From positions 1,178,001 through 1,242,000 of the forward strand of contig NZ_CP159485.1 of NCBI RefSeq assembly GCF_040515995.1: a DNA stretch of 64,000 nucleotides. Reading direction: 5' to 3'. The translations under genes and the position numbers were made by a program. Every line of letters starts with the position of its first letter. The first letter of the stretch is position 1. The notes under the pieces were generated by a model that saw nothing but the letters and a program-made list of their open reading frames with translations, was not told where the DNA came from and ran no database searches. Below are positions 1 through 64,000 of the stretch, one piece after another. The DNA comes from Proteinivorax hydrogeniformans. Lineage in GTDB: Bacteria > Bacillota > Proteinivoracia > Proteinivoracales > Proteinivoracaceae.

Positions 1-1
1 T

Positions 2-205
2 ACGTCTAAAAACATAAACAGCAAGCTTAAACTACACCCTTATAGGCTGGAGAAAGCCATAAAGCAAGCTTCGAGATTTACTTTAAAAAAACTTCTCAAA
101 AAGTTAGAGATTTTAGCCAGATATGAAGGCAAAATTAAACAAGGTAAGCTAGAAGGTATTAAGGGCTTAGAAATGGTAATTGTGGAAATGAAAGAAACTA
201 ATTAA
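2..205 (+). CDS. holA: DNA polymerase III delta subunit, C-terminal end (partial)
   Basis: Only the last 67 codons are in the window, read in the frame that starts at base 2 and stops at TAA 203-205. The fragment has the helical tail typical of the clamp-loader delta subunit: a 'HPYRLEKAIKQASRF' helix followed by a Leu/Lys-rich helix and a short 'YEGKIKQGKLEGIKGLEMVIVEM' end. Delta opens the beta sliding clamp during clamp loading. Its position tail-to-tail with rpsT matches the holA (yqeN)-rpsT neighbourhood of Bacillus and many Clostridia. The family call rests on a short tail plus this synteny, so it is likely rather than certain. Confidence 0.75.
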   Translation, partial: TSKNINSKLKLHPYRLEKAIKQASRFTLKKLLKKLEILARYEGKIKQGKLEGIKGLEMVIVEMKETN

Positions 206-206
206 A

Positions 207-249
207 AAAGAGACCGTCCTCTACAGATAATTGAGGATGGTCTCTTTTT
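207..249 (+). terminator. Intrinsic terminator after holA
   Basis: A 13-bp stem (209-221 pairing with 233-245, one G-T pair) is followed by TTTTT. An A-run on the other side means it could also act on minus-strand transcription. Confidence 0.85.
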
Positions 250-261
250 GCATTACTTATT

Positions 262-293
262 AAAAAAGGACACCGGATTTATTTAGGTGTCCT
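262..293 (-). terminator. Intrinsic terminator of rpsT
   Basis: Read on the minus strand, an 8-bp stem AGGACACC/GGTGTCCT (286-293 with 267-274) is followed by a T-run that corresponds to the A-run at 262-267. It lies just past the rpsT stop codon. Confidence 0.8.
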
Positions 294-300
294 AAATTAA

Positions 301-564
301 CTAAGCGATGTTATTGAACTTTTTCGCTAGGCGTGACTTTTTACGGGCAGCAGTGTTTTTGTGTAAAACACCTTTGCTAACTGCAGAGTCTATAGCTTTT
401 ACTGCGTTAGTAAGCTCAGTTTGAGCTAACTCTTTATCGTTATTAAGTAATGCTGTTTCGTAGTTTTTAATTCTGTTTTTAACAAATGATCTTATAGCGT
501 AATTTCTTTCAGTTTTTTTAGCGGTAATTCTTACTCTTTTCTTAGCAGACTTGATATTAGGCAT
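301..564 (-). CDS. rpsT: 30S ribosomal protein S20
   Basis: An 87-residue, Lys/Arg-rich protein starting MPNIKSAKKR, the hallmark N-terminus of S20, with the 'SFVKNRIK' and 'KGVLHKNTAARKKSRLAKK' segments. S20 binds 16S rRNA in the body of the 30S subunit. The open frame extends 14 codons further upstream, but the ATG at 562-564 is the right start: it gives the conserved N-terminus and sits behind a strong GGAGGTGA site at about 574-581. It is monocistronic on the minus strand, with its own promoter (611-639) and terminator. In other bacteria S20 can control its own translation; nothing here shows this directly. Confidence 0.97.
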   Translation of the reverse strand: MPNIKSAKKRVRITAKKTERNYAIRSFVKNRIKNYETALLNNDKELAQTELTNAVKAIDSAVSKGVLHKNTAARKKSRLAKKFNNIA

Positions 565-610
565 TTGTGCAGTCACCTCCTTTAACCATAACGAGCAAAT
601 TAACAAAACT

Positions 611-639
611 ATTTTACCATGAACTTGCTATAAATGCAA
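611..639 (-). promoter_or_regulatory. Sigma-A type promoter of rpsT
   Basis: On the minus strand TTGCAT (639-634), a 17-bp spacer and TAAAAT (616-611) make a good vegetative promoter, about 45 bases upstream of the rpsT start. Confidence 0.65.
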
Positions 640-753
640 CAAGATACTTAGTTTTAAGTTTTTATAATGCGTTATTTTTTTAATTTAAGACTGTATGAAT
701 ACTAAATCAATTATAAGGAAAACCTAGAAAAAAAGCAAACTAGAGGTGATAAT

Positions 754-1080
754 ATGTTGAGATTAGTAATTAGGTTCATTATTTCTGCGATTGTATTAAT
801 GGCCATGGGATTTTTTCTGCCGGGATTTGGGGCTTTAGGATTTGTTGGAGCTTTAATTTCAGCGGTAGTAATTTCTGTGCTAGGTTATATCATGGAAAAA
901 TTATTTGGTGAAAACATTTCTCCACAAAATCGTGGTATTGTAGGATTTATTTCATCTGCGGTTGTTATATATCTAGCGCAATTTTTAGTGGCTGATTTAA
1001 ATGTCTCTATTTTCGGTGCTCTTATTGCGGCGTTTATTATAGGAATAGTGGATGCATTTGTTCCAACAGAACTTAGATAA
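754..1080 (+). CDS. Small membrane protein, phage-holin-like (YvlD) family
   Basis: A 108-residue, very hydrophobic protein with about four membrane segments (roughly 4-25, 27-50, 62-80, 84-103) and short loops. The pattern fits the bacterial 'phage holin family' of small membrane proteins (related to YvlD), which are chromosomal genes and not lysis proteins of a phage. The ATG is preceded by AGAGGTGA. It sits 14 bases upstream of the germination protease gene and is probably co-transcribed with it, so a role in sporulating cells is possible, but its function is unknown. No other phage gene is nearby. Confidence 0.75.
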   Translation: MLRLVIRFIISAIVLMAMGFFLPGFGALGFVGALISAVVISVLGYIMEKLFGENISPQNRGIVGFISSAVVIYLAQFLVADLNVSIFGALIAAFIIGIVDAFVPTELR

Positions 1081-1094
1081 AGGAGGAATTTGTT

Positions 1095-2081
1095 TTGACA
1101 ATTAATTTTAGGACAGACTTAGCAGTTGAAGCTCACGAATATGTAGCAACACAGAACCCCCAAGGAATCAACGGAGTGGATGTACAGGATCAAAACTTTC
1201 AAGACCATTTTGTTAAGAGAGTTGAAATAACTACTCCTGGGGCGTCTCAACAAATGGGCAAACAAATGGGGAGATATATAACTTTAGAAATGCCAGACTT
1301 TCGTAAGAAAAACACAGAGTTTGAAGAAAGGGTAAGTCAAACTTTTGCTCAACAATTAAACTCTATGTTACCACCAAGTCCTAACCAGAATGTTCTTATT
1401 GTGGGGTTAGGCAACTGGAACGTCACTCCAGATGCATTAGGGCCAAAAGTTATCGACAGACTACTTATTACCCGTCACCTGAAATCCATGATGCCCGAAA
1501 GATTTAGTAATAACGACTACCAAACAGTGTCGGCGCTTGCGCCAGGTGTTTTAGGTTTAACTGGGATTGAAACTAGTGAGGTTATTGAAGGAGTAGTTAG
1601 GCAAACTCAACCCGACTATATTATAGCCATAGATGCTCTAGCTGCAAGGGATGTATCAAGGCTCAACACTACAATCCAAATCTCTGATACAGGAATACAT
1701 CCTGGTTCAGGAGTTGGTAATAAAAGAAAGGGAATAACAAGGGAAGATTTAGGTGTCGATGTAATAGCAATTGGTGTTCCAACTGTTGTAGATGCTGTCA
1801 CTGTAACAAGTGATACCATCGAGATGGTTACAAATACAGTTGCTCAAAATAGCCAAGGCGGTCAAGGTGGTCAGTTTTACCAAGCATTAAACTCATTAGA
1901 TGGGCAACAAAAAGAGCAGTTGATAGCTGAAGTGTTAAATCAGAATCTAGGTTCTTTGATTGTTACTCCAAAAGAGATAGATAGACTAATTGAAGATATA
2001 AGTGATGTTGTGGCAGGCGGAATTAACGCAGCTTTGCATCCAGTGATAGACTATCAAGATGCAACAAAACATTTATATTAG
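1095..2081 (+). CDS. gpr: Germination protease GPR
   Basis: GPR is an aspartic-type endopeptidase that starts the breakdown of small acid-soluble spore proteins (SASP) during germination. It is made as a zymogen in the forespore and processed by removing a short N-terminal propeptide. The 328-residue protein carries the family signatures 'FRTDLAVEAHE' near the processing site, 'VLIVGLGNWNVTPDALGPKV', 'YIIAIDALAARDVSRLNTTIQISDTGIHPGSGVGNKR' and 'VIAIGVPTVVDAVTV'. It is somewhat shorter than the roughly 370-residue Bacillus enzyme. The start is TTG, behind AGGAGG at 1082-1087. The family is normally transcribed by forespore sigma-G, but I did not find a convincing sigma-G promoter upstream of the holin-like gene. 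Confidence 0.96.
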   Translation: MTINFRTDLAVEAHEYVATQNPQGINGVDVQDQNFQDHFVKRVEITTPGASQQMGKQMGRYITLEMPDFRKKNTEFEERVSQTFAQQLNSMLPPSPNQNVLIVGLGNWNVTPDALGPKVIDRLLITRHLKSMMPERFSNNDYQTVSALAPGVLGLTGIETSEVIEGVVRQTQPDYIIAIDALAARDVSRLNTTIQISDTGIHPGSGVGNKRKGITREDLGVDVIAIGVPTVVDAVTVTSDTIEMVTNTVAQNSQGGQGGQFYQALNSLDGQQKEQLIAEVLNQNLGSLIVTPKEIDRLIEDISDVVAGGINAALHPVIDYQDATKHLY

Positions 2082-2084
2082 TTT

Positions 2085-2116
2085 AAAAGGTGGGCGCTAA
2101 TGTGCCCTCCTTTTTT
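2085..2116 (+). terminator. Intrinsic terminator after gpr
   Basis: A stem AAAGGTGGGCGC/GTGCCCTCCTTT with one mismatch and one G-T pair (2086-2097 with 2102-2113), followed by TTTT. Confidence 0.75.
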
Positions 2117-2221
2117 GTCCTTTCAATTAATTTTCATGTATGTTTTTGGTTCAATTAGAATAGTAATGTGTTAGTTATGAATTAATTGGACAAAGTCTTG
2201 CTTATGGCGGGAGGTACATAT

Positions 2222-3283
2222 ATGAAAAGAACTAATCAGCAAAGCTTTCATCAGTTTAAAAATAGCAATAGATTTTCCTATAAAAACTCTAAAAGTAAAT
2301 CCCCTATAGTTAATATTCCACTGCTGATAATCACGGTGGGCATAACTTTTTTTATGCTAGTTTTTGTTATGCAAAATTATTACACTCATAATCCACATCT
2401 TTATAAAGACTACCTTCTACAAACAGTGCCTGCCTTTGAAATGGTAGCGCCGCGAGAAGAAGACATAGTGGAGCATAGTTTGCTAGTTAGCTTAGTGAGT
2501 ATGACAACAGGTATAAATATAACTAATCCTTTTAGCCTTTTAGAAAGCCAGGTGCCTGCTTTTGCTCAGCTAGACTATAAACCTGTGGTTACCACTCCAG
2601 CTGAAAAAAAGCCTTTAGAAGTTGTCGAAAACGATGCTGAGGAAGAAGAAAAGAATGAACCTGCTATAAACGCCGAAGATTTAAAGGTGGCAATTTACCA
2701 TTCGCATACTACGGAAGCTTTTGTGCCGACAAGCGGCATTCCGCATACCGAAAAGTTTGATGAAACCATCGTAAAGGTGGGAGAAAAACTAAAAGAACAG
2801 TTAGAGAGTATGGGCGTTTATGTATTACACGATAAAACATACCATAATCAAAGACATAGTGAGTCTTACCGCAAATCTGCCACCACAGTAGAAGAAATTG
2901 TTAAGGAAAATGATTTTGATCTAATAATAGACCTACACCGTGATGGTGTGGGACAAAGTTCCAGCGTTGGAAGGCCGGTTACAACAGCTGATATTCAAGG
3001 GGAAGAAATGGGCAAACTCCTTTTCCTTGTAGGTGGGAGACATGATGATTGGAGACAAAATTATGCGCTAGCCAACACGCTAAATGAAGTCACCAAGCAA
3101 AAGTACCCCGGTCTAAGCCGTGGTGTAATAGTTAGGTCCACTGGAAACTACAATCAAGACCTTCATAAAAATAATATACTTATAGAAATCGGTGGTCATT
3201 GGAATACTTTAGAAGAGGCTATAAAAACAACTAAGCCTCTTGCAGAAATTATTGTGGAGGGACTTATGCAAAGAAATGAATAA
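2222..3283 (+). CDS. spoIIP: Stage II sporulation protein P (peptidoglycan amidase/endopeptidase)
   Basis: SpoIIP works with SpoIID and SpoIIM in the mother cell to remove septal peptidoglycan and drive engulfment. The 353-residue protein has a basic cytoplasmic N-terminus, one membrane anchor (about 29-50), an acidic linker and a SpoIIP catalytic domain from about 156. The likely metal-site residues are in 'YHSHTTEAF', 'DLHRDGVG' and a late Glu in 'ILIEIGGHW'. The open frame reaches back to a TTG at 2186, but ATG 2222 follows a GGGAGG site and is the likely start. A gpr-spoIIP order is common in spore formers. A second SpoIIP-type protein with a different membrane layout is at 44536. Confidence 0.95.
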   Translation: MKRTNQQSFHQFKNSNRFSYKNSKSKSPIVNIPLLIITVGITFFMLVFVMQNYYTHNPHLYKDYLLQTVPAFEMVAPREEDIVEHSLLVSLVSMTTGINITNPFSLLESQVPAFAQLDYKPVVTTPAEKKPLEVVENDAEEEEKNEPAINAEDLKVAIYHSHTTEAFVPTSGIPHTEKFDETIVKVGEKLKEQLESMGVYVLHDKTYHNQRHSESYRKSATTVEEIVKENDFDLIIDLHRDGVGQSSSVGRPVTTADIQGEEMGKLLFLVGGRHDDWRQNYALANTLNEVTKQKYPGLSRGVIVRSTGNYNQDLHKNNILIEIGGHWNTLEEAIKTTKPLAEIIVEGLMQRNE

Positions 3284-3470
3284 AAAAGTTTTAGCAGCAC
3301 TTCTTTACCTTCTTTTTCTCTACTCTTTTTTCACCTTAGCCCATGCAGGTTTAGAGGAAGTTTATGGCGATCAGCCAGCAGTACTACGTTTAAACAGAGG
3401 GGACGGCCAGATAGAAATACTGGGTAGGAAATTCCAATATCCTTTTGTGGACACACATGTATTCGATTAA
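3276..3470 (+). CDS. Small secreted protein downstream of spoIIP, unknown function
   Basis: A 64-residue protein whose first 24 residues (MNKKVLAALLYLLFLY... ending AHA) form a good signal peptide with an AxA cleavage site. The predicted mature part is only about 40 residues, starts GLEEVYGDQ and has no cysteine. The ATG overlaps the end of spoIIP by eight bases, which suggests translational coupling and expression together with engulfment genes. I do not recognise the family. The ORF is short, but the overlap, the signal peptide and the compact end before the lepA promoter make it a credible gene. Confidence 0.6.
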   Translation: MNKKVLAALLYLLFLYSFFTLAHAGLEEVYGDQPAVLRLNRGDGQIEILGRKFQYPFVDTHVFD

Positions 3471-3483
3471 AAATGGGTAGCAC

Positions 3484-3512
3484 TTGTCCATTTACCATCC
3501 AAATGCTATAAT
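3484..3512 (+). promoter_or_regulatory. Sigma-A promoter of lepA-hemW
   Basis: TTGTCC, a 17-bp spacer and a perfect TATAAT, about 38 bases upstream of the lepA start. Confidence 0.8.
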
Positions 3513-3549
3513 TTTGTACTATATACATACTTAACTTAGGAGGATATTG

Positions 3550-5346
3550 ATGGACCAACAAAAGATAAGAAACTTTTCAATAATTGCTCATATAGACCAT
3601 GGAAAATCCACCCTTGCTGACCGCATCTTAGAGCATACAGGGACCCTTACAGATAGGGAGATGTCTGAACAGGTATTAGATCAAATGGATCTAGAAAAAG
3701 AACGTGGAATAACTATCAAACTACAGGCGGTTGCATTAGATTACAAAGCCCAAGATGGTGAAAGCTATAAGTTAAACTTAATAGATACTCCTGGTCATGT
3801 AGACTTTGCTTACGAAGTTTCTAGAAGTTTAGCTGCATGTGAAGGAGCTATTTTGGTTGTGGATGCTGCTCAAGGTATAGAAGCTCAAACATTAGCAAAT
3901 GTTTATCTTGCAATGGAAAACGATTTAGAAATAATTCCTGTAATTAACAAAATCGATCTTCCTAATGCCGATGTCGAAAAAGTAAAAAAAGAGGTAGTTG
4001 ATGTGCTAGGAGTCGACGCTGAGTCTATAGTATTAGCATCAGCTAAAGAGGGAATTGGCATTGAAGACATTTTAGAGGCTGTAGTTACTAATGTGCCTGC
4101 TCCAGAAACAGAGAATAACAAACCATTAAGAGCCTTAATTTTTGATTCCCACTTTGATAACTACAAAGGGGTTATTGTATATACTAAAGTAGTTGAAGGA
4201 GAAATCAAAAAAGGCGAAAAAATAAAAATGATGTCAACGGGAAAATCGTTTGAGGTAATAGAGACCGGTAAGTTTAGGCCTGCCCCTGTTTCTGTAGACA
4301 AGCTTTCAGCGGGAGAAGTTGGGTTTATTGTAGCTGGCATAAAAGAAGTGAAGGATACCCGAGTTGGTGATACAATAACTAAATTATCGTCAGAGGCGAA
4401 TAAACCTCTTCCAGGTTACAAAAAAGCTAACCCTATGGTCTATTGCGGCCTTTACCCTGTTGATAACAGCGACTATACAGAGCTTAGGGATGCATTAGAC
4501 AAGCTGATATTAAATGATGCAGCTTTAGTATATGAGCCAGAGAGTTCTGTAGCTTTAGGTTTTGGTTATCGCTGTGGCTTTTTAGGCTTGCTACACATGG
4601 AAATTATCCAGGAAAGGCTAGAAAGAGAATATGGTTTAGACCTGATAATTACCGCACCAAATGTTATTTATCATGTATATGATCTTGAAGAAAATATGAT
4701 TAAGGTGGACAACCCTGCTCAGTTGCCTGAAAGATCAGAAATACAAAGAATAGAGGAGCCTTATGTAAAAGCATCAGTCATAGTACCACAGGATTATATA
4801 GGTGCAGTAATGGAAATTTGTCAGGAAAAACGGGGAACATTTAAAACCATGGACTATCTAGATGACATAAGGGTAATGATTCATTATGACATACCTCTTA
4901 GTGAAATTTTATATGACTTTTTTGATAACTTAAAATCAAAAACACGAGGATACGCTTCGCTTGACTATGAGTTTTTAGGCTACAAACCATCTGAATTAGT
5001 TAAGCTTGATATAAAGCTTAATGAAGAGATAGTTGATGCCCTATCTGTTATTGTGCACAAAGATAATGCATACAGTAGGGGACGGGCTTTAGCATCAAAG
5101 CTTAGAGAAATAATTCCACGTCAAATGTTTGAGGTTCCAATCCAAGCGGCCATAGGAAATAAAATTATTGCTAGAGAAACAGTAAAAGCAATGCGAAAAA
5201 ATGTTTTAGCCAAATGCTATGGTGGGGACATAACTCGAAAAAGAAAGCTAATTGAAAAACAAAAAGAAGGTAAAAAGCGAATGAAGCAATTAGGAACAGT
5301 CGAAGTTCCCCAAGAAGCTTTTATGGCAGTGCTGCGCTTAGAGTAA
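3550..5346 (+). CDS. lepA: Elongation factor 4 (ribosome back-translocase)
   Basis: LepA/EF4 is a ribosome-bound translational GTPase related to EF-G. The 598-residue length is normal for the family. It has the G1 motif 'AHIDHGKST', the G2/G3 region 'ERGITIK' and 'DTPGHVDF', G4 'NKIDLP', an EF-G-like domain II, and the specific C-terminal domain ending in '[20 protein letters not shown]'. A TTG at 3547 directly precedes ATG 3550; I chose the ATG, which follows AGGAGG at good spacing. It overlaps hemW by one base (TAATG), so the two are translationally coupled, the standard lepA-hemW arrangement. Confidence 0.97.
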
Positions 5347-6464
5347 TGAGCGGCTTATATATCCACATTCCTTATTGTAATACTAAGTGCTCTTACTGTG
5401 ACTTTGTTTCCTATACAAACACAAAAACCATTGATAAATATATAAATGCCTTAAAAAACGAAATAACGCTAAATCAAAAAACTCTAAAAGATTTAAAACC
5501 AAGCACCATCTTTATAGGTGGCGGAACCCCAACTTTAGTTCCTGTACATCTAATGCACGATTTATTCAAAGAACTCTCTCAAGTTATAAACATCTCTGAT
5601 GTTAAAGAGTGGACTATAGAAGCAAACCCCAAAACAATATCACTAGAAAAGTTAAATGCCTATAAACAGATAGGTATTAATAGAATCAGCTTAGGGGTTC
5701 AAAGCCTACAGCAAGGCCTTTTAGACTTAATTTCAAGGAAACATACCCCTGCCGAAGCAATTAAAGCTATACAGCTAGCCCAAGGTGTAGGATTTGAAAA
5801 TATTTCAGTGGATTTACTCTACGGGTTGCCCAATCAAACCACTGCAAATATTTTAGACGACATAAAAAGGTTAGTAAATGAAGAGGTAAAGCATATATCT
5901 TTTTATGGCCTACAGCTAGAAGAAGGCACTCCCTTACATGAAAGGGTAAATAGTGGAAGAATTACTCTGCCCAAAGAGGAAGATATCAAAAAGCAGTATT
6001 TGCAAGCTGTGGACTTATTAACAAACTACGGCTATAAGCAATATGAAATATCAAATTTTAGCAAACCTAACTTTAAAAGCTTACACAACCTAGGGTATTG
6101 GAATAGAGGTAATTACCTTGGTTTAGGAGTAGCAAGTCACTCAAAAATAGCTAAAAAACGTTTTTATAACACAAATAGCCTTAATGAATACCTCAGCACC
6201 CTAGAAGGTAATAAGTTGCCAATAAAGGAAAGTCAGGTCCTAAAAAAGAGTGAAGAAAAACTTGAACAGGTGATGCTTAAGTTGCGGACTGATATGGGGA
6301 TCCCTCTAAAGCAGTTTACTAACTGCCCAAAGTTTTCCCTTTATCATGACAACCTTATCTCTAACAGTCTTGCAGTTAATGAAAAGGGTACGCTCAAACT
6401 TACTGCTAATGGATACCTGCTTTCTAATAAAATAATTGCAGATTTGTGGAATTTTATTGAATAA
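5346..6464 (+). CDS. hemW: Radical SAM heme chaperone HemW
   Basis: A 372-residue radical-SAM protein with the cluster motif 'CNTKCSYCDF' (CxxxCxxC) close to the N-terminus, 'FIGGGTPT', and the 'RISLGVQSLQ' and 'DLLYGLPNQT' segments of the HemN/HemW family. The CxxxCxxC followed by D/F and the short length favour the heme-binding chaperone HemW over coproporphyrinogen dehydrogenase HemN. It lies between lepA and the hrcA operon, as in many Firmicutes. The ATG overlaps the lepA stop codon. Confidence 0.93.
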   Translation: MSGLYIHIPYCNTKCSYCDFVSYTNTKTIDKYINALKNEITLNQKTLKDLKPSTIFIGGGTPTLVPVHLMHDLFKELSQVINISDVKEWTIEANPKTISLEKLNAYKQIGINRISLGVQSLQQGLLDLISRKHTPAEAIKAIQLAQGVGFENISVDLLYGLPNQTTANILDDIKRLVNEEVKHISFYGLQLEEGTPLHERVNSGRITLPKEEDIKKQYLQAVDLLTNYGYKQYEISNFSKPNFKSLHNLGYWNRGNYLGLGVASHSKIAKKRFYNTNSLNEYLSTLEGNKLPIKESQVLKKSEEKLEQVMLKLRTDMGIPLKQFTNCPKFSLYHDNLISNSLAVNEKGTLKLTANGYLLSNKIIADLWNFIE

Positions 6465-6491
6465 TGTAGGAAAAATATTCTGCCAAACACG

Positions 6492-6529
6492 TTGACTTTT
6501 TTGGCTAAAAATGATATTTTATGTATAGT
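6492..6529 (+). promoter_or_regulatory. Promoter of the hrcA-grpE-dnaK-dnaJ operon
   Basis: Two overlapping sigma-A-like promoters can be read, both with 17-bp spacers: TTGACT (6492-6497) with TATTTT (6515-6520), and TTGGCT (6501-6506) with TATAGT (6524-6529). Either would place the start site in or next to the CIRCE operator. Confidence 0.6.
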
Positions 6530-6555
6530 TAGCACTCAAGCTTATAGAGTGCTAA
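6529..6555 (+). promoter_or_regulatory. CIRCE operator, HrcA binding site
   Basis: A perfect match to the CIRCE inverted repeat: TTAGCACTC (6529-6537), nine bases, GAGTGCTAA (6547-6555). It overlaps the promoter and lies 23 bases upstream of hrcA. HrcA bound here represses the operon until heat shock occupies the GroE-dependent repressor, so the operon is autoregulated. Confidence 0.97.
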
Positions 6556-6578
6556 CAAGAAAGATGGGGGTTGATTAT

Positions 6579-7604
6579 ATGGTGGATTTAGGTGCTAGAA
6601 AACGGGAAATTCTAAAAGCTATTGTGCTAGACTACATTAACACAGCTGAACCTATAGGCTCTCGCACGCTGGCTAAAAGACACCAAATCGGATTTAGTCC
6701 AGCTACCATACGGAACGAAATGGCAGACCTAGAAGAGTTAGGATTTTTAGTTCAACCGCATACTTCCTCTGGTCGAATCCCCAGCCAACTTGGATATAGA
6801 ATTTTTGTAGATGATTTAATGGAGAGGGATAGGTTAAAGCGAGAGGAAGCACATAAACTTAAGACTATGTACTCAAAAAAGTTAAGTGATCTAAATCTTT
6901 TAATTGAGCATACTGCCACAACCTTATCAAAAATTACAAACTACACATCTGTAGTTGTAAGTACAGAACGACCAGGACTAGAGATAAAGCACTTAGATTA
7001 TGTTCAATTATCCGACCGAGAGGGCTTGATTCTTTTTGTGACAGAAAATGGCTCCGTAGAGCATAAGAAAATTCGTTTTAGTGCACCTTTTAAAAGTGAA
7101 GAAATAGAAATCATTTTACAAGTTTTAAGATCTAAGTTAGTCGGAAATAAGCTTACCAAAAGTGTGGCTCAATTAGTTTCCGAAATACAAAATGAATTTT
7201 ATAACTTCAGCCCTATATTGTTAGAGTTTACCGAAAGCATCCTATCTTCGCTTTTTAAGACTCAAAACACCAAAGTTGCAACTGGTGGAACCTCCAACTT
7301 TTTGTCTCAGCCAGAGTTTAATGACATAAACAAAATCAGAAGTTTGCTGAGTATATTAGAACAAAATAGTATTTTGTTAGATTTACTAGAGCAAAACTCA
7401 CAAGAAGAGGGAGTAAATGTAAAAATTGGAAACGAATTAATAGTAAGCCAGTTCCACGATTGCTCTTTAGTGTCAACAACATTTAATATTGACGGAATAT
7501 CAACCGGCAAAATAGGAGTTATAGGGCCACAGCGCATGGACTATGGTAAAGTGATGAAGGTATTAGAATATATCTCCAGTAACTTTGACCAACTGATTGA
7601 ATAA
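6579..7604 (+). CDS. hrcA: Heat-inducible transcription repressor HrcA
   Basis: HrcA binds CIRCE and represses the chaperone operons. The 341-residue protein has the N-terminal winged-helix domain ('KREILKAIVLDYINTAEPIGSRTLAKR', 'FSPATIRNEMADLEELGFL', 'HTSSGRIPS'), a GAF-like middle and the usual C-terminus ('GVIGPQRMDYGKVMKVLEYIS'). The open frame begins upstream inside the promoter; ATG 6579, behind GGGGG and giving the conserved MVDLGARKREIL start, is preferred over ATG 6564. It is the first gene of hrcA-grpE-dnaK-dnaJ. Confidence 0.96.
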   Translation: MVDLGARKREILKAIVLDYINTAEPIGSRTLAKRHQIGFSPATIRNEMADLEELGFLVQPHTSSGRIPSQLGYRIFVDDLMERDRLKREEAHKLKTMYSKKLSDLNLLIEHTATTLSKITNYTSVVVSTERPGLEIKHLDYVQLSDREGLILFVTENGSVEHKKIRFSAPFKSEEIEIILQVLRSKLVGNKLTKSVAQLVSEIQNEFYNFSPILLEFTESILSSLFKTQNTKVATGGTSNFLSQPEFNDINKIRSLLSILEQNSILLDLLEQNSQEEGVNVKIGNELIVSQFHDCSLVSTTFNIDGISTGKIGVIGPQRMDYGKVMKVLEYISSNFDQLIE

Positions 7605-7620
7605 TAAAGGGGTGGAAGAC

Positions 7621-8202
7621 TTGGCAAAAGAGAATAAAGAGGAAATAAAAGAAGAAAATCAGCAAGAGCAAAAAGAAGAGCATGCAGAGAATGAAAAGCC
7701 AGAAAATAGTGATGAAAATCAAAATCAAACTAAGCAAGAATATCAAGCTGAGATTCAGTCCTTAAAAAATGATCTAAAAAGAGAAGAAGAGAAAAACGAA
7801 CAGATCTTAGGGCAGCTTGCTAGATTGCAGGCTGATTTTGATAACTTTAGAAAAAGAACCACAAAAGAGAAAAGCGACATAATAAAAAGCGCAAATTCCG
7901 ATTTAATTTTAAAGCTACTACCTGTACTAGATAATTTTGAATTGGCACTACAAAACCAGCAAGAAGATGGTTTTCGTAAAGGTGTAGAAATGATTCTAAG
8001 ACAGCTTGTTGATACACTAGAAAAAGAGGGACTACAAGAAATAGATGCCCTTAACAAGCCCTTTGACCCTACCTTACATGAGGCGGTAATGCAGGAAGAT
8101 AATGATACCGTCGAAGAAAACACTGTAATAGAGGTTATGCGAAAGGGTTACTTACTTAACGATAAACTGCTTCGACCATCAATGGTCAAAGTATCTAAAT
8201 AA
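7621..8202 (+). CDS. grpE: Nucleotide exchange factor GrpE
   Basis: GrpE releases ADP from DnaK. The protein (193 residues) begins with a long Glu/Gln/Lys-rich, coiled-coil segment (about 1-85), followed by the GrpE core: 'LQADFDNFRKRT', 'LPVLDNFELAL', 'GVEMILRQLVDTLEKEGL', 'FDPTLHEAVMQE' and 'GYLLNDKLLRPSMVKVS'. I take TTG 7621, which has GGGGTGG just upstream, as the start; a TTG at 7597 overlapping hrcA lacks a good ribosome binding site. It lies in the CIRCE operon between hrcA and dnaK. Confidence 0.95.
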   Translation: MAKENKEEIKEENQQEQKEEHAENEKPENSDENQNQTKQEYQAEIQSLKNDLKREEEKNEQILGQLARLQADFDNFRKRTTKEKSDIIKSANSDLILKLLPVLDNFELALQNQQEDGFRKGVEMILRQLVDTLEKEGLQEIDALNKPFDPTLHEAVMQEDNDTVEENTVIEVMRKGYLLNDKLLRPSMVKVSK

Positions 8203-8231
8203 TTACAACGAAAACTTAGGAGGTAAAAGAT

Positions 8232-10064
8232 ATGGGAAAAGTAATTGGAATTGATTTAGGAACAACAAACTCAGTAATTTCCGTTATGGAAGGTGGAGAA
8301 CCAACAGTTATTGCAAATGCTGAAGGTAGCAGAACAACACCATCAGTAGTAGGATTTACCAAAGATGGCGAAAGGTTAGTAGGTCAAACTGCTAAAAACC
8401 AAGCCATTACTAACCCAAATACAGTTGCGTCTGTAAAAAGGCATATGGGTACTAACCATAAAGAAAAAGTTGGTGATAAGGAATACACACCACAGGAAAT
8501 ATCAGCTTTTACTTTGCAAAAACTAAAAGCCGATGCTGAAAGCTACTTAGGTGATAAAGTGTCTCAGGCAGTAATTACAGTGCCTGCATACTTTAGTGAT
8601 AGCCAACGTCAGGCGACAAAAGATGCTGGAAAAATTGCTGGCCTAGAAGTACTTAGAATAATCAACGAGCCTACAGCTGCAGCGCTAGCGTATGGTTTAG
8701 ATAAAGCTGAAGAAGATCAAACAGTATTAGTTTTTGACTTAGGTGGAGGAACATTTGATGTAAGTGTACTTGAGCTAGGCGAAAACGTTGTAGAAGTTAG
8801 AGCAACAAGCGGAAACAATCGTTTAGGTGGCGATGACTTTGACGAAAGAGTTGTTGAGTATTTAACAGCTGAATTTAAAAAACAAACTGGGATTGACCTA
8901 AGCAAGGATAAAACAGCAGTGCAAAGACTGAAAGATGCTGCAGAAAAAGCTAAAATTGAGCTTTCAAATGTTGTAAACACTAACGTTAATCTGCCATTTA
9001 TTTCGGCTAATGAAAATGGCCCACAACATTTAGATATCAGCCTAACCAGGGCTAAGTTTAATGAACTTACTGCTGACCTGGTGGAAAAAACCATGAAACC
9101 AACAGAAAGAGCTCTTAAAGATTCAGGGTTTTCAGCTTCTGAAATAGATAAAGTTATCCTAGTAGGTGGTTCAACTAGAATTCCAGCCGTACAAGAAGCT
9201 ATCAGCAAAAAGCTTGGCAAAGAGCCTAGCAAAGGAGTAAATCCTGACGAAGTTGTAGCTATGGGGGCTGCTATTCAAGCGGGAGTTTTAGCAGGTGATG
9301 TTAAAGATGTACTGCTGCTAGATGTTACACCTCTATCTTTGGGAATTGAGACTTTAGGTGGCGTATTTACCAAGCTGATTGAAAGAAACACCACAATCCC
9401 TACATCTAAGAGTCAAGTGTTCTCAACTGCTGCTGACAACCAACCATCTGTTGACATCCATGTCCTGCAAGGTGAACGTGAAATGGCTCAATACAATAAA
9501 ACTCTAGGAAGATTCACCTTAGATGGTATTCCACCAGCGCCAAGAGGAGTACCTCAAATTGAGGTAACATTCGACATTGACGCTAACGGTATTGTAAACG
9601 TGTCTGCTAAAGATAAAGGAACCAATAAAGAACAAAAAATTACAATCCAGTCTTCAAGCGGTATCGATGATGAAGAAATAGATCGCATGGTAAAAGAGGC
9701 AGAAGAATATGCTGAGGAAGATCAAAAGCGTAAAGAGCAAGTAGAGATTAGAAATAATGCCGACAACTTAGTATATACTACTGAAAAAACCCTAAAAGAC
9801 CTAGGTGATAAAGTTGAAAACGAGCAGAAAGAGTCCATTGAAAAGCTAGTGGAAGATGTAAAAGAGGCTCTAAAAGGCGAAGATACTGACAAGATAAAAG
9901 AAGCTTCTGACAAACTATCAGAAGAACTTCATAAAATATCTTCAAAAATTTATGAGCAGCAAGCTGCTGAACAACAAGCTCAACAAGGCGGCGAACAAAC
10001 CCAGCAGCAAGATGAAGATGTTGTTGACGCTGACTTTACAGAAGTAGACGACGAAGATAAGTAA
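8232..10064 (+). CDS. dnaK: Chaperone DnaK (Hsp70)
   Basis: A full-length 610-residue Hsp70. The ATPase domain (about 1-360) shows '[13 protein letters not shown]', '[22 protein letters not shown]', '[17 protein letters not shown]' and '[14 protein letters not shown]'. The substrate domain starts near '[14 protein letters not shown]', and the Gln-rich tail ends in an acidic '[15 protein letters not shown]'. The ATG follows AGGAGG at 8219-8224. It works with DnaJ and GrpE in protein folding and heat-shock protection. A strong hairpin follows it before dnaJ, which may lower dnaJ expression relative to dnaK. Confidence 0.98.
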
Positions 10065-10069
10065 TAAAA

Positions 10070-10103
10070 ACAGAAAGTCAAAGCTATAGCTTTGACTTTC
10101 TGT
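10070..10103 (+). terminator. dnaK-dnaJ intercistronic hairpin (attenuator or RNA stabiliser)
   Basis: A perfect 15-bp stem (10070-10084 with 10089-10103) with a TATA loop, six bases after the dnaK stop codon. It is not directly followed by a T-run; a weaker one begins about 12 bases later. It could be a leaky terminator or a 3' stabiliser that separates dnaK and dnaJ transcript levels. Confidence 0.6.
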
Positions 10104-10154
10104 CCTAACTATGTTATTTTTTCTTAGAGGTTTAAGTTAATAGAGGTGAGCATA

Positions 10155-11288
10155 TTGAATAAAAGAGACTATTATGAGGTTTTAGGGGTAGATAAAAATG
10201 CTAGCGAACAAGAGGTTAAAAAAGCCTATAGAAAGTTAGCTAGAAAATACCACCCTGATGTTAACCCTGGAAATAAAGAAGCAGAGACAAAATTTAAGGA
10301 AGCTAAAGAAGCTTATGAGGTGCTAAGTAATCCTCAAAAGCGTCAACAATACGACCAATTCGGTCATGCTGACTTTGATGGTGGTTTTGGTGGTGCAGGT
10401 GGTCAAGGCTTTGGCGGTCAGGGCTTTGGGGGATTTGAAGACATCTTTGACTCTTTTTTTGGGGGCGGATTTGGAGGGCGAACTGCTCGAAGAACCGGCC
10501 CGACCCGAGGAAATGATTTGCGCTATGATATGAATATAACCTTTGAAGAAGCAGCCTTCGGAGTAGAAAAGAATATTGAAGTCGAAAAAATGGAACGTTG
10601 CGATAAATGTAGAGGCACAGGGGCCAAATCAGAAGATTCTATTAAGCACTGTTCTACTTGTAATGGAAGTGGAGAAGTTAGAAGAACACAAAACACCCCC
10701 CTTGGCCAGTTTGTAAGCTCCAGTCCTTGTCCTACATGTGGGGGAGAAGGTACTCAAATAAAAGATCCTTGTACAGAGTGTAACGGTCAAGGTAAATATC
10801 GCAAAAGAAAAACTATAAATGTTAACATACCTGCAGGAGTTGATCACGGATCTAGGCTACGTGTCAGCGGCGAAGGAGAGCCAGGCAACAAAGGTGGACC
10901 ATCAGGAGACCTTTATGTATACTTAGGTGTTAAGCCTCATCCTAAGTTTAAACGCCGAGATAACCAAGTGCTTAGCGAAGAAACAATTAGCTATGTTCAA
11001 GGAGCGTTAGGAGTGGAAATAGAGGTTGACACACTAGATGGCAAAGGTAAATTAAAAGTACCTGCAGGAACACAAAGCGGTACTGTGTTTAAGTTGAAGA
11101 ATAAAGGAATACCATACCTTCGCGGAAGTGGTCGTGGTGACCATCATGTAAAGGTTAAGGTGACTATACCTAAAAAAGTAAGTAAAGAAGAGCGCGATCT
11201 GTTACAGCAACTTGCAGAGCTTCGTGGAGAAAAAATTGATGAAACAGATAAAGGTTTTATCAGTAGAGTGAAAGACGCTTTCAAATAA
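10155..11288 (+). CDS. dnaJ: Chaperone DnaJ (Hsp40)
   Basis: DnaJ delivers substrates to DnaK and stimulates its ATPase. The protein (377 residues) has a J domain with the 'HPD' motif near residue 33, a Gly/Phe-rich region (about 72-115), and four zinc-finger repeats of CxxCxGxG type ('CDKCRGTG', 'CSTCNGSG', 'CPTCGGEG', 'CTECNGQG'), then the peptide-binding C-terminal domains. I start it at TTG 10155, which follows AGAGGTGA at proper spacing; the GTG at 10146 lies inside that ribosome binding site. Last heat-shock gene of the operon, followed by prmA at a short gap. Confidence 0.96.
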
Positions 11289-11297
11289 AGGAGTGTT

Positions 11298-12233
11298 TTG
11301 GTAGTGGAGTGGTTAGAGGTTAAAATAGTAACTGATACAGAAGAATTAGAAGTTTTAAATAACTATATTCATGAGCTGGGGATAGGGGGAGTTGTGATAG
11401 AAGATCCTTCTACCATTGAAAGTTATATTGAAGATAACAAGTGGGATGCGTATAGTGAACAGCTACTAGATTTAAGTGAAAACATAGTTGTTAAGTGTTA
11501 CCTTCCAATGGATAACCAAGTTTTCGATACATTATCTGCAATTAAAACCTTTGTACAATTGCACTGCGAAAAAACTGATGAAAGCAAAGTGACCACTTCA
11601 CAACTATCAGAAAGTGATTGGGAAAATCACTGGAAACAGTATTTTAAGCCTGTGGAAGTTGCTCCTAATTTAATTATAAAGCCTCCGTGGGAAAGTTATG
11701 AACCCAAGTCAAAAGCTGTTGTTGTGGAACTTGACCCAGGTCAGGCTTTTGGGACTGGAACCCATCCTACAACCGCCATGTGCTTAAATAAGATAACAGA
11801 GCTAATAAAGACAGACGACAAGGTCTTAGACGTTGGTTGTGGTTCTGGAGTTCTATCTATAACCGCTGCTAAACATGGAGCCCACGACGTTATAGGGCTT
11901 GACGTTGACTCTACTGCTATTAGAGTAGCTAAGCAAAATTTAAAGCTTAATAACTGCGAAAACATAAAGTTTATCCGGGGAAGTTTAGATGATTTAGATA
12001 CTTTAAGGGCTGACCTAGTGATAGTAAATATCATTGCAGATGTTATTTTGAGTATTTTACCAAATATAAGCCGGTACATTAAGGAAGATGGCCACTTAGT
12101 TCTTTCGGGTATTATTTTGCCTAGGCAAAAAGAAGTTGTAGAAAGTCTTAATAAAAATGGATATACTATTAAAGATATAGATACAGACGGTGACTGGGTA
12201 TGCATAACAGCTCAGAGGTGGAGCGATGTTTAG
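11298..12233 (+). CDS. prmA: Ribosomal protein L11 methyltransferase
   Basis: PrmA trimethylates ribosomal protein L11 with S-adenosylmethionine. The 311-residue protein has the N-terminal L11-recognition domain ('MVVEWLEVKIVTDTEE'), the characteristic 'ELDPGQAFGTGTHPTT' segment and the SAM-binding motif 'VLDVGCGSGVLSI', then 'DLVIVNIIADVI'. The start is uncertain: TTG 11298 is 4 bases from GGAG and GTG 11304 is 10 bases away; they differ by two residues. The order dnaJ-prmA-rsmE-mtaB is common in Firmicutes, and prmA overlaps rsmE by eight bases. Confidence 0.94.
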   Translation: MVVEWLEVKIVTDTEELEVLNNYIHELGIGGVVIEDPSTIESYIEDNKWDAYSEQLLDLSENIVVKCYLPMDNQVFDTLSAIKTFVQLHCEKTDESKVTTSQLSESDWENHWKQYFKPVEVAPNLIIKPPWESYEPKSKAVVVELDPGQAFGTGTHPTTAMCLNKITELIKTDDKVLDVGCGSGVLSITAAKHGAHDVIGLDVDSTAIRVAKQNLKLNNCENIKFIRGSLDDLDTLRADLVIVNIIADVILSILPNISRYIKEDGHLVLSGIILPRQKEVVESLNKNGYTIKDIDTDGDWVCITAQRWSDV

Positions 12234-12957
12234 GATTAATGTTGAAGAAAAGTTATATGTAGATAAGTTATTAGAGCTAACAAAAGAGGACTCTCATTAC
12301 ATTTGTAAAGTCTTGAGACTAACCAAAGGGGATAACATAAAAGTTTTTAATGAAGCCGGGGAATTTCTTTCCTCGGTTATTTCCGTTGATAAAAAAACTG
12401 TCTCGTTAAAAATTCTATCAAAATGTGAAACATCTGAAGTTGAGCCTCAAACTGATGTAGTTTTAGCATTTGGTTACCTTAAAGGCGATAAAAATGAGTT
12501 GGTAGTACAAAAAGCTACTGAACTAGGAGTTAACCATATTTGGCCTGTAATTACCGATAGAACCGTAGCAAAAATGGACGATAAAAAGATCGCAAAAAAA
12601 GTAGAAAGGCTTCAAAAGATAAGTAAAGAAGCTACAGAGCAATGTGGTAGGCTAAAGGTGCCTAACATTAAAATTTTTAAAGGGCTAACCTCTTTTTGCG
12701 ATGAAATCGACGCTAAAGACTCACTGATTATACCATGGGAAAAAGAGAAAAAAGCAAGTTTAGATCCTTGTAAGATAAAGACAAAAGGTAGACTAATTTT
12801 GTTTATAGGCCCCGAAGGTGGTATTGCAGGTGAAGAAATCCAGAGGTTTAAAAGTCATCACACTATATCTTTAGGAAAAAGAATATTAAGGGCAGAAACT
12901 GCTGCAATATCAGCAACAACAGTAGTAATGTACGCTTTAGGCGAGCTAGGAGGTTAA
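12226..12957 (+). CDS. rsmE: 16S rRNA (uracil-1498-N3) methyltransferase
   Basis: A 243-residue SPOUT-class methyltransferase that modifies U1498 of 16S rRNA. It has the N-terminal PUA-like domain and the C-terminal knotted SAM-binding fold, with 'KGDKNELVVQKATELGV', 'RLQKISKEATEQCGR', 'LFIGPEGGIAGEE' and 'LGKRILRAETAAISATTVVMYALGE', all RsmE signatures. The ATG lies inside the end of prmA, so the two are translationally coupled. Confidence 0.95.
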   Translation: MFRINVEEKLYVDKLLELTKEDSHYICKVLRLTKGDNIKVFNEAGEFLSSVISVDKKTVSLKILSKCETSEVEPQTDVVLAFGYLKGDKNELVVQKATELGVNHIWPVITDRTVAKMDDKKIAKKVERLQKISKEATEQCGRLKVPNIKIFKGLTSFCDEIDAKDSLIIPWEKEKKASLDPCKIKTKGRLILFIGPEGGIAGEEIQRFKSHHTISLGKRILRAETAAISATTVVMYALGELGG

Positions 12958-12963
12958 CAATTA

Positions 12964-14262
12964 ATGTCAAAGGTTGCTTTTTATACACTAGGATGTAAAG
13001 TAAATCAAGACGAAACAGATAGCTTAGCACAGCTATTTAAACAGCACGGTTATTTTGTTGTAGACTTTACCGATAAAGCATCTGTTTATGTTATTAACAC
13101 CTGCACTGTAACACAAGCTGGAAGTAGAAAATCCAGACAAATGATACGAAGAGCTGTTCGCAATGCACCTGATTCCTTGGTAGTTGTGACAGGTTGCTAC
13201 TCTCAAACTGCCAGCGAAGAGGTAGCAAAAATACCAGGTGTTGACTTAATCGTCGGCAATGACAAAAAACATTTGATAGTAGATTTAGTTAATCAAAAGG
13301 AAAAATCAGAAGATAAAATTATGGTATCACCAAGGCAGAACTTAAGTGAATTTTACAACTTACCTATTCCTGCAGAAAGAAAAAGAAAGCGGGCCACTTT
13401 AAAAATCCAAGAAGGATGCGATAACTTTTGCACTTACTGCATCGTTCCTTTTGCTAGAGGCCCCATTAGGAGTAAGCCTTTAGATGAAGTTTTAGATGAT
13501 GTAAAAAAATTAATTGATGAGGGGTTTAAAGAAGTTGTGCTAACCGGCATTCACTTAGGGTCATACGGAAGAGATAATGATAACGCCACTTCTTTAGCTG
13601 ATGTGGTTAACCGATTAGGTGAAGTAGAAGGTTTAAAAAGAGTTCGCCTAAGCTCAGTAGAGCCAACAGATTTTGATGAAGACTTACTTAAAGCAATTGA
13701 AGCATCACCTAACCTTTGTAACCATTTTCACATCCCATTACAAAATGGAAGTGATGCTATTTTAGAAAAAATGGGCAGAAAGTATGACTCTCAGTTCTAT
13801 CTAAATATCATAAACAAGGTTCGTAGCATAAAAAAAGATGCCGCTATAACAACTGATATCATGGTGGGATTTCCTTCGGAGAGTGAAGATAATTTTGATG
13901 AAAACATAGAACTTGTTAAAAAAGTACGGTTTAGCGACATTCATGTATTTAAGTATTCATTAAGAGAAGGAACTAAGGCAAGCAAGATGTCTAACCAAGT
14001 ACCGTCAGACATAAAAGATATACGCTCGAAAAAACTTACTGCACTAGCCAACGAATTGAAAGAAGAGTATAACCAAAAGTTCATCGGAAAAGAATTAGAC
14101 GTGTTATTTGAACAGCATTCTAATGGTTGGGTCTTTGGGCACAGTTCTAATTATATAAAGGTATATTGTGCAAAGAAAAAAGATATTATAGGTGACTTAA
14201 GGAGTGTGTCCATAAAGGATTTGCAAGATGATGGAGTTTTTGGTGAGATAAAAGGAATGTAA
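12964..14262 (+). CDS. mtaB: tRNA t6A37 methylthiotransferase MtaB
   Basis: MtaB converts t6A37 of tRNAs reading ANN codons to ms2t6A. The 432-residue protein has the three-Cys N-terminal MTTase domain ('LGCKVNQDETDSL', 'NTCTVT', 'TGCYSQ'), the radical-SAM cluster motif 'CDNFCTYCIVPFARGPIRS' and a TRAM-like C-terminal domain. The 'LGCKVNQ' start and the 'FDEDLLKAI' segment match the MtaB branch and not MiaB. The ATG sits 7 bases after rsmE behind AGGAGG; it belongs to the dnaJ-prmA-rsmE-mtaB run. Confidence 0.94.
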   Translation: MSKVAFYTLGCKVNQDETDSLAQLFKQHGYFVVDFTDKASVYVINTCTVTQAGSRKSRQMIRRAVRNAPDSLVVVTGCYSQTASEEVAKIPGVDLIVGNDKKHLIVDLVNQKEKSEDKIMVSPRQNLSEFYNLPIPAERKRKRATLKIQEGCDNFCTYCIVPFARGPIRSKPLDEVLDDVKKLIDEGFKEVVLTGIHLGSYGRDNDNATSLADVVNRLGEVEGLKRVRLSSVEPTDFDEDLLKAIEASPNLCNHFHIPLQNGSDAILEKMGRKYDSQFYLNIINKVRSIKKDAAITTDIMVGFPSESEDNFDENIELVKKVRFSDIHVFKYSLREGTKASKMSNQVPSDIKDIRSKKLTALANELKEEYNQKFIGKELDVLFEQHSNGWVFGHSSNYIKVYCAKKKDIIGDLRSVSIKDLQDDGVFGEIKGM

Positions 14263-14349
14263 AAGACAGTAAATTCATATAGTATAGTGGAAAATAAAAA
14301 AATACCTCAGATAATAAATAATTTAGAGGATTTATGGGAGGATATTCAC

Positions 14350-14844
14350 ATGACAAAGATTTTTATCTTTGAAAGAAAAAGACTTTTTCCACTTGCTATT
14401 TTAATTTGTCTTTTAGTTGCAATAACTTTATATGACACTGTTACAAACAAAGCATCTTATCCAGTAGATGGTGAAATGATTTACGCCGTTAATGTTGACC
14501 AAGGTAAAATCCCACTACATAGAGAACTTGTTGTGATAGATAATCTAGATACATGGGTAAAGTTTCTTAACGAAAGGGATTTGCCTCACCCAGACTATTC
14601 CTTTGATGACAATAACCAAATAGCGGTCTTCGCTGTCAATTTTGATATCCGAAGTTTTGTTGAAAATGTAAACGAGTTTGGAGAAAAAGTCTACAACATA
14701 GTTTGCTCCGACAAAAAAGATGCTTATCAAGTCTATGTTATACCACAATCAAAGGATATAAATGTCAACGCAATAAACTGGAACTTTTATGATTCTAAAG
14801 GCAATAAGCAAGATGATATCAGCGTTAAAGTAAACCCAAGATAG
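14350..14844 (+). CDS. Membrane-anchored protein with PrcB-like domain, unknown function
   Basis: A 164-residue protein with a short basic N-terminus and one membrane helix (about 12-32), followed by an outer domain of about 120 residues. The pattern 'LVVIDNLDTWVKFLNE...YSFDDNNQIAVFAVNF' and the strand-rich C-terminus resemble the PrcB C-terminal domain family (small extracytoplasmic proteins often tied to proteases), but this is a weak match by eye. I start it at ATG 14350 behind GGGAGG; the frame is open from a GTG at 14287 that has no ribosome binding site. The gene is a singleton between mtaB and the HIT gene. Confidence 0.6.
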   Translation: MTKIFIFERKRLFPLAILICLLVAITLYDTVTNKASYPVDGEMIYAVNVDQGKIPLHRELVVIDNLDTWVKFLNERDLPHPDYSFDDNNQIAVFAVNFDIRSFVENVNEFGEKVYNIVCSDKKDAYQVYVIPQSKDINVNAINWNFYDSKGNKQDDISVKVNPR

Positions 14845-14924
14845 ATGAATTTATCTTTTAGAAGCAGGAAAAATTAATTTAACACGCGAATATAATATAC
14901 AATGCATCGTAAGGGGGTGACTTT

Positions 14925-15254
14925 GTGTCTTGTCTTTTTTGTAAAATAGTGCAAGGGGAAATATCAACTGATAAGGTTTATGAAAATGATGATGTTTTAG
15001 CTTTTAATGACATCGAACCACAAGCTCCTGTCCACGTTCTGATTATTCCTAAAGATCACTATCCTAATATACAAAAGACCCCCTCAGAAGATGTAGCCAA
15101 AATTTTTGATGCAATAAAAGAAATAGCAAAGCAACTAAACTTAGACGAAGGTTTTAGGATTGTGAACAACTGCGGCAACTTTGGTGGACAAACTGTAGAC
15201 CACCTGCACTTTCACCTTTTAGGTAAGAGAAAACTCAAATGGCCACCAGGTTAA
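14925..15254 (+). CDS. HIT family nucleotide-binding protein
   Basis: A 109-residue histidine-triad protein with the N-terminal zinc-type 'CLFCKI' segment, 'NDIEPQAPVHVLIIPK' and the catalytic triad 'HLHFHLLG' near the C-terminus. HIT (HinT-like) proteins hydrolyse phosphoramidates such as AMP-lysine or AMP-N-acyl compounds; the physiological substrate is usually unknown. The GTG start follows a strong AAGGGGGTGA site. HIT-rpsU-yqeY is a common Firmicutes order. Confidence 0.93.
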   Translation: MSCLFCKIVQGEISTDKVYENDDVLAFNDIEPQAPVHVLIIPKDHYPNIQKTPSEDVAKIFDAIKEIAKQLNLDEGFRIVNNCGNFGGQTVDHLHFHLLGKRKLKWPPG

Positions 15255-15268
15255 TTAACAGGTGATAA

Positions 15269-15297
15269 TTGACAGTATCTAAAGTATTTTGTATAAT
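15269..15297 (+). promoter_or_regulatory. Consensus sigma-A promoter of rpsU-yqeY
   Basis: TTGACA, a 17-bp spacer and TATAAT: a perfect vegetative promoter about 70 bases upstream of rpsU. It fits the high demand for a ribosomal protein. Confidence 0.9.
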
Positions 15298-15368
15298 AGA
15301 ATTGTTATGCTATGGGTTTACCCAAAGCTTAATTATTTAGTGTGGTAGTACGAGGGGAGGGAAGCTAA

Positions 15369-15548
15369 GTGGCTGAAGTTAAAATTGGCAAAAATGAATC
15401 ACTTGACAACGCCTTAAGAAGGTTTAAACGTACATGCCAACGCTCGGGAATACTATCAGAGGCTCGTAAAAGAGAATTTTACGATAAACCAAGTGTAAAA
15501 CGTAAAAAGAAGTCAGAGGCAGCTCGCAAAAAGAAGAAACGGTTCTAA
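15369..15548 (+). CDS. rpsU: 30S ribosomal protein S21
   Basis: A 59-residue, highly basic protein reading M(GTG)[18 protein letters not shown], with '[23 protein letters not shown]' in the middle and a Lys/Arg-rich tail ending KKKKRF, all typical of S21. S21 sits near the anti-Shine-Dalgarno end of 16S rRNA and helps initiation. The GTG start follows GAGGGGAGGG. It is transcribed from a consensus promoter and is followed by yqeY after 30 bases, the usual rpsU-yqeY pair. Confidence 0.96.
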
Positions 15549-15578
15549 TTTAGCTTAGTGCTGAAGGAGGAAGTAATC

Positions 15579-16022
15579 GTGAGTTTGGTAGAACGTTTGA
15601 CAGATGATATGAAGACTGCCATGAAAAGCAAAGATAAGTTTGCCCTCACAGTAATAAGAATGATTCGTTCTGAGTTGAAGTATGCTGAAATAGATAAAGG
15701 TACTCCACTTAATGACGATGAGTCGTTTCAAATACTTAACAAGGAAATGAAAAAACGCCGCGAATCTGTAGAAGATTATACCAAAGCAGATAGACCTGAA
15801 GAAGTTGAAAAGCTTAAAAGAGAGATAGAGATAATCCAATCCTATCTTCCTGAGCAATTAACTGAAGAGGAAATTGAAGGTATAATTGATAATACAATAG
15901 CCGAAACTGGTGTTTCTTCAAAAAAAGAAATGGGCAAGTTGATGTCTGCAGTGATGCCTAAGCTACAAGGCAGAGCAGACGGAAAACTAGTAAGCCAGAT
16001 TGTGAGCAATAAACTTAATTAA
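15579..16022 (+). CDS. yqeY: GatB/YqeY domain protein
   Basis: A 147-residue protein of the YqeY family, which resembles the tRNA-binding tail domain of the GatB amidotransferase subunit. It shows 'MKTAMKSKDKFALTVIRMIRSELKYAEID', 'RRESVEDYTKADRPEEVEKLKREIEIIQSYLPEQL' and the C-terminal 'GKLMSAVMPKLQGRADGKLVSQIV'. Its biochemical role is not settled. GTG 15579 behind AGGAGG is the likely start; the frame opens a little earlier at 15558, inside that site's upstream region. Confidence 0.93.
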   Translation: MSLVERLTDDMKTAMKSKDKFALTVIRMIRSELKYAEIDKGTPLNDDESFQILNKEMKKRRESVEDYTKADRPEEVEKLKREIEIIQSYLPEQLTEEEIEGIIDNTIAETGVSSKKEMGKLMSAVMPKLQGRADGKLVSQIVSNKLN

Positions 16023-16057
16023 ATCAAAAAGAGGCTGGGACAAATCCAGCCAAAACA

Positions 16058-16099
16058 AAAAAACGGTTCCTATCATTTTGTTGATTGGAACCGTTTTTT
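16058..16099 (+). terminator. Intrinsic terminator after yqeY
   Basis: A 10-bp stem AAACGGTTCC/GGAACCGTTT (16061-16070 with 16087-16096) followed by T residues. A smaller hairpin (GGCTGG...CCAGCC) lies just upstream at 16033-16051. Confidence 0.85.
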
Positions 16100-16103
16100 A
16101 CTT

Positions 16104-16131
16104 AAAGTGGAAAGTGGAAAGTGGAAAGCGA
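16104..16131 (+). repeat. Heptanucleotide repeat (AAAGTGG)3-4
   Basis: Four consecutive 7-bp units, three AAAGTGG and a diverged AAAGCGA. It sits exactly between the yqeY terminator and a 65-bp module shared with the repeat block near 63.2 kb. Confidence 0.9.
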
Positions 16132-16135
16132 CAAC

Positions 16136-16200
16136 GTCGTCCTGAGCCACGCCGAAGGATCTAGCCCGCAAGGGCGCAGGCCCCACACAACGAACCCCAG
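16136..16200 (+). repeat. 65-bp dispersed repeat module (GTCNTCCTGAG type)
   Basis: Aligns without gaps to the reverse complement of 63206-63270; by hand I count about 57 of 65 identical bases. The core reads GTCGTCCTGAG...GAAGGATCTAG. Similar short modules recur as intergenic repeats in many unrelated bacterial genomes, as I recall. No ORF is conserved. Confidence 0.8.
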
Positions 16201-16299
16201 ATGGATGAGAGTCCCCTATTTGGTTATGATGGATCACTGTCTCTGCAAACCAGTTAGGGATGGCCCAAAGCCATAAAACCCTTCACATGGTTCAAAAAC

Positions 16300-16821
16300 G
16301 CTTCCCACCAATCAAACCCTAAAATAATATTACGAGCACCTTCAGCGGGCAAAGCAGGAGACAGGAATGCGAGATAGCCATGTCTTAAGTCTCCCCCTCG
16401 AAGAGGTAGGGGTTGACCACTGTGTCAACCCATCAGCAAATGGCTATCCAATGTGGCAGTGACCACCAAAACCTTGCTGTTACTAAGGTCATAGGGTGTT
16501 ATGTACTTTGCTACCAACCTCCAACCTCACATCACTTATTACTATCTTTTAAGTGTAAATTGTCAATTGTAAATTGTAAATTCGCCTTTGAACTCCTGCC
16601 CATTAACCAACTTTCCGCTAACCCTAAAGTAGAACCAATATTAAAAAATTGGCCGCGAAAACGTATAAACTTGCTTATTCTGCTGGGTCTAAAAATAAAT
16701 GTTTTGTAAGGGAGCACTGCAGTGCTCCAGCAGAAGTCATTAGGTTAAAAATAAAAGACTCCTCACTCCTAGAAGTAGACTCGCTAGCAAAGTGGAATTT
16801 AGAAAGCGAATTAAAACAGGG
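16300..16821 (+). repeat. 522-bp tandem repeat, copy 1
   Basis: First copy of a 522-bp unit. It contains a small inverted repeat (GGTTGACCACTGTGTCAACC at 16431-16450), two CCAACCT units, a heptamer tract of four GTAAATT-like units (16555-16582), and an 18-bp perfect palindrome, GGAGCACTGCAGTGCTCC, at 16711-16728. Short ORFs inside it are repeated only because the DNA is repeated; none has a ribosome binding site or recognisable product. A further 100 bp just upstream (about 16219-16320) recurs twice in the block at 62.4-62.9 kb. Confidence 0.95.
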
Positions 16822-17343
16822 GCTTCCCACCAATCAAACCCTAAAATAATATTACGAGCACCTTCAGCGGGCAAAGCAGGAGACAGGAATGCGAGATAGC
16901 CATGTCTTAAGTCTCCCCCTCGAAGAGGTAGGGGTTGACCACTGTGTCAACCCATCAGCAAATGGCTATCCAATGTGGCAGTGACCACCAAAACCTTGCT
17001 GTTACTAAGGTCATAGGGTGTTATGTACTTTGCTACCAACCTCCAACCTCACATCACTTATTACTATCTTTTAAGTGTAAATTGTCAATTGTAAATTGTA
17101 AATTCGCCTTTGAACTCCTGCCCATTAACCAACTTTCCGCTAACCCTAAAGTAGAACCAATATTAAAAAATTGGCCGCGAAAACGTATAAACTTGCTTAT
17201 TCTGCTGGGTCTAAAAATAAATGTTTTGTAAGGGAGCACTGCAGTGCTCCAGCAGAAGTCATTAGGTTAAAAATAAAAGACTCCTCACTCCTAGAAGTAG
17301 ACTCGCTAGCAAAGTGGAATTTAGAAAGCGAATTAAAACAGGG
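16822..17343 (+). repeat. 522-bp tandem repeat, copy 2
   Basis: Appears identical to copy 1 wherever I compared them, including both unlikely ORFs and the palindrome (17233-17250). This suggests a recent duplication or ongoing homogenisation. Confidence 0.95.
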
Positions 17344-17670
17344 GCTTCCCACCAATCAAACCCTAAAATAATATTACGAGCACCTTCAGCGGGCAAAGCA
17401 GGAGACAGGAATGCGAGATAGCCATGTCTTAAGTCTCCCCCTCGAAGAGGTAGGGGTTGACCACTGTGTCAACCCATCAGCAAATGGCTATCCAATGTGG
17501 CAGTGACCACCAAAACCTTGCTGTTACTAAGGTCATAGGGTGTTATGTACTTTACTACCAACCTCCAACCTCCAACCTCACATCACTTATTACTATCTCT
17601 TAATTGTAAATTGTCAATTGTAAATTGTAAATTCGCCTTTAAACTCCTGCCGACTAACCAACTTTCCGCT
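17344..17670 (+). repeat. 522-bp tandem repeat, partial copy 3
   Basis: Matches the first about 320 bases of the unit and stops after CTTTCCGCT. It differs by a few base changes and carries three CCAACCT units where copies 1 and 2 have two. After it, TTTTGTCCCAGC (17677-17688) and TTTTT complete an inverted match to GCTGGGACAAA at 16034-16044. Confidence 0.9.
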
Positions 17671-17832
17671 GATGGGTTTTGTCCCAGCTTTTTAAATTAG
17701 TTATCCAAAACATTTTTTTAAAAAATTAGTAAACAATAATTATAATTAAAGGAATTATTATACACAGGATAGAAATATACATAATAGTATAACCTTGTAA
17801 CCTTTAAAATGTATAACAAAGGGGGGACTAAA

Positions 17833-19137
17833 ATGAAACGGATAATAACAATAACGCTGCTTACTTTGATGTTTTTTATATGTATAGGGGGCGTAGCTAA
17901 CGGAGAGACAAAAGACATAGTTTATGTAGTGACTATAGAGGATACAATAGATAATGCTTTGCCACGCACTTTAAATAGAGCTTTTAATGAGGCAGAAATG
18001 AAAAATGCTGACCTAATAATTTTAGAGCTTAATACACCAGGTGGATATGTAAGAAGAGCTAAAGAAATTAGAGATTTAATTCTAAATTCTGAGATTCCAG
18101 TTTATGCATATGTAAACAACTCTGCTATCTCTGCTGGCGCTTTTATTGCTTTAGCGGCAGATGCAATATATATGACAGATGCAGCCACAATGGGTGATGC
18201 AGAAGTAATAGCTGGCAATCAACCCGCTGATGAAAAAGTTATCTCTGACTGGGATGGAGCGATGAGGGCTTTAGCTAAAAGAAACGATAGAGATCCTGAA
18301 ATAGCTTCTGCTATGGTGCGAAGAGAAAAACAGATTGATAACTTAGTTGAAGCTGGTCAGCTCCTTACCTTAACCACATCGCAGGCGCTTGAACATGGTT
18401 ACGCAGAAGGGGAATATGGAACTCGCGCTCAAATGCTACAGGACTTGGGGTATGGAAATCATAGCGTTGTGGAATTTACCGAAGCCTGGGCGGAAAGGTT
18501 TGCAAGATTTATAACTAGCCCCCATGTAGGAGCTATTATACTTTCTATAGGAATGGCGACTATTTTTATAGAAATCATTAGCCCTGGGTTTGGATTTTTT
18601 GGTATAACTGGTATCGCATGCTTTGTGCTATTTTTTGCAGGACACCTAATTGCTGGTCTAGCACAATGGGAATATATAGTTGCCTTCATCATAGGTATTG
18701 CTATGATTGTTGCTGACATTTTTGCTGCAGGTTTTGGAATACTAGGTATTGGAGGTATTGCGCTGATAGTTCTTAGTATAATCCTAACAGCGGAAACTTT
18801 TACAGATGGACTTCTAATTTTAGCTTTGAGTATTCCATTTACAATTATCATCTTAGCGGGGTCTTGGAAGTTTTTATCAAAATCAAATGTCATCAAACGC
18901 TTTGTGCTTAGCGACCGTGAGGATGTCGATAAAGGCTATGTAGCATCCTCTAAATACGACGATTTACTTGGGAAAGCTGGAGTTGCCATAACACCTTTAC
19001 GACCCACTGGCAGCGCTGAAATTGATGGGAAACGCTTTGATGTGGTGACTGAAGGTGGTTATATATCAGCCAACGAAGAAGTAAAAGTTATTAAAGTTGG
19101 CAGTAATAGCATAGTAGTTAAAAAAATAAATAATTAA
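17833..19137 (+). CDS. NfeD family membrane protein with ClpP-like protease domain
   Basis: A 434-residue long-form NfeD protein. It has a signal peptide (about 1-24), a ClpP-class serine protease domain (about 28-220, with 'ELNTPGGYV', 'SAGAFIALAAD' containing the likely catalytic Ser, and 'TMGDAEVI'), about four membrane helices (about 235-350) and a C-terminal OB-fold domain (about 370-434). I could not place the partner catalytic Lys with confidence. NfeD proteins act with flotillin-like proteins in membrane organisation. ATG 17833 behind AAGGGGGG is chosen over the ATG at 17809. It forms an operon with floA, as in Bacillus yqeZ-yqfA. Confidence 0.92.
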   Translation: MKRIITITLLTLMFFICIGGVANGETKDIVYVVTIEDTIDNALPRTLNRAFNEAEMKNADLIILELNTPGGYVRRAKEIRDLILNSEIPVYAYVNNSAISAGAFIALAADAIYMTDAATMGDAEVIAGNQPADEKVISDWDGAMRALAKRNDRDPEIASAMVRREKQIDNLVEAGQLLTLTTSQALEHGYAEGEYGTRAQMLQDLGYGNHSVVEFTEAWAERFARFITSPHVGAIILSIGMATIFIEIISPGFGFFGITGIACFVLFFAGHLIAGLAQWEYIVAFIIGIAMIVADIFAAGFGILGIGGIALIVLSIILTAETFTDGLLILALSIPFTIIILAGSWKFLSKSNVIKRFVLSDREDVDKGYVASSKYDDLLGKAGVAITPLRPTGSAEIDGKRFDVVTEGGYISANEEVKVIKVGSNSIVVKKINN

Positions 19138-19152
19138 AAGGAGGATTTTATT

Positions 19153-20139
19153 ATGGGACCTGAGATTGCGTTTTTCTTGGTGATAGCAGCTATTGTTGTT
19201 ATCTTTTTAGCAGTCTTTTTATCGTTTATACCGATTGGACTGTGGATTTCAGCTCAAGCTGCGGGAGTTAGGATAGGATTTTTCAATCTTATCGGAATGA
19301 GATTTAGAAGAGTTATTCCTGCTAGAATTGTACAACCGCTAATAAAAGCTACAAAAGGTGGTCTTGAATTAAATACCAACAAGTTGGAGGGTCACTACTT
19401 AGCAGGTGGTAACGTAGATAGGGTTGTAAATGCTCTAATAGCCGCTCAAAGAGCTGATATAGAGCTTGAGTTTGAAAGGGCAGCTGCTATTGACTTAGCA
19501 GGTAGAGATGTTCTTCAAGCTGTTCAGATGAGTGTAAACCCAAAAGTTATTGAAACGCCTGTAGTTGCAGCTGTAGCAAAAGATGGGATCGAAGTAAAAG
19601 CAAGAGCTAAGGTGACTGTTAGAGCAAATATTGACAGGCTTGTAGGTGGTGCTGGCGAAGAGACTATTATCGCCAGAGTTGGTGAAGGAATAGTAACCAC
19701 TATAGGTTCTTCAGAGAGTCATAAGACTGTGTTGGAAAACCCAGACACTATTTCTAAAACGGTATTAAACCGCTCATTAGATTCCGGTACAGCTTTTCAA
19801 ATTTTATCAATAGATGTAGCGGATGTTGATGTAGGTAAAAACATCGGGGCAACTCTTCAAGCTGATCAAGCTGAAGCTGATAAGCAAATTGCGCAAGCTA
19901 AGGCAGAGGAAAGAAGAGCGATGGCAGTTGCACAGGAACAAGAGCAAAAAGCTAATGTACAAAAAATGCGTGCCAAAGTTGTTGAAGCTGAAGCTGAAGT
20001 TCCACTAGCTATGGCTCAGGCTTTAAGAGAAGGTAAAATAGGTGTAATGGACTATTACAACTTGAAAAATATCGGTGCAGATACCGACATGAGAAGTTCT
20101 ATATCTAAGATGAGTGGTTCCGAGGATAAAAATAAATAA
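19153..20139 (+). CDS. floA: Flotillin-like protein FloA
   Basis: A 328-residue flotillin-like scaffold protein of functional membrane microdomains. It has an N-terminal membrane hairpin (about 5-35), an SPFH domain ('[37 protein letters not shown]'), and the Ala/Glu/Lys/Gln coiled-coil region ('[32 protein letters not shown]', '[31 protein letters not shown]'). These are nearly diagnostic for FloA (YqfA). It lies directly downstream of nfeD. Confidence 0.96.
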
Positions 20140-20158
20140 AAGGTAGGTGTTTTATACC

Positions 20159-20656
20159 ATGGAAGCACTCATAGCGTTAATCTTTATTATTGTTTCTGTT
20201 GTGATAAGAACTAATAGTCAGGTAAAAAAGCAACAGCAGCAGCGGCAGGAAAGAAAGTTAAAAGATCTCGGCATACCGATGCACAGACGACACTACACCG
20301 ACCACGGTGAAGAATATGAAGAATCCCTAAGAGAAGAAAATCGCAGACGCTCTACTATACGCCAAGAGAACCAACAAAAAGAGGAATTAAGTCAAGCAGA
20401 AGCTCTAGAATATAAGCAGTCAAGGGAAACTAAAATAGAAAAACAAAAAGAAGAGCTTAAAGAAAAAAGAAGAAAAGTAGAGCAGTTACAGGGCGGAAGT
20501 AAAAAAAGAGGATTAGGAGCAGCTATTGGAGATTCCATTAAAGAAGGCGAAATAGGCGCTTCAAATAATGTGGGGAATTTGTTCACTGAAAGAAGACAGC
20601 TGGTTAATGGAATAATTATGTCCGAGGTTTTAAAAAAGCCCAAGCACAGAAGATAA
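20159..20656 (+). CDS. Membrane-anchored coiled-coil protein, unknown function
   Basis: A 165-residue protein: one N-terminal membrane helix (about 2-17), then an almost entirely charged, Glu/Lys/Arg/Gln-rich coiled-coil region (about 20-115) and a basic C-terminus. I do not recognise the family. It occupies the place of yqfB between floA and yqfC in Bacillus, but I see no clear similarity. ATG 20159 is chosen over GTG 20147, which lies within the AGGTAGGTG ribosome binding site. It probably belongs to the nfeD-floA operon and ends just before a terminator. Confidence 0.75.
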   Translation: MEALIALIFIIVSVVIRTNSQVKKQQQQRQERKLKDLGIPMHRRHYTDHGEEYEESLREENRRRSTIRQENQQKEELSQAEALEYKQSRETKIEKQKEELKEKRRKVEQLQGGSKKRGLGAAIGDSIKEGEIGASNNVGNLFTERRQLVNGIIMSEVLKKPKHRR

Positions 20657-20662
20657 CCTAAT

Positions 20663-20702
20663 AAAAAGGTTTTAGGAATTTTGTTCCTAAAACCTTTTTT
20701 TG
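20663..20702 (+). terminator. Intrinsic terminator of the nfeD-floA operon
   Basis: A 16-bp stem (AAAAAGGTTTTAGGAA with its complement at 20684-20699), a TTTTG loop and a T-run. Confidence 0.9.
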
Positions 20703-20761
20703 TTGTTATAGACTATTACTTCCTAGCATAAATTTTAAACAAGAGTTAGGAGGTGGCAAAT

Positions 20762-21037
20762 TTGGGTCGCACAAATATTGTAAAAAAAGGTTTTGCTGAG
20801 TTTTTTGATATTCCGAAGGACATTTTACTAGATATGCCAAGAATAATATTAATAGGAACTATGCAGGTCTATATAGAAAACCATCGAGGGATAATTGAAT
20901 ACCAAGAAAATCTAATTAGAGTAAGCGTGAATCGTGGAGAGTTGCATATAATTGGTGAAAACCTAATGCTTAAAAATATATTTAGCGAAGATATATTTAT
21001 AGATGGAGAGATTGAGTCAATACAGTTTAAATCATAA
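20762..21037 (+). CDS. yqfC: Sporulation protein YqfC
   Basis: A 91-residue protein matching the YqfC family: 'FFDIPKDILLDMPRIILIGTMQVYIENHRGIIEY...NLIRVSVNRGELHIIGENLMLKNIFSEDIFIDGEIESIQF'. In Bacillus the gene is in the sigma-E regulon, immediately before yqfD, as here; the biochemical role is unknown. TTG 20762 lies seven bases after AGGAGG and is the likely start; the GTG at 20753 overlaps that site. Confidence 0.9.
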   Translation: MGRTNIVKKGFAEFFDIPKDILLDMPRIILIGTMQVYIENHRGIIEYQENLIRVSVNRGELHIIGENLMLKNIFSEDIFIDGEIESIQFKS

Positions 21038-21058
21038 AAGTGAAGGGGGAAGCTATCA

Positions 21059-22249
21059 TTGTTTTTATTCAAGTTAATTAATCTACTTAAGGGTTATTTA
21101 GTGGTAGAGGTTTATGGGAAGTTTACCGAAAAGTTTTTGAACATGGCGATAACTAGAAAAATTTATTTGTGGGATATTAAAAGACATAAAAATAGTATTA
21201 CGTTAAAGATAGGCATAGATGGGTATAAAGCTTTATGGCCCGTATGCCGAAAAACAGGTTGCAAGATGAGAATTAAAGAAAAAAGGGGCTTGCCATTTAA
21301 GTTAAATAAATTACGTAGAAGAAAAGTATTTGCATTTGGAATACTTTTCTTTATAATAGTCTTATATATATCTTCTAAATTTGTTTTATTTGTTGATGTA
21401 AGTGGGTTAGAAGAAATCGATGAAATTAAGTTTAACGAGTTTTTAGAGTCACAGAATTTACAAAGAGGAGCTTTTCATCCTTTTTTAGACATAGACGATA
21501 TCGAACATCAGATTCTGATAACTTTTCCCCGCATAGCTTGGACCTCAATTGAAATACAAGGAACCAGAGTTGTAGTAAACTTAGTAGAAAAAGATCTGCC
21601 AGAAGAGTATGACCATTCCCCCACCGATATAGTAGCTAAAAAAGATGGATTGATTACAAAACTTTTAGTTTTGTCAGGAGAATCTGTTGTGGAAGAAGGA
21701 GACGTCGTAACAGAAGGAGAAACTATAATTAGTGGCGAATTATTCAATGAGGACACTAGGACTCATATGTTAGTTCGTTCTTTAGGAATAGTTGAGGCCA
21801 GGGTCTGGTATCAAGCGACAGGAGAGGCCTATCAAAATGAGTTAGTTTTAAAGGAAACTGATGAACAAATAAAAAAACAACACCTAAATATATTTGGATG
21901 GAATATAAAAATCCCATCTAGACAAACTTATGATCTAAAAGATTATTATAAAAGAACAGTTGTCACACAACCTTTAAAATGGAGAGGGTTAGAATTTCCG
22001 ATTAATTTAATTACAAACTCTTATACAAATTATAGCGGTGTAGATGTAACATATACCAATGATGAGATTGTAGATGTAGCAGCAAAAAGGGCGTACCGAG
22101 CAGCAAAGCATGGCATCCCCAAGGGCATTGAGATAGAAAATAAGATTATACACATAATAGAAAAGTCAGATGATAAAGTTAAGGTAAGCGTTGTTTTAGA
22201 AACCATAGAAGATATAAGAAAAGATTCGATTATAAAGTTAGAGGAGTAA
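21059..22249 (+). CDS. yqfD: Sporulation protein YqfD
   Basis: A 396-residue membrane protein of the YqfD family: cytoplasmic N-terminus of about 90 residues, one membrane helix (about 92-112), then a large outer region with a beta-rich lipoyl-like section ('VAKKDGLITKLLVLSGESVVEEGDVVTEGETIISGEL'). That section resembles the hammerhead/barrel folds of secretion adaptor proteins. Sigma-E-dependent and needed for efficient sporulation in Bacillus; the mechanism is unknown. Starts with TTG behind GGGGG, 21 bases after yqfC. Confidence 0.92.
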   Translation: MFLFKLINLLKGYLVVEVYGKFTEKFLNMAITRKIYLWDIKRHKNSITLKIGIDGYKALWPVCRKTGCKMRIKEKRGLPFKLNKLRRRKVFAFGILFFIIVLYISSKFVLFVDVSGLEEIDEIKFNEFLESQNLQRGAFHPFLDIDDIEHQILITFPRIAWTSIEIQGTRVVVNLVEKDLPEEYDHSPTDIVAKKDGLITKLLVLSGESVVEEGDVVTEGETIISGELFNEDTRTHMLVRSLGIVEARVWYQATGEAYQNELVLKETDEQIKKQHLNIFGWNIKIPSRQTYDLKDYYKRTVVTQPLKWRGLEFPINLITNSYTNYSGVDVTYTNDEIVDVAAKRAYRAAKHGIPKGIEIENKIIHIIEKSDDKVKVSVVLETIEDIRKDSIIKLEE

Positions 22250-22272
22250 TACAAAAATAGGGAGGTTTTTAA

Positions 22273-23223
22273 TTGCACATAGAAAAATTAGCTATAGAAG
22301 ACTATAAACAACTACAAGGCCTTATGAGAGCAAATTGCCTCTATTTAGAACGTCTAGAACAAGAGTTTAATGTTCAAATAGATTCGTATGATAAGGGAAT
22401 AAAAATTAAAGGTGAGAATGCTGACGCCAAAAAGACCGCTCAAATTTTAAGCGAGCTTATCTCCATAATAGAAGCTGATGAATACTTTGATGAACAGCAA
22501 TTTAACTATATACTGCTTTCACATAAAAAAGGTGATAAAATAAATATGGAAAAACTAAATGAAGAAATTCTTCGCACTTTTGAAGGAAAGGCTATTCGGC
22601 CAAAAACTAAAGGGCAAAAATACTACATAAACACTATCAAAAAAAATGATATTACTTTTGGTATAGGCCCTGCTGGTACTGGTAAGACATTCCTTGCTAT
22701 TGCTTGTGCAGTTAAAGCATTAAAAGACAAAGAAGTTCAAAGAATTATCTTAACTAGACCGGCTATAGAGGCAGGAGAAAACTTAGGATTTTTACCTGGA
22801 GATCTTCAGGAAAAAGTAGATCCTTATCTTAGGCCTCTCTACGATGCTTTAGTAGAAATGCTGGGATTAGAATCATTTGAACGCTATATGGAAAAAGGGA
22901 TTTTAGAGGTTGCTCCCTTAGCTTATATGAGGGGGAGGACCCTAAATGATGCCTTTATTATTTTAGACGAGGCCCAAAACACAACCTCTCAGCAAATGAA
23001 GATGTTTTTAACAAGGTTTGGTTTTGGGTCAAAAGCCATAGTCACAGGAGATATAACGCAGACTGACCTGCCGGATGGCAAGTCCTCCGGACTTATGCAT
23101 GCCAGCGGCATACTTAAGGATGTAAATGGCATTGGCTTTGTGTACCTAAAAGCAGAGGATATAATAAGACATCCTGTAGTTTCAGAGATTATAAACGCAT
23201 ATGATAGCGCAGAAACAAGTTAA
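22273..23223 (+). CDS. phoH: PhoH-like ATPase
   Basis: A 316-residue P-loop protein with an N-terminal KH-like segment and an ATPase core: Walker A 'GPAGTGKTFLA', Walker B 'AFIILDEAQN', and 'TRPAIEAGENLGFLPGDLQEKVDPYLRPLYDAL', the signature of the PhoH family (related to helicase superfamily I). Probably has a role in RNA or ribosome metabolism, given its fixed link to ybeY. Starts with TTG behind GGGAGG. Part of the yqfC-yqfD-phoH-pgpH-ybeY-dgkA run. Confidence 0.95.
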   Translation: MHIEKLAIEDYKQLQGLMRANCLYLERLEQEFNVQIDSYDKGIKIKGENADAKKTAQILSELISIIEADEYFDEQQFNYILLSHKKGDKINMEKLNEEILRTFEGKAIRPKTKGQKYYINTIKKNDITFGIGPAGTGKTFLAIACAVKALKDKEVQRIILTRPAIEAGENLGFLPGDLQEKVDPYLRPLYDALVEMLGLESFERYMEKGILEVAPLAYMRGRTLNDAFIILDEAQNTTSQQMKMFLTRFGFGSKAIVTGDITQTDLPDGKSSGLMHASGILKDVNGIGFVYLKAEDIIRHPVVSEIINAYDSAETS

Positions 23224-23265
23224 GCTAATACAAAGCTTGTTTGAATAAAAAGGTGGGGAAAATTA

Positions 23266-25317
23266 ATGAATAACTTACGACGGATGACAGGGATTGGGAT
23301 GTTTAATTTTCAAAGGTCTGTTATATGTAAAACTTTCGTTGTTGTAATTGGGGTTATATTAACTTACGTAATTCTCGCCTGGGGGCTTCTTCCGCAGAAG
23401 TACTCCTTGTCAGTAGGACAAGTTTCACCTGAAACGATATATGCCCCTAGGACAGCTGTAGACCATTATGCTACAGAAAAGGCTCGCAAGCAAGTAGCTG
23501 ACCAAGTGCCTGATGTTTACACCTTGGATCAAGCATCGGTGGAGTCGTCAGTTAGTGAGCTTAGTAAACACTTCTCAAACATAGAGAAGCTATCTACAAC
23601 TGAGGATTATTTAGATAGTGAGGATGACTCTTTAGAGCTACTTAGGGAAATATTAACAGATAATGAGATAAGTAGCTTGGTGAATATGAGCTCTGATAAA
23701 AGAGAGGAGCTTTTTGAGTTTTCTTTAGTCACTTTGGAATCTGAGCTTAAACAAGGCATTAAAGTGGATGATGTAGATGGGGCCAAAATAAACATAGAAG
23801 AAAAACTTGATTTTGAAAGTATAACTGCAGGTCAGCAACAGGCGCTCACTAACCTTATTTTAAATTATGTGGAAAGCAACCTAAAATTTTCTCATGAGGA
23901 TACAAAACTTAGCCGTGAAGAAGCAAAAGAACAGGTAGAGGAGATAAAGATCCTAAAAGATTCAAAAATTGTAGATAAGGGTGAAGTAGTTACTGAGCAC
24001 CATATTTCACAATTAGAAAGCCTTGGCCTACAAGAAGCATCAACACAAGATATTAACTTTTATGCAGGCCTAGGTTTAGTTATTATGTTGGTATTAGGTT
24101 CTATAGCGCTTTACCTTTACTTTAATGAACAACAAATATGGAAAAACTCAAATGACCTATTACTTCTTTCTCTGATTTTCTGCACAGCGTTATTTATCAG
24201 CAAGATATTTGGGATGTTTTCAGGGTTTTTGATACCTATGGCCATGGCTCCAATTTTAATAGCGATAGTATTTAACTCAAATCTTGCTCATATAGTAAAC
24301 ATAGCATTAGCCATTTTTATTGGAATCATAACAGGGAATAATTTTGTTTTTGTCGTTTTTGCTTTACTAAGTGGTATGGTAGGAATTTATTCTGTACGCA
24401 AGGTGACCCAACGCTCTGATCTAACCCGTGCAGGTGCGATTGTAGCTATATCAAACATGCTGATAGTACTTTCTTTAACCTTACTAACAGGCGCGTTTCA
24501 GGGAAGCACTGATATGATAAAAACAATTTCTATGGATATACTATATGGCATGCTAAATGGGTTGATTGCAAGTGTGCTGGTTATCGGAATCTTACCGTTT
24601 TTTGAAAATATATTTGGCATAACTACTTCCATTCGTTTGTTGGAGTTGTCTAATCCTAATAACGGCGCCCTTAAGAGGTTACTAATTGAAGCTCCAGGGA
24701 CTTATCACCATAGTATTGTAGTTGGGAACTTAGCTGAAGCTGCAGCAAATGAGGTGGGGGCCGACTCGCTTTTAGTTAGAGTGGGTGCTTATTATCATGA
24801 CATCGGAAAGATAAACAGACCGTTTGCTTTTATAGAAAACCAACTGGGAAAGAAAAACCCTCACGATAGTTATGACCCCAAATATAGCAGCAGGATTATA
24901 CTTCAACACGTATCAGATGGTGAAGAAATGGCTAATAAGTATAAGCTTCCACCTATAATAAAGGACTTGATATCTCAACATCATGGAACGACCAAAATCA
25001 GCTATTTTTATCATAAGGCCAAAAACATTGATGAAAATGTTGATGAAGCTTTGTTTAAATATAACGGTCCTAAACCACAAACTAAAGAAGCTGCTATAAT
25101 AATGCTAGCAGACTCTGTGGAAGCTGCAGTTAGATCTATCAAAGAACATGATACAAAGCATATAATAGAAATAATCAAAAAAGTTATTAACATGAAGTTA
25201 GAAGAAGGACAATTAGACGAGTGCAACATAACATTTAAAGAGCTTGCTACAATAGAAAAAAAATTTGTAGAGGTTTTACAAGGATTTTTCCATAAAAGAA
25301 TAAACTATCCTAGTTAA
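23266..25317 (+). CDS. pgpH: Cyclic-di-AMP phosphodiesterase PgpH (7TMR-HD family)
   Basis: A 683-residue membrane protein with the 7TMR-HD layout: one N-terminal helix (about 20-42), an extracellular domain (about 43-260), a seven-helix membrane block (about 265-455) and a cytoplasmic HD domain (about 475-680). The HD motifs are 'GTYHHSIVVGNLAE', 'VGAYYHDIGKI' and 'ISQHHGTT', a full set of metal ligands. PgpH hydrolyses the second messenger c-di-AMP and so affects potassium and osmotic balance and cell wall stress. It corresponds to Bacillus YqfF, with the same neighbours phoH and ybeY. Confidence 0.94.
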   Translation: MNNLRRMTGIGMFNFQRSVICKTFVVVIGVILTYVILAWGLLPQKYSLSVGQVSPETIYAPRTAVDHYATEKARKQVADQVPDVYTLDQASVESSVSELSKHFSNIEKLSTTEDYLDSEDDSLELLREILTDNEISSLVNMSSDKREELFEFSLVTLESELKQGIKVDDVDGAKINIEEKLDFESITAGQQQALTNLILNYVESNLKFSHEDTKLSREEAKEQVEEIKILKDSKIVDKGEVVTEHHISQLESLGLQEASTQDINFYAGLGLVIMLVLGSIALYLYFNEQQIWKNSNDLLLLSLIFCTALFISKIFGMFSGFLIPMAMAPILIAIVFNSNLAHIVNIALAIFIGIITGNNFVFVVFALLSGMVGIYSVRKVTQRSDLTRAGAIVAISNMLIVLSLTLLTGAFQGSTDMIKTISMDILYGMLNGLIASVLVIGILPFFENIFGITTSIRLLELSNPNNGALKRLLIEAPGTYHHSIVVGNLAEAAANEVGADSLLVRVGAYYHDIGKINRPFAFIENQLGKKNPHDSYDPKYSSRIILQHVSDGEEMANKYKLPPIIKDLISQHHGTTKISYFYHKAKNIDENVDEALFKYNGPKPQTKEAAIIMLADSVEAAVRSIKEHDTKHIIEIIKKVINMKLEEGQLDECNITFKELATIEKKFVEVLQGFFHKRINYPS

Positions 25318-25329
25318 TGAGGTGACAAA

Positions 25330-25767
25330 ATGATTGATGCAAATATCGAAGCACTAGAGGAACTACATCTTGATAACAATATAGAAGATTATATTCTACA
25401 CGCCTGCTCAGTTATCAGTAAAATGGAGAATGTATCCAACAAAGAGGTTAACATAATCTTTGTAGACAATCCATTCATTAAACATTTAAATGAAAAATTT
25501 AGAGGAAAGGATAAGCCCACTGATGTGTTATCCTTTCCTCTCGAAACAGGTCTGGACGATGAGTTTTTAGGAGAGATTTATATCTCTTTAGACAAGGCTC
25601 GTGAACAAGCTAAAAAGTATGGCCACAGCCTAGACAGAGAAGTGGTTTTTTTAGCGATACACGGATTGTTACATCTAGCTGGCTATGAGCACGATGAAGC
25701 GCCTAATCCAAAAATGAGGGAGAAGGAAGAAAAAGTTCTGGAGGAGTTGGGACTTTTTAGGGGGTAG
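25330..25767 (+). CDS. ybeY: Endoribonuclease YbeY
   Basis: A 145-residue metal-dependent RNase involved in 16S rRNA 3'-end maturation and ribosome quality control. Shows 'LNEKFRGKDKPTDVLSFPLE' and the zinc-binding signature 'HGLLHLAGYEHDE' (H-x3-H-x5-H). ATG behind GAGGTGA. Normal length and normal phoH-pgpH-ybeY context. Confidence 0.96.
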   Translation: MIDANIEALEELHLDNNIEDYILHACSVISKMENVSNKEVNIIFVDNPFIKHLNEKFRGKDKPTDVLSFPLETGLDDEFLGEIYISLDKAREQAKKYGHSLDREVVFLAIHGLLHLAGYEHDEAPNPKMREKEEKVLEELGLFRG

Positions 25768-25772
25768 TAAAC

Positions 25773-26240
25773 ATGTCAGCAAAGAAAGTTATTAGAAGTT
25801 TTAAATATGCAATTGAGGGTGTAACATTTGCCTTAAAAACACAGCTAAACATGAGAATACACTGCCTAGTGGCTATTATTGTTACACTTTTAGGGTTTTA
25901 CTTAAACCTTGCAATTGTTGAATGGGCAGTGCTCTTATTTAGCATGACATTGGTGATAACAATGGAGTTGATGAATACAGCAATCGAAAAAACAATTGAT
26001 TTAATAACTGATGAATATCACGAGTTGGCAAAAATAGCTAAAAATGTAGCGGCAGCTGCGGTGCTTTTTTCTGCACTTAATGCAGTTGTCGTTGGTTTTT
26101 TAATTTTCCATAATAAAATTGGAAAACTAGTCAGCCCGTTTTTAGGTGTTGGTTCTATTATGGAAGTTGTTTTGGTGATGCTTTTAGGGGTAGGGGTAGT
26201 ATTATTGGTGGTAAAATTAGTTATAAATGGGGGAGAATAA
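25773..26240 (+). CDS. dgkA: Diacylglycerol/undecaprenol kinase family protein
   Basis: Has the signature of the small prokaryotic lipid kinases: 'FALKTQLNMRIHCLVAIIVTLLGFYL' and 'VITMELMNTAIEKTIDLI', where the Glu and Asn lie in the active site. Gram-positive members phosphorylate undecaprenol and recycle the cell-wall lipid carrier. The 155-residue protein is longer than the roughly 120-130-residue Bacillus enzyme because of an added C-terminal hydrophobic helix after the usual three membrane helices. ATG 5 bases after ybeY. It belongs to the same run as ybeY, cdd and era. Confidence 0.88.
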   Translation: MSAKKVIRSFKYAIEGVTFALKTQLNMRIHCLVAIIVTLLGFYLNLAIVEWAVLLFSMTLVITMELMNTAIEKTIDLITDEYHELAKIAKNVAAAAVLFSALNAVVVGFLIFHNKIGKLVSPFLGVGSIMEVVLVMLLGVGVVLLVVKLVINGGE

Positions 26241-26243
26241 TTT

Positions 26244-27302
26244 ATGTACACTAGAAAAATAGAGTTTAAAATAACTTTTATTGCGATATCAGTGTTGATA
26301 GTGTTATTGCTCAATATAGTTTTAATATTTATTTCAGCAGGAGCTTTTTCTTTTGTGGGAGATAGAAGCTTTCAGGACGCTAAAGAACAAGCCTTAACAT
26401 TAGTAAAATATAATGAAAGTCTCGCTACTGATTGGGGTGTTAAAGACTCAGCAGATGTTAATAATGCACTTTCAAACCTATTGTATGATATTGAGCAAGC
26501 TAGTAGTGTAGACGATCTTTCCAGGATTGTTATGAATAACGGAAATGAAACTCAAAGGGTTATTAGAAGGAGAGCAGAGGCCAGACAAGCAGAGATTATT
26601 TTATCCATGATTAGTAGCGATAAAAATGTTAGGTCAGTTGTGGATAAGAGGCAGCTTAATGTATCTTATAACTCCGAGGGTGAAATAGATTTTGAGGATG
26701 GAGGTTTTTTAGCACAAGAAACAAAAGAGAGCATAACTGGTTATCTAGATGAAGTTCCGACATTATGGGATAGAACTATTGAGGTAGAAGTAGAAAATGG
26801 TTTGGCAAAGCTAATTACACCTCGGTCAGCTGATGAGCGCGAAAAGCAGCTAGAATCCGAACTTGACCAACTAAAGGCAGAGGTTGAATCGCTAAGAATA
26901 AGCTCAGGTCATGCAGAAATGTCGGGAGAAGGTATTTATATCAGACTTTATGACAACCCCGATGCATACGGCCCAAACATGAACGATTATATCATTCATG
27001 ACTATCATGTGCTGGAAATAGCTAACGAACTTTTTGCCTCGGGAGCTCAAGGAATTGCAATAGATGGTAGAAGGTTAACCTCAAATAGCTCTATAAGATG
27101 TGTAGGACCTTTGATTCATGTAGATCACCACCCAATTTCCGTTGACCCGATTGAAATTCACGCTGTGGGAGATCCAAAACTCTTAGAAAGTGGCTTGCTG
27201 CTCTATGTAAAGACTAGGCTCAAACCTAGAGGAATTGAATATGAAATAGAAGTGCCAGAAGATGGGGTAAATTTACCCGCTTATACAAGGAGGAATAATT
27301 AA
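26244..27302 (+). CDS. DUF881 family membrane-anchored protein
   Basis: A 352-residue protein with a single N-terminal membrane helix (about 13-36), a helical region, a short coiled coil (about 195-215, 'REKQLESELDQLKAEVESLR') and a C-terminal DUF881 domain ('GIYIRLYDN', 'DYHVLEIANELFASGAQGIAIDGRRLTSNSSIRCVGPLIHVDHHPI'). DUF881 proteins usually come in pairs beside spoIIE, minC-like or divIVA genes and are thought to lie in the cell envelope; the molecular role is not known. It sits between dgkA and cdd with 3-base gaps. Confidence 0.85.
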   Translation: MYTRKIEFKITFIAISVLIVLLLNIVLIFISAGAFSFVGDRSFQDAKEQALTLVKYNESLATDWGVKDSADVNNALSNLLYDIEQASSVDDLSRIVMNNGNETQRVIRRRAEARQAEIILSMISSDKNVRSVVDKRQLNVSYNSEGEIDFEDGGFLAQETKESITGYLDEVPTLWDRTIEVEVENGLAKLITPRSADEREKQLESELDQLKAEVESLRISSGHAEMSGEGIYIRLYDNPDAYGPNMNDYIIHDYHVLEIANELFASGAQGIAIDGRRLTSNSSIRCVGPLIHVDHHPISVDPIEIHAVGDPKLLESGLLLYVKTRLKPRGIEYEIEVPEDGVNLPAYTRRNN

Positions 27303-27304
27303 AA

Positions 27305-27727
27305 ATGGAAAAGAAAACAGTAGAAGATTTAATATCAAAAGCAAAAGAAGCTATGGATAATGCTTACGTTCCTTATTCAAAATACCCTGTAGGAGCAGCG
27401 CTGCTAACTGAGGATGGGAAGGTATATAGTGGCTGTAATATCGAAAACGCTTCTTACGGATTAACTAACTGTGCAGAAAGAACAGGGATTTTTAAAGCAG
27501 TATCAGAAGGATATAGAACTTTTGAAAGTATAGCTATCATATGTAAGGGAGAGCTAAAAGCCTCTCCGTGTGGTGCCTGTAGACAAGTTATAGCTGAATT
27601 TTTGACCCCTGACTCTCCTGTTATATTAGCTAATGAAAAGGGCGAGCACACCATTACTGACGTTAAAAGTTTACTGCCAGGTGCATTTACAACAAAGTCA
27701 TTGCTAGGTGATAATAATGAGTTTTAA
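27305..27727 (+). CDS. cdd: Cytidine deaminase
   Basis: A 140-residue tetrameric-type cytidine deaminase that converts cytidine and deoxycytidine to the uridine forms. Shows the zinc motifs 'CNIENASYGLTNCAERTGIFKAV' (C-A-E) and 'SPCGACRQVIAEF' (PCxxC). Overlaps era by 11 bases. cdd-era is a standard Firmicutes pair. Confidence 0.96.
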   Translation: MEKKTVEDLISKAKEAMDNAYVPYSKYPVGAALLTEDGKVYSGCNIENASYGLTNCAERTGIFKAVSEGYRTFESIAIICKGELKASPCGACRQVIAEFLTPDSPVILANEKGEHTITDVKSLLPGAFTTKSLLGDNNEF

Positions 27728-28607
27728 ATCAGGGTTTATTTCAATTGTCGGAAGAACTAATGTAGGAAAATCCACGCTACTTAATAATGTGCTAGATCAA
27801 AAGATAGCTATAACATCTAACAAAGCGCAAACAACTAGAACGAAAATTCAAGGGATCTTATCCTCTGACGACTATCAGATGGTTTTTATTGATACACCTG
27901 GGATACACAAACCGAAATCAAAGCTGGGCGAGACTATGGTAAAAGTAGCAAGAAGGTCAGTGGTTGATGTAGAGGCTATTTGCTTTATCACTGATATTTC
28001 ACAACCTATTAAATCTGGCGACCGATTTATTTTAGAGCAGCTAAAAACAGCTAAAGCACCGGTTATTTTAATCGCCAACAAGATTGACCTAACAGACCCA
28101 GATCAGGCAAAAGAGAGAATTGCGGAGTTTAAAGAGATGTTTAACTTCTCAGATATCCTAGCCATTTCAGCATTAGAAGGGGTAAATGTAGATAGTTTAC
28201 CTAAACTACTTCTAAAATATCTAGATGAGGGCCCCAAATTTTATCCAGATGACATGATTACAGATCAACCAGAAAGAGTTATTGTTCAAGAACTTTTAAG
28301 AGAAAAAATTCTAGAGCTAACACGTGATGAAATTCCGCATGGTGTAGCAATTGAAATAATTACTTTCAAAGAAAATGCTAAAGGAACAATTGAAATATCT
28401 GCAAACATTTATGTAGAACGTGAATCCCATAAAGGTATTGTGATAGGTAAGGGAGGAAAACTGCTGAAGGAAATAGGTAAAAGAGCCAGAATAGATGTAG
28501 AAAACTTTTTGCAAACAAAAGTTTTTTTAGAAGTGTGGGTTAAGGTAAAAAAAGGTTGGCGCGATAAACATGGCGCTATAAAGGATTTCGGACTGCTTGG
28601 AGAATAG
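27717..28607 (+). CDS. era: Ribosome assembly GTPase Era
   Basis: A 296-residue GTPase that binds the 3' end of 16S rRNA. N-terminal G domain with 'GRTNVGKSTLLN', 'DTPGIHKPK', 'NKID' and 'SALEG'; C-terminal KH domain with 'HKGIVIGKGGKLLKEIGKRARIDVE'. ATG 27717, inside the end of cdd, follows AGGTGA and gives the conserved MSFKSGFISIVGR start; a GTG nine bases upstream is less likely. Confidence 0.97.
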   Translation: MSFKSGFISIVGRTNVGKSTLLNNVLDQKIAITSNKAQTTRTKIQGILSSDDYQMVFIDTPGIHKPKSKLGETMVKVARRSVVDVEAICFITDISQPIKSGDRFILEQLKTAKAPVILIANKIDLTDPDQAKERIAEFKEMFNFSDILAISALEGVNVDSLPKLLLKYLDEGPKFYPDDMITDQPERVIVQELLREKILELTRDEIPHGVAIEIITFKENAKGTIEISANIYVERESHKGIVIGKGGKLLKEIGKRARIDVENFLQTKVFLEVWVKVKKGWRDKHGAIKDFGLLGE

Positions 28608-28651
28608 CATTGAAATTTTTAGGATATATTAATCATTGAGGGTGAGTTATT

Positions 28652-29386
28652 ATGCTAGTTAACACAAAAGCTTTAGTGCTAAAATCTATTCCTTTTAAAG
28701 AAAGTGATTTAATTGTCACCCTCTTTACGCAGAAATTTGGCAAAATAAACGTTTTAGTTAAGGGTGCCAAAAAGATGAAAAGTAAGCTAAGCTATAGTGT
28801 CCAAATGTTCACTTTTGGTGATTATCTCTTGTATAAAAAAAATAATAATCTACCTATTCTTAGACAGGGGGATGTCGATCTAACATTTAAAAATCATAGC
28901 TTTGACCTAGGCGTATTATCAGCGGCGTATTATATATGCGAATTTGTCAATTTTTTCATGTTAGAAAATGAACACAATCAGAAACTGTTTCGCCTAACCG
29001 AAAAGACGATGCGGATGTTAACTACTCATAAAGAAAAATCCAAAACTATTTTAGCCACCTTTAAGATAAAAGCGATGGCATTAATGGGTTATTCACCATA
29101 TCTAACAGGGTGTGTTTTATGTGGGGAAAAGAACGAAAATTATATCTTTAGCGTTCCTCAGGGTGGTCTTGTTTGTGAATCCTGTTTGCCCTATAAAAAT
29201 AAGTTTATCTCCAAGAGACATAGGCTTTTAATGCTATTTGTGTTAAGGACGACATTTGAAGAAATTCTAAACACTGAGGTAAAGGATAGTGAAGTTAAAT
29301 ATCTAAATAAAGTACTAAATAAATATATTCAATTTTACAGCGACGGACATATATTTAAAAGTGAACAGATATTCCAAAAACTTTGA
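28652..29386 (+). CDS. recO: DNA repair protein RecO
   Basis: A 244-residue protein with an N-terminal OB fold ('TKALVLKSIPFKESDLIVTLFTQKFGKINVLVKGAKK') and a four-Cys zinc motif ('CVLCGEKN...CESCLP'). RecO loads RecA in recombinational repair with RecF and RecR. The era-recO pair is usually followed by glyQ-glyS in Firmicutes; here a DUF4342 gene and degenerate glyQ/glyS-like genes follow. Confidence 0.95.
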   Translation: MLVNTKALVLKSIPFKESDLIVTLFTQKFGKINVLVKGAKKMKSKLSYSVQMFTFGDYLLYKKNNNLPILRQGDVDLTFKNHSFDLGVLSAAYYICEFVNFFMLENEHNQKLFRLTEKTMRMLTTHKEKSKTILATFKIKAMALMGYSPYLTGCVLCGEKNENYIFSVPQGGLVCESCLPYKNKFISKRHRLLMLFVLRTTFEEILNTEVKDSEVKYLNKVLNKYIQFYSDGHIFKSEQIFQKL

Positions 29387-29404
29387 GCTTAGGAGGACAA
29401 AGCA

Positions 29405-29779
29405 TTGGAAGAAATAAGAAAAATAGAATATATTATCGAGAAAACCAATGTCAGCTATGAACTAGCCCACAAGACCCTGCTTGCGTGTAATGGAGATCAG
29501 TTTAAAGCTGTAGAAAAGTTGAATGATTTAGATACAGACAGAGGCACATATACTGAAAGAATTCATGTAGAAGGTAATAATCTATTAGAAAAGATTAAAG
29601 ACCTTATACGCGAAGGAAATGTTACAAGAATTATCATAAAGTCAAAAGGGAAGGTAATGCTAGATATTCCCGTTACAGTTGGAGCTGTAGGTGTTGTGCT
29701 AGCTCCTTATGCAGCAGCTATAGGTGCAGTTGCTATGTTAGTTACAGATTGCACATTAGAAATTGAAAAAAAATACTAG
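29405..29779 (+). CDS. DUF4342 protein with UBA-like N-terminus
   Basis: A 124-residue protein with a UBA/TS-N-like helical N-terminus ('RKIEYIIEKTNVSYELAHKTLLACNGDQFKAVEKLN') and a conserved C-terminal half ('NLLEKIKDLIREGNVTRIIIKSKGKVMLDIPVTVGAVGVVLAPYAAAIGAVAMLVTDCTLEIEK'), which ends in a hydrophobic, probably membrane-associated segment. This matches the DUF4342 family, of unknown function. TTG start behind AGGAGG. Ends immediately before a terminator. Confidence 0.85.
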   Translation: MEEIRKIEYIIEKTNVSYELAHKTLLACNGDQFKAVEKLNDLDTDRGTYTERIHVEGNNLLEKIKDLIREGNVTRIIIKSKGKVMLDIPVTVGAVGVVLAPYAAAIGAVAMLVTDCTLEIEKKY

Positions 29780-29809
29780 GCCTCTCGTTTTTACGAGAGG
29801 TAATTTTTT
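29780..29809 (+). terminator. Intrinsic terminator after the DUF4342 gene
   Basis: A 7-bp GC-rich stem CCTCTCG/CGAGAGG (29781-29787 with 29794-29800) followed by TAATTTTTT. It separates era-recO-DUF4342 from the GlyRS-like genes. Confidence 0.8.
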
Positions 29810-29852
29810 AGAATCAATAACAAAAAAAGTTTAGCACAAGGAAGGGATAGGA

Positions 29853-30632
29853 TTGATAAATTTATCACATAATTTAGAGCAAGTTTTTCATAACCAAGGT
29901 TTTCAACGACAACCACAGTATAATGAAGAACGTTCAAGCTATCTGCTCCACCCGCAGCTTTTTTTTAACATACCGAACCAAAAAACGTACTCTCTTTATC
30001 ATTTCGACTCTCTAATAAACAAATGGGAGCTCAACCATGGACCCAAAAACCATGAGTTAATAACTAGGACATCTTTTACATCTATCACCTCATTTTCGAC
30101 TTTTGATTTCTCTCCTTGTCGTTTCTATAAACAGTGTTTGGAAGAAATAGGATTAAAGATAAAAGCATCTAATCTGCTGTTTAATCCAACCGATTTATCT
30201 CAGCCAGTAATAGGCGTTCATAGTCATGGTTGGGAAGTAGTTTTAAACGGTAGATATATAGGGGAAGTTGCTATAATAGATAAGCTAGGGGGGACATCAG
30301 TAAGTCCCGGTTTAGCCTTTTATTTTGATTTGTCATCTTTACACGTGCTATTAGGAGAAACACCATCACCTTCATATCAAACAGATAGAGAGCTAACCAT
30401 GTACCTTCACAAGCACTCTAGCAAAGATATGTTGTATGATCTGTTTGATATATATTTATCTGAAGCAAGCTATGCTTTGAAAAATAAGCTTAGATACACT
30501 GCATTCAACTTTTTAGTCAAAAGTATACTGGTTTATGAATTTTTGATAATAAGAGGAACAGTAAGTATAACTGAGAAAATAGGGTATAATAAGAAATTTA
30601 CAGAGCTTTTGCAAGCCTGTATACAAGAATAA
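29853..30632 (+). CDS. Degenerate glycyl-tRNA synthetase alpha-subunit-like protein (pseudo-enzyme)
   Basis: A 259-residue protein that still follows GlyQ from end to end: 'LSHNLEQVFHNQGF' at the start, 'CLEEIGLKI' near 100, 'HGWEVVLNGRYIGE' at about 124-137 (GlyQ has 'LGWEVWLNGMEV'), 'LGGTSVSPG' near 145, and the C-terminal helices ending 'GTVSITEKIGYNKKFTELLQAC' (GlyQ 'AISVTERQRYI'). The catalytic parts are gone: no 'RRPTDGRYGENPNR' of motif 2, no 'DNWE', no 'QFTYFQQ', and motif 3 reads FDLSSLHVL where GlyQ has YGLERLAMY, losing its Arg. It therefore cannot be an ordinary synthetase subunit. The frame is intact, with a TTG start behind AAGGAAGGG. It holds the normal glyQ place after recO. 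Confidence 0.85.
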   Translation: MINLSHNLEQVFHNQGFQRQPQYNEERSSYLLHPQLFFNIPNQKTYSLYHFDSLINKWELNHGPKNHELITRTSFTSITSFSTFDFSPCRFYKQCLEEIGLKIKASNLLFNPTDLSQPVIGVHSHGWEVVLNGRYIGEVAIIDKLGGTSVSPGLAFYFDLSSLHVLLGETPSPSYQTDRELTMYLHKHSSKDMLYDLFDIYLSEASYALKNKLRYTAFNFLVKSILVYEFLIIRGTVSITEKIGYNKKFTELLQACIQE

Positions 30633-30651
30633 CACTTTTTTGGAGGAAGCT

Positions 30652-32652
30652 ATGAGTGATTTTATATTTGAGCTAAGCTATGATCCAATTCCTTATGAAA
30701 GTAAAGATATAGTATATAAAAGTTTTAAAGAATCTATGGAAAAGTTGCTTAAGGAGCATCGAATAGAGTACGAAACCTGTGAAGTCTTATTGGATTCACA
30801 GCACTTAGTGCTGCTGATAAAAGGGATATCTTCAGCCCAATATCAAAAAAATGAAATCATTAGAGGGCCACAAAAAAGCCTTGCCACCACTCGCTGTGGC
30901 AAGAAAAATTCTTTGTATAAAAAATTTGTAAAACAAAAGCAAGGAAATGAAGGTGCAATTACTGTAAAAACAGAGAAGAATAAGCAGTACTTTTATGTGG
31001 AAAAGAAACTAAAATGTGAAAAAACCGAGAAAGTTATGCCTAAAATTTTTAAACTGCTTATCGAAAAAGTCATTGTAATCTGCAAATTTCCTATTATTAT
31101 CAACAATGTTTATGCGCTGTATGATGAAGTTAGAGTTGAGATTGGATACAATGAAGGGATAGAATCAAGTAGTACATTAGTTAATGAACCTATTAACAGC
31201 AGACAATATATTGAAAAGATAAAGGGTTTAATTGAAAACGATTCAAAAATGGATCGTTTTAACAAACATATGGCTAAGGCCATCGGTGAAGGCTTAACTC
31301 CATATAGCAATACTTGCTTAGAACGTAGTTTGTTTTTTGTTGACGAAATAAAGGTACATGTTGGTACCTTTAAAGAGCAATTTTTAGAGCTTCCAGCAGA
31401 AATTGTAGCTGAGTCTTTAAGAGCTAACCATAACGTGGTTCTCCTAAAAGAGGATGGGAAATTAACTAATACCTACGCAATCATTTTTGAGCAAGAGGGT
31501 GCATCAAAACAGTCAGCTTCAACGACCACCGATGAAGTAAATGCAAAGATAGAAAAAGCCTATAAACTTTTTAAAGAAGATATAGAAATCGACTTTGCCA
31601 AAAATACAGAAGATCTTAAAAACCTAGTATTTATAGAGGATTTAGGGACAATGTATGATAAAGTTCAACGAGTTAAACATATTTCACTTACAATTGTTGA
31701 TCTTTTAGAAATTGGGGAACCGATAGCCACCTATACTGCTAAAGGAGCAGAACTTTGTAAAAACGATCTATTATCAAAAATGGTGTCCGTTTATCCTAAT
31801 TTACATGGCACAATAGGAAAAAACTACTCTTTAATTTGGGGTGAAGAACAAGAGGTCTCACAAGGCATACAGGAGTATATATGTCCTCAAAAAAGAGGGG
31901 ATGACTTACCACAGACTATGGTAGGGTCAGTGCTTAGCATTGCTGATAAAATGGATACTATTGTAGGCTGCTTCAGTGCAGGGTACCCACCGGATGGTTC
32001 GGATCCTTTTAGAATTAAAAATAAAACTGACGCCGTCATAAAAATCATTTACCAATGCCATATGAATATATCACTCAAAAGGATGGTAAACCTCTCTATT
32101 GCTTTGTATGAGTCGTTCCATATTTTAAAACAAAAGGATAAACAGGCTCTTTTATTGCGGATAATGACCTACTTTAACCGTCGTTTTAAGCTGCTTTTGT
32201 CTAACAAAGGGTTTGACGATGGTGTGATAGAAAGTATTTTGTCCACAAAAAACACAAACCTTACTCTAAACTACAAAAAAGCAGACTATCTTCAGTCTAA
32301 GCTAAATAGCGAAGATATGGAGCTAGCCAAAAGACTTTATTCAAGAATTAACAACATACTTCTAAACAACAAGATTGAAAAAATAGAGCTGGAGTTTTTA
32401 AAAGACGAAGCAGAAAAAAAGCTTTATGAAAATTTGTCCTACTGCAAAACACAATATTATGATAATATAGAAAAAGGGGAACTAAATCAGGCCTTTAACC
32501 AGCTACTAGACTTACAACAAAGTATTGAAAAAATGTTTGACCAAACCTACATTTTAACGGAAGACACAGCTGTTAAACAAAATAGGTTAGCCCTTTTAGG
32601 AGCAGTTAAAGAGCTTTTTTTAGACTTTTGTGATTTTAGCAAACTAGGATAG
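30652..32652 (+). CDS. Diverged glycyl-tRNA synthetase beta-subunit-like protein
   Basis: A 666-residue protein similar along its length to GlyS (usually about 690): N-terminal domain with 'IIRGPQKSLA' (GlyS 'EVRGPP'), 'FLELPAEIVAESLRANHNVVLLKEDGKL' near 245-275 (GlyS 'LPAEVLITTMREHQRYFPVLD'), and the HD-like core 'EDLGTMYDKVQRVKHI' to 'MVGSVLSIADKMDTIVGCFSAGYPPDGSDPF' (about 330-455). The C-terminal helical domain (about 500-666) is weakly conserved. ATG 30652 behind GGAGGAAG is chosen over TTG 30640. It follows the degenerate glyQ-like gene by 19 bases. The tRNA-binding architecture looks kept while the catalytic partner has decayed, so a regulatory or tRNA-binding role is possible. Confidence 0.82.
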   Translation: MSDFIFELSYDPIPYESKDIVYKSFKESMEKLLKEHRIEYETCEVLLDSQHLVLLIKGISSAQYQKNEIIRGPQKSLATTRCGKKNSLYKKFVKQKQGNEGAITVKTEKNKQYFYVEKKLKCEKTEKVMPKIFKLLIEKVIVICKFPIIINNVYALYDEVRVEIGYNEGIESSSTLVNEPINSRQYIEKIKGLIENDSKMDRFNKHMAKAIGEGLTPYSNTCLERSLFFVDEIKVHVGTFKEQFLELPAEIVAESLRANHNVVLLKEDGKLTNTYAIIFEQEGASKQSASTTTDEVNAKIEKAYKLFKEDIEIDFAKNTEDLKNLVFIEDLGTMYDKVQRVKHISLTIVDLLEIGEPIATYTAKGAELCKNDLLSKMVSVYPNLHGTIGKNYSLIWGEEQEVSQGIQEYICPQKRGDDLPQTMVGSVLSIADKMDTIVGCFSAGYPPDGSDPFRIKNKTDAVIKIIYQCHMNISLKRMVNLSIALYESFHILKQKDKQALLLRIMTYFNRRFKLLLSNKGFDDGVIESILSTKNTNLTLNYKKADYLQSKLNSEDMELAKRLYSRINNILLNNKIEKIELEFLKDEAEKKLYENLSYCKTQYYDNIEKGELNQAFNQLLDLQQSIEKMFDQTYILTEDTAVKQNRLALLGAVKELFLDFCDFSKLG

Positions 32653-32671
32653 GCGAGAGGGGAGTTTTTAG

Positions 32672-32977
32672 ATGGATGAGGTAATAAGGTATGAGCTAGT
32701 AAATATAGCTATAGGTTTAGTTTTTTACTTTGGCTATTCAAAAAGAAAGTACAAGTGGATTATGCACCTAGGATCAGCTTTTATTGTTCCAGCCCTTTAT
32801 GAAATGGCGTTGTATGCATTTTTAAATAGGGGGTTTGAGGTTTCTAAACTAGCGATAGTAGGTGACGTACTTTTCTATGGCTTTATCGCCTTAACGGTGT
32901 TCACCTTTTTTAAAGAGTTTGGTAAGTATCGCGAAAAGTTATCAGAAAAAGAACAACAAAGAAAAAAGAAGCAATAA
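32672..32977 (+). CDS. Small membrane protein of the GlyRS-like operon, unknown function
   Basis: A 101-residue protein with about three membrane helices (about 6-20, 28-50, 60-80) and a Lys/Glu-rich cytoplasmic tail ending RKKKQ. The ATG follows GAGGGGAG, 19 bases after the glyS-like gene, so it is likely co-transcribed with the two GlyRS-like genes. I do not recognise the family. Confidence 0.7.
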   Translation: MDEVIRYELVNIAIGLVFYFGYSKRKYKWIMHLGSAFIVPALYEMALYAFLNRGFEVSKLAIVGDVLFYGFIALTVFTFFKEFGKYREKLSEKEQQRKKKQ

Positions 32978-33000
32978 ATTATTATTGTAATTTATTGCTT
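32969..33000 (+). terminator. Hairpin at the end of the GlyRS-like operon
   Basis: A 12-bp AT-rich inverted repeat AAGCAATAAATT/AATTTATTGCTT that begins in the last codons of the membrane protein gene. The T-run is short, so it is a weak terminator and overlaps the next promoter. Confidence 0.5.
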
Positions 33001-33012
33001 TAATGGTATAAT
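32985..33012 (+). promoter_or_regulatory. Promoter of the B12 operon
   Basis: TTGTAA, a 16-bp spacer and perfect TATAAT, just upstream of the cobalamin riboswitch. Confidence 0.6.
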
Positions 33013-33035
33013 CAAGGTGAAAAGAAAATAAAAAG

Positions 33036-33236
33036 CTTTAGGTGCCTTTGCTTTTACTAGTAAGGGATAATAGGGAATCAGGTGTAAATCCTGAGCGGAC
33101 CCGCCACTGTCAAGCCTTAATAAGCTGTTGAAAAGCCACTGTCTCTAGATGGGAAGGTCAACAGAAAACGAGGCTGAGCCAGGAGACCTGCCTAAATCGA
33201 AGTTTTCATGTCCCTTCGGGATCAGAGGGAGGTGGT
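33036..33236 (+). promoter_or_regulatory. Cobalamin (adenosylcobalamin-class) riboswitch
   Basis: Shows the conserved elements in order: 'TTAGGTGCC' at the 5' end, 'GGGAATCAGGTGTAAATCC' and 'GCGGACCCGCCACTGT' in the middle, and the B12 box 'AGCCAGGAGACCTGCC' at 33177-33192. It is followed by a terminator hairpin, so high cobalamin should stop transcription of btuFCD-cobO. The 3' limit is approximate. Confidence 0.95.
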
Positions 33237-33253
33237 TTTTGTTTTTAGGTTAT

Positions 33254-33284
33254 AAAAACTGCCTGTTTTGGGCAGTTTTTTTTT
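33254..33284 (+). terminator. Riboswitch-controlled terminator
   Basis: A 9-bp stem AAAACTGCC/GGCAGTTTT (33255-33263 with 33271-33279) and a run of nine T (33276-33284). It lies between the B12 box and btuF and is the probable expression platform. Confidence 0.88.
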
Positions 33285-33316
33285 GATTGCAAAATAAACT
33301 TAGGGGAGAGATTATT

Positions 33317-34171
33317 ATGAAAAAAGTTTTGTTTATTTGTGTTATAATGGTTTTAGTGACTACAGGATGTTTTGACTCACAGCAGGCAAAAGAACCTAGC
33401 GTTGTAATTGATGATGCCGGTCGAGAAATACAAGTTTCAGAGGTTGAGAGGATAGTATCATTAGCGCCTAGCAACACAGAAATTATAGCTGAGCTAGACC
33501 AACAAGACAAATTAGTAGGCATAACCGATTTCTGCAACTATCCAGAAGACGTTATGGAAATCCCATCAGTAGGGAATGCCTTTGAGGTAAACTATGAAAA
33601 AATACTTTCCTTAAACCCTGACTTAGTAGTCACTATGGGAGAGCAGGATGAAATTGTTCAAAGATTAGAAGAGATGGACATCCCAGTGATGGTGGTGCAT
33701 CCAACTACAATAAGTGAAGTTTTCGAAGGAATAGAAAAAGTTGCAAAAGTTCTCCAGGTAGAAGATAAAGGGGAGCAAGTAATATCTACTCTTCAAACAG
33801 AGAAACAAGAAATTTTAGCAGAGGTAAAACAGTCAGATAAAAGTGTGTTTGTGCTGCTAGATAGCACAGCTCTTTATACAGTTGGTTCAAAAACCTTCTA
33901 TGATGAAATTATTCAGCACGTCGGCGCAAAAAATGTCGGAGATAGCAGAGAAGGCTATTGGGAAATGTCTCAGGAAAAGCTTCTTGAAACTGACCCAGAT
34001 ATTATTCTTTACTCTTGGCCACCAGAAGATGATATAAAGAATTTGCCGGCATGGAGTGAGGTTACTGCTGTTAAAGAAGGAAATACCTATCAGATTGATG
34101 ACGATACAACTTCAAGGCCTGGGCCTAGGATAATACAAGGTCTAAGACAATTACATGAGATTATAAACTAA
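33317..34171 (+). CDS. btuF: Cobalamin ABC transporter substrate-binding lipoprotein
   Basis: A 284-residue lipoprotein: signal peptide with lipobox 'VTTGC' (Cys about 18), then a BtuF/FhuD-type binding fold ('RIVSLAPSNTEIIAELDQQDKLVGITDFCNYPEDV', 'ILSLNPDLVVTMGEQ', 'DPDIILYSWP', 'EGNTYQIDDD...RPGPRIIQGLRQLHEII'). The riboswitch makes cobalamin (or cobinamide) the likely ligand instead of an iron siderophore. ATG 33317 behind GGGGAGAG is preferred over a TTG at 33287. Confidence 0.9.
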   Translation: MKKVLFICVIMVLVTTGCFDSQQAKEPSVVIDDAGREIQVSEVERIVSLAPSNTEIIAELDQQDKLVGITDFCNYPEDVMEIPSVGNAFEVNYEKILSLNPDLVVTMGEQDEIVQRLEEMDIPVMVVHPTTISEVFEGIEKVAKVLQVEDKGEQVISTLQTEKQEILAEVKQSDKSVFVLLDSTALYTVGSKTFYDEIIQHVGAKNVGDSREGYWEMSQEKLLETDPDIILYSWPPEDDIKNLPAWSEVTAVKEGNTYQIDDDTTSRPGPRIIQGLRQLHEIIN

Positions 34172-34188
34172 AAGCTAGGGTGATTCTA

Positions 34189-35208
34189 GTGAAGAAAATT
34201 TACTTTTTAACATTTATAGCATTAATAATAACAATGATTGTAGGGGTAGCCTTTGGGGCCACCCCTATATCCATTTATGACCTAAGCATAGAGGATATGG
34301 TGAGTTATTTTAACGATGACCTAGAGGATAGCACAAGCTATATAATAATCTTTAGAATGAGGCTTCCAAGGGTTATACTAGCTTTTTTAGTTGGAGCAGT
34401 TCTTGCTGGTTGTGGGGTAGCATTCCAAAGCTTACTAAAAAACCCTTTGGCAGAACCTTATACTTTAGGTGTTTCAAGCGGAGCAGGGCTTGGGGCAGCC
34501 ATTGGCATATTTTTGCTAACTACGGTAAGTTCAATGCCATTTAAAGTACCGTACCTTATCTCTTTGCTGGCCTTTATAACAGGATTGATAACAGTTTTTA
34601 TAGTGCTAACTATAGCACAAAGCCAAGGACAACTAAAAACTATTAATCTAATTTTGGCAGGTGTAGTAATAAGTTCTACTTTTTCCGCTCTAATTTCCTT
34701 TATAATGCTATTTGCTAACGAGAATATGCGCCAAATATATTTTTGGCTTATGGGTAATTTAAGCATGGCAACCTGGGAAAGGATTTATATTGCACTGATA
34801 CCTATCATAATAGGTATGCTTATAATAGCTTTTAATCTAAAAAGACTTAATATAATGCAACTAGGTGATGAGACAGCTCAAAGTCTAGGAGTCGAAGTTA
34901 ATAAAATAAAAAAAATAGTTATGCTAGGAGCCACATTAGCTACAGCAGCAGCGGTGTCTGTTTCAGGACTTATTGGTTTTGTCGGACTCATCATCCCCCA
35001 CACGCTGCGGATAATCTTAGGCTCAAGTGTAATAAAAATATTTCCTTTATCTATGATATGGGGAGGGATTTTTTTGATTTTAGCAGATCTTTTGGCTAGG
35101 ACGGTTCTTTCGCCTATGGAAATTCCGGTGGGAGTGATAACAGCTTTATTTGGAGGTCCCTTCTTTCTGTATCTATTAAAATCCAAATCAAAAGGTGATA
35201 GCGTATGA
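34189..35208 (+). CDS. btuC: Cobalamin ABC transporter permease
   Basis: A 339-residue FecCD/BtuC-type permease with about ten membrane helices. Contains 'RMRLPRVILAFLVGAVLAGCGVAFQSLLKNPLAEPYTLGVSSGAGLGAA' and 'VSGLIGFVGLIIPHTLRIILGS', both diagnostic for the family. GTG 34189 behind AGGGTG is the likely start. It overlaps btuD by four bases (ATGA), which indicates coupling. Confidence 0.93.
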   Translation: MKKIYFLTFIALIITMIVGVAFGATPISIYDLSIEDMVSYFNDDLEDSTSYIIIFRMRLPRVILAFLVGAVLAGCGVAFQSLLKNPLAEPYTLGVSSGAGLGAAIGIFLLTTVSSMPFKVPYLISLLAFITGLITVFIVLTIAQSQGQLKTINLILAGVVISSTFSALISFIMLFANENMRQIYFWLMGNLSMATWERIYIALIPIIIGMLIIAFNLKRLNIMQLGDETAQSLGVEVNKIKKIVMLGATLATAAAVSVSGLIGFVGLIIPHTLRIILGSSVIKIFPLSMIWGGIFLILADLLARTVLSPMEIPVGVITALFGGPFFLYLLKSKSKGDSV

Positions 35209-36455
35209 TACAGGTGAAAAATCTAACTGTAAACAGAGGTGGGAAAAACATAATAGCCCAACTTGACCATGACTTTGTAAAAGGTAAATTTACATCGATT
35301 TTAGGTCCAAATGGCAGCGGTAAAACAACTCTGCTTAAGGCAATCTCCGGACTTATCCCTTACTCAGGCCAGGTAGAAATTTTAGGTCAAGATTTATCTA
35401 AAATGAAAATCACAAAAAGGGCGGATAATATGGCAATTCTGCCACAGGTTACTCATCTAAACTCCGATTTATCGGTATTTGAAATCGTTAGCATGGGTAG
35501 GTTTTATAAAAGCCAACAGATTTTCCAAAGTTTATCTAACCAAGATGAAGAGATAATAACACATGCCATGGAAATGACTGAAATAAAAAGTTTAAAAGAC
35601 CGCAAGTTTTTGAATCTAAGTGGTGGTGAAAAACAAAGAGTACTACTAGCAAGAGCGTTAGCACAACAGCCAAAAGTACTGCTTTTAGACGAGCCAACAG
35701 CCAGCTTAGATATAAACTATCAGATAGAGATACTAAAATTACTTAAAAAACTACAAAAGAAAACCGATCTAACAATTATCTGTGTCCTACACGACATTCA
35801 ATTAGCTGCTGAGTTTTCTCAGCAAATATTACTGCTTAATGATGGCAGAGTAATTGATGTTGGCAAACCACACAAGATTATAAACCCAGAAAATATCCGC
35901 CGTACTTTTAACATAAATTCTCATGTTTACTGGGATTCATTTAGAGAAAAGTTAACGTTAATTCCAATAGAAAAAGAACAACAGCCGGATAAGTTTCTAG
36001 GTAAAATCCATATAATTGCTGGCGGAGGAAGTGCAGGCAATATTTTAGAGGTTTTACGTCACAAAAACTGTGAAATTTCTATGGGAGTTATTAATGTTGG
36101 GGATAGCGATTGGCAAAAGTGTAAAGAATTAAATATAAAAACAATAACAGTTCAACCATACTCACCTATTACCGAAGAGGCATATAAGCAAAATACTCAA
36201 GAAGTACTCAAGTCGGATTTTATCATTTTTTGCCACACGCCAATTGGCAATGGAAACCTAAAAAATCTTAAAGCTCTTCAACTAGCAAACCAAAATGAAA
36301 AAACCATTATTATTGTTGAAGGGGAACAATTTACCAAAAGGGACTTTACCGACGGCGGTGAAGGCAGTAAAATATATGATGAGTTAACAAAGTGCGAAAA
36401 CGTATTTAAAGTTCAAAATGTAAACGAGTTGTTCAATATTTTGGAGGTGGAATAG
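35205..36455 (+). CDS. btuD: Cobalamin ABC transporter ATPase with extra C-terminal domain
   Basis: A 416-residue protein. Residues 1-250 are a normal BtuD/FepC-type ATPase: Walker A 'GPNGSGKTT' (34-42), signature 'LSGGEKQRVLLARALAQ', Walker B 'VLLLDEPTA', and 'CVLHDIQLAAEF'. Residues about 262-416 form a separate alpha/beta domain, starting 'KIHIIAGGGSAGNILEVL' with 'GVINVGDSDWQKC' and 'FIIFCHTPIGNGNLKNL'. It looks Rossmann-like and I do not know its function. Such long ATPases beside cobO occur in other Clostridia as far as I recall. ATG behind AAAGGTGA. Confidence 0.9.
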   Translation: MIQVKNLTVNRGGKNIIAQLDHDFVKGKFTSILGPNGSGKTTLLKAISGLIPYSGQVEILGQDLSKMKITKRADNMAILPQVTHLNSDLSVFEIVSMGRFYKSQQIFQSLSNQDEEIITHAMEMTEIKSLKDRKFLNLSGGEKQRVLLARALAQQPKVLLLDEPTASLDINYQIEILKLLKKLQKKTDLTIICVLHDIQLAAEFSQQILLLNDGRVIDVGKPHKIINPENIRRTFNINSHVYWDSFREKLTLIPIEKEQQPDKFLGKIHIIAGGGSAGNILEVLRHKNCEISMGVINVGDSDWQKCKELNIKTITVQPYSPITEEAYKQNTQEVLKSDFIIFCHTPIGNGNLKNLKALQLANQNEKTIIIVEGEQFTKRDFTDGGEGSKIYDELTKCENVFKVQNVNELFNILEVE

Positions 36456-37037
36456 GTGTTTAAAGGATTAGTACAGATCTATACAGGGAATTCTAAGGGA
36501 AAGACAACAGCTGCTTTAGGACTTTCTTTAAGAGCTATAGGCCATGGATATAATGTTTATTTTATGCAATTTATGAAAGGCAGTAACTATTACGGTGAAA
36601 TTGCTACGCTTAATAAACTTTCCGATAAAATAAAGCATGCTCAATTTGGCCGGCCTTGTAGAAACGGTGGATTGATAAAAGCTGGACTTTCGACATGCAT
36701 AGCTTGTGGTGATTGTTTTATAAAACAGGGCGAGGATATAACAAAAGATAAAGAAGAAATGGAAAAAGCATTAGAGTTTACCATTGAGATAATCCAATCA
36801 CAAAAATACCAAATAGTAGTACTAGATGAAATTTTAAACTGCCTATACTTTGATTTGATTACAAAGAAGCAGCTTCTTGATATCCTAGAAAGAAAACCGG
36901 ATAACGTTGAGCTTGTATTGACAGGAAGAAACGCTCCTGATGATATTATAGCTAAAGCAGATCTGGTCACAGATATGGGCCAAATTAAACATCCCTTTGA
37001 AAAGGGGGTAATGGCTAGAAGGGGGATTGAATATTAA
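36456..37037 (+). CDS. cobO: Cob(I)alamin / cob(I)yrinate a,c-diamide adenosyltransferase
   Basis: A 193-residue CobA/CobO-type enzyme that transfers the adenosyl group of ATP to reduced cobalt to form the coenzyme. Walker A 'YTGNSKGKTTAALGLSLRAIGHG', 'VYFMQFMKG', 'VVLDEILNCL' and 'VELVLTGRNAPDDIIAKADLVTDM' are typical. There are extra cysteines at about 66-86 ('CRNGG...STCIACGDCF'), a possible metal-binding insert. GTG start behind GGAGGTG, directly after btuD. It completes uptake followed by adenosylation. Confidence 0.94.
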   Translation: MFKGLVQIYTGNSKGKTTAALGLSLRAIGHGYNVYFMQFMKGSNYYGEIATLNKLSDKIKHAQFGRPCRNGGLIKAGLSTCIACGDCFIKQGEDITKDKEEMEKALEFTIEIIQSQKYQIVVLDEILNCLYFDLITKKQLLDILERKPDNVELVLTGRNAPDDIIAKADLVTDMGQIKHPFEKGVMARRGIEY

Positions 37038-37072
37038 TCTTATTTCTAGTAAGATAACTAGGGGGGATGAGT

Positions 37073-37495
37073 ATGGTTAAAGTAACACTTATGAATCAGT
37101 CAAAAGTTATAAAATGTAAAATCAGGCTCGATGTTCCTGGATATAATAAATCCGGTCGCTTTTTGTTTGGGAGTAAAGATGGCACCGCCATGGCAAAAGA
37201 AAATAGACTAAAGGAAATAAATATGCTAAAAAATGTCCCTCTTCAAGGTGTTAAATTTGAAAAAATCTCTTCTGCTTTAGATGTTTACACCATAGAAGAA
37301 GACGGTAAAACTATGGCGTATGCTCCTATAGAGGTAGAGGTTACAGCTGACATCTTAGAGGATATTCTGCCACTTATAACCCGTTCAGATTTTAGCAAAA
37401 TTGAAATTGTTGAGCCATCTGACATCACTTTAGATAAAGGTCAAGGTGAAAGGTTACTGACAAGAATCGGATTAGAATACAGAAACAATATGTAG
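37073..37495 (+). CDS. Conserved-looking protein downstream of cobO, unknown function
   Basis: A 140-residue soluble protein with alternating strand and helix character, no membrane segment and no cysteines. Motifs seen: 'DVPGYNKSGRFLFGSKDGTAM', 'VEVTADILEDILPLI' and 'DKGQGERLLTRIGLEYR'. I do not recognise the family. ATG 37073 behind GGGGGG is the start; an ATG six bases earlier lies closer to that site. 35 bases after cobO, so it may be part of the riboswitch operon, but this is inference. Confidence 0.7.
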   Translation: MVKVTLMNQSKVIKCKIRLDVPGYNKSGRFLFGSKDGTAMAKENRLKEINMLKNVPLQGVKFEKISSALDVYTIEEDGKTMAYAPIEVEVTADILEDILPLITRSDFSKIEIVEPSDITLDKGQGERLLTRIGLEYRNNM

Positions 37496-37516
37496 TTAAA
37501 ATGAAAGGTGAGGTAA

Positions 37517-38119
37517 ATGACCGAACATTATTTTACTCAAAGCCCAGAAAGTGAAAGTAACGAACAAGAATTTGTCGATACATTTAATGGAAAAGAATTG
37601 AGGTTTGTATATGACGCTTCAGTCTTTTCCAAAGGAAAAATAGATAAGGGAAGTGCATTATTGGTACAAACCTTTATAGAGCTCAACTCCAATCTTTCTG
37701 ATAAAATTCAGATGCTAGATTTAGGTTGTGGCTATGGGTTTGTAACAGTAGCAATAACATCTTTTCTAGATGTATCCATGACGAGCTCAGATATTAACCA
37801 GCGGGCTGTATCCCTTTGTGAAAAAAATTGCCGTTTAAATAGTGTACAAAGTAATTGTATTCAAAGTGATGGATTTAATAATTTTGATAAGTTATTTGAC
37901 TTTATATTATTAAACCCACCTATAAGAACAGGAAAAAAGAAAGTATATAGCATTTTGAAAGAAAGCTATAACCACTTAAATGATAATGGTGAGTTATGGG
38001 TGGTTATCCGAGTCAAACAGGGTGCCAAATCGATGAAGACTTATTTACAATCGTTTTTTAGTAGCGTTGACACAGTAGCTAAAAAAGGAGGATACCACAT
38101 ATTAAGGTGTGAAAAGTAA
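37517..38119 (+). CDS. Class I SAM-dependent methyltransferase, RsmC/RlmG-like
   Basis: A 200-residue protein with SAM motif I 'MLDLGCGYGFVTVAI', 'SDINQRAVSLCEKNCRLN', and the catalytic-type 'FILLNPPIRTGKKKVYSIL' (NPP motif), as in the rRNA guanine-N2 methyltransferases (COG2813). It contains only the catalytic half; the target nucleotide is unknown. ATG behind AGGTGAGG. It ends in TAATG, overlapping a 50-residue ORF by one base. Confidence 0.85.
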   Translation: MTEHYFTQSPESESNEQEFVDTFNGKELRFVYDASVFSKGKIDKGSALLVQTFIELNSNLSDKIQMLDLGCGYGFVTVAITSFLDVSMTSSDINQRAVSLCEKNCRLNSVQSNCIQSDGFNNFDKLFDFILLNPPIRTGKKKVYSILKESYNHLNDNGELWVVIRVKQGAKSMKTYLQSFFSSVDTVAKKGGYHILRCEK

Positions 38120-38271
38120 TGGACGTTTTTAAATTTCTAGAAAACAAACAACAAAAGATAACTAGGTTTATAACCTACCTTTTTATTACGCTTGTCATCG
38201 TGCAAATATCCTTAAAAATTCCTTTTCTAAATAGAATTTTTGTGTACATAACAAGACTGGAGGGTTATTAA
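38119..38271 (+). CDS. Small single-pass membrane protein (50 residues)
   Basis: Begins MDVFKFLENKQQKITRF and has one membrane helix (about 17-38), ending ITRLEGY. ATG and TAA each overlap the neighbouring genes by one base (TAATG at both ends), linking the methyltransferase and aroH. The size, topology and location upstream of cmk recall YpfB (DUF5359) of Bacillus, but I can only suggest this. Confidence 0.6.
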   Translation: MDVFKFLENKQQKITRFITYLFITLVIVQISLKIPFLNRIFVYITRLEGY

Positions 38272-38642
38272 TGCAAGCAATCAGAGGGGCTATAACCATC
38301 TCTTTAAATTCAGAAACGGAAATTAAAGAGGCAACTTTCCAGCTGATAAATGCAATTATGCAAAACAATAAGCTGCAAGAGAGCAATTTGGTGTCTGTTA
38401 TGTTTTCATTAACTGATGATATAGATGCGTCAAATCCAGCTAAACATTTTAGGGAAATGGGGATGACTAACACCCCATTATTTTGTGTCCAAGAAGCCAA
38501 AATAGCCGGTGGTTTAAAAAAATGTATCAGAGTAATTATACATATAAATACTATAAAAAAGGACATTGTCCATGTTTATTTACGTGATGCAAAAAAACTG
38601 AGACCTGACATCACAGGAGGAGAAAATGTTAACAAAACTTGA
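38271..38642 (+). CDS. aroH: Chorismate mutase, AroH type
   Basis: A 123-residue monofunctional chorismate mutase (chorismate to prephenate). Matches Bacillus AroH: 'AIRGAITI' (Arg near residue 5), 'NPAKHFREMGMTNTPLFCVQEAKIAGGLKKCIRVIIHI' (Glu and Arg of the active site) and 'VHVYLRDAKKLRPD'. Overlaps the next gene aroF by 17 bases. Together they feed aromatic amino acid synthesis. Confidence 0.95.
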   Translation: MQAIRGAITISLNSETEIKEATFQLINAIMQNNKLQESNLVSVMFSLTDDIDASNPAKHFREMGMTNTPLFCVQEAKIAGGLKKCIRVIIHINTIKKDIVHVYLRDAKKLRPDITGGENVNKT

Positions 38643-39435
38643 ACAACAAAAACTATTTCCACTAGCCAGTAAGGACAATACAAATAAAGATACAGTTATT
38701 AGGGTGAAAGATGTTCAGTTTGGCAAAGAACCTATCGTTATTGCCGGTCCTTGTGCTGTTGAATGCGAAGAGCAAATAGATACCATAGCCTCTTTTTTGC
38801 ATAAAAATTCAGTGCCAGTCTTACGCGGGGGCGCGTATAAACCCAGGACCTCTCCTTATAGCTTTCAAGGACTCCATGAAAAGGGTCTGCAAATGCTAAG
38901 TGCAGCTGGAAAAAAGTACAACCTGGTCACAGTAAGCGAAGCGGTAGATGAGCATTCCTTAAAGCAGGTGGCACACTATTGTGATATTATTCAGATAGGC
39001 GCACGAAATATGTTTAACTACGAGCTTTTAAAAAAAGTTGGGAAATTCTCCAAGCCTGTTTTATTAAAGCGAGGGATGTCCGCCACCATTTCAGAGTTTT
39101 TAACTGCAGCTGAATACATAATTAAAAGTGGAAATAAAGATGTTATTTTATGCGAGCGCGGAATAAGAACCTTTGAAAACTACACAAGAAATACTTTAGA
39201 CCTATCGGCTGTAGCAGCTATAAGGGAGCTATCCCATCTTCCAGTGATTGTAGATCCTAGCCACGGCTCTGGCAGGAGGTCTTTAGTTACGCCTTTAGCA
39301 AAAGCTTCATTAGCAGTCGGAGGGCAAGGGTTAATGATAGAAATTCATAATGAACCATCTAAAGCATTATCTGATGGGTTTCAGTCTTTAGATTTTTCAA
39401 CATTTAAAAATCTTTTATTGGAATTAAAAACATAA
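38626..39435 (+). CDS. aroF: 3-deoxy-7-phosphoheptulonate (DAHP) synthase
   Basis: A 269-residue class Ib DAHP synthase, first step of the shikimate pathway. Shows 'IAGPCAVECEEQI', 'LRGGAYKPRTSPYSFQGL', 'VLLKRGMSATISEFLTAAEYI', 'LCERGIRTFENYTRNTLDL' and 'VIVDPSHGSGRR'. It lacks the N-terminal ferredoxin-like regulatory domain of the longer (about 340) members. ATG behind GGAGGAG, inside the end of aroH. Confidence 0.94.
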   Translation: MLTKLEQQKLFPLASKDNTNKDTVIRVKDVQFGKEPIVIAGPCAVECEEQIDTIASFLHKNSVPVLRGGAYKPRTSPYSFQGLHEKGLQMLSAAGKKYNLVTVSEAVDEHSLKQVAHYCDIIQIGARNMFNYELLKKVGKFSKPVLLKRGMSATISEFLTAAEYIIKSGNKDVILCERGIRTFENYTRNTLDLSAVAAIRELSHLPVIVDPSHGSGRRSLVTPLAKASLAVGGQGLMIEIHNEPSKALSDGFQSLDFSTFKNLLLELKT

Positions 39436-39518
39436 AAAAATAATATTAGTATAGAGGAAAAAAAAAATTAATGTCGAATTGTGATAGTTAGGGTTTAAAA
39501 AAATAGGGAGGGAGCACA

Positions 39519-40190
39519 TTGAAGCCCATACAAATAGCCATTGACGGACCGGCAGGAGCTGGTAAGAGCACAGTGGCCAAACGTTTAGCTAAAAAATTAG
39601 ATTTTTGTTATATCGATACAGGAGCAATGTATAGAGCATTAACCTTAAAAGCGATTAAAAAGAAACATGATTTAAACTCAAGCGGTTGTATCAAACAATT
39701 ATTATCAAATACAGAAATAGAAATAAAAAATATTCGCAATGAAATTCATATCTTTTTAGATAACAAGGATGTAACTTATGAAATAAGGCAACCTGAAATA
39801 AGCAATAATGTATCAAATATTGCTAAAATACCAGAGGTTAGAGACCATATGCTTCACTTACAAAGAGAGATGGCCCAATGCGGAAAAGTTGTAATGGAAG
39901 GGCGGGATATCGGCACGGTAGTTTTGCCTGAAGCTGATATAAAATTCTTTCTAACTGCATCGTTAGAAGCTAGAGCAAATAGGAGATTTTTGGAGTTGGA
40001 GAAAAAAGGTTATAGCGTAGATATTGATTCAATTGCTCAAGAAATTGCAATTAGAGATAAAATTGACTCCAAAAGGCAAAGCGCGCCTTTGTTAAAGGCT
40101 GATGATGCAATTGAAGTAGACACCTCTAATTATGACATTGATGAAGCGGTGGATGTACTGGTACAGGAAATTAAAAAGAGGTTAGACTAA
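39519..40190 (+). CDS. cmk: Cytidylate kinase
   Basis: A 223-residue (d)CMP kinase: P-loop 'AIDGPAGAGKSTVAKRLAKKL', 'YIDTGAMYRALTLKA', 'GRDIGTVVLPEADIKFFLTASLEARANRR', and 'IAIRDKIDSKRQSAPLLKADDAIEVDTS'. TTG start behind GGGAGGGAG. Followed directly by plsC (TAATG), then ispH-rpsA, a standard Clostridia order. Confidence 0.97.
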   Translation: MKPIQIAIDGPAGAGKSTVAKRLAKKLDFCYIDTGAMYRALTLKAIKKKHDLNSSGCIKQLLSNTEIEIKNIRNEIHIFLDNKDVTYEIRQPEISNNVSNIAKIPEVRDHMLHLQREMAQCGKVVMEGRDIGTVVLPEADIKFFLTASLEARANRRFLELEKKGYSVDIDSIAQEIAIRDKIDSKRQSAPLLKADDAIEVDTSNYDIDEAVDVLVQEIKKRLD

Positions 40191-40771
40191 TGTTATATTC
40201 TGTATTAAGAAAAATTCTATATCCTATTTTTGCTATAGTTTATCCGTATAAAGTACATGGTAAAAATAATATCCCTAAAGAAGGGAAATATATAGTTGCT
40301 TCTAATCATATTAGTTTGCTAGACCCTATTTTTTTGGTTATGATTTTCCCAAAAACCATTAACTTTCTAGCTAAAAAAGAGTTGTTTGATGTACCCATAC
40401 TAGGCGGATTTCTTAAAAAAGTACATGTAATTTCTGTAGACCGAAACACCATCGATAGAAATGCTGTAAGGCGCTCTATAGAAGTTATACAAAATAATGA
40501 GATCTTAGGGGTTTTTCCGGAGGGCACAAGGAGTAAAGATTTAGAGCCGCTACCTGCAAAACCGGGAGTAGCGTTATTCGCACTGAAGGGCGAATGCCCT
40601 ATTTTACCAGTTAGAATAAAAGGACCCATCAGGTTATTTAGAAAAAATCATATTTTCATAGGCGAGCCTTTTTACCTAGATCGCAAAAAAGGCAATATGA
40701 AGTTTCAGGCCCAATATATAATGGATAATATAATTAAGTTAGGTGAAGAAAATGGAAGTAAAAGTTGCTAA
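40190..40771 (+). CDS. plsC: 1-acyl-sn-glycerol-3-phosphate acyltransferase
   Basis: A 193-residue PlsC family enzyme (lysophosphatidate to phosphatidate). Has the catalytic H-x4-D motif 'SNHISLLDPIF' and 'GVFPEGTRSK', plus a hydrophobic N-terminal segment. ATG overlaps the cmk stop, and its 3' end overlaps ispH-rpsA by 20 bases. Confidence 0.93.
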   Translation: MLYSVLRKILYPIFAIVYPYKVHGKNNIPKEGKYIVASNHISLLDPIFLVMIFPKTINFLAKKELFDVPILGGFLKKVHVISVDRNTIDRNAVRRSIEVIQNNEILGVFPEGTRSKDLEPLPAKPGVALFALKGECPILPVRIKGPIRLFRKNHIFIGEPFYLDRKKGNMKFQAQYIMDNIIKLGEENGSKSC

Positions 40772-42683
40772 ATACAGTGGCTTTTGTAAGGGGGTAGAAG
40801 ATGCTATCAATCTTACAGAAAGTCACTGTAGTGAAAAAACATATACACTAGGACCACTGGTTCATAACCCCGATGTAATTGAGTATTTTGAGAAAAAAGG
40901 GGTCTATCATAAAACCGACCCCTCTAAAATTTCAAATAGCAAAGTTGTTTTAAGATCTCATGGTGTAGGTCCTAATACCATTGAAATCCTTAAACAAAAC
41001 AACAATGACATAATTGATGGCACCTGTCCTTTTGTGGCAAGAGTGCAAAAAATAGCCCGTCAACTGCTTGAAGATAATGTTCCAGTGCTAATAATAGGTG
41101 ACTCAAGCCATCCTGAAATTATAGGAATTAATCAATGGACTAAAGATTCAGCCATTATAATAGACTCAGAAGAACAGGCAAAGCAGTTAGATATAAAAGC
41201 GCCTTTTGGGGTAGTTGTACAAACTACATTCTCTTTAGATAAATTTAAGCGAATTATGGAAATACTAAAAGGAAAATATAGTGAGGAAGAAATCATAGTC
41301 CACAACACAATCTGCCGGGCCACTGACCTTAGGCAGAAGTCTGTAAAGGAGCTATCCCAAACTGTGGACTTGATGCTAGTCATAGGGGGTGAAAACAGCT
41401 CCAACACAGCAAAATTAAAGGAAATTTGTTTAGAATCTGGTGTAAAAACATATCTAATACAAAACTACAAAGATATTGACCCTCAAATGTTTACCAATGT
41501 AAAATCAGTTGGTATAGCTGCAGGGGCGTCGACACCAGAATGGAGTATAAAGGAGGTTTTTAACATGGTTAAAGAAATCGAATCAAACGAGCTTGAAGTT
41601 GGTAAAGAAGTAGAAGGTGAAATAGCAAAAGTTACAGAAGAGGTGGTACTAGTAGATATTGGAGATAAGGAAGAAGCTAGTATCCCTAAAAAAGAATTCT
41701 CTCTTCTAAAGATAGAAAACCTAGAAGAGGTTGCCAAAGTTGGAGAGAAAGTAAAATGTATTATTACAAATATCGATGACGAAGGTAATGTAACGCTTTC
41801 AAAGAAGCAATATGATGAAAATCATATTTGGGAAAAGCTACAAAAAGACCTTGAAGCAGAAACAGTTATTAGCGGAAAGGTGCTAGAAGAAGTAAAAGGC
41901 GGTATAACTATTGATGTAGGAGCTAGAGGATTCATGCCAGCTTCCCTTATAGATACCCAATATATCGAGGATCTTTCATCTTTAGTAGGACAAAACCTAG
42001 AGTTTATCGTAAAAGAGTTAGACAAAGAAAAAAATAAAATTATCTTATCAAGAAAAGATTTGCTTTTAGCTGAAAAAGTTAAAAATGAACAAAAACTACT
42101 AGAAGAAATAAAACCAGGACAACGTATTACAGGTACAGTGCGTAGGATTACCGATTTCGGTGCCTTTGTAGATATCGGCGGCGTTGACGGTCTAGTGCAC
42201 GTATCTAACATCGCATGGAAAAGAGTTAAACATCCTTCAGATGTACTTGAAGTAGGACAAAAGGTAGAGGTTGAAGTACTAGAAGTAAAAGTTGAAGAAA
42301 AAAGGGTTGGTCTAAGTATTAAAGCAACACAGAAGAGCCCTTACGAGCAAGCAATCGATAAATTCACTCCTGGTGACATAGTAGATGGTACAGTTGTCAG
42401 ACTTACTGGCTTTGGTGCTTTTGTTGAAATTGCAGATGGCGTAGATGGTCTAGTACATATTTCACAAATATCCGATGATCATGTAAGCGACCCTAAAGAT
42501 GTACTTGAGGTAGGACAAAAGGTTCAAGTTAAAGTCTTAGAATTAAAACCAGAGGAAAAAAGAATTAGCCTAAGTATTAAAGAAGCTCAACCTAAGGAAA
42601 GCTTTGAGGAGTACAGCGAAACTGAAAACCTAGAAGTAAACCTAGGCGAGAGATTTAAAGATTTGTTTAAAGACAAAGAATAA
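40752..42683 (+). CDS. ispH: Fused HMBPP reductase IspH and S1-domain RNA-binding protein
   Basis: A 643-residue fusion. Residues 1-280 are IspH, the [4Fe-4S] enzyme that makes IPP/DMAPP in the last step of the MEP pathway, with three cluster cysteines ('YSGFCKGV', 'DGTCPFV', 'NTICRAT'). Residues about 282-620 hold four S1 domains (from about 282, 374, 455 and 540), the last two with the classical 'FGAFVDIGG-VDGLVHVSNI' pattern. An ispH-rpsA fusion is known from many Clostridia. ATG 40752 behind AGGTGAAG is chosen over GTG 40743. The S1 part may serve as the S1-like protein for translation. Confidence 0.95.
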   Translation: MEVKVAKYSGFCKGVEDAINLTESHCSEKTYTLGPLVHNPDVIEYFEKKGVYHKTDPSKISNSKVVLRSHGVGPNTIEILKQNNNDIIDGTCPFVARVQKIARQLLEDNVPVLIIGDSSHPEIIGINQWTKDSAIIIDSEEQAKQLDIKAPFGVVVQTTFSLDKFKRIMEILKGKYSEEEIIVHNTICRATDLRQKSVKELSQTVDLMLVIGGENSSNTAKLKEICLESGVKTYLIQNYKDIDPQMFTNVKSVGIAAGASTPEWSIKEVFNMVKEIESNELEVGKEVEGEIAKVTEEVVLVDIGDKEEASIPKKEFSLLKIENLEEVAKVGEKVKCIITNIDDEGNVTLSKKQYDENHIWEKLQKDLEAETVISGKVLEEVKGGITIDVGARGFMPASLIDTQYIEDLSSLVGQNLEFIVKELDKEKNKIILSRKDLLLAEKVKNEQKLLEEIKPGQRITGTVRRITDFGAFVDIGGVDGLVHVSNIAWKRVKHPSDVLEVGQKVEVEVLEVKVEEKRVGLSIKATQKSPYEQAIDKFTPGDIVDGTVVRLTGFGAFVEIADGVDGLVHISQISDDHVSDPKDVLEVGQKVQVKVLELKPEEKRISLSIKEAQPKESFEEYSETENLEVNLGERFKDLFKDKE

Positions 42684-42699
42684 TTAAATAAAAAAAGAA

Positions 42700-42745
42700 G
42701 CTGCCACCAATTATTAAAAAGATAATTGGTGGCAGCCTTTTTTTT
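42700..42745 (+). terminator. Intrinsic terminator after ispH-rpsA
   Basis: A perfect 15-bp stem (GCTGCCACCAATTAT and its complement at 42722-42736) followed by CTTTTTTTT. Confidence 0.95.
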
Positions 42746-42770
42746 ATGCTTTTTTTATTTACTTAGGAGA

Positions 42771-43671
42771 TGGCTAGTTAAACAGTTGGCTGAAGTTTAA
42801 AAGCGAATTTACAATTTGGAGATGGTAATAAGTAATATGAGGTTGGAGGTTGGTAAAGAACATAACACCTTAAAACCTGTTACAACGAGGCTTTGGGGAA
42901 ACTGCCATATTAGCCAGTCATTTGCTGATGGGTTGACACAGAGGTCAACCCCTACCTCTGCGAGGGATGCAGGTTTCTGATTCTGGGCTATAAGATCCCT
43001 CCTTCCCTCCACGCGAGTAGGGGGCGACCTCTGTGTCGCCCCATCCAATATGGTTAACTTAGCTGGCAATGTTTTTTGCCTTTGATCTTTCCTGCGCGTT
43101 ATTATTGGTTCTGCTTTAGAGTTAGCGGAAAGTTAGACAGTTGGACAGTAAATCAAGGGCGGTTTGTTCTGTCTAGAATAATTTGCTATCTGCTACCTGC
43201 TAACTACTAACTACTAACTGCTAAACCTTTATTGGCCACCGTAAACATCACATGCCCTTTGTCCAAGCCCATTCATTTATGGTATCCATATTAGAAAGAC
43301 CCTGTTTTAATTAAAAAACTAATCATGATATTTCCAGACCCAGCAGAGTTAGCAAGTTTAAAATATGCCCTTTGTCCCAGCAGAATAAGCAAGTTTATAC
43401 GTTTTCGCGGCCAATGTATTTATTATTGGTTCTGCTTTAGAGTTAGCGGAAAGTTGGTTAGCAGAAAGAACATAACACCCTATGACCTTAGTAACAGCGA
43501 GGCTTTGGTGGTCATTGCCATATTAGCCAGTCATTTGCTGATGGGTTGACACAGAGGTCAACCCCTACCTCTGCGAGGGGGAGACTTAAGACATGGCTAT
43601 CTCGCATTCCTGATTCCTGCTCTGCCCGCTGAAGTTCTTTCCAACTTTCAACTTTCGACTTTCCACTTTCT
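42771..43671. repeat. Noncoding repeat block 2 (mosaic, mostly inverted relative to block 1)
   Basis: About 900 bases without a credible gene. Segments at about 42880-42970 and 43475-43630 match the reverse complement of the 522-bp unit of block 1 (for example the TTGACACAGAGGTCAA hairpin and CTCGCATTCCTGATTCC), and 43385-43465 matches its GGCCGCGAAAACGTATAAACTTGC region. It also contains period-7 tracts GGTTGGA (42841-42854), CTAACTA-type (43186-43227) and ACTTTCN (43637-43671). Two ORFs here (42809-43069 minus and 43325-43549 plus) are repeat-derived and unlikely to be genes. Confidence 0.85.
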
Positions 43672-43776
43672 TCTCATTAAAATCCAGTGTTTTTATTTTT
43701 TTTCAAAAACATACATAGCTTCCAAAAGCTAAGGAAATTATATTTAATGAACAACAAGCAAAAGGAGGAAAATAAA

Positions 43777-44520
43777 ATGCCAATAGGACCTATTGTTTTG
43801 ACAATAGTTGCAGTCTTAGTATTTTTTGGGTTTGCACAAAGGATACTAGATAGAATGAGACTCAGTGATAAAGCAGCTTTAGTGTTTATAGCTGCTATGT
43901 TTATAGGTGCGTATTTACCAGATATTCCTCTTGGGAATAATCTAGGTATAAACATCGGTGGTGGTTTGGTCCCGTTAATTTTGGTCGGTTATCTGCTTTA
44001 TAAAGCAAATACAACTAGGGAAAGGGTAAGAGCAGTGGTCGCCTCTTTAATAGCCGCAGTGGCTGTATGGGGCGTAGAGAGGTATATGCCTGAAGAACCG
44101 GGGGCAATGATTTTAGATCCATTATATATGTACCCATTGGTAGCTGGTATTATTGGATATTTAGCCGGAAGATCTCGCAGAAGTGCGTTTATAGCTGGAG
44201 TAATGGGTGTGGTGCTAACAGACATATTCTACGTAGTGTCAGTAGCCATAGACGGTGGTGAAGCATCAACTGTTATAGGCGGAGCAGGAATTTTCGATTC
44301 CGTAGTTATAGCAGGTATATTAGCAGTAGCTTTAGCTGAAATCATAGGCGAGACTAGAGAAAGAATCCAAGGTGGTCCTAGCGAAGATAGACCAGAAGAG
44401 CTAAAGAAAAACCTAAAAGGTGTAGAATTTGCAAATATGCTAAAGCAAAAGGATGAAAAAAGTGAAAAATCTAAAGTTACATCTTTAGATGAAAAGCGTA
44501 AAAAAGACAAAAAGAAGTAA
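43777..44520 (+). CDS. DUF1614-like multi-pass membrane protein
   Basis: A 247-residue membrane protein with about six to seven helices over residues 1-205 and a charged, Lys-rich cytoplasmic tail. 'PDIPLGNNLGINIGGGLVPLILVGYLLY', 'YPLVAGIIGYLAGRSRRSAFIAGVMGVVLTDIFYV' and 'GAGIFDSVVIAGILAVALAEIIGE' match my memory of the DUF1614 family. Function unknown. ATG 43777 behind AGGAGG. First gene of the cluster with the second SpoIIP-type protein, so probably sporulation-linked. Confidence 0.75.
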   Translation: MPIGPIVLTIVAVLVFFGFAQRILDRMRLSDKAALVFIAAMFIGAYLPDIPLGNNLGINIGGGLVPLILVGYLLYKANTTRERVRAVVASLIAAVAVWGVERYMPEEPGAMILDPLYMYPLVAGIIGYLAGRSRRSAFIAGVMGVVLTDIFYVVSVAIDGGEASTVIGGAGIFDSVVIAGILAVALAEIIGETRERIQGGPSEDRPEELKKNLKGVEFANMLKQKDEKSEKSKVTSLDEKRKKDKKK

Positions 44521-44535
44521 GGGGGTAATATAACA

Positions 44536-45801
44536 ATGCTAAAAAGGATGGGAACAACTTTTGTAGTAATAGCTCTTTTACTGACGTTTCCAGCTATTAC
44601 TACAGAAAAAACCAATGTAGCTCAAGCAGAGAATATAATAGAAGACTTTTTTGATCTTGTTTCACAAACGGAGTTAAAAGACGGTCAGTACTTTACAATG
44701 TACGGTCCAGAAGACGAAATTATCATGAAAACAGCTAGAATAATCCATGTAGATGATCGCTTCATCTGTTCAGACAATAAATTATACGAAGTATACCATG
44801 TGGACAACAATGAGCTTAGGGCTGACGCAAAGTTTGTAAAAGAAGTGGCTTTGAGAAGATTTGAAAATGAAACAAATGAAACTAACTTACTGGCAAGCAT
44901 AATTTCCAAGTTTTCTTTTACTTCATCACCAGCACAAGCAGAAGATGAAGGGCAAGGTCCTGTAGCCATTTACCATACTCACTCAGACGAGTCATACGTT
45001 CCCACAGACGGCACTGAGAGTATAGACGAAGATGGCGGTATATTTGATGTAGGGATGAGATTTAGAGACGAGCTTGAGGATAGGGGATACGATGTTGTGT
45101 TTTCTGATCAAGCTCACGACCCTCATGACTCAGGTGCTTATAAAAGGTCTAGAAGGACGGTGGAAGAACTTCTAAAAGAAAATCCAGCAGTTCTTTTTGA
45201 TGTTCATCGCGACGCTGTACCTGCAGAACAATATGCTGGCGAAGCGGACGGAGAAGATGTAGCCCAAATCATGTTAGTGGTAGGTCAGCAAAATCAAAAT
45301 ATGGCTGAAACAGAAGCTTTTGCGGAAGCGCTTAAAGCCAAGGGAGATGAGCTGCACCCAGATTTGATGAAGGGTATTTTTATGGCAAACGGTTCATATA
45401 ACCAAGACCTTTCTCCTAGAGCTGTTCTTTTAGAGGTGGGTACCTATACTCAAGAAAAAGAGTTAGCCAAAAAGGGTATAACGGCTTTTACAGACGTAGT
45501 GGAGCAGGAAATATATAATGGTCAGGCTCAAAATGGTGATGATAACGGCCAAGCGGGCATTTTAGCAGACCCTGGAGCAGGCGGTAACGGTGGCGCCGGT
45601 GCTGGTGGCGGGTTAGGGACAGCAGGAAGAAGCATTTTATGGATTCTTGGAATAGCTGCAGTAGGTGGGATAGCATTTTTGGTGATAAACAGTGGTGGGT
45701 TTAGCGAAGTGGGGAGCAAACTAAAGAGCTTTACTACCAAAGAATTTGCAAACCAGCTGAAAAAGCAAAAAGATGAAGAAGATGATGGTGAGGATAAATA
45801 A
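44536..45801 (+). CDS. SpoIIP-family peptidoglycan hydrolase with C-terminal membrane anchor
   Basis: A 421-residue protein with a signal peptide (about 1-31), an N-terminal beta-rich domain (about 35-115), a SpoIIP domain from about 142 ('YHTHSDESYVPTDG', 'LFDVHRDAVP', 'AVLLEVGTY'), a Gly-rich linker (about 340-362), one membrane helix (about 365-386) and an acidic/basic cytoplasmic tail. The catalytic His/Glu pattern is the same as in SpoIIP at 2222, but the anchor is at the other end. It is translationally coupled (TAATG) to the YIEGIA gene. A peptidoglycan hydrolase acting in spore formation is a reasonable inference. Confidence 0.88.
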   Translation: MLKRMGTTFVVIALLLTFPAITTEKTNVAQAENIIEDFFDLVSQTELKDGQYFTMYGPEDEIIMKTARIIHVDDRFICSDNKLYEVYHVDNNELRADAKFVKEVALRRFENETNETNLLASIISKFSFTSSPAQAEDEGQGPVAIYHTHSDESYVPTDGTESIDEDGGIFDVGMRFRDELEDRGYDVVFSDQAHDPHDSGAYKRSRRTVEELLKENPAVLFDVHRDAVPAEQYAGEADGEDVAQIMLVVGQQNQNMAETEAFAEALKAKGDELHPDLMKGIFMANGSYNQDLSPRAVLLEVGTYTQEKELAKKGITAFTDVVEQEIYNGQAQNGDDNGQAGILADPGAGGNGGAGAGGGLGTAGRSILWILGIAAVGGIAFLVINSGGFSEVGSKLKSFTTKEFANQLKKQKDEEDDGEDK

Positions 45802-46724
45802 TGGAACATTATCTCTATATTATAGCTTTTGCAACCATTGCTGGTACGCTATCTAGATTTATAATGTTAAAAACAGATTATAGGCAGTACCCAACAAACC
45901 CACATGGTTCTTTAATCCACTTATCATTAGGATTTATTGCAGCAGCATTAGGGGCCGTAGCGATACCGGCCCTTATAGAACAAGACTTTGCTGCTGTTAC
46001 TTTTTTGGCTTTAGCAGCCCAGCAATTTAGGGAAATTCGTAATATGGAAAGAGAAACATTACAAAAGCTTGAAGTCACAGAGTTAGTTCCTAGAGGCGAA
46101 GATTTTATAGAAGGTGTAGCTAGAGCTTTTGAAGCCAGGAACTACCTTGTTATTTTAATATCAATTTTTACAAGTCTGGCAGCTTTTTTAATTACAGAGC
46201 TTACAAATATATACTGGGGGTTGTTAGGAGGAGCAGTAATAGCTGTTGTGCTAATTTATATAGCACTTAAACTTATGGAAGGTCAGCGTATTATCGATAT
46301 AGCTGACGTAGATAAGGCAGAAATTCGCTTTGATGATGCTAATCTTTTTGTTGAAGACATCCAAATAATGAATATAGGCTTAAAGGAAGGTCAAGAAACG
46401 ATACTAAAAAAGGGTTTAGCGGTTATGATAAAGCCCAAAGATGCTGATGCCGTGGCTATACTAGGGGATGTAGGTCAAAGACAAGCCTTAACCCATGTAG
46501 CTTCAAAGTTACTGGGGATTTACAAAGATGTCGATACCCCTGAGTTTACGCCACTAGCTAGAAGAAACGAAGACAATGGATATGTTGCATTATATATAGT
46601 GCCCACACATGGAACAAGCGAAGACTTAATAGACGCCATAGAGCGAACCCCCTTATTGGAAAGTGCCATATCTAGGCCAAGCTTATCTGCAGTTGGCCGG
46701 CATATCAAGCAGGAGGAGGAATAA
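45801..46724 (+). CDS. YIEGIA-family membrane protein
   Basis: A 307-residue protein with an N-terminal membrane helix, a second pair near 62-85, and two helices at about 118-155, around a conserved 'EDFIEGVARAFEARNYLVI' segment (the family name motif reads FIEGVA here). The C-terminal half is soluble. NCBI families name such proteins YIEGIA; they occur in spore-forming Firmicutes. Function unknown. It overlaps the SpoIIP-type gene by one base and is followed after 2 bases by its small partner gene. Confidence 0.82.
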   Translation: MEHYLYIIAFATIAGTLSRFIMLKTDYRQYPTNPHGSLIHLSLGFIAAALGAVAIPALIEQDFAAVTFLALAAQQFREIRNMERETLQKLEVTELVPRGEDFIEGVARAFEARNYLVILISIFTSLAAFLITELTNIYWGLLGGAVIAVVLIYIALKLMEGQRIIDIADVDKAEIRFDDANLFVEDIQIMNIGLKEGQETILKKGLAVMIKPKDADAVAILGDVGQRQALTHVASKLLGIYKDVDTPEFTPLARRNEDNGYVALYIVPTHGTSEDLIDAIERTPLLESAISRPSLSAVGRHIKQEEE

Positions 46725-46726
46725 AT

Positions 46727-46930
46727 ATGAGCACAGATTTAGTAAGGGTGATAGTTGCCATCGTTGTAACGCCCGATGATGAAGATAAAGTTAAAGATGG
46801 TGGCATGGCTCCTATATTTGTAGCCAAAGACAGGCAGGAGCAGCAAAAGATATCAATGTATATATCACGGATAACACAATCAGTACTTCATGATTTAGAA
46901 AATGGAGTGCTCATGCTAGTCAAACATTAG
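46727..46930 (+). CDS. Small partner of the YIEGIA protein (capping complex subunit family)
   Basis: A 67-residue soluble protein starting MSTDLVRVIVAIVVTPDDED, with 'GGMAPIFVAKDRQEQQKISMYISRITQSVLHDL'. Its size, position and sequence fit the 'capping complex subunit for YIEGIA' family. ATG behind AGGAGGAG. A physical complex with the product of the preceding gene is likely but not shown by the sequence. Confidence 0.78.
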   Translation: MSTDLVRVIVAIVVTPDDEDKVKDGGMAPIFVAKDRQEQQKISMYISRITQSVLHDLENGVLMLVKH

Positions 46931-46939
46931 GGGGAAGCC

Positions 46940-47410
46940 ATGAAAATAATATATAACTGCTATGGTGGGTCCCATTCATCAGTGTTATCTGGATATATTC
47001 ATTGTGGCATAATAGAAAAAGATAAGGTGCCCTCAGCTAAGAAGCTACTGTCGCTTGCATATTATGACTCTCAGAAGGCTGATGACCACGGCATAGTCCA
47101 ATATATAGGGACAGACTCAAAAGGCAATAGGGTCTATTCTGTGGGCTTAGAAAGTGAAGCGGTGTTTTCTCGTAAGTGTGTAAAAAATATAGCCGCAATT
47201 ATGGGTATTAGCTGTGAAGAGTACGTCTTTGTTGATACGATGCCTGCCGTCAACTGGTTTATGCGAATTGGTGGCTTTTTGTCAAGGGCCTTAGGTTTAA
47301 AAGCAGTTGGGCGCCCTTTGGTTATCTTTGGTACCCAAAGGGCTTTTTTTGATATAATAAACTTAGTAGAGGATAATATTAACAAAATAGAGGAGAGCGA
47401 TAAAAAGTGA
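46940..47410 (+). CDS. DUF3189 family protein, paralogue 1
   Basis: A 156-residue protein with the family start 'MKIIYNCYGGSHSSVLSGYIH' and 'VDTMPAVNWFMRIGGFLSRALGL'. The N-terminal CYGGxHSS stretch resembles a nucleotide or metal site, but no function is established. It overlaps the second paralogue by four bases. DUF3189 pairs are common next to YIEGIA genes in spore formers. Confidence 0.85.
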   Translation: MKIIYNCYGGSHSSVLSGYIHCGIIEKDKVPSAKKLLSLAYYDSQKADDHGIVQYIGTDSKGNRVYSVGLESEAVFSRKCVKNIAAIMGISCEEYVFVDTMPAVNWFMRIGGFLSRALGLKAVGRPLVIFGTQRAFFDIINLVEDNINKIEESDKK

Positions 47411-47883
47411 AGATTTTTTATTATTGCTACGGCGGAGCTCACAGCTCTGTTGTAGCTGCAGCAATACACTTAGAAAAGGTATTTCCTCCACTAACATATG
47501 AAAAAGTAAAACAGTTGCCCTACTTTGACTTAACTAGCCCTAAAAACAGGGGAGTCCCTATAAAGCTAGGAGAGGATTGCGATAAAAACGAAATTTATTT
47601 TGTTGGCTTTGGCAAAGATAAGCAGCTGATAGTTAAGTTTGTTGAAAGCTTTTTAAATGCACACGGGGTCGAAGATGACAGGTACATCATGGTTGATTGC
47701 TTAGCAAGTATCTCTTTTTATGTAAAAATCGGAGGATTTATCTCAAAAGTTTTAAACCTTAGAAAGCTAGGGCAGATGATTACTGCAAAAGGTATTGTGG
47801 ACTCAGAGAAATCACTTTTAAAAGCTGTTGATGTGGCAAAACAAGTAAGCGAAGGAAAGTCAGATATCTTGACTAAAATATAG
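47407..47883 (+). CDS. DUF3189 family protein, paralogue 2
   Basis: A 158-residue protein, clearly related to the preceding gene: 'MKIFYYCYGGAHSSVVAAAIH' and 'VDCLASISFYVKIGGFISKVLNL'. The GTG start overlaps the stop of paralogue 1, so the two are translationally coupled and may form a heterodimer. Confidence 0.85.
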   Translation: MKIFYYCYGGAHSSVVAAAIHLEKVFPPLTYEKVKQLPYFDLTSPKNRGVPIKLGEDCDKNEIYFVGFGKDKQLIVKFVESFLNAHGVEDDRYIMVDCLASISFYVKIGGFISKVLNLRKLGQMITAKGIVDSEKSLLKAVDVAKQVSEGKSDILTKI

Positions 47884-47933
47884 TTTTATATGATAATAAA
47901 ACATGTTATAACAAACTGAGGTGAAACTATATT

Positions 47934-49229
47934 ATGAAACATAAAATCAAAGACGTTGCATTAGATTCTATTGCACATCAACTAGAAATTGAAAAAGGAG
48001 ATTATCTAATTACTATAAATGATCAAACACCTGAAGATATAATAGACTATAACCTACTCCAAACTGAAGAAGAGATTAATCTACACATAGAAAAATCAAA
48101 CGGTGAAAACTATATATTTGAGATTGATAAAGAGTTTCATGAAGATTTAGGGCTAATCTTTGAAAACCCCACACTAGATGATATTAAAAGCTGTCATAAT
48201 AACTGTGTTTTTTGTTTTATAGACCAGCTTCCACTAGGAATGCGAAAAACATTGGGGGTAAAAGATGACGACTACCGGTTATCCTTTTTGCACGGTAACT
48301 ACGTTACCTTGACAAACCTTACCCAACAAGAAATTTCAAGGATTATAAGACTCAATCTAAGTCCTTTATACATATCAATTCACGTAAGCGATGATGCCAA
48401 AAGACAAGAGGTTATGGGAACGCCTAAAGCAAAAGGGATTTTACCTCTTTTACAAAAGCTATCGGACAATGGCATAGAATTTCATGGACAATTAGTGCTA
48501 TGCCCAGGTGTTAACGACGGAAAGCAACTAGAGGATACATTAGAAAGCTTAGAAAACTTACTTCCTAGTTTGTTATCTTTATCTGCAGTGCCAGTTGGAT
48601 TAACTACTCATAGAACCAACTGCTACCCTTTAAGAAGATTTAACAAAGAAGAAAGCAAAGCTATAATTCAAACGGTAAATAAATACAGGGATAGATATAA
48701 AGAAAAGTGTGGAAAGGCAACTGTGTATGCAGCCGATGAGTTCTACGTAAATTCTAATACCGCTATCCCTTCCGGCGAATACTATGAAGATTATCCTCAA
48801 CTAGAAAACGGAATTGGAATCACTTCTCTTTTCTTAGACAATCTAAAAGAGGTGCAAAAAAAACTACCCGAAAGCATTACTCCACAGAATATAACTATTG
48901 TAACTGGAAAGTCATCATATCAATATGTAAAGGAGTTAGATGATGTATTAAATACTATTGATGGACTTAACAGTCAATGTATTAAAGTGGAAAACAAGTT
49001 TTTTGGTAAATCTATAACTGTTGCGGGGCTTTTAACCGGTCAAGATATATATGAAAGCTTAAAAGATGTAAGCCTAGGAGATATTGTTTTTATACCGCGG
49101 GCTTGTCTTAAAGATGACAGCCCTATATTTTTAGATGGACAGACCTTGCAACAGCTAGAGCAAAAGCTTAATATAGATATTAAAGCTGTAAATAACTCAT
49201 CTGAAATACTTGAAATATTAGGAGGATAA
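47934..49229 (+). CDS. DUF512 radical SAM-related protein with PDZ-like domain
   Basis: A 431-residue protein with an N-terminal PDZ-like domain (about 1-70, 'EIEKGDYLITINDQTPEDIIDY'), a Cys-rich motif 'CHNNCVFCFIDQLPLGMRKTLGVKDDDYRLSFLHGNYVTLTNL' that supports an FeS cluster (C-x3-C-x2-C), and the C-terminal DUF512 domain. Widely conserved just upstream of der in Clostridia; the reaction is not known. ATG 47934 behind GAGGTGA. Confidence 0.92.
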   Translation: MKHKIKDVALDSIAHQLEIEKGDYLITINDQTPEDIIDYNLLQTEEEINLHIEKSNGENYIFEIDKEFHEDLGLIFENPTLDDIKSCHNNCVFCFIDQLPLGMRKTLGVKDDDYRLSFLHGNYVTLTNLTQQEISRIIRLNLSPLYISIHVSDDAKRQEVMGTPKAKGILPLLQKLSDNGIEFHGQLVLCPGVNDGKQLEDTLESLENLLPSLLSLSAVPVGLTTHRTNCYPLRRFNKEESKAIIQTVNKYRDRYKEKCGKATVYAADEFYVNSNTAIPSGEYYEDYPQLENGIGITSLFLDNLKEVQKKLPESITPQNITIVTGKSSYQYVKELDDVLNTIDGLNSQCIKVENKFFGKSITVAGLLTGQDIYESLKDVSLGDIVFIPRACLKDDSPIFLDGQTLQQLEQKLNIDIKAVNNSSEILEILGG

Positions 49230-49232
49230 TAA

Positions 49233-50552
49233 ATGGGATTACCAGTTGTAGCTATAGTAGGAAAGCCAAACGTAGGAAAATCCACCTTATTTAATAGAAT
49301 GGTCTCTGAACGCTTGGCAATAGTAGAAGACAAACCAGGAGCGACCCGGGATAGGTTATATAGCAAAGCGCAGTGGCTAAATCATAACTTCTATGTGGTG
49401 GATACCGGGGGTATGGTATTTGAGGACGAAGACACCTTAGCTGGCGAAGTTACCAAGCAAGCTCAGATAGCAGTGGATGAATGTGACGTTATTGTTTATG
49501 TAGTTGATGGCAGAATGGGTGTAACCGATGAGGATCAATATATAGCCTCTGTTTTAAGAAAAGTTAAAAAGCCTATTGTGCTAGCTGTTAATAAAATCGA
49601 AGACTATAAAAGACAGCAATCAGATATCTACGAGTTTTACTCTTTAGGCTTTGGCGCTTTGACACCAATTTCAGCTGCCAACGGTTTGGGTATAGGAGAG
49701 CTCTTCGATGAGATAGTAAATAATTTTCCTCAGGACTCTGTCATAGAAGATGATGAAAACACCTTAAAGCTTGCTTTTATTGGCAAACCAAATGCAGGAA
49801 AATCATCTATGGTAAACAAACTTTTAGGTGAAGAGCGTGTAATAGTAAGTAACATCCCTGGAACCACACGGGATGCTATTGATAGTAAGTTTAACTATGA
49901 GGATAAAGATTATATCCTAGTTGACACAGCTGGGCTTAGAAGAAAAAGTAAAGTTTCGGAAGGAATTGAATACTATAGCGTACTTAGGGCTATACGTAGT
50001 ATAGAGCGCTGTGATGTAGCTATACTTGTAGTTGATGCAGAGCAGGGTATAACTGAGCAGGATAAAAAAATAGCTGGAATTGCCCATGAAGAGGGTAAAC
50101 CCACTATAATTGCTGTAAATAAGTGGGACTTAATTAGTAAAGATGATCACTCAACCAAGGAATTTACAAAAGAAATTAAAAGGGAGTTACCATTTTTACA
50201 CTATGCGCCTATTATTTTTGTATCCGCTAAAACAGGGCAAAGAGTTATTAAACTAATACCACTATCTGAAGAAGTATTTGAGTTTGCTTCTACTAGAATT
50301 CCCACAAGTCTATTAAACGAAATAATTATAGAAGCAACATCAATAACTCCTCCACCATCTGATAAAGGTAAGAGATTGAAAATAATGTATTCAAGCCAAG
50401 TATCAGTAAATCCGCCTTTTTTTGTCATGTTTGTGAATGACCCAGAGCTTATGCACTTTTCATACTTAAGGTTTCTGGAAAATCAATTACGTGAGACCTT
50501 CGGCTTCAAAGGTACTCCAATTAGGATAGGGGTACGTCAAAGAAGTGAGTAA
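49233..50552 (+). CDS. der: Ribosome assembly GTPase Der (EngA)
   Basis: A 439-residue double GTPase: first G domain with 'GKPNVGKSTLFN' and 'DTGGM', second with 'GKPNAGKSSMVNKLLGEERVIVSNIPGTTRDAID' and 'DTAGLRRK', then a C-terminal KH-like domain ending 'ENQLRETFGFKGTPIRIGVRQR'. It acts in 50S subunit maturation. ATG three bases after the DUF512 gene. Confidence 0.97.
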   Translation: MGLPVVAIVGKPNVGKSTLFNRMVSERLAIVEDKPGATRDRLYSKAQWLNHNFYVVDTGGMVFEDEDTLAGEVTKQAQIAVDECDVIVYVVDGRMGVTDEDQYIASVLRKVKKPIVLAVNKIEDYKRQQSDIYEFYSLGFGALTPISAANGLGIGELFDEIVNNFPQDSVIEDDENTLKLAFIGKPNAGKSSMVNKLLGEERVIVSNIPGTTRDAIDSKFNYEDKDYILVDTAGLRRKSKVSEGIEYYSVLRAIRSIERCDVAILVVDAEQGITEQDKKIAGIAHEEGKPTIIAVNKWDLISKDDHSTKEFTKEIKRELPFLHYAPIIFVSAKTGQRVIKLIPLSEEVFEFASTRIPTSLLNEIIIEATSITPPPSDKGKRLKIMYSSQVSVNPPFFVMFVNDPELMHFSYLRFLENQLRETFGFKGTPIRIGVRQRSE

Positions 50553-50566
50553 AGGGAGGGATTAAC

Positions 50567-51157
50567 ATGCTCAAATGGCTATGGATAGCTTTAAGTTACT
50601 TTATTGGATCTATTTCCTTTGCCTATATTGTGGCAAAACTTCACTCTGGTATAGATATAAGAAATTACGGTAGCGGCAATGCAGGAGCTACTAATGTACA
50701 TAGAACCTTAGGAATAAAAGCATTTGCAGTAGTTTCAATACTAGATATCCTGAAAGGATATTTTGTAGTTTTTATCGCTATGCTTATAACAGATAACCAG
50801 CTTGCAATAGCTTTATCTGCTTTAGCAGTTATCCTAGGACATAACTGGCCAATTCTATTTAACTTTAAAGGAGGAAAAGGGATTGCCTCTACACTTGGAG
50901 TTGTGGCTGCTTTTTCATTTTTAGCCTTTATAATTTTGGTTGTTTTAATGGCAGTTATTATTTATATAACTAGATATATGTCTTTAGCATCCCTTGTGGC
51001 AACGTTATCCGCTCCAATTCTAATTTTTTTCTTATCAGGAGATAGCTATTATTTTGTGGGAATTACTTTTGTTTTAACAATTCTAGCGTGGTTTACCCAT
51101 AGGCAGAATATTATAAGGTTATTAGATGGACAGGAAAGAAAAATTGGTGAAAGATAA
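50567..51157 (+). CDS. plsY: Acyl-phosphate:glycerol-3-phosphate acyltransferase PlsY
   Basis: A 196-residue membrane enzyme that starts phospholipid synthesis. Has the three PlsY motifs: 'GSGNAGATNVHRTLGIKA', 'GHNWPILFNFKGGKGIAST' and the C-terminal 'HRQNIIRLLDGQE', and five or so membrane helices. Partially precedes gpsA, which supplies its substrate glycerol-3-phosphate: a metabolic pair. Confidence 0.96.
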   Translation: MLKWLWIALSYFIGSISFAYIVAKLHSGIDIRNYGSGNAGATNVHRTLGIKAFAVVSILDILKGYFVVFIAMLITDNQLAIALSALAVILGHNWPILFNFKGGKGIASTLGVVAAFSFLAFIILVVLMAVIIYITRYMSLASLVATLSAPILIFFLSGDSYYFVGITFVLTILAWFTHRQNIIRLLDGQERKIGER

Positions 51158-51170
51158 GGGAGGGAAAGAT

Positions 51171-52199
51171 ATGAAAAAGGTTTCAGTTTTAGGAGCTGGA
51201 GGGTGGGGCACAGCAATAGCTATAAGTCTGGCGAAAGATGGTCAACAGGTAAAATTATGGACTAGAACTGATAAGTCAGCCCAAAACTTAAATAAAACCA
51301 GAGAAAACATCAAATATTTGCCCGGTGCTGTAATACCAGCTAACGTCACCATATCATCTTCTATTGAAAAAAGTGTTTTAAATAGTGATATAATTGTAAT
51401 TGTCACTCCATCGTCTGCAGTGCGCCGTGTTTGTGAAAAAATCAAGCCAGTAATTTCAAAAGATACAATTATCGTCACTGCTTCTAAAGGTTTTGAGCAA
51501 AACACACTTCTTAGGATGTCAGAAGTTATACAAGACGTGCTAGGAAAACAGCAGCCTGTAGCAGTGCTTTCAGGACCTAATCATGCAGAAGAAGTTGGTA
51601 GAGAAATACCAACTGCAACAGTTGTTGCTTCTAGCAAAAGGAAGACAGCTGAAATTGTTCAAGATGCTTTTATGGGGCCAAAGCTTAGAGTTTATACAAA
51701 CCCCGATATAGTAGGGGTGGAAACAGGTGGAGCGTTAAAAAACATAATAGCTTTAGGTGCCGGTATTTCCGACGGACTAGGGTTTGGTGACAACACAAAG
51801 TCTGCCCTTTTAACGAGAGGTCTCACAGAGATAGCTAGGTTAGGTGTGGCTATGGGTGGGGAAACGGTGACATTTGCAGGCCTTTCCGGAATTGGAGATT
51901 TAGTGGCAACCTGCACTAGTACCCACAGCAGAAACTGGAGAGCAGGTAATTTACTAGGACAAGGAAAAACATTAGATGAGATTTTAGCAGATACAAATAT
52001 GGTGGTAGAGGGTGTAAAAACCGCTAGAAGTGTTAACCACCTTGCAGAAAAATATAATGTGGAAATGCCTATATCTAAACAGATTTATAAAGTTTTGTTT
52101 GAAGATAAAGACCCAAAAGAAGCAGTAACAGATTTAATGTTACGAGGGAAAACTAATGAAATGGAAGAAGTAGTCATTACTCAAAACGCTAAATGGTAA
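51171..52199 (+). CDS. gpsA: Glycerol-3-phosphate dehydrogenase [NAD(P)+]
   Basis: A 342-residue enzyme that makes sn-glycerol-3-phosphate from dihydroxyacetone phosphate. N-terminal dinucleotide fold 'VLGAGGWGTAIAISLAKDGQQVKLWTR', 'VLSGPNHAEEVGREIPTATV' and 'GLSGIGDLVATCTSTHSRN'. ATG 51171 behind GGGAGGG; the frame is open from 51126, inside the end of plsY, without support. Ends at a strong terminator. Confidence 0.97.
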   Translation: MKKVSVLGAGGWGTAIAISLAKDGQQVKLWTRTDKSAQNLNKTRENIKYLPGAVIPANVTISSSIEKSVLNSDIIVIVTPSSAVRRVCEKIKPVISKDTIIVTASKGFEQNTLLRMSEVIQDVLGKQQPVAVLSGPNHAEEVGREIPTATVVASSKRKTAEIVQDAFMGPKLRVYTNPDIVGVETGGALKNIIALGAGISDGLGFGDNTKSALLTRGLTEIARLGVAMGGETVTFAGLSGIGDLVATCTSTHSRNWRAGNLLGQGKTLDEILADTNMVVEGVKTARSVNHLAEKYNVEMPISKQIYKVLFEDKDPKEAVTDLMLRGKTNEMEEVVITQNAKW

Positions 52200-52200
52200 A

Positions 52201-52231
52201 AAAACAAGGTTCTTTTGAACCTTGTTTTTTT
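52201..52231 (+). terminator. Intrinsic terminator after gpsA
   Basis: A 12-bp stem AAAACAAGGTTC/GAACCTTGTTTT with a TTTT loop and following T residues. Confidence 0.92.
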
Positions 52232-52323
52232 ATATATATAACTTAAGCGGCACCTTAAGCGCAGTAATTAACTTCATCAAAAATCTACAATAAAAAATAG
52301 CCCTATTTATTTTATTTGTAATA

Positions 52324-52352
52324 ATAGAATTGTGAAGGCATATATATACAAT
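52324..52352 (+). promoter_or_regulatory. Possible sigma-E promoter of spoIVA
   Basis: TATACAAT at 52345-52352 resembles the sigma-E -10 (CATACANT), with an AATAGAAT-like -35 about 14 bases upstream. It fits the known sigma-E control of spoIVA in Bacillus, but is read by eye only. Confidence 0.35.
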
Positions 52353-52401
52353 AAAAAGTTTGTAAGTTAATTTGTATTTTTTTAGGAGGAGGGAATGTAT
52401 A

Positions 52402-53880
52402 GTGGCTGATTTTGATCTTTATAGAGACATCGTCGAGCGAACTGGTGGAAATATTTATTTAGGAATTGTGGGGCCTGTTCGGACTGGTAAGTCAACTTTC
52501 ATTAAGAAGTTTATGGAGAAGCTGGTGTTACCAAACATAGAAAATGAAGGTGAAAAAGAAAGGGCCAAAGACGAACTGCCTCAAAGTAGTGGTGGTAGAA
52601 CAATAATGACCACAGAACCAAAATTTATCCCTGAAAATGCTGTTACAGTTACCATCAATGACAACCTACACATGAACGTAAAACTAGTGGATTGTGTGGG
52701 CTATACCGTACCTAAAGCGTTTGGTTACTCAGACGAACGAGGTGAAAGAATGGTATCAACTCCTTGGTTTGAAGAGGAAATACCTTTTCAACAAGCAGCT
52801 GAGTTCGGTACCCGTAAGGTTATCACAGATCACTCTACAATTGGTATAGTGATTACAACAGACGGTAGTTTTTCTGAAATGGATAGAAGTGACTATATTG
52901 AGGCTGAGGAAAGAGTTATCGCCGAGCTTCAAGAAATCGACAAGCCTTTCATCGTGTTACTTAACTCTTCTGATCCTTCAGGAGAACATGCAACACTTTT
53001 AAAGCATGATTTAGAAGAAAAGTATGGCAGACCTGTTGTCCCAATGGATGTTTCTAACTTGTCTGTAGACGGGATCAACGAGATATTACAAGAGGCTTTA
53101 TTCGAGTTTCCGATTGTTGAAGTCAAAATCAAAATGCCAAACTGGGTAGAAACTTTAGAAAAAAGTCATTGGTTAAGAGAAGAGTTTGACTCAATAGTTC
53201 AATACTTTATGAATAGCCTTGACAAAGTAAGAGATCTAGATGGTGGTATTGCAGAAGTGAGAGGAAAAGAGTTTCTTGAAAACATTAGTCTAGAAGATGT
53301 AGACTTAGGGACTGGTCAAGCTAAGATTAAAATGGACTGCCCTGAAGAGCTATTTTATAAGATCACCTCAGAGCAAACTGGCCTAGAACTAAAGGGACCA
53401 GAAGATTTGTTAACCCAACTTCGCGACCTAGTAAAAGTAAATGAAGAATATAAGATAGTCCAGGGCGCTATATCTCAAGCAAAAGGAACAGGCTATGGCG
53501 TTGTGCCACCACAGCTTCAGGAAATGAGCCTAGATGAGCCTGAAATCGTGAGACAGGGTAGTCGTTTTGGAGTTAAGCTTAAAGCAAGCGCGCCTTCAAT
53601 CCATATGATAAGGGTTGATGTAGAATCTGAGTTTGCTCCTGTTGTGGGCACAGAAAAACAAAGTGAGGACCTAGTTAACTATATAATGGATGAGTTTGAA
53701 GAAAACCCAGAAAAAATATGGGAATCCAATATTTTTGGAAAATCACTCCATGACCTAGTCAAAGGTGGAATTCAAGGTAAGTTAGAGAATATGCCACCAA
53801 GTGCACAAGAAAAACTACAAGAAACCCTAGAGAAAATAATTAACGAAGGAAATGGCGGTTTGATTGCTATAATCCTATAA
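52402..53880 (+). CDS. spoIVA: Stage IV sporulation protein A (spore coat morphogenetic ATPase)
   Basis: SpoIVA is the ATPase that polymerises on the forespore surface and forms the basement layer of the coat. The 492-residue protein has the same length as the Bacillus protein. It has the P-loop 'GIVGPVRTGKSTFIKKFMEKLVLP', the 'VKLVDCVGYTVPKAFGYSDERGERMVSTPW' region and the C-terminal 'EKLQETLEKIINEGNGGLIAIIL' end. GTG 52402 follows GGAGGAGGG; the frame runs upstream to 52372 without a supporting site. It stands alone at the end of the plus-strand run, facing ftsEX. Confidence 0.97.
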   Translation: MADFDLYRDIVERTGGNIYLGIVGPVRTGKSTFIKKFMEKLVLPNIENEGEKERAKDELPQSSGGRTIMTTEPKFIPENAVTVTINDNLHMNVKLVDCVGYTVPKAFGYSDERGERMVSTPWFEEEIPFQQAAEFGTRKVITDHSTIGIVITTDGSFSEMDRSDYIEAEERVIAELQEIDKPFIVLLNSSDPSGEHATLLKHDLEEKYGRPVVPMDVSNLSVDGINEILQEALFEFPIVEVKIKMPNWVETLEKSHWLREEFDSIVQYFMNSLDKVRDLDGGIAEVRGKEFLENISLEDVDLGTGQAKIKMDCPEELFYKITSEQTGLELKGPEDLLTQLRDLVKVNEEYKIVQGAISQAKGTGYGVVPPQLQEMSLDEPEIVRQGSRFGVKLKASAPSIHMIRVDVESEFAPVVGTEKQSEDLVNYIMDEFEENPEKIWESNIFGKSLHDLVKGGIQGKLENMPPSAQEKLQETLEKIINEGNGGLIAIIL

Positions 53881-53936
53881 AAAAAGAGTCCAGACAGAGC
53901 ATATTAACAAATAAGCTCTGACTGGACTTTTTTTAT
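53881..53936. terminator. Bidirectional terminator between spoIVA and the FtsEX operon
   Basis: A long stem (53883-53900 with 53914-53931, one internal mismatch) with T-runs on both sides. It ends spoIVA on the plus strand and can serve the coiled-coil/DUF3048 gene on the minus strand. Confidence 0.85.
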
Positions 53937-53961
53937 TTTTTATAATTAGCTATTGTCTTAA

Positions 53962-55383
53962 TTAGGGGCGGGCAATTTGAACCCATGTTTGCCCGTAAAC
54001 TCTTTCAATTTCTTGCCCATCATCATAATAAAATCGAGTGGGTGAGCTAGGACTATCTTTTTTCCACGTTCCGGTAAAATGCTGTCCCATCGAATAAAAA
54101 TCAATAGAGCCTTCTCCAACAAGCTGAGGCGTGGTGCGCCTGCGCCAATCAGTTGGATGGTCAGTGTACTGAATAATGACGTTTCTAGCCCAGATTTGCT
54201 CTCCTGTGGCATCTCTATGGGGCTCGCCGTTAATCATCCTTCTATAAGCACCTTGCTTGGCATTATACTGATATGAAACGCGGTAGGAATTACTATATTG
54301 AATAGACGTAGAATTACCCGTGTTTCCTTGCCTGCTAATATTTCCAGGTCGAACTACCGAACCTGAGGAAGGTCTAGCGGTGTTTAATGTTGATAGATTA
54401 ACATATAGATTATGTGGAGCTCGCCTATTTGAGTCGCGGTAAAAAGCTGAATGATATAAGGCATTGGTCCTGCTTAGTCCCCACTTTTCGATTCTTTCTA
54501 GATTATCCCTACTAGCACTTGCATAAACGAAATTTACGTCGTTCTCCCATGCAAGTTTAGTGCTGTGCTCTCTAGCACTACGTATAGGACCAACCTTACT
54601 TGGAAGTGTAGAGAAGAGGGCTAAATAACGGGTGGCACGACCTTCTACTTCATGTTCATAAACCAAACTTGCCTGTGATATACCATGCTGGGGTCTAGCG
54701 TTAGGACTATTATCATAAACAACCCCATAGATAGGGTTAGGCTCCGTTTGCGGAACCTGAGCCAATTCTTCTTCTAGGTTTTCCTGAGATGTTTCCAAAA
54801 GAGCATTGACCGTCTTGCGCTGCTCCTCTAGATTGCGTCTCTCAGCTTCCATTTGATAACGGCGATCTTCAATTTTTTCTCGCTGCTCTTCCATAGCTAG
54901 CTGTTGCTGTTCGATATGTTCTCTTTCTTCCCGTATAGCGCCAATTAAATCGGCGTCACGATTTAAGATCCGAGTTAAATAGGCTAACCTAACGATTAAG
55001 TCACCAAAATTATCGGCATCTAATAAAATTTCGATATATGAGGAACCACCCCTCATGTATGCACTTCGAACTCTACCTGCAAACTGTTCTGTATTTTCAT
55101 CTAGTCTTTCTTGAGCTTGCTTTAGCCTTAGCTCTGTTCGGTTTAGCTCTCTTTCAGTTCTAGAAAGCTCCTCGTCTAGCTCATCAATACGTCTTAATCG
55201 TTGGTCGATATCTTCATTAAGCAGCTCAATCATCTCTTCATGTTCGGCGATTTCTTCCTTTATTTCATCAATATTTTCCTGAGAAGAGGTTTCCGCATTG
55301 ACGTAAATATGACTGTCTATACCACTGGCTAAAGTAAAAAAGAACATGGTAGTGAGTATAACTACAGTTATAAATTTGCGCAT
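53962..55383 (-). CDS. Secreted coiled-coil (PcsB/EnvC-like) protein with a C-terminal DUF3048 domain
   Basis: A 473-residue protein: signal peptide (about 1-30, ending VNA), a long Glu/Arg/Gln-rich coiled coil (about 36-208) with the PcsB/CwlO-type 'FAGRVRSAYMRGGSSYIEILLDADNFGDLIVRLAYLTRIL' segment, then a DUF3048 (YerB-type) domain from about 218 to the end ('VVYDNSPNARPQHGISQASLVYEHEVEGRATRYLALFST', 'VGPIRSAREHS'). The N-terminal half is the partner type that FtsEX controls; normally it carries an M23, CHAP or NlpC/P60 hydrolase. Here the DUF3048 domain takes that place. ATG behind AGGAGG, 24 bases after ftsX. Confidence 0.9.
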   Translation of the reverse strand: MRKFITVVILTTMFFFTLASGIDSHIYVNAETSSQENIDEIKEEIAEHEEMIELLNEDIDQRLRRIDELDEELSRTERELNRTELRLKQAQERLDENTEQFAGRVRSAYMRGGSSYIEILLDADNFGDLIVRLAYLTRILNRDADLIGAIREEREHIEQQQLAMEEQREKIEDRRYQMEAERRNLEEQRKTVNALLETSQENLEEELAQVPQTEPNPIYGVVYDNSPNARPQHGISQASLVYEHEVEGRATRYLALFSTLPSKVGPIRSAREHSTKLAWENDVNFVYASASRDNLERIEKWGLSRTNALYHSAFYRDSNRRAPHNLYVNLSTLNTARPSSGSVVRPGNISRQGNTGNSTSIQYSNSYRVSYQYNAKQGAYRRMINGEPHRDATGEQIWARNVIIQYTDHPTDWRRRTTPQLVGEGSIDFYSMGQHFTGTWKKDSPSSPTRFYYDDGQEIERVYGQTWVQIARP

Positions 55384-55407
55384 ATTTCATCCTCCTTTCC
55401 AGCACGA

Positions 55408-56292
55408 TTATACGCGCAGATATTTGCGAATCGAAATAAAACTTCCAAATCCACTCATCAAAGTTCCTGCCACTATCAGACCTACGAAAATAGGTAAAAG
55501 TCTTGACATGTCAGTTACAGGCTGAAAAAGTAAGGTCAAGGCATCTTGAGTAAGCGAGGATGCTACCTGGCCATATATAAGGCCAAGAACAATAATTGCA
55601 ACTGTTGTTCCAACCCAACCTAGTACCATTCCTTCCAAAAGAAACGGGAATCGGATATATCCGTTGCTAGCCCCCATATACTTCATTACGCTTACTTCAT
55701 CTTGACGAGCAACTACAGAAAGTCTTATGATATTAACAATTAAAAATACAGCACCTAAGGCGATAGAAACACCGAAAATCAAAAATATAGAATTTAGGCG
55801 ACTGGTAATTTGCATCAAGCGGGCAACGAGCTCTTCTCCATAGTCCACCATTTCTACCTCGGGATACCCCTCAATAACTCTAGCGATACCATCCACCTTC
55901 TCTGGGTCACTAATACGAACACGAAATAAATCTGGAAGTGGATTGTTTTCACCCTCTAAATCTCTTAGCAAAGACGGATCACCCATGGTTTGGGCAAAGT
56001 CTTCTAACCCATCTTCTTTAGATACAAAGGTATTACTTACTACTCCTTCTAAGTTGCTAATTCTATCCTCAACCTCTGACGCGTTAACTCCTTCATTTAG
56101 AAAAACACTTATCTCAACATTTGACTCAACATCTTGTATAAACTGATTTACATTAAGAGTTACCAGTAGAAAGCCACCTAAAATAGCCAAAGAAATAGCA
56201 ATCAAACCTGAAGTGATTATTGCAAGCCATGAATTTCTTGATAAAGATGTAATGCTTTGTCGAATACAGTTTTTAAAGGCATACCTATTCAT
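55408..56292 (-). CDS. ftsX: Cell division protein FtsX
   Basis: A 294-residue ABC-family membrane protein. It has an N-terminal helix (about 22-45), an extracellular loop (about 46-165) with 'EVEDRISNLEGVVSNTFVSKEDGLEDFAQTMG', and three C-terminal helices (about 170-195, 218-245, 262-285), the normal FtsX layout with 'SVVARQDEVSVMKYMGASNGYIRFPFLLEG'. FtsX transmits the FtsE ATPase cycle to an extracellular peptidoglycan hydrolase or its activator. ATG behind AAGGAGG; overlaps ftsE by eight bases. Confidence 0.95.
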   Translation of the reverse strand: MNRYAFKNCIRQSITSLSRNSWLAIITSGLIAISLAILGGFLLVTLNVNQFIQDVESNVEISVFLNEGVNASEVEDRISNLEGVVSNTFVSKEDGLEDFAQTMGDPSLLRDLEGENNPLPDLFRVRISDPEKVDGIARVIEGYPEVEMVDYGEELVARLMQITSRLNSIFLIFGVSIALGAVFLIVNIIRLSVVARQDEVSVMKYMGASNGYIRFPFLLEGMVLGWVGTTVAIIVLGLIYGQVASSLTQDALTLLFQPVTDMSRLLPIFVGLIVAGTLMSGFGSFISIRKYLRV

Positions 56293-56971
56293 GACTATAA
56301 CCTCCTTGTTTATCTCTTGTCAGTTTTCCGCTAGATAGCGCTACTACCCGTTTTTGCATCTTGTCAACAAGGTCCCAAGCATGAGTAGCGATGACAACAG
56401 TTGTTCCTTCCTCATTAATTTTTTCAAACAACTGCATCAACTGCAAAGCGTTATCTCGGTCTAGGTTTCCTGTAGGCTCATCTGCCAAAATTAGCACAGG
56501 ATCTTTTACAATAGCACGTGCTATACCGACCCTTTGTTGTTGGCCACCGGAAAGCTCCCTAGGAAACTTATCTGCCTTATGACTAAGCCCCACCTTTTCT
56601 AAAGCATCATTAACTTTTTTATTAATTTCCTTTGGGGGACGCCCCAACACTTCTAAGGCAAAAGCCACATTCTCAAACACAGTCTTTTGCTTTAACAGTT
56701 TATAATCTTGGAACACCATCCCAATCTTACGACGATGTTCTAAAAGCTCTCTTTGGCTATAGGATGCAATATCTTTTTTATCAAAATATATATTTCCTTT
56801 AGTCGGTAGTTGTTCTCGAAACATAAGTCTTATTAGTGTACTTTTACCAGCACCACTAGGCCCGACTAAAAAAATAAAATCTCCTGAGTTAAGGTTTAAA
56901 GACATCTCTTCTAAGGCTAGGGCATTAGTACCATCGTATTTTTTGCTAACAGCTTTTATTTCTATCAACAA
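56285..56971 (-). CDS. ftsE: Cell division ATP-binding protein FtsE
   Basis: A 228-residue ABC ATPase: Walker A 'GPSGAGKSTLIRLMF', signature 'LSGGQQQRVGIARAI', Walker B 'ILADEPTGNLD', and an H-loop 'ATHAWD'. The ATPase partner of FtsX. The frame starts at GTG 56977, but TTG 56971 is spaced six bases from AAAGGAG and is more likely. First gene of the ftsE-ftsX-(coiled-coil DUF3048) operon. Confidence 0.95.
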   Translation of the reverse strand: MLIEIKAVSKKYDGTNALALEEMSLNLNSGDFIFLVGPSGAGKSTLIRLMFREQLPTKGNIYFDKKDIASYSQRELLEHRRKIGMVFQDYKLLKQKTVFENVAFALEVLGRPPKEINKKVNDALEKVGLSHKADKFPRELSGGQQQRVGIARAIVKDPVLILADEPTGNLDRDNALQLMQLFEKINEEGTTVVIATHAWDLVDKMQKRVVALSSGKLTRDKQGGYSHE

Positions 56972-56985
56972 TAACACTCCTTTCT

Positions 56986-57014
56986 AGTATCTTCCAACAA
57001 ATAAACTTCGACAA
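56986..57014 (-). promoter_or_regulatory. Possible promoter of ftsE
   Basis: On the minus strand TTGTCG (57014-57009), a 17-bp spacer and GATACT (56991-56986). It would leave a very short leader ahead of the ribosome binding site, so the call is weak. Confidence 0.35.
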
Positions 57015-57296
57015 ATTACCATATATTCCTTCTTTTTCCCTAAATAAAATGGGGTAAGGGGAGGATCTAAGCCGGGGTCAAGATCCCAGCCTTTTACGGC
57101 AGGATACTATTGCTAAAAATCACAGTTAACAGACCAAATTACAATCGCTGTTATTGCCCGAGAAATTTAATTAACATAAGTTATTGCAATATATCTCCAA
57201 AATACTAGCGTATGCTACCCAATCTGCCAAAAGAATTCTTGTTTCGACACCGACTTACAACGAAAGGTAATCGGACTAGTTTTATAAAAGAAATGC
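57015..57296. other. Intergenic stretch between ftsE and tRNA-Pro
   Basis: About 280 bases in which I see no ORF, tandem repeat or known RNA. A small inverted repeat (AAGCCGGGGTC...) at about 57069-57095 is imperfect and without a T-run. Confidence 0.5.
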
Positions 57297-57326
57297 ATAA
57301 AAAAAAGCCCTTGAATTCAAGGGCCT
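57297..57326 (-). terminator. Intrinsic terminator of tRNA-Pro
   Basis: An 18-bp perfect palindrome GCCCTTGAATTCAAGGGC (57307-57324) preceded on the plus strand by an A-run, i.e. followed by a T-run on the minus strand. Confidence 0.85.
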
Positions 57327-57355
57327 TGCGTTATATCAAATTGTAAGTTTATGAA

Positions 57356-57432
57356 TGGTCGGACTGACAGGATTTGAACCTGCGACCCCCACACCCCCAG
57401 CGTGGTGCGCTACCAAACTGCGCTACAGTCCG
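57356..57432 (-). tRNA. tRNA-Pro, anticodon GGG
   Basis: A 77-nt tRNA on the minus strand, with encoded CCA (TGG at 57356-57358). Acceptor stem CGGACTG/CAGTCCG, D-arm GTAGCGCAGTTTGGTAGCGC, anticodon stem CCACG/TGTGG with a 7-base loop CTGGGGG giving GGG, and T-arm GGTTCAAATCC. It reads CCC and CCU codons. Confidence 0.97.
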
Positions 57433-57550
57433 AGACCTATTGCAATGCAACAATAATTAATATACAATAGTTTCAAAGATTTGTCAATACTAGTAGTGTG
57501 GAAAAATAAGCTATAAGATAGAAAAGAAAAAATGTTAGGAAGTGAAAATC

Positions 57551-58009
57551 ATGAAAAAAATAGAACTTTACACCGACGGCGCATGTTCTGGAAATCCTGG
57601 CCCTGGTGGCTATGGGGTTGTGCTGAAGTATAAAGACCATGTAAAGGAGCTATCCCAAGGCTATGCTTCAACAACCAACAACAGAATGGAGCTTATGGCG
57701 ATAATCAAAGGATTGCAATCATTAAAAGAAAGCTGCGATGTTGAAATTTATTCAGATTCAAAATATATAGTAGATGCAATCAATCAAAAGTGGGTTTTTA
57801 AATGGAAGAACAACAACTGGCTTCGATCCAAAAATAAACCCGCCCTAAACTCCGATCTGTGGAAAGAGCTACTTGAACTTATGGATAAACACAATACAGA
57901 ATTTAACTGGGTCAAAGGTCATGCTGGTCACCCTGAAAACGAACGGTGTGACAAGTTGGCAACCTCTGCTATTAAAGAACCACCTTTATTAGAAAAGGAT
58001 ATAGTTTAG
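57551..58009 (+). CDS. rnhA: Ribonuclease HI
   Basis: A 152-residue RNase H that cuts RNA in RNA-DNA hybrids. Shows 'ELYTDGACSGNPGPGGYGVVL' (catalytic Asp), 'TTNNRMELMAIIKGLQSL' (Glu), 'IYSDSKYIVDAIN' (Asp) and 'WVKGHAGHPENERCDKLA' (His, Asp). ATG 57551 behind AGGAAGTG. It overlaps the convergent hemerythrin-like gene by four bases. Confidence 0.96.
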   Translation: MKKIELYTDGACSGNPGPGGYGVVLKYKDHVKELSQGYASTTNNRMELMAIIKGLQSLKESCDVEIYSDSKYIVDAINQKWVFKWKNNNWLRSKNKPALNSDLWKELLELMDKHNTEFNWVKGHAGHPENERCDKLATSAIKEPPLLEKDIV

Positions 58010-58554
58010 CTAACCTTTTTTTCTAATTCATCGGCTATACTATGATACTTTTTTACCACATCTGTATTTTCTTGCTCATAGTTTAACACAATAGTATTTA
58101 AATCCTTAATTACTAAATCATCTAGTTCTCGCAAAGCAAATTGATATATAGCTTTATCTTCTTTGTCAATATGTCTTCTTAAAAGGTCTGTATAGCCGAT
58201 AGCATTAGCAATAATGTCAACCCGCGCATTGTCATCACCTTGTCTATGCATTCGTAAAGCTTCCTCTAAGTTACTTATAAACAATCTACCCAAATCGTGC
58301 TCTGCATACATACCACTTAGAGGTTCCTTGACAACCTCGTCAGTTAGATGCTCGTGCATCAAAGAAAATAACATATCTTCTTCTTTACCGTGATGATGCT
58401 TATCAGCAAAATTTCTTACAAAGTCAATAGCATCAGTAAAGAAATCATAGTCAACATCGCTTTTGTCCAAAAGCTTGATAGAACCCTTGCGTATAGCCGA
58501 TAACACCTTTTTAATAACCTCATGTTCTTCTATCATTAAATCAATCGCGTTCAT
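58006..58554 (-). CDS. Hemerythrin HHE domain protein
   Basis: A 182-residue helical protein with a repeated His/Glu di-iron pattern: 'MIEEHEVIKKVL', 'FADKHHHGKEEDMLF', 'MYAEHDLGR' and 'LLRRHIDKEDKAIYQFA'. Hemerythrin-like domains bind O2 or NO or act in iron or oxygen sensing; in anaerobes they are often linked to oxidative or nitrosative stress. Single gene, ATG behind GGAGGGAT, convergent with rnhA. Confidence 0.92.
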   Translation of the reverse strand: MNAIDLMIEEHEVIKKVLSAIRKGSIKLLDKSDVDYDFFTDAIDFVRNFADKHHHGKEEDMLFSLMHEHLTDEVVKEPLSGMYAEHDLGRLFISNLEEALRMHRQGDDNARVDIIANAIGYTDLLRRHIDKEDKAIYQFALRELDDLVIKDLNTIVLNYEQENTDVVKKYHSIADELEKKVS

Positions 58555-58768
58555 TTTTATCCCTCCATTATTTTTTAAAAAAAGTTAGTAGACAATTGCA
58601 AAATAAAAATATCCTTAAAGAAATTTTTTATAGATAACCTAAAAGTCGGCAAGTCATCTGATGCTTGCAGCGAAATCTGCAATTTTATATTTGTTAATCT
58701 GTTTTTAGTTTATACAACACTGAACTATTTATAAATGATTAGAATCACATTAGTGCAAAATACCTTTT
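58555..58768. other. Divergent intergenic stretch between the hemerythrin gene and the aminotransferase
   Basis: About 210 AT-rich bases that must hold the promoter of the hemerythrin gene. I see no convincing promoter on that strand, no ORF and no known RNA. Confidence 0.5.
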
Positions 58769-58797
58769 TTGCCATTAAAATACTAAGATGGTATACT
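58769..58797 (+). promoter_or_regulatory. Sigma-A promoter of the aminotransferase gene
   Basis: TTGCCA, a 17-bp spacer and TATACT, with a start site expected near 58804. Confidence 0.75.
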
Positions 58798-58809
58798 TTT
58801 GATATATGG

Positions 58810-58824
58810 TGTAATAATATTACA
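58810..58824 (+). promoter_or_regulatory. Palindromic operator candidate in the aminotransferase leader
   Basis: TGTAATA-A-TATTACA, a perfect 7-1-7 inverted repeat just past the expected transcription start. A repressor bound there would block the promoter. The cognate regulator is unknown. Confidence 0.45.
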
Positions 58825-58858
58825 TTATTTAAATATTAAGTATAAAGGAGGTTTTTAG

Positions 58859-60106
58859 ATGCCTGATACTATCGATAAAACTTTAAATCAATATGAAGAG
58901 TATGTTAACCCAGCTATGGCAAGATTATTTAAGTTTATGGGACTAGCAACTACAGAAGAAAAAGCAGAAGGAATATACATCTATGACAACGAAGGCAAAA
59001 AATATATAGACTGTCTAGGGGGATATGGCTCTATTAATGTTGGCCACCGGAACAAAGAGGTAGTGGAAGCGGTAAAATCACAGTTAGATAAAATGGCGCT
59101 TTCATCTAAAATACTTATCAACAGACCGATGGCTCAACTAAGTGAAATGTTAGCAGAAATCACCCCTGGTGATCTAAAATACTCATTTATCTGCAACAGC
59201 GGCACTGAGGCTGTTGAAGGAGCGTTAAAGCTTGCTAAGATTGCTACAGGAAAAAAAGAAATTATCGCCACAAAAGGAGGGTTCCATGGTAAATCTCTAG
59301 GAGCTTTAAGTGCCACAGGAAGGGATTTATTTAAAGAACCCTTTAAGCCACTACTTCCGGGCTTTAAGCATGTTCCTTTTGGAGATATAGAGGCCGTTAA
59401 AGAGGCAGTGTCCACCGATACCGCTGCTATCATTATAGAAATAATACAAGGGGAAGGTGGGGTTATACTACCGCCAGATAATTACATAGAAGAACTTCGC
59501 AAGCTTTGCGACAAAGAAAAGATCCTGCTGATAGCTGACGAAGTTCAAACGGGAATGGCTAGAACAGGAAAAATGTTCGCCTGCGAGCATTATAAAATAA
59601 CTCCCGACATTATTTGTCTAGCAAAGGCTTTAGGCGGAGGAATTATGCCAATAGGTGCGTATGTGGCTACAGATAAGCTTTGGCAACATTATATAGATGC
59701 ACCTATGCTTCACACATCTACTTTTGGTGGCAATCCGCTAGCATGTGTCGCTGCCATGGCAACTATTAACTATATCGAGAAGAATAACCTTATAGAAGAT
59801 ACTGCAGAAAAAGGGGCATATTTCTTGCAGGGTTTAAAAAAGCTACAAGAGAATTACCCTGAGTTAATTGAAGAATCAAGAGGAAAAGGTCTGCTTTTAG
59901 GCCTTGAATTCACAAAGGAAGGTATAGGAGGAATGTTAATGAGCGAGGCTATCCAACGTGGTCTTTTAGTAGCCTATACCTTAAACAACGAAAAAATAAT
60001 TCGAATAGAGCCACCGTTGACCATTACAAAAGAAGAAATAGATAAAGTGCTATCTATATTAGAAGAAAGTTTAAAAACTACTCAGCCTTTTGCTGAAGCC
60101 TTATAA
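58859..60106 (+). CDS. Class III PLP-dependent aminotransferase (putrescine-type)
   Basis: A 415-residue class III (ornithine/putrescine) aminotransferase: 'DCLGGYGSINVGHRNKEV', 'ICNSGTEAVEGALKLAKIATGKKEII', 'FHGKSLGALSATGR', 'LLIADEVQTGMARTGKMFA', and the PLP lysine in 'ICLAKALGGGIMPIGAY'. Closest by pattern to putrescine or acetylornithine aminotransferases; no arg genes are nearby, which favours a catabolic diamine role. ATG behind AAGGAGG; possibly cotranscribed with the following SRPBCC gene. Confidence 0.88.
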   Translation: MPDTIDKTLNQYEEYVNPAMARLFKFMGLATTEEKAEGIYIYDNEGKKYIDCLGGYGSINVGHRNKEVVEAVKSQLDKMALSSKILINRPMAQLSEMLAEITPGDLKYSFICNSGTEAVEGALKLAKIATGKKEIIATKGGFHGKSLGALSATGRDLFKEPFKPLLPGFKHVPFGDIEAVKEAVSTDTAAIIIEIIQGEGGVILPPDNYIEELRKLCDKEKILLIADEVQTGMARTGKMFACEHYKITPDIICLAKALGGGIMPIGAYVATDKLWQHYIDAPMLHTSTFGGNPLACVAAMATINYIEKNNLIEDTAEKGAYFLQGLKKLQENYPELIEESRGKGLLLGLEFTKEGIGGMLMSEAIQRGLLVAYTLNNEKIIRIEPPLTITKEEIDKVLSILEESLKTTQPFAEAL

Positions 60107-60118
60107 AGGAGGAGAACT

Positions 60119-60568
60119 ATGCCGTATATTGAAACCAGTGTAAACATAGAAACAGAGGATATAGATAAAGTTTATAAAATTGTTAGCGACATGGAAGGTT
60201 ATTCAAACTTTATGGAAAACGTAAACTCTGTAGAAGTGCTAGAACGCGGGGAAGATTATACCATAACCCATTGGAAAACAGAGCTAAAAGGCAAGCCTTT
60301 TAACTGGAAGGAAAAAGACATTTTTGATCCAAATAACTTTACAATTACTTACTCCTTAGTTGAAGGGGATCTTAAAAAGTTTGAAGGCAGTTGGAGGTTA
60401 GTTAAAGAGGGTGAACAAGTCAAGGTTACCCTAGATGTAGATTTTGAGTTTGGGGTTCCTATGATAGCATCATTATTAAATCCAATTGCAAAGATTATAA
60501 TAAAACAAAACTGCGATGATATGCTCACTGCTATCAAGCAAGAAATAGAAAATTCCTCAGTAGCTTAG
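60119..60568 (+). CDS. SRPBCC (START-like) family protein
   Basis: A 149-residue protein of the polyketide cyclase/COQ10-like SRPBCC fold: 'PYIETSVNIETEDIDKVYKIVSDMEGYSNFMENVNSVEVLER', 'TITHWKTELKGKPFNWKEKDIFD' and a C-terminal helix 'LLNPIAKIIIKQNCDDMLTAIKQEIE'. Such proteins bind hydrophobic ligands in a large cavity. It lies 12 bases after the aminotransferase gene behind AGGAGG, so the two may work together, but the link is unknown. The 3' end forms part of a terminator. Confidence 0.85.
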   Translation: MPYIETSVNIETEDIDKVYKIVSDMEGYSNFMENVNSVEVLERGEDYTITHWKTELKGKPFNWKEKDIFDPNNFTITYSLVEGDLKKFEGSWRLVKEGEQVKVTLDVDFEFGVPMIASLLNPIAKIIIKQNCDDMLTAIKQEIENSSVA

Positions 60569-60587
60569 CTATTGAGGAATTTTTTTA
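60551..60587 (+). terminator. Intrinsic terminator overlapping the end of the SRPBCC gene
   Basis: AATTCCTCA and TAGC pair with GCTA and TGAGGAATT (60551-60559 with 60573-60581, and an inner 4-bp stem), then a T-run. The stop codon lies in the stem-loop. Confidence 0.88.
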
Positions 60588-60588
60588 A

Positions 60589-60617
60589 TTGCAAAAACTA
60601 TCCTAGTTAAATACTTT
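60589..60617 (+). promoter_or_regulatory. Possible promoter of gltS
   Basis: TTGCAA, a 17-bp spacer and TACTTT, about 40 bases upstream of the gltS start. Confidence 0.45.
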
Positions 60618-60658
60618 TACACGTTCCAGTAAATAATACAAAAAAAGGAGGACTACAA

Positions 60659-62059
60659 ATGACTGCAGGGGCAATAGGTTTTAGTTTATTGTTATTAGGA
60701 CTATTATTAGTAGTTGGTAAATGGATAAGGGTAAAGACTCCGATTTTACAGAACTTATTTTTGCCTAGCTCGCTGATAGCAGGGTTTTTGGCTTTAATAT
60801 TAGGTCCAGAAGTTTTAGGGAACCTAGATTTATCTTCTATATTTCACTGGTTTGAGGCAGGGGTTTTTCCAGCTCATAGTATAAGGACTTGGAGCGCTTT
60901 GCCATCATTAATGATAAATGTAGTATTTGCCGCACTATTTTTAGGAAAAACGCTACCCAGCATAAATAAAGTTTGGGAACTTGCAGGGCCACAGGTAGTG
61001 TTAGGATATATTATTTCCTTTGGACAATATGTAGTAGGGCTACTGCTTGTAATTTTATTTCTAGGCCCTGTTTTTGGAGTAAGTCCCTTAGCTGGAGCAC
61101 TTATTGAAATAGGTTTTGTAGGAGGACATGGTACAGCAGCAGGTCTAGGTGATACCTTTGTGGAAATGGGATTTGAAGATGGCGAAGCACTGGCCATAGG
61201 TCTTGCAACAGTAGGAGTGTTAGGGGGTGCGATGATAGGAATAGTTTTAATAAATTGGGGCATTAGACAAGGTAAAATCAAGACAAAAAACAATGTAGAG
61301 TCTAGAGATGAGGCAGAGAGAAAAGGGCTTACAGAGTTAGACCAAAGGCATCCAGCAGGATTTTTGAGCACTAGAGCAGAGTCTATAGAGCCACTTTCGC
61401 TACATTTTGGCTACATTGCCATATCAATTTTAATTGGATTTGCAATTTTGCAGGCATTTATCTGGCTAGAAGCAGTTACTTGGGGTGCTGCTACGGGAGT
61501 GTATTTATTTGCCTATGTGCCATTATTTCCTTTAGCAATGCTAGGAGGGATAATCACCCAGTATGTGCTAGATAAAACAGATAGATATAACACGCTAGAT
61601 ACAGACTTAATTACCAGGATTCAAGGACTAGCGCTAGATATCCTTATAGTAGGTGCTTTGGCCACGTTACAACTTTCAGTCATTGCCGATAACATAGTGC
61701 CTTTTACAGTTTTAGCTTTAGGAGGGATTTTATGGACTGTATTTGGCTTTTTAGTACTTGCCCCTAGGATATTACCCTCATACTGGTTTGAAAGAGGAAT
61801 AGGAGACTTTGGACAGTCTATGGGAGTAACTGCAACAGGACTGATGCTAATGAGGGTAACAGACCCCGAAAATAAGTCCCCAGCCTTAGAAAGCTTTGGC
61901 TATAAGCAACTGCTCTTTGAACCATTTGTAGGAGGAGGCCTATTTACAGCAGCCTCAGTCCCACTAATCCACCAATTCGGCGCCACAAGCATACTAATAT
62001 TCACAGGCTCAATCACGCTGATACTGTTGCTGTTTGGACTTTTTTATTTTAGGAGATAG
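60659..62059 (+). CDS. gltS: Sodium/glutamate symporter GltS
   Basis: A 466-residue membrane protein with about eleven to twelve helices. The 'LFLPSSLIAGFLAL', 'IEIGFVGGHGTAAGLGDTF' (re-entrant-loop GGHGT motif) and, in the second half, 'GIGDFGQSMGVTATGLMLMRVTDPENKSPALESFGYKQLLFEPFVGGG' are GltS hallmarks. It takes up glutamate with Na+. ATG behind AGGAGG. The last two codons and the stop are supplied by a 7-bp repeat array that begins at 62050. Confidence 0.93.
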   Translation: MTAGAIGFSLLLLGLLLVVGKWIRVKTPILQNLFLPSSLIAGFLALILGPEVLGNLDLSSIFHWFEAGVFPAHSIRTWSALPSLMINVVFAALFLGKTLPSINKVWELAGPQVVLGYIISFGQYVVGLLLVILFLGPVFGVSPLAGALIEIGFVGGHGTAAGLGDTFVEMGFEDGEALAIGLATVGVLGGAMIGIVLINWGIRQGKIKTKNNVESRDEAERKGLTELDQRHPAGFLSTRAESIEPLSLHFGYIAISILIGFAILQAFIWLEAVTWGAATGVYLFAYVPLFPLAMLGGIITQYVLDKTDRYNTLDTDLITRIQGLALDILIVGALATLQLSVIADNIVPFTVLALGGILWTVFGFLVLAPRILPSYWFERGIGDFGQSMGVTATGLMLMRVTDPENKSPALESFGYKQLLFEPFVGGGLFTAASVPLIHQFGATSILIFTGSITLILLLFGLFYFRR

Positions 62060-62270
62060 GAGATAGGAGATAGAAGATAGGAGATAGAAGATAGAAGATA
62101 GGAGATAGAAGATAGAAGATAGGAGATAGGGGATTGGGGATAGGAGATAGGAGATAGGGGATAGGAGATAGGAGATAGGGGATAGGGGATAGGGGATAGG
62201 GGATAGGGGATAGGGGATAGAAGATAGAAGATAGAAGATAGAAGATAGAAGATAGAAGATAGAAGATAGA
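62050..62270 (+). repeat. Heptanucleotide repeat array (AGATAGR)n, about 31 units
   Basis: About 221 bp of 7-bp units that vary at two positions (GGAGATA, GAAGATA, GGGGATA). The array starts inside the last codons of gltS and ends just before its terminator. On the opposite strand it creates long but meaningless open frames with a 7-residue period. Confidence 0.95.
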
Positions 62271-62276
62271 AATGGA

Positions 62277-62317
62277 TAAAAAACTAGTGAGCATTTTATG
62301 CTCACTAGTTTTTTTGA
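62277..62317 (+). terminator. Intrinsic terminator of gltS
   Basis: A perfect 13-bp stem around ACTAGTGAGCA/TGCTCACTAGT (62281-62293 with 62299-62311), followed by T-residues. It lies beyond the heptamer array, so the array is part of the transcript. Confidence 0.92.
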
Positions 62318-62353
62318 CTAGAACTCCTGCCCACTAACCAACCTTTTGCTAAC

Positions 62354-62590
62354 CAACTAGGGCCAGGTACTCACAATATTATCCCGGGATTTTGGGTGGT
62401 GATCAACTGTTTCACCAATGCTTGTGCTTTATGGCTTATGGGTCGCCAGTAATGGGGGGTACTGTCTCTGCAAACCAGTTAGGGACGGCCCAAAGCCATA
62501 AAACCCTTCACATGGTTTAAAAACGCTTCCCACCAATCAAACCCTAAAATAATATTATGAGCACCTTAAGTGGGCAGATCAGGAAACAGG
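62354..62590 (+). repeat. Noncoding repeat block 3, direct repeat copy A
   Basis: About 237 bases that recur 393 bases downstream (62747-62983). The last 100 bases also match 16219-16340 in block 1 ('GCAAACCAGTTAGGGA' to 'TAAAATAATATTA'). Confidence 0.88.
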
Positions 62591-62746
62591 GATGTGAGAT
62601 GGTGTAAATGTCATAATGAGTTTTTATTAAAACAGGGTCTTTCCAATATGGGTACGATAAATGAACGGGTTTGGACCCAGCATGTAGCTTATTTCGTGAT
62701 GTTTACCGTGGCCAATTAAGGTTTTAGGGTCTTTTAAACTCCTTTT

Positions 62747-62983
62747 CAACTAGGGCCAGGTACTCACAATATTATCCCGGGATTTTGGGTGGTGATCAGC
62801 TGTTTCACCAATGCTTGTGCTTTATGGCTTATGGGTCGCCAGTAATGGGGGGTACTGTCTCTGCAAACCAGTTAGGGATGGCCCAAAGCCATAAAACCCT
62901 TCACATGGTTCAAAAACGCTTCTCGCCAATCAAACCCTAAAATAATATTATGAGCACCTTCAGAGGGCAGAGCAGGACAGGAA
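62747..62983 (+). repeat. Noncoding repeat block 3, direct repeat copy B
   Basis: Nearly identical to copy A. It runs on into the GGTTGACCTCTGTGTCAACCC hairpin region (about 63020-63050), which is also part of the 522-bp unit of block 1 and of block 2. Confidence 0.88.
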
Positions 62984-63117
62984 TCAAAGATAGCCATATC
63001 TTAAGCCTCTCCCTCGAAGAGGTAAGGGTTGACCTCTGTGTCAACCCATCAGCAAATGGCTACCCAATATGGCAATGACCACCAAACTCCGACCTCAAAT
63101 TACTTATTACCACTACT

Positions 63118-63154
63118 CATGTAGCTATTTCGTAATCATTACCGTGGCTGATTA
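63118..63154 (+). repeat. Short dispersed repeat (CATGTAGCTTATTTCGT type)
   Basis: A segment beginning ATGTAGCTATTTCGTAATCATTACCGTGGC, repeated with variation at about 62680-62720 and 63376-63410. The reverse complement of its end (GCCACGGTAA...) is found in block 2 near 43233. Confidence 0.75.
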
Positions 63155-63204
63155 AGTAGAAAGTGGAAGGTAGAAAGTTGGAGAGTAGAAAGTAGAAAGT
63201 GTAA
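63155..63204 (+). repeat. Heptanucleotide repeat (AGTAGAA-type)
   Basis: Seven or so 7-bp units (AGTAGAA, AGTGGAA, GGTAGAA, AGTTGGA ...) with one single-base shift. It abuts the 65-bp module at 63206. Confidence 0.85.
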
Positions 63205-63205
63205 G

Positions 63206-63270
63206 CTGGAGTTCGTTTTGTGGGTCTTGCGCCCTTGTGGGCTAGATCCTTCGGAGTGCCTCAGGATGAC
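63206..63270 (-). repeat. 65-bp dispersed repeat module, inverted copy
   Basis: Reverse complement of the module at 16136-16200, with no gaps. Here the heptamer tract abuts the opposite end of the module. Confidence 0.8.
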
Positions 63271-63556
63271 ATTATAAATTAATAAGGGTTCCTATTTTGT
63301 TTATAGTGGTGTAATTGCTCGTGTTTTACCGGGTCTTTCAGATCTGGACACATACATGGATGGGGTTGGACCAAGCATGTAGCTTATTTCGTAATCATTA
63401 CCGTGGCCAATAAAGGTTTGTGTCTTTAGGTTTTAGATACCAACCTCCGACCTCAAATTACTTATTACCACTACTACATTGTCACTTCCAAAAAAGGATT
63501 TCAGCCTCTAAACATCGAATAACTATCCGAACAACTTAATACAGGAGGCCTACATA
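63271..63556. other. Remainder of repeat block 3 upstream of cheR
   Basis: AT-rich intergenic DNA holding a further copy of the CATGTAGCTTATTTCGT repeat (about 63376) and a CCAACCTCCGACCTC remnant (63440-63460). I see no gene or clear promoter. Confidence 0.6.
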
Positions 63557-64000
63557 ATGTTAGATCAGCATAACTATAATGAATTTATGTCAAAAATATT
63601 TAAACTTACAGGAATTGACCTAAGCAGCTATAAAGAAAAACAGATGAAAAGACGTCTAGATTCCCTTATAGAGAAGAAGTCGCTTAACACCTATGATGAG
63701 TACATAAACCTAATAAAAACCTCACCAACGGACTTAGAAGAGTTCTTAGACAGAATGACCATCAACGTATCAGAGTTTTTTAGAAATGGAGAGAGGTGGG
63801 AGGTTTTAGATCAAAAAATACTTCCGCTTATAACAGCTGGTACAGATAAAATAAAAGTATGGAGTGCGGCATGCTCGACGGGACAAGAACCATATTCACT
63901 TGCCATGCTTTTTGAGAGCCAAGGGTTAAAGTACGAGATATTAGCTACTGATTTAGATGAAAAAGTTTTAAACAAAGCTAGACAGGGTAAGTTTAACATT
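63557..64000 (+). CDS. cheR: Chemotaxis protein methyltransferase CheR (partial, N-terminal part)
   Basis: The first 148 codons; the gene runs off the window. Helical N-terminal domain ('LTGIDLSSYKEKQMKRRLDSLIEK'), then the SAM-binding domain start 'DRMTINVSEFFRNGERWEVL' and 'IKVWSAACSTGQEPYSLAML'. CheR methylates glutamates of chemoreceptors, so the cell is probably motile. ATG behind AGGAGG. Repeat block 3 separates it from gltS. Confidence 0.93.
   Translation, partial: MLDQHNYNEFMSKIFKLTGIDLSSYKEKQMKRRLDSLIEKKSLNTYDEYINLIKTSPTDLEEFLDRMTINVSEFFRNGERWEVLDQKILPLITAGTDKIKVWSAACSTGQEPYSLAMLFESQGLKYEILATDLDEKVLNKARQGKFNI

Follow-up and report, generated by a model that had tools for sequence, protein, structure and literature searches.

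The genome of Proteinivorax hydrogeniformans encodes two FtsEX systems, the second of which is a paralogous FtsEX with its own partner, a secreted coiled-coil protein that ends in DUF3048. Most descriptions of FtsEX give each cell a single system that drives peptidoglycan hydrolysis or its activation; the two systems of this genome have different effectors, and this pattern is stable across five families. The reading favored here, at a probability of roughly two in three, is that the second FtsEX is a mechanotransmitter with a dedicated partner and that DUF3048 is its wall-directed effector, probably working around Spo0A-controlled division and sporulation. We know of no role for DUF3048, a widespread family, and a literature search for a known link between DUF3048 and FtsEX found none.

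The second ftsEX operon and its third gene

The operon lies within the window, a 64,000-nucleotide stretch of contig NZ_CP159485.1 (positions 1,178,001 to 1,242,000). Its features, in window coordinates, are as follows.

57007..57030, minus strand: conserved Spo0A-box-like element AGGA-N13-TGTCGAA, some 36 nt upstream of the TTG start of ftsE2, with a perfect TGTCGAA box at 57007-57013
56285..56971, minus strand: ftsE2; start TTG at 56971, alternative GTG at 56977; translation with Walker A GPSGAGKST, LSGGQQQR, and DEPTGNLD intact
55408..56292, minus strand: ftsX2; 294 aa, FtsX extracellular domain PF18075, tree clade X2
53962..55383, minus strand: fusion gene; 473 aa, with signal peptide, PcsB-type coiled coil, and DUF3048 N- and C-terminal domains
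55297..55383, minus strand: Sec-type signal peptide, residues 1-29 (from sequence; model helix 2-20), with no lipobox cysteine in a lipobox scan
54757..55296, minus strand: antiparallel coiled-coil hairpin, residues 30-109 and 126-209 (AlphaFold2 model; PcsB, RipC, and EnvC matches)
54907..55122, minus strand: CC_PcsB (residues 88-159, PF24568); its tip RVRSAYMxGGxSYxExLLxAxxFGDL, where FtsX2 is predicted to grip, is conserved in 19 fusions
54376..54744, minus strand: DUF3048 N-terminal domain, PF11258, residues 214-336; invariant N225, E243, E247, R252, R268, R271, and P323, with H324 nearly invariant
53980..54306, minus strand: DUF3048 C-terminal domain, PF17479, residues 360-468; invariant W440, with K442 nearly invariant
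53881..53934, strand not given: strong hairpin, candidate terminator (-26.4 kcal/mol, z -5.87), between the convergent spoIVA and fusion genes

All three genes are encoded on the minus strand, head to tail in the order ftsE, ftsX, fusion; ftsX overlaps ftsE by 8 bases, and the fusion starts 24 bases past ftsX. An AAAGGAG ribosome site is better spaced to the TTG at 56971 than to the GTG at 56977. Because the hairpin parts the fusion from spoIVA (a match to TIGR02836) and a tRNA-Pro gene lies upstream of ftsE, the operon comprises three genes, and the hairpin is likely a shared terminator that closes it. Conserved linkage of the cassette to the convergent spoIVA was considered and rejected, since the cassette has different surroundings in other genera. 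By curated cut-offs, ATPase motifs, and extracellular domain, the FtsE and FtsX of the window belong to the cell-division type VII ABC proteins: FtsE scores 278 bits with TIGR02673 (cut-off 265), FtsX scores 271 bits with NF038347 (cut-off 225), and the PF18075 match in FtsX stands at 9.6e-21.

It had been predicted from the DNA that the third gene joins a PcsB/EnvC-type signal peptide and coiled coil to DUF3048 in place of an M23, CHAP, or NlpC/P60 domain, a claim that would fall if no profile recognized DUF3048. The protein passes the Pfam cut-offs for CC_PcsB (PF24568, 3.6e-13, residues 88-159), the DUF3048 N-terminal domain (PF11258, 4.7e-33, residues 214-336), and the DUF3048 C-terminal domain (PF17479, 5.9e-24, residues 360-468), and the prediction holds on this point. 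With both DUF3048 domains in order and the conserved residues kept, the protein is a member of the family. Domain and fold searches found no M23, CHAP, or NlpC/P60 domain; the C-terminus carries DUF3048 only, and the peptidoglycan hydrolase or degenerate M23 expected at the C-terminus of an FtsX partner is absent.

In the AlphaFold2 model of the fusion (mean pLDDT 88.7, pTM 0.63), helices 30-109 and 126-209 are linked at the tip by a six-residue helix (116-121), and a beta-rich domain extends from residue 212 onward. The second helix leads into the effector, with no separate restraining arm between the coiled coil and DUF3048. Comparison of folds returned PcsB and RipC for the hairpin and YerB for the C-terminal half. 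In a profile search, the coiled coil matched solved FtsEX partners, namely PcsB, RipC, and several of the EnvC type (4cgk, 8idc, 8i6o, 8hd0, 6tpi); in a single-sequence search, the sole significant solved relative of the fusion was Bacillus subtilis YerB (2psb, 8.5e-21). The protein is thus secreted and carries an antiparallel coiled-coil hairpin like those of PcsB and EnvC. The EnvC hairpin likewise contains a six-residue linker helix, on either side of which FtsX grips EnvC residues 114-128 and 141-160 (PMC7668044). By analogy, the FtsX2 site on the fusion would lie at about residues 95-109 and 123-142, the location of the conserved RVRSAYMxGG motif.

Distribution and ancestry

The genome (2.83 Mb, one contig) contains two FtsX extracellular domains. 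A canonical ftsE-ftsX-CC_PcsB-M23 operon lies 0.68 Mb from the window operon, and the fusion is the sole DUF3048 protein. When a profile of the fusion was run against 398 genomes of the phylum, full-length fusions were found in 19, from five families: all five genomes sampled in f1, all five in f70, seven of eight in f21, one of three in f36, and one of five in f13. Since the architecture recurs at full length in 18 further genomes, it is neither a chance arrangement nor a frameshift artifact. A contig scan with the fusion alignment yielded coiled-coil relatives only, in Halobacillus and Salimicrobium.

The ftsE2 and ftsX2 genes stand directly upstream of the fusion in 18 of the 19 genomes, the locus in G221 being cut at a contig end, and the canonical ftsE-ftsX-CC-M23 operon is present in all 19. 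Two or more FtsX proteins were found in 19/19 fusion genomes versus 12/379 others; of these 12, nine have another second FtsEX, one is contig-cut and groups with these nine by FtsX similarity, and two carry apparent contig-edge fragments. The FtsX2 proteins form one clade (support 100/100) on a long stem, and the fusion coiled coils also form one clade (SH-aLRT 100). Neighbors of the cassette vary among genera while the three genes stay together, and the cassette is therefore a conserved unit. The simplest reading of these sequences is a single, ancient origin of the fusion, which has since traveled with its FtsEX. A separate observation concerns genome G001, which has an additional CC_PcsB-M23 protein without adjoining ftsEX (L035:9203-10576).

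These results bear on the rest of the original prediction, which had DUF3048 replacing a hydrolase under the control of FtsEX. For the window operon the replacement is real, but for the cell it is not, as a complete ftsE-ftsX-CC-M23 operon is present elsewhere in the genome. Control by FtsEX is supported by architecture and by linkage, the coiled-coil partner being found beside ftsEX in five families, but as a system that does not replace the hydrolase of the cell. It had also been proposed that the idea would fail if an M23 partner of FtsX were found elsewhere and the fusion were missing from related loci; an M23 partner does exist, but the fusion is present at the related ftsEX2 loci.

Conservation of DUF3048

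Twenty-eight positions conserved in 90% or more of the standalone DUF3048 proteins served as the reference. The fusions keep 26 of these, with 25 present in 19/19, including N225, E243, E247, R252, R268, R271, H324, and W440. The exceptions include His287, present in 18/19 standalone proteins versus 3/19 fusions; G289 is kept in 12/19 fusions. When fusions are compared with each other, identity is higher in DUF3048 than in the coiled coil (for example, 66 versus 52% and 54 versus 38%). Judged from sequence, then, the DUF3048 domain of the fusion is under selection; if the family is catalytic, the loss of His287 means that the fusion may have lost this chemistry. No solved fold neighbor of DUF3048 apart from YerB was found in the PDB, and because YerB is the only one, the chemistry is not readable from structure. 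An enzyme fold for DUF3048 was sought by structure comparison and not found: the PDB gave YerB alone and viral models gave nothing; PHROGs provided nothing useful.

Standalone DUF3048 proteins occur alongside the fusion in at least seven fusion genomes, and no extra wall-binding domains were found in the longer ones. A lipobox-like motif, scored with a loose pattern, is present in 12/19 standalone proteins versus 3/19 fusions. The fusion of the window has no cysteine and consequently lacks the lipid anchor typical of the standalone forms. As read from the sequence, a standalone DUF3048 gene lies within an apparent yqfF-ybeY-dgkA-cdd-era row in two genomes (L185:66-5701, L187:67-6491).

The upstream element and Spo0A

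A Spo0A-box-like element precedes ftsE in both operons; TGTCGAA is the core Spo0A box (PMC3485338). Among the loci surveyed, TGTCGAA is found upstream of the canonical ftsE1 in 29/30, usually with AGGA 13-14 bases before it (e.g., L032, L040, L043, L126). Upstream of ftsE2, TGTCGAA is found in 5/18 loci and GTCGAA in 11/18. The background for both ftsE1 and ftsE2, taken from other genes of the same loci, is 2/506 for TGTCGAA and 10/506 for GTCGAA; related genomes were counted separately, and p-values overstate the independence of these counts. The site is imperfect in f70 and absent from 5/18 ftsE2 loci. Within this genome, the AGGA/TGTCGAA element also lies upstream of spo0A, of a SpoIID/LytB gene, and of an ireB-type gene. 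In its strict 23-base form, the element has a single genomic occurrence, the one at ftsE2. However, AGGA-N11-14-TGTCGAAW is found 18 times genome-wide versus 15 in a reversed control, and because this excess is slight, the motif serves as an argument from upstream position only.

Published work also places yerB and FtsEX near sporulation. The yerB gene appears with regulator 0A in a core sporulation list (PMC3416734), a study of Clostridium perfringens tabulates yerB among its putative sporulation genes (PMC4433262), and in B. subtilis, FtsEX influences sporulation entry via CwlO (PMC7828314). A Spo0A match was found in 17/19 fusion genomes, the two with no match being draft genomes. A role for FtsEX2-DUF3048 around Spo0A-controlled division is plausible, with both Spo0A control and timing inferred.

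Comparison with known FtsEX systems and a proposed mechanism

Like FtsEX-PcsB, -CwlO, and -RipC, the system consists of ftsE, ftsX, and a gene for a secreted coiled-coil hairpin protein with CC_PcsB, whose tip is the expected FtsX grip. In contrast to these systems, the effector is DUF3048 and not CHAP, NlpC/P60, or M23, the model lacks the linker that forms a restraining arm, and FtsEX2 is a second paralogue beside canonical FtsEX-M23. FtsEX-EnvC shares with it the hairpin with a six-residue tip helix and, possibly, a non-catalytic effector; however, EnvC terminates in a degenerate LytM (M23), whereas the fusion has neither M23 homology nor a known amidase partner. The B. subtilis lipoprotein YerB (2psb) has both DUF3048 domains and nearly all of the family-wide conserved residues in common with the fusion. 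YerB-type proteins, however, are mostly lipid-anchored and standalone; because the fusion instead combines a cleavable signal peptide with a coiled coil, FtsX2 probably takes the place of their lipid anchor.

In the model favored for the second FtsEX, FtsE2 would bind and hydrolyze ATP, and FtsX2, which by homology and the matching clades is expected to grip the hairpin tip, would transmit the movement to it. The long second helix, running into DUF3048, would then place or expose that domain at the cell wall, as known FtsEX systems suggest. There, DUF3048 would act on peptidoglycan or an attached polymer, or else would activate another enzyme of the wall, as EnvC does through its inactive LytM; since the fusion model has no separate restraining arm, control must differ somewhat from that of EnvC. 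FtsEX2-DUF3048 would probably work beside canonical FtsEX-M23, around Spo0A-controlled division and sporulation.

That DUF3048 is a wall-directed effector is most likely, given the logic of the system and weak neighborhood evidence. In f70, genes for an SLT transglycosylase or a DUF4015 glycosyl hydrolase adjoin the cassette (L081:4738-6459, L082:12562-14313, L085:5713-7452, L087:9328-11040), and in two f70 genomes, two standalone DUF3048 genes adjoin murJ, which encodes the lipid II flippase (L189:1413-4490, L191:1591-4794); these murJ and hydrolase neighbors are few and stand without a background comparison.

Alternative explanations

It is quite possible, at somewhat under even odds, that the DUF3048 of the fusion has no catalytic activity and serves as an adaptor, equivalent in Gram-positives to the degenerate LytM of EnvC; once exposed by FtsEX2, it would recruit a distinct wall hydrolase or synthase or activate it. 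EnvC provides a precedent (PMC11627006), SLT and DUF4015 enzymes adjoin some cassettes, and 16/19 fusions have lost the His287 that is near-invariant in standalone proteins, although the other conserved residues stay. However, the remaining conserved polar residues are almost all retained, which would equally suit an enzyme or a ligand-binding site, and no one neighboring enzyme is conserved across families. The cluster of invariant polar residues, retained in standalone and fused forms, together with an effector that is more conserved than its tether, argues for DUF3048 being itself an enzyme that acts on peptidoglycan or on a glycan linked to it and that FtsEX2 switches in the manner of PcsB, CwlO, and RipC; among FtsX partners of Gram-positives and mycobacteria, those studied to date do terminate in a wall enzyme. 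Given that no fold or sequence link to a known enzyme was found and that His287 is mostly lost in the fusions, an enzymatic DUF3048 is put forward tentatively and with some doubt.

A different explanation takes FtsEX as a reused power stroke and has FtsEX2 and DUF3048 perform another envelope task, such as the handling of teichoic acid, lipoproteins, or lipids, with peptidoglycan not the target. A third FtsEX type, which terminates in an LmeA-like, possibly lipid-binding domain, indicates that the chassis need not serve peptidoglycan, and standalone DUF3048 genes have mixed neighbors. Nevertheless, ftsEX2 and the canonical ftsEX1 have the upstream element in common, and none was found in the third type (three loci checked); this explanation is considered unlikely. 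Finally, the two partners coexist in one cell and have the CC_PcsB tip in common, and the fusion might act as a decoy, competing for canonical FtsX with the M23 partner and so damping hydrolysis. This is highly improbable: the fusion is co-inherited with a dedicated FtsE2 and FtsX2, and the separate clades of the coiled coils match those of the FtsX proteins.

FtsEX with other effectors

The fusion and the third type together suggest that FtsEX is a chassis with exchangeable effectors. A broader proposal, speculative enough that it is held with less than even confidence, is that FtsEX provides a general power-stroke chassis, that on at least two occasions it was duplicated and given a new effector, DUF3048 in one case and an LmeA-like domain in another, and that DUF3048 is a new class of FtsEX-driven wall effector, also active in free YerB, which acts at Spo0A-started sporulation. 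YerB/DUF3048 thereby gains a concrete hypothesis that can be tested in B. subtilis, linking it to FtsEX, wall remodeling, and Spo0A. The same findings suggest that FtsEX partners are better sought by their coiled coil than by hydrolase domains.

The third type was detected in 13 genomes through extra FtsX domains, and its FtsX3 is a separate, far clade. The partner gene, seen in 12 of these genomes and cut in the thirteenth, precedes ftsE and encodes CC_PcsB followed by a C-terminal domain, with no hydrolase. The loci are as follows.

L139:2671-5378, L140:3042-5739, and L141:4537-7228: third-type FtsEX loci
L169, L170, L172-L175, and L177-L179: third-type FtsEX loci
L176: third-type FtsEX locus, cut

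Similarity of the C-terminal domain to LmeA is weak and was seen in 4/12 partners (best 9.2e-5). The model of a third-type partner consists of a hairpin and a beta domain, and a fold search with it matches PcsB and EnvC.
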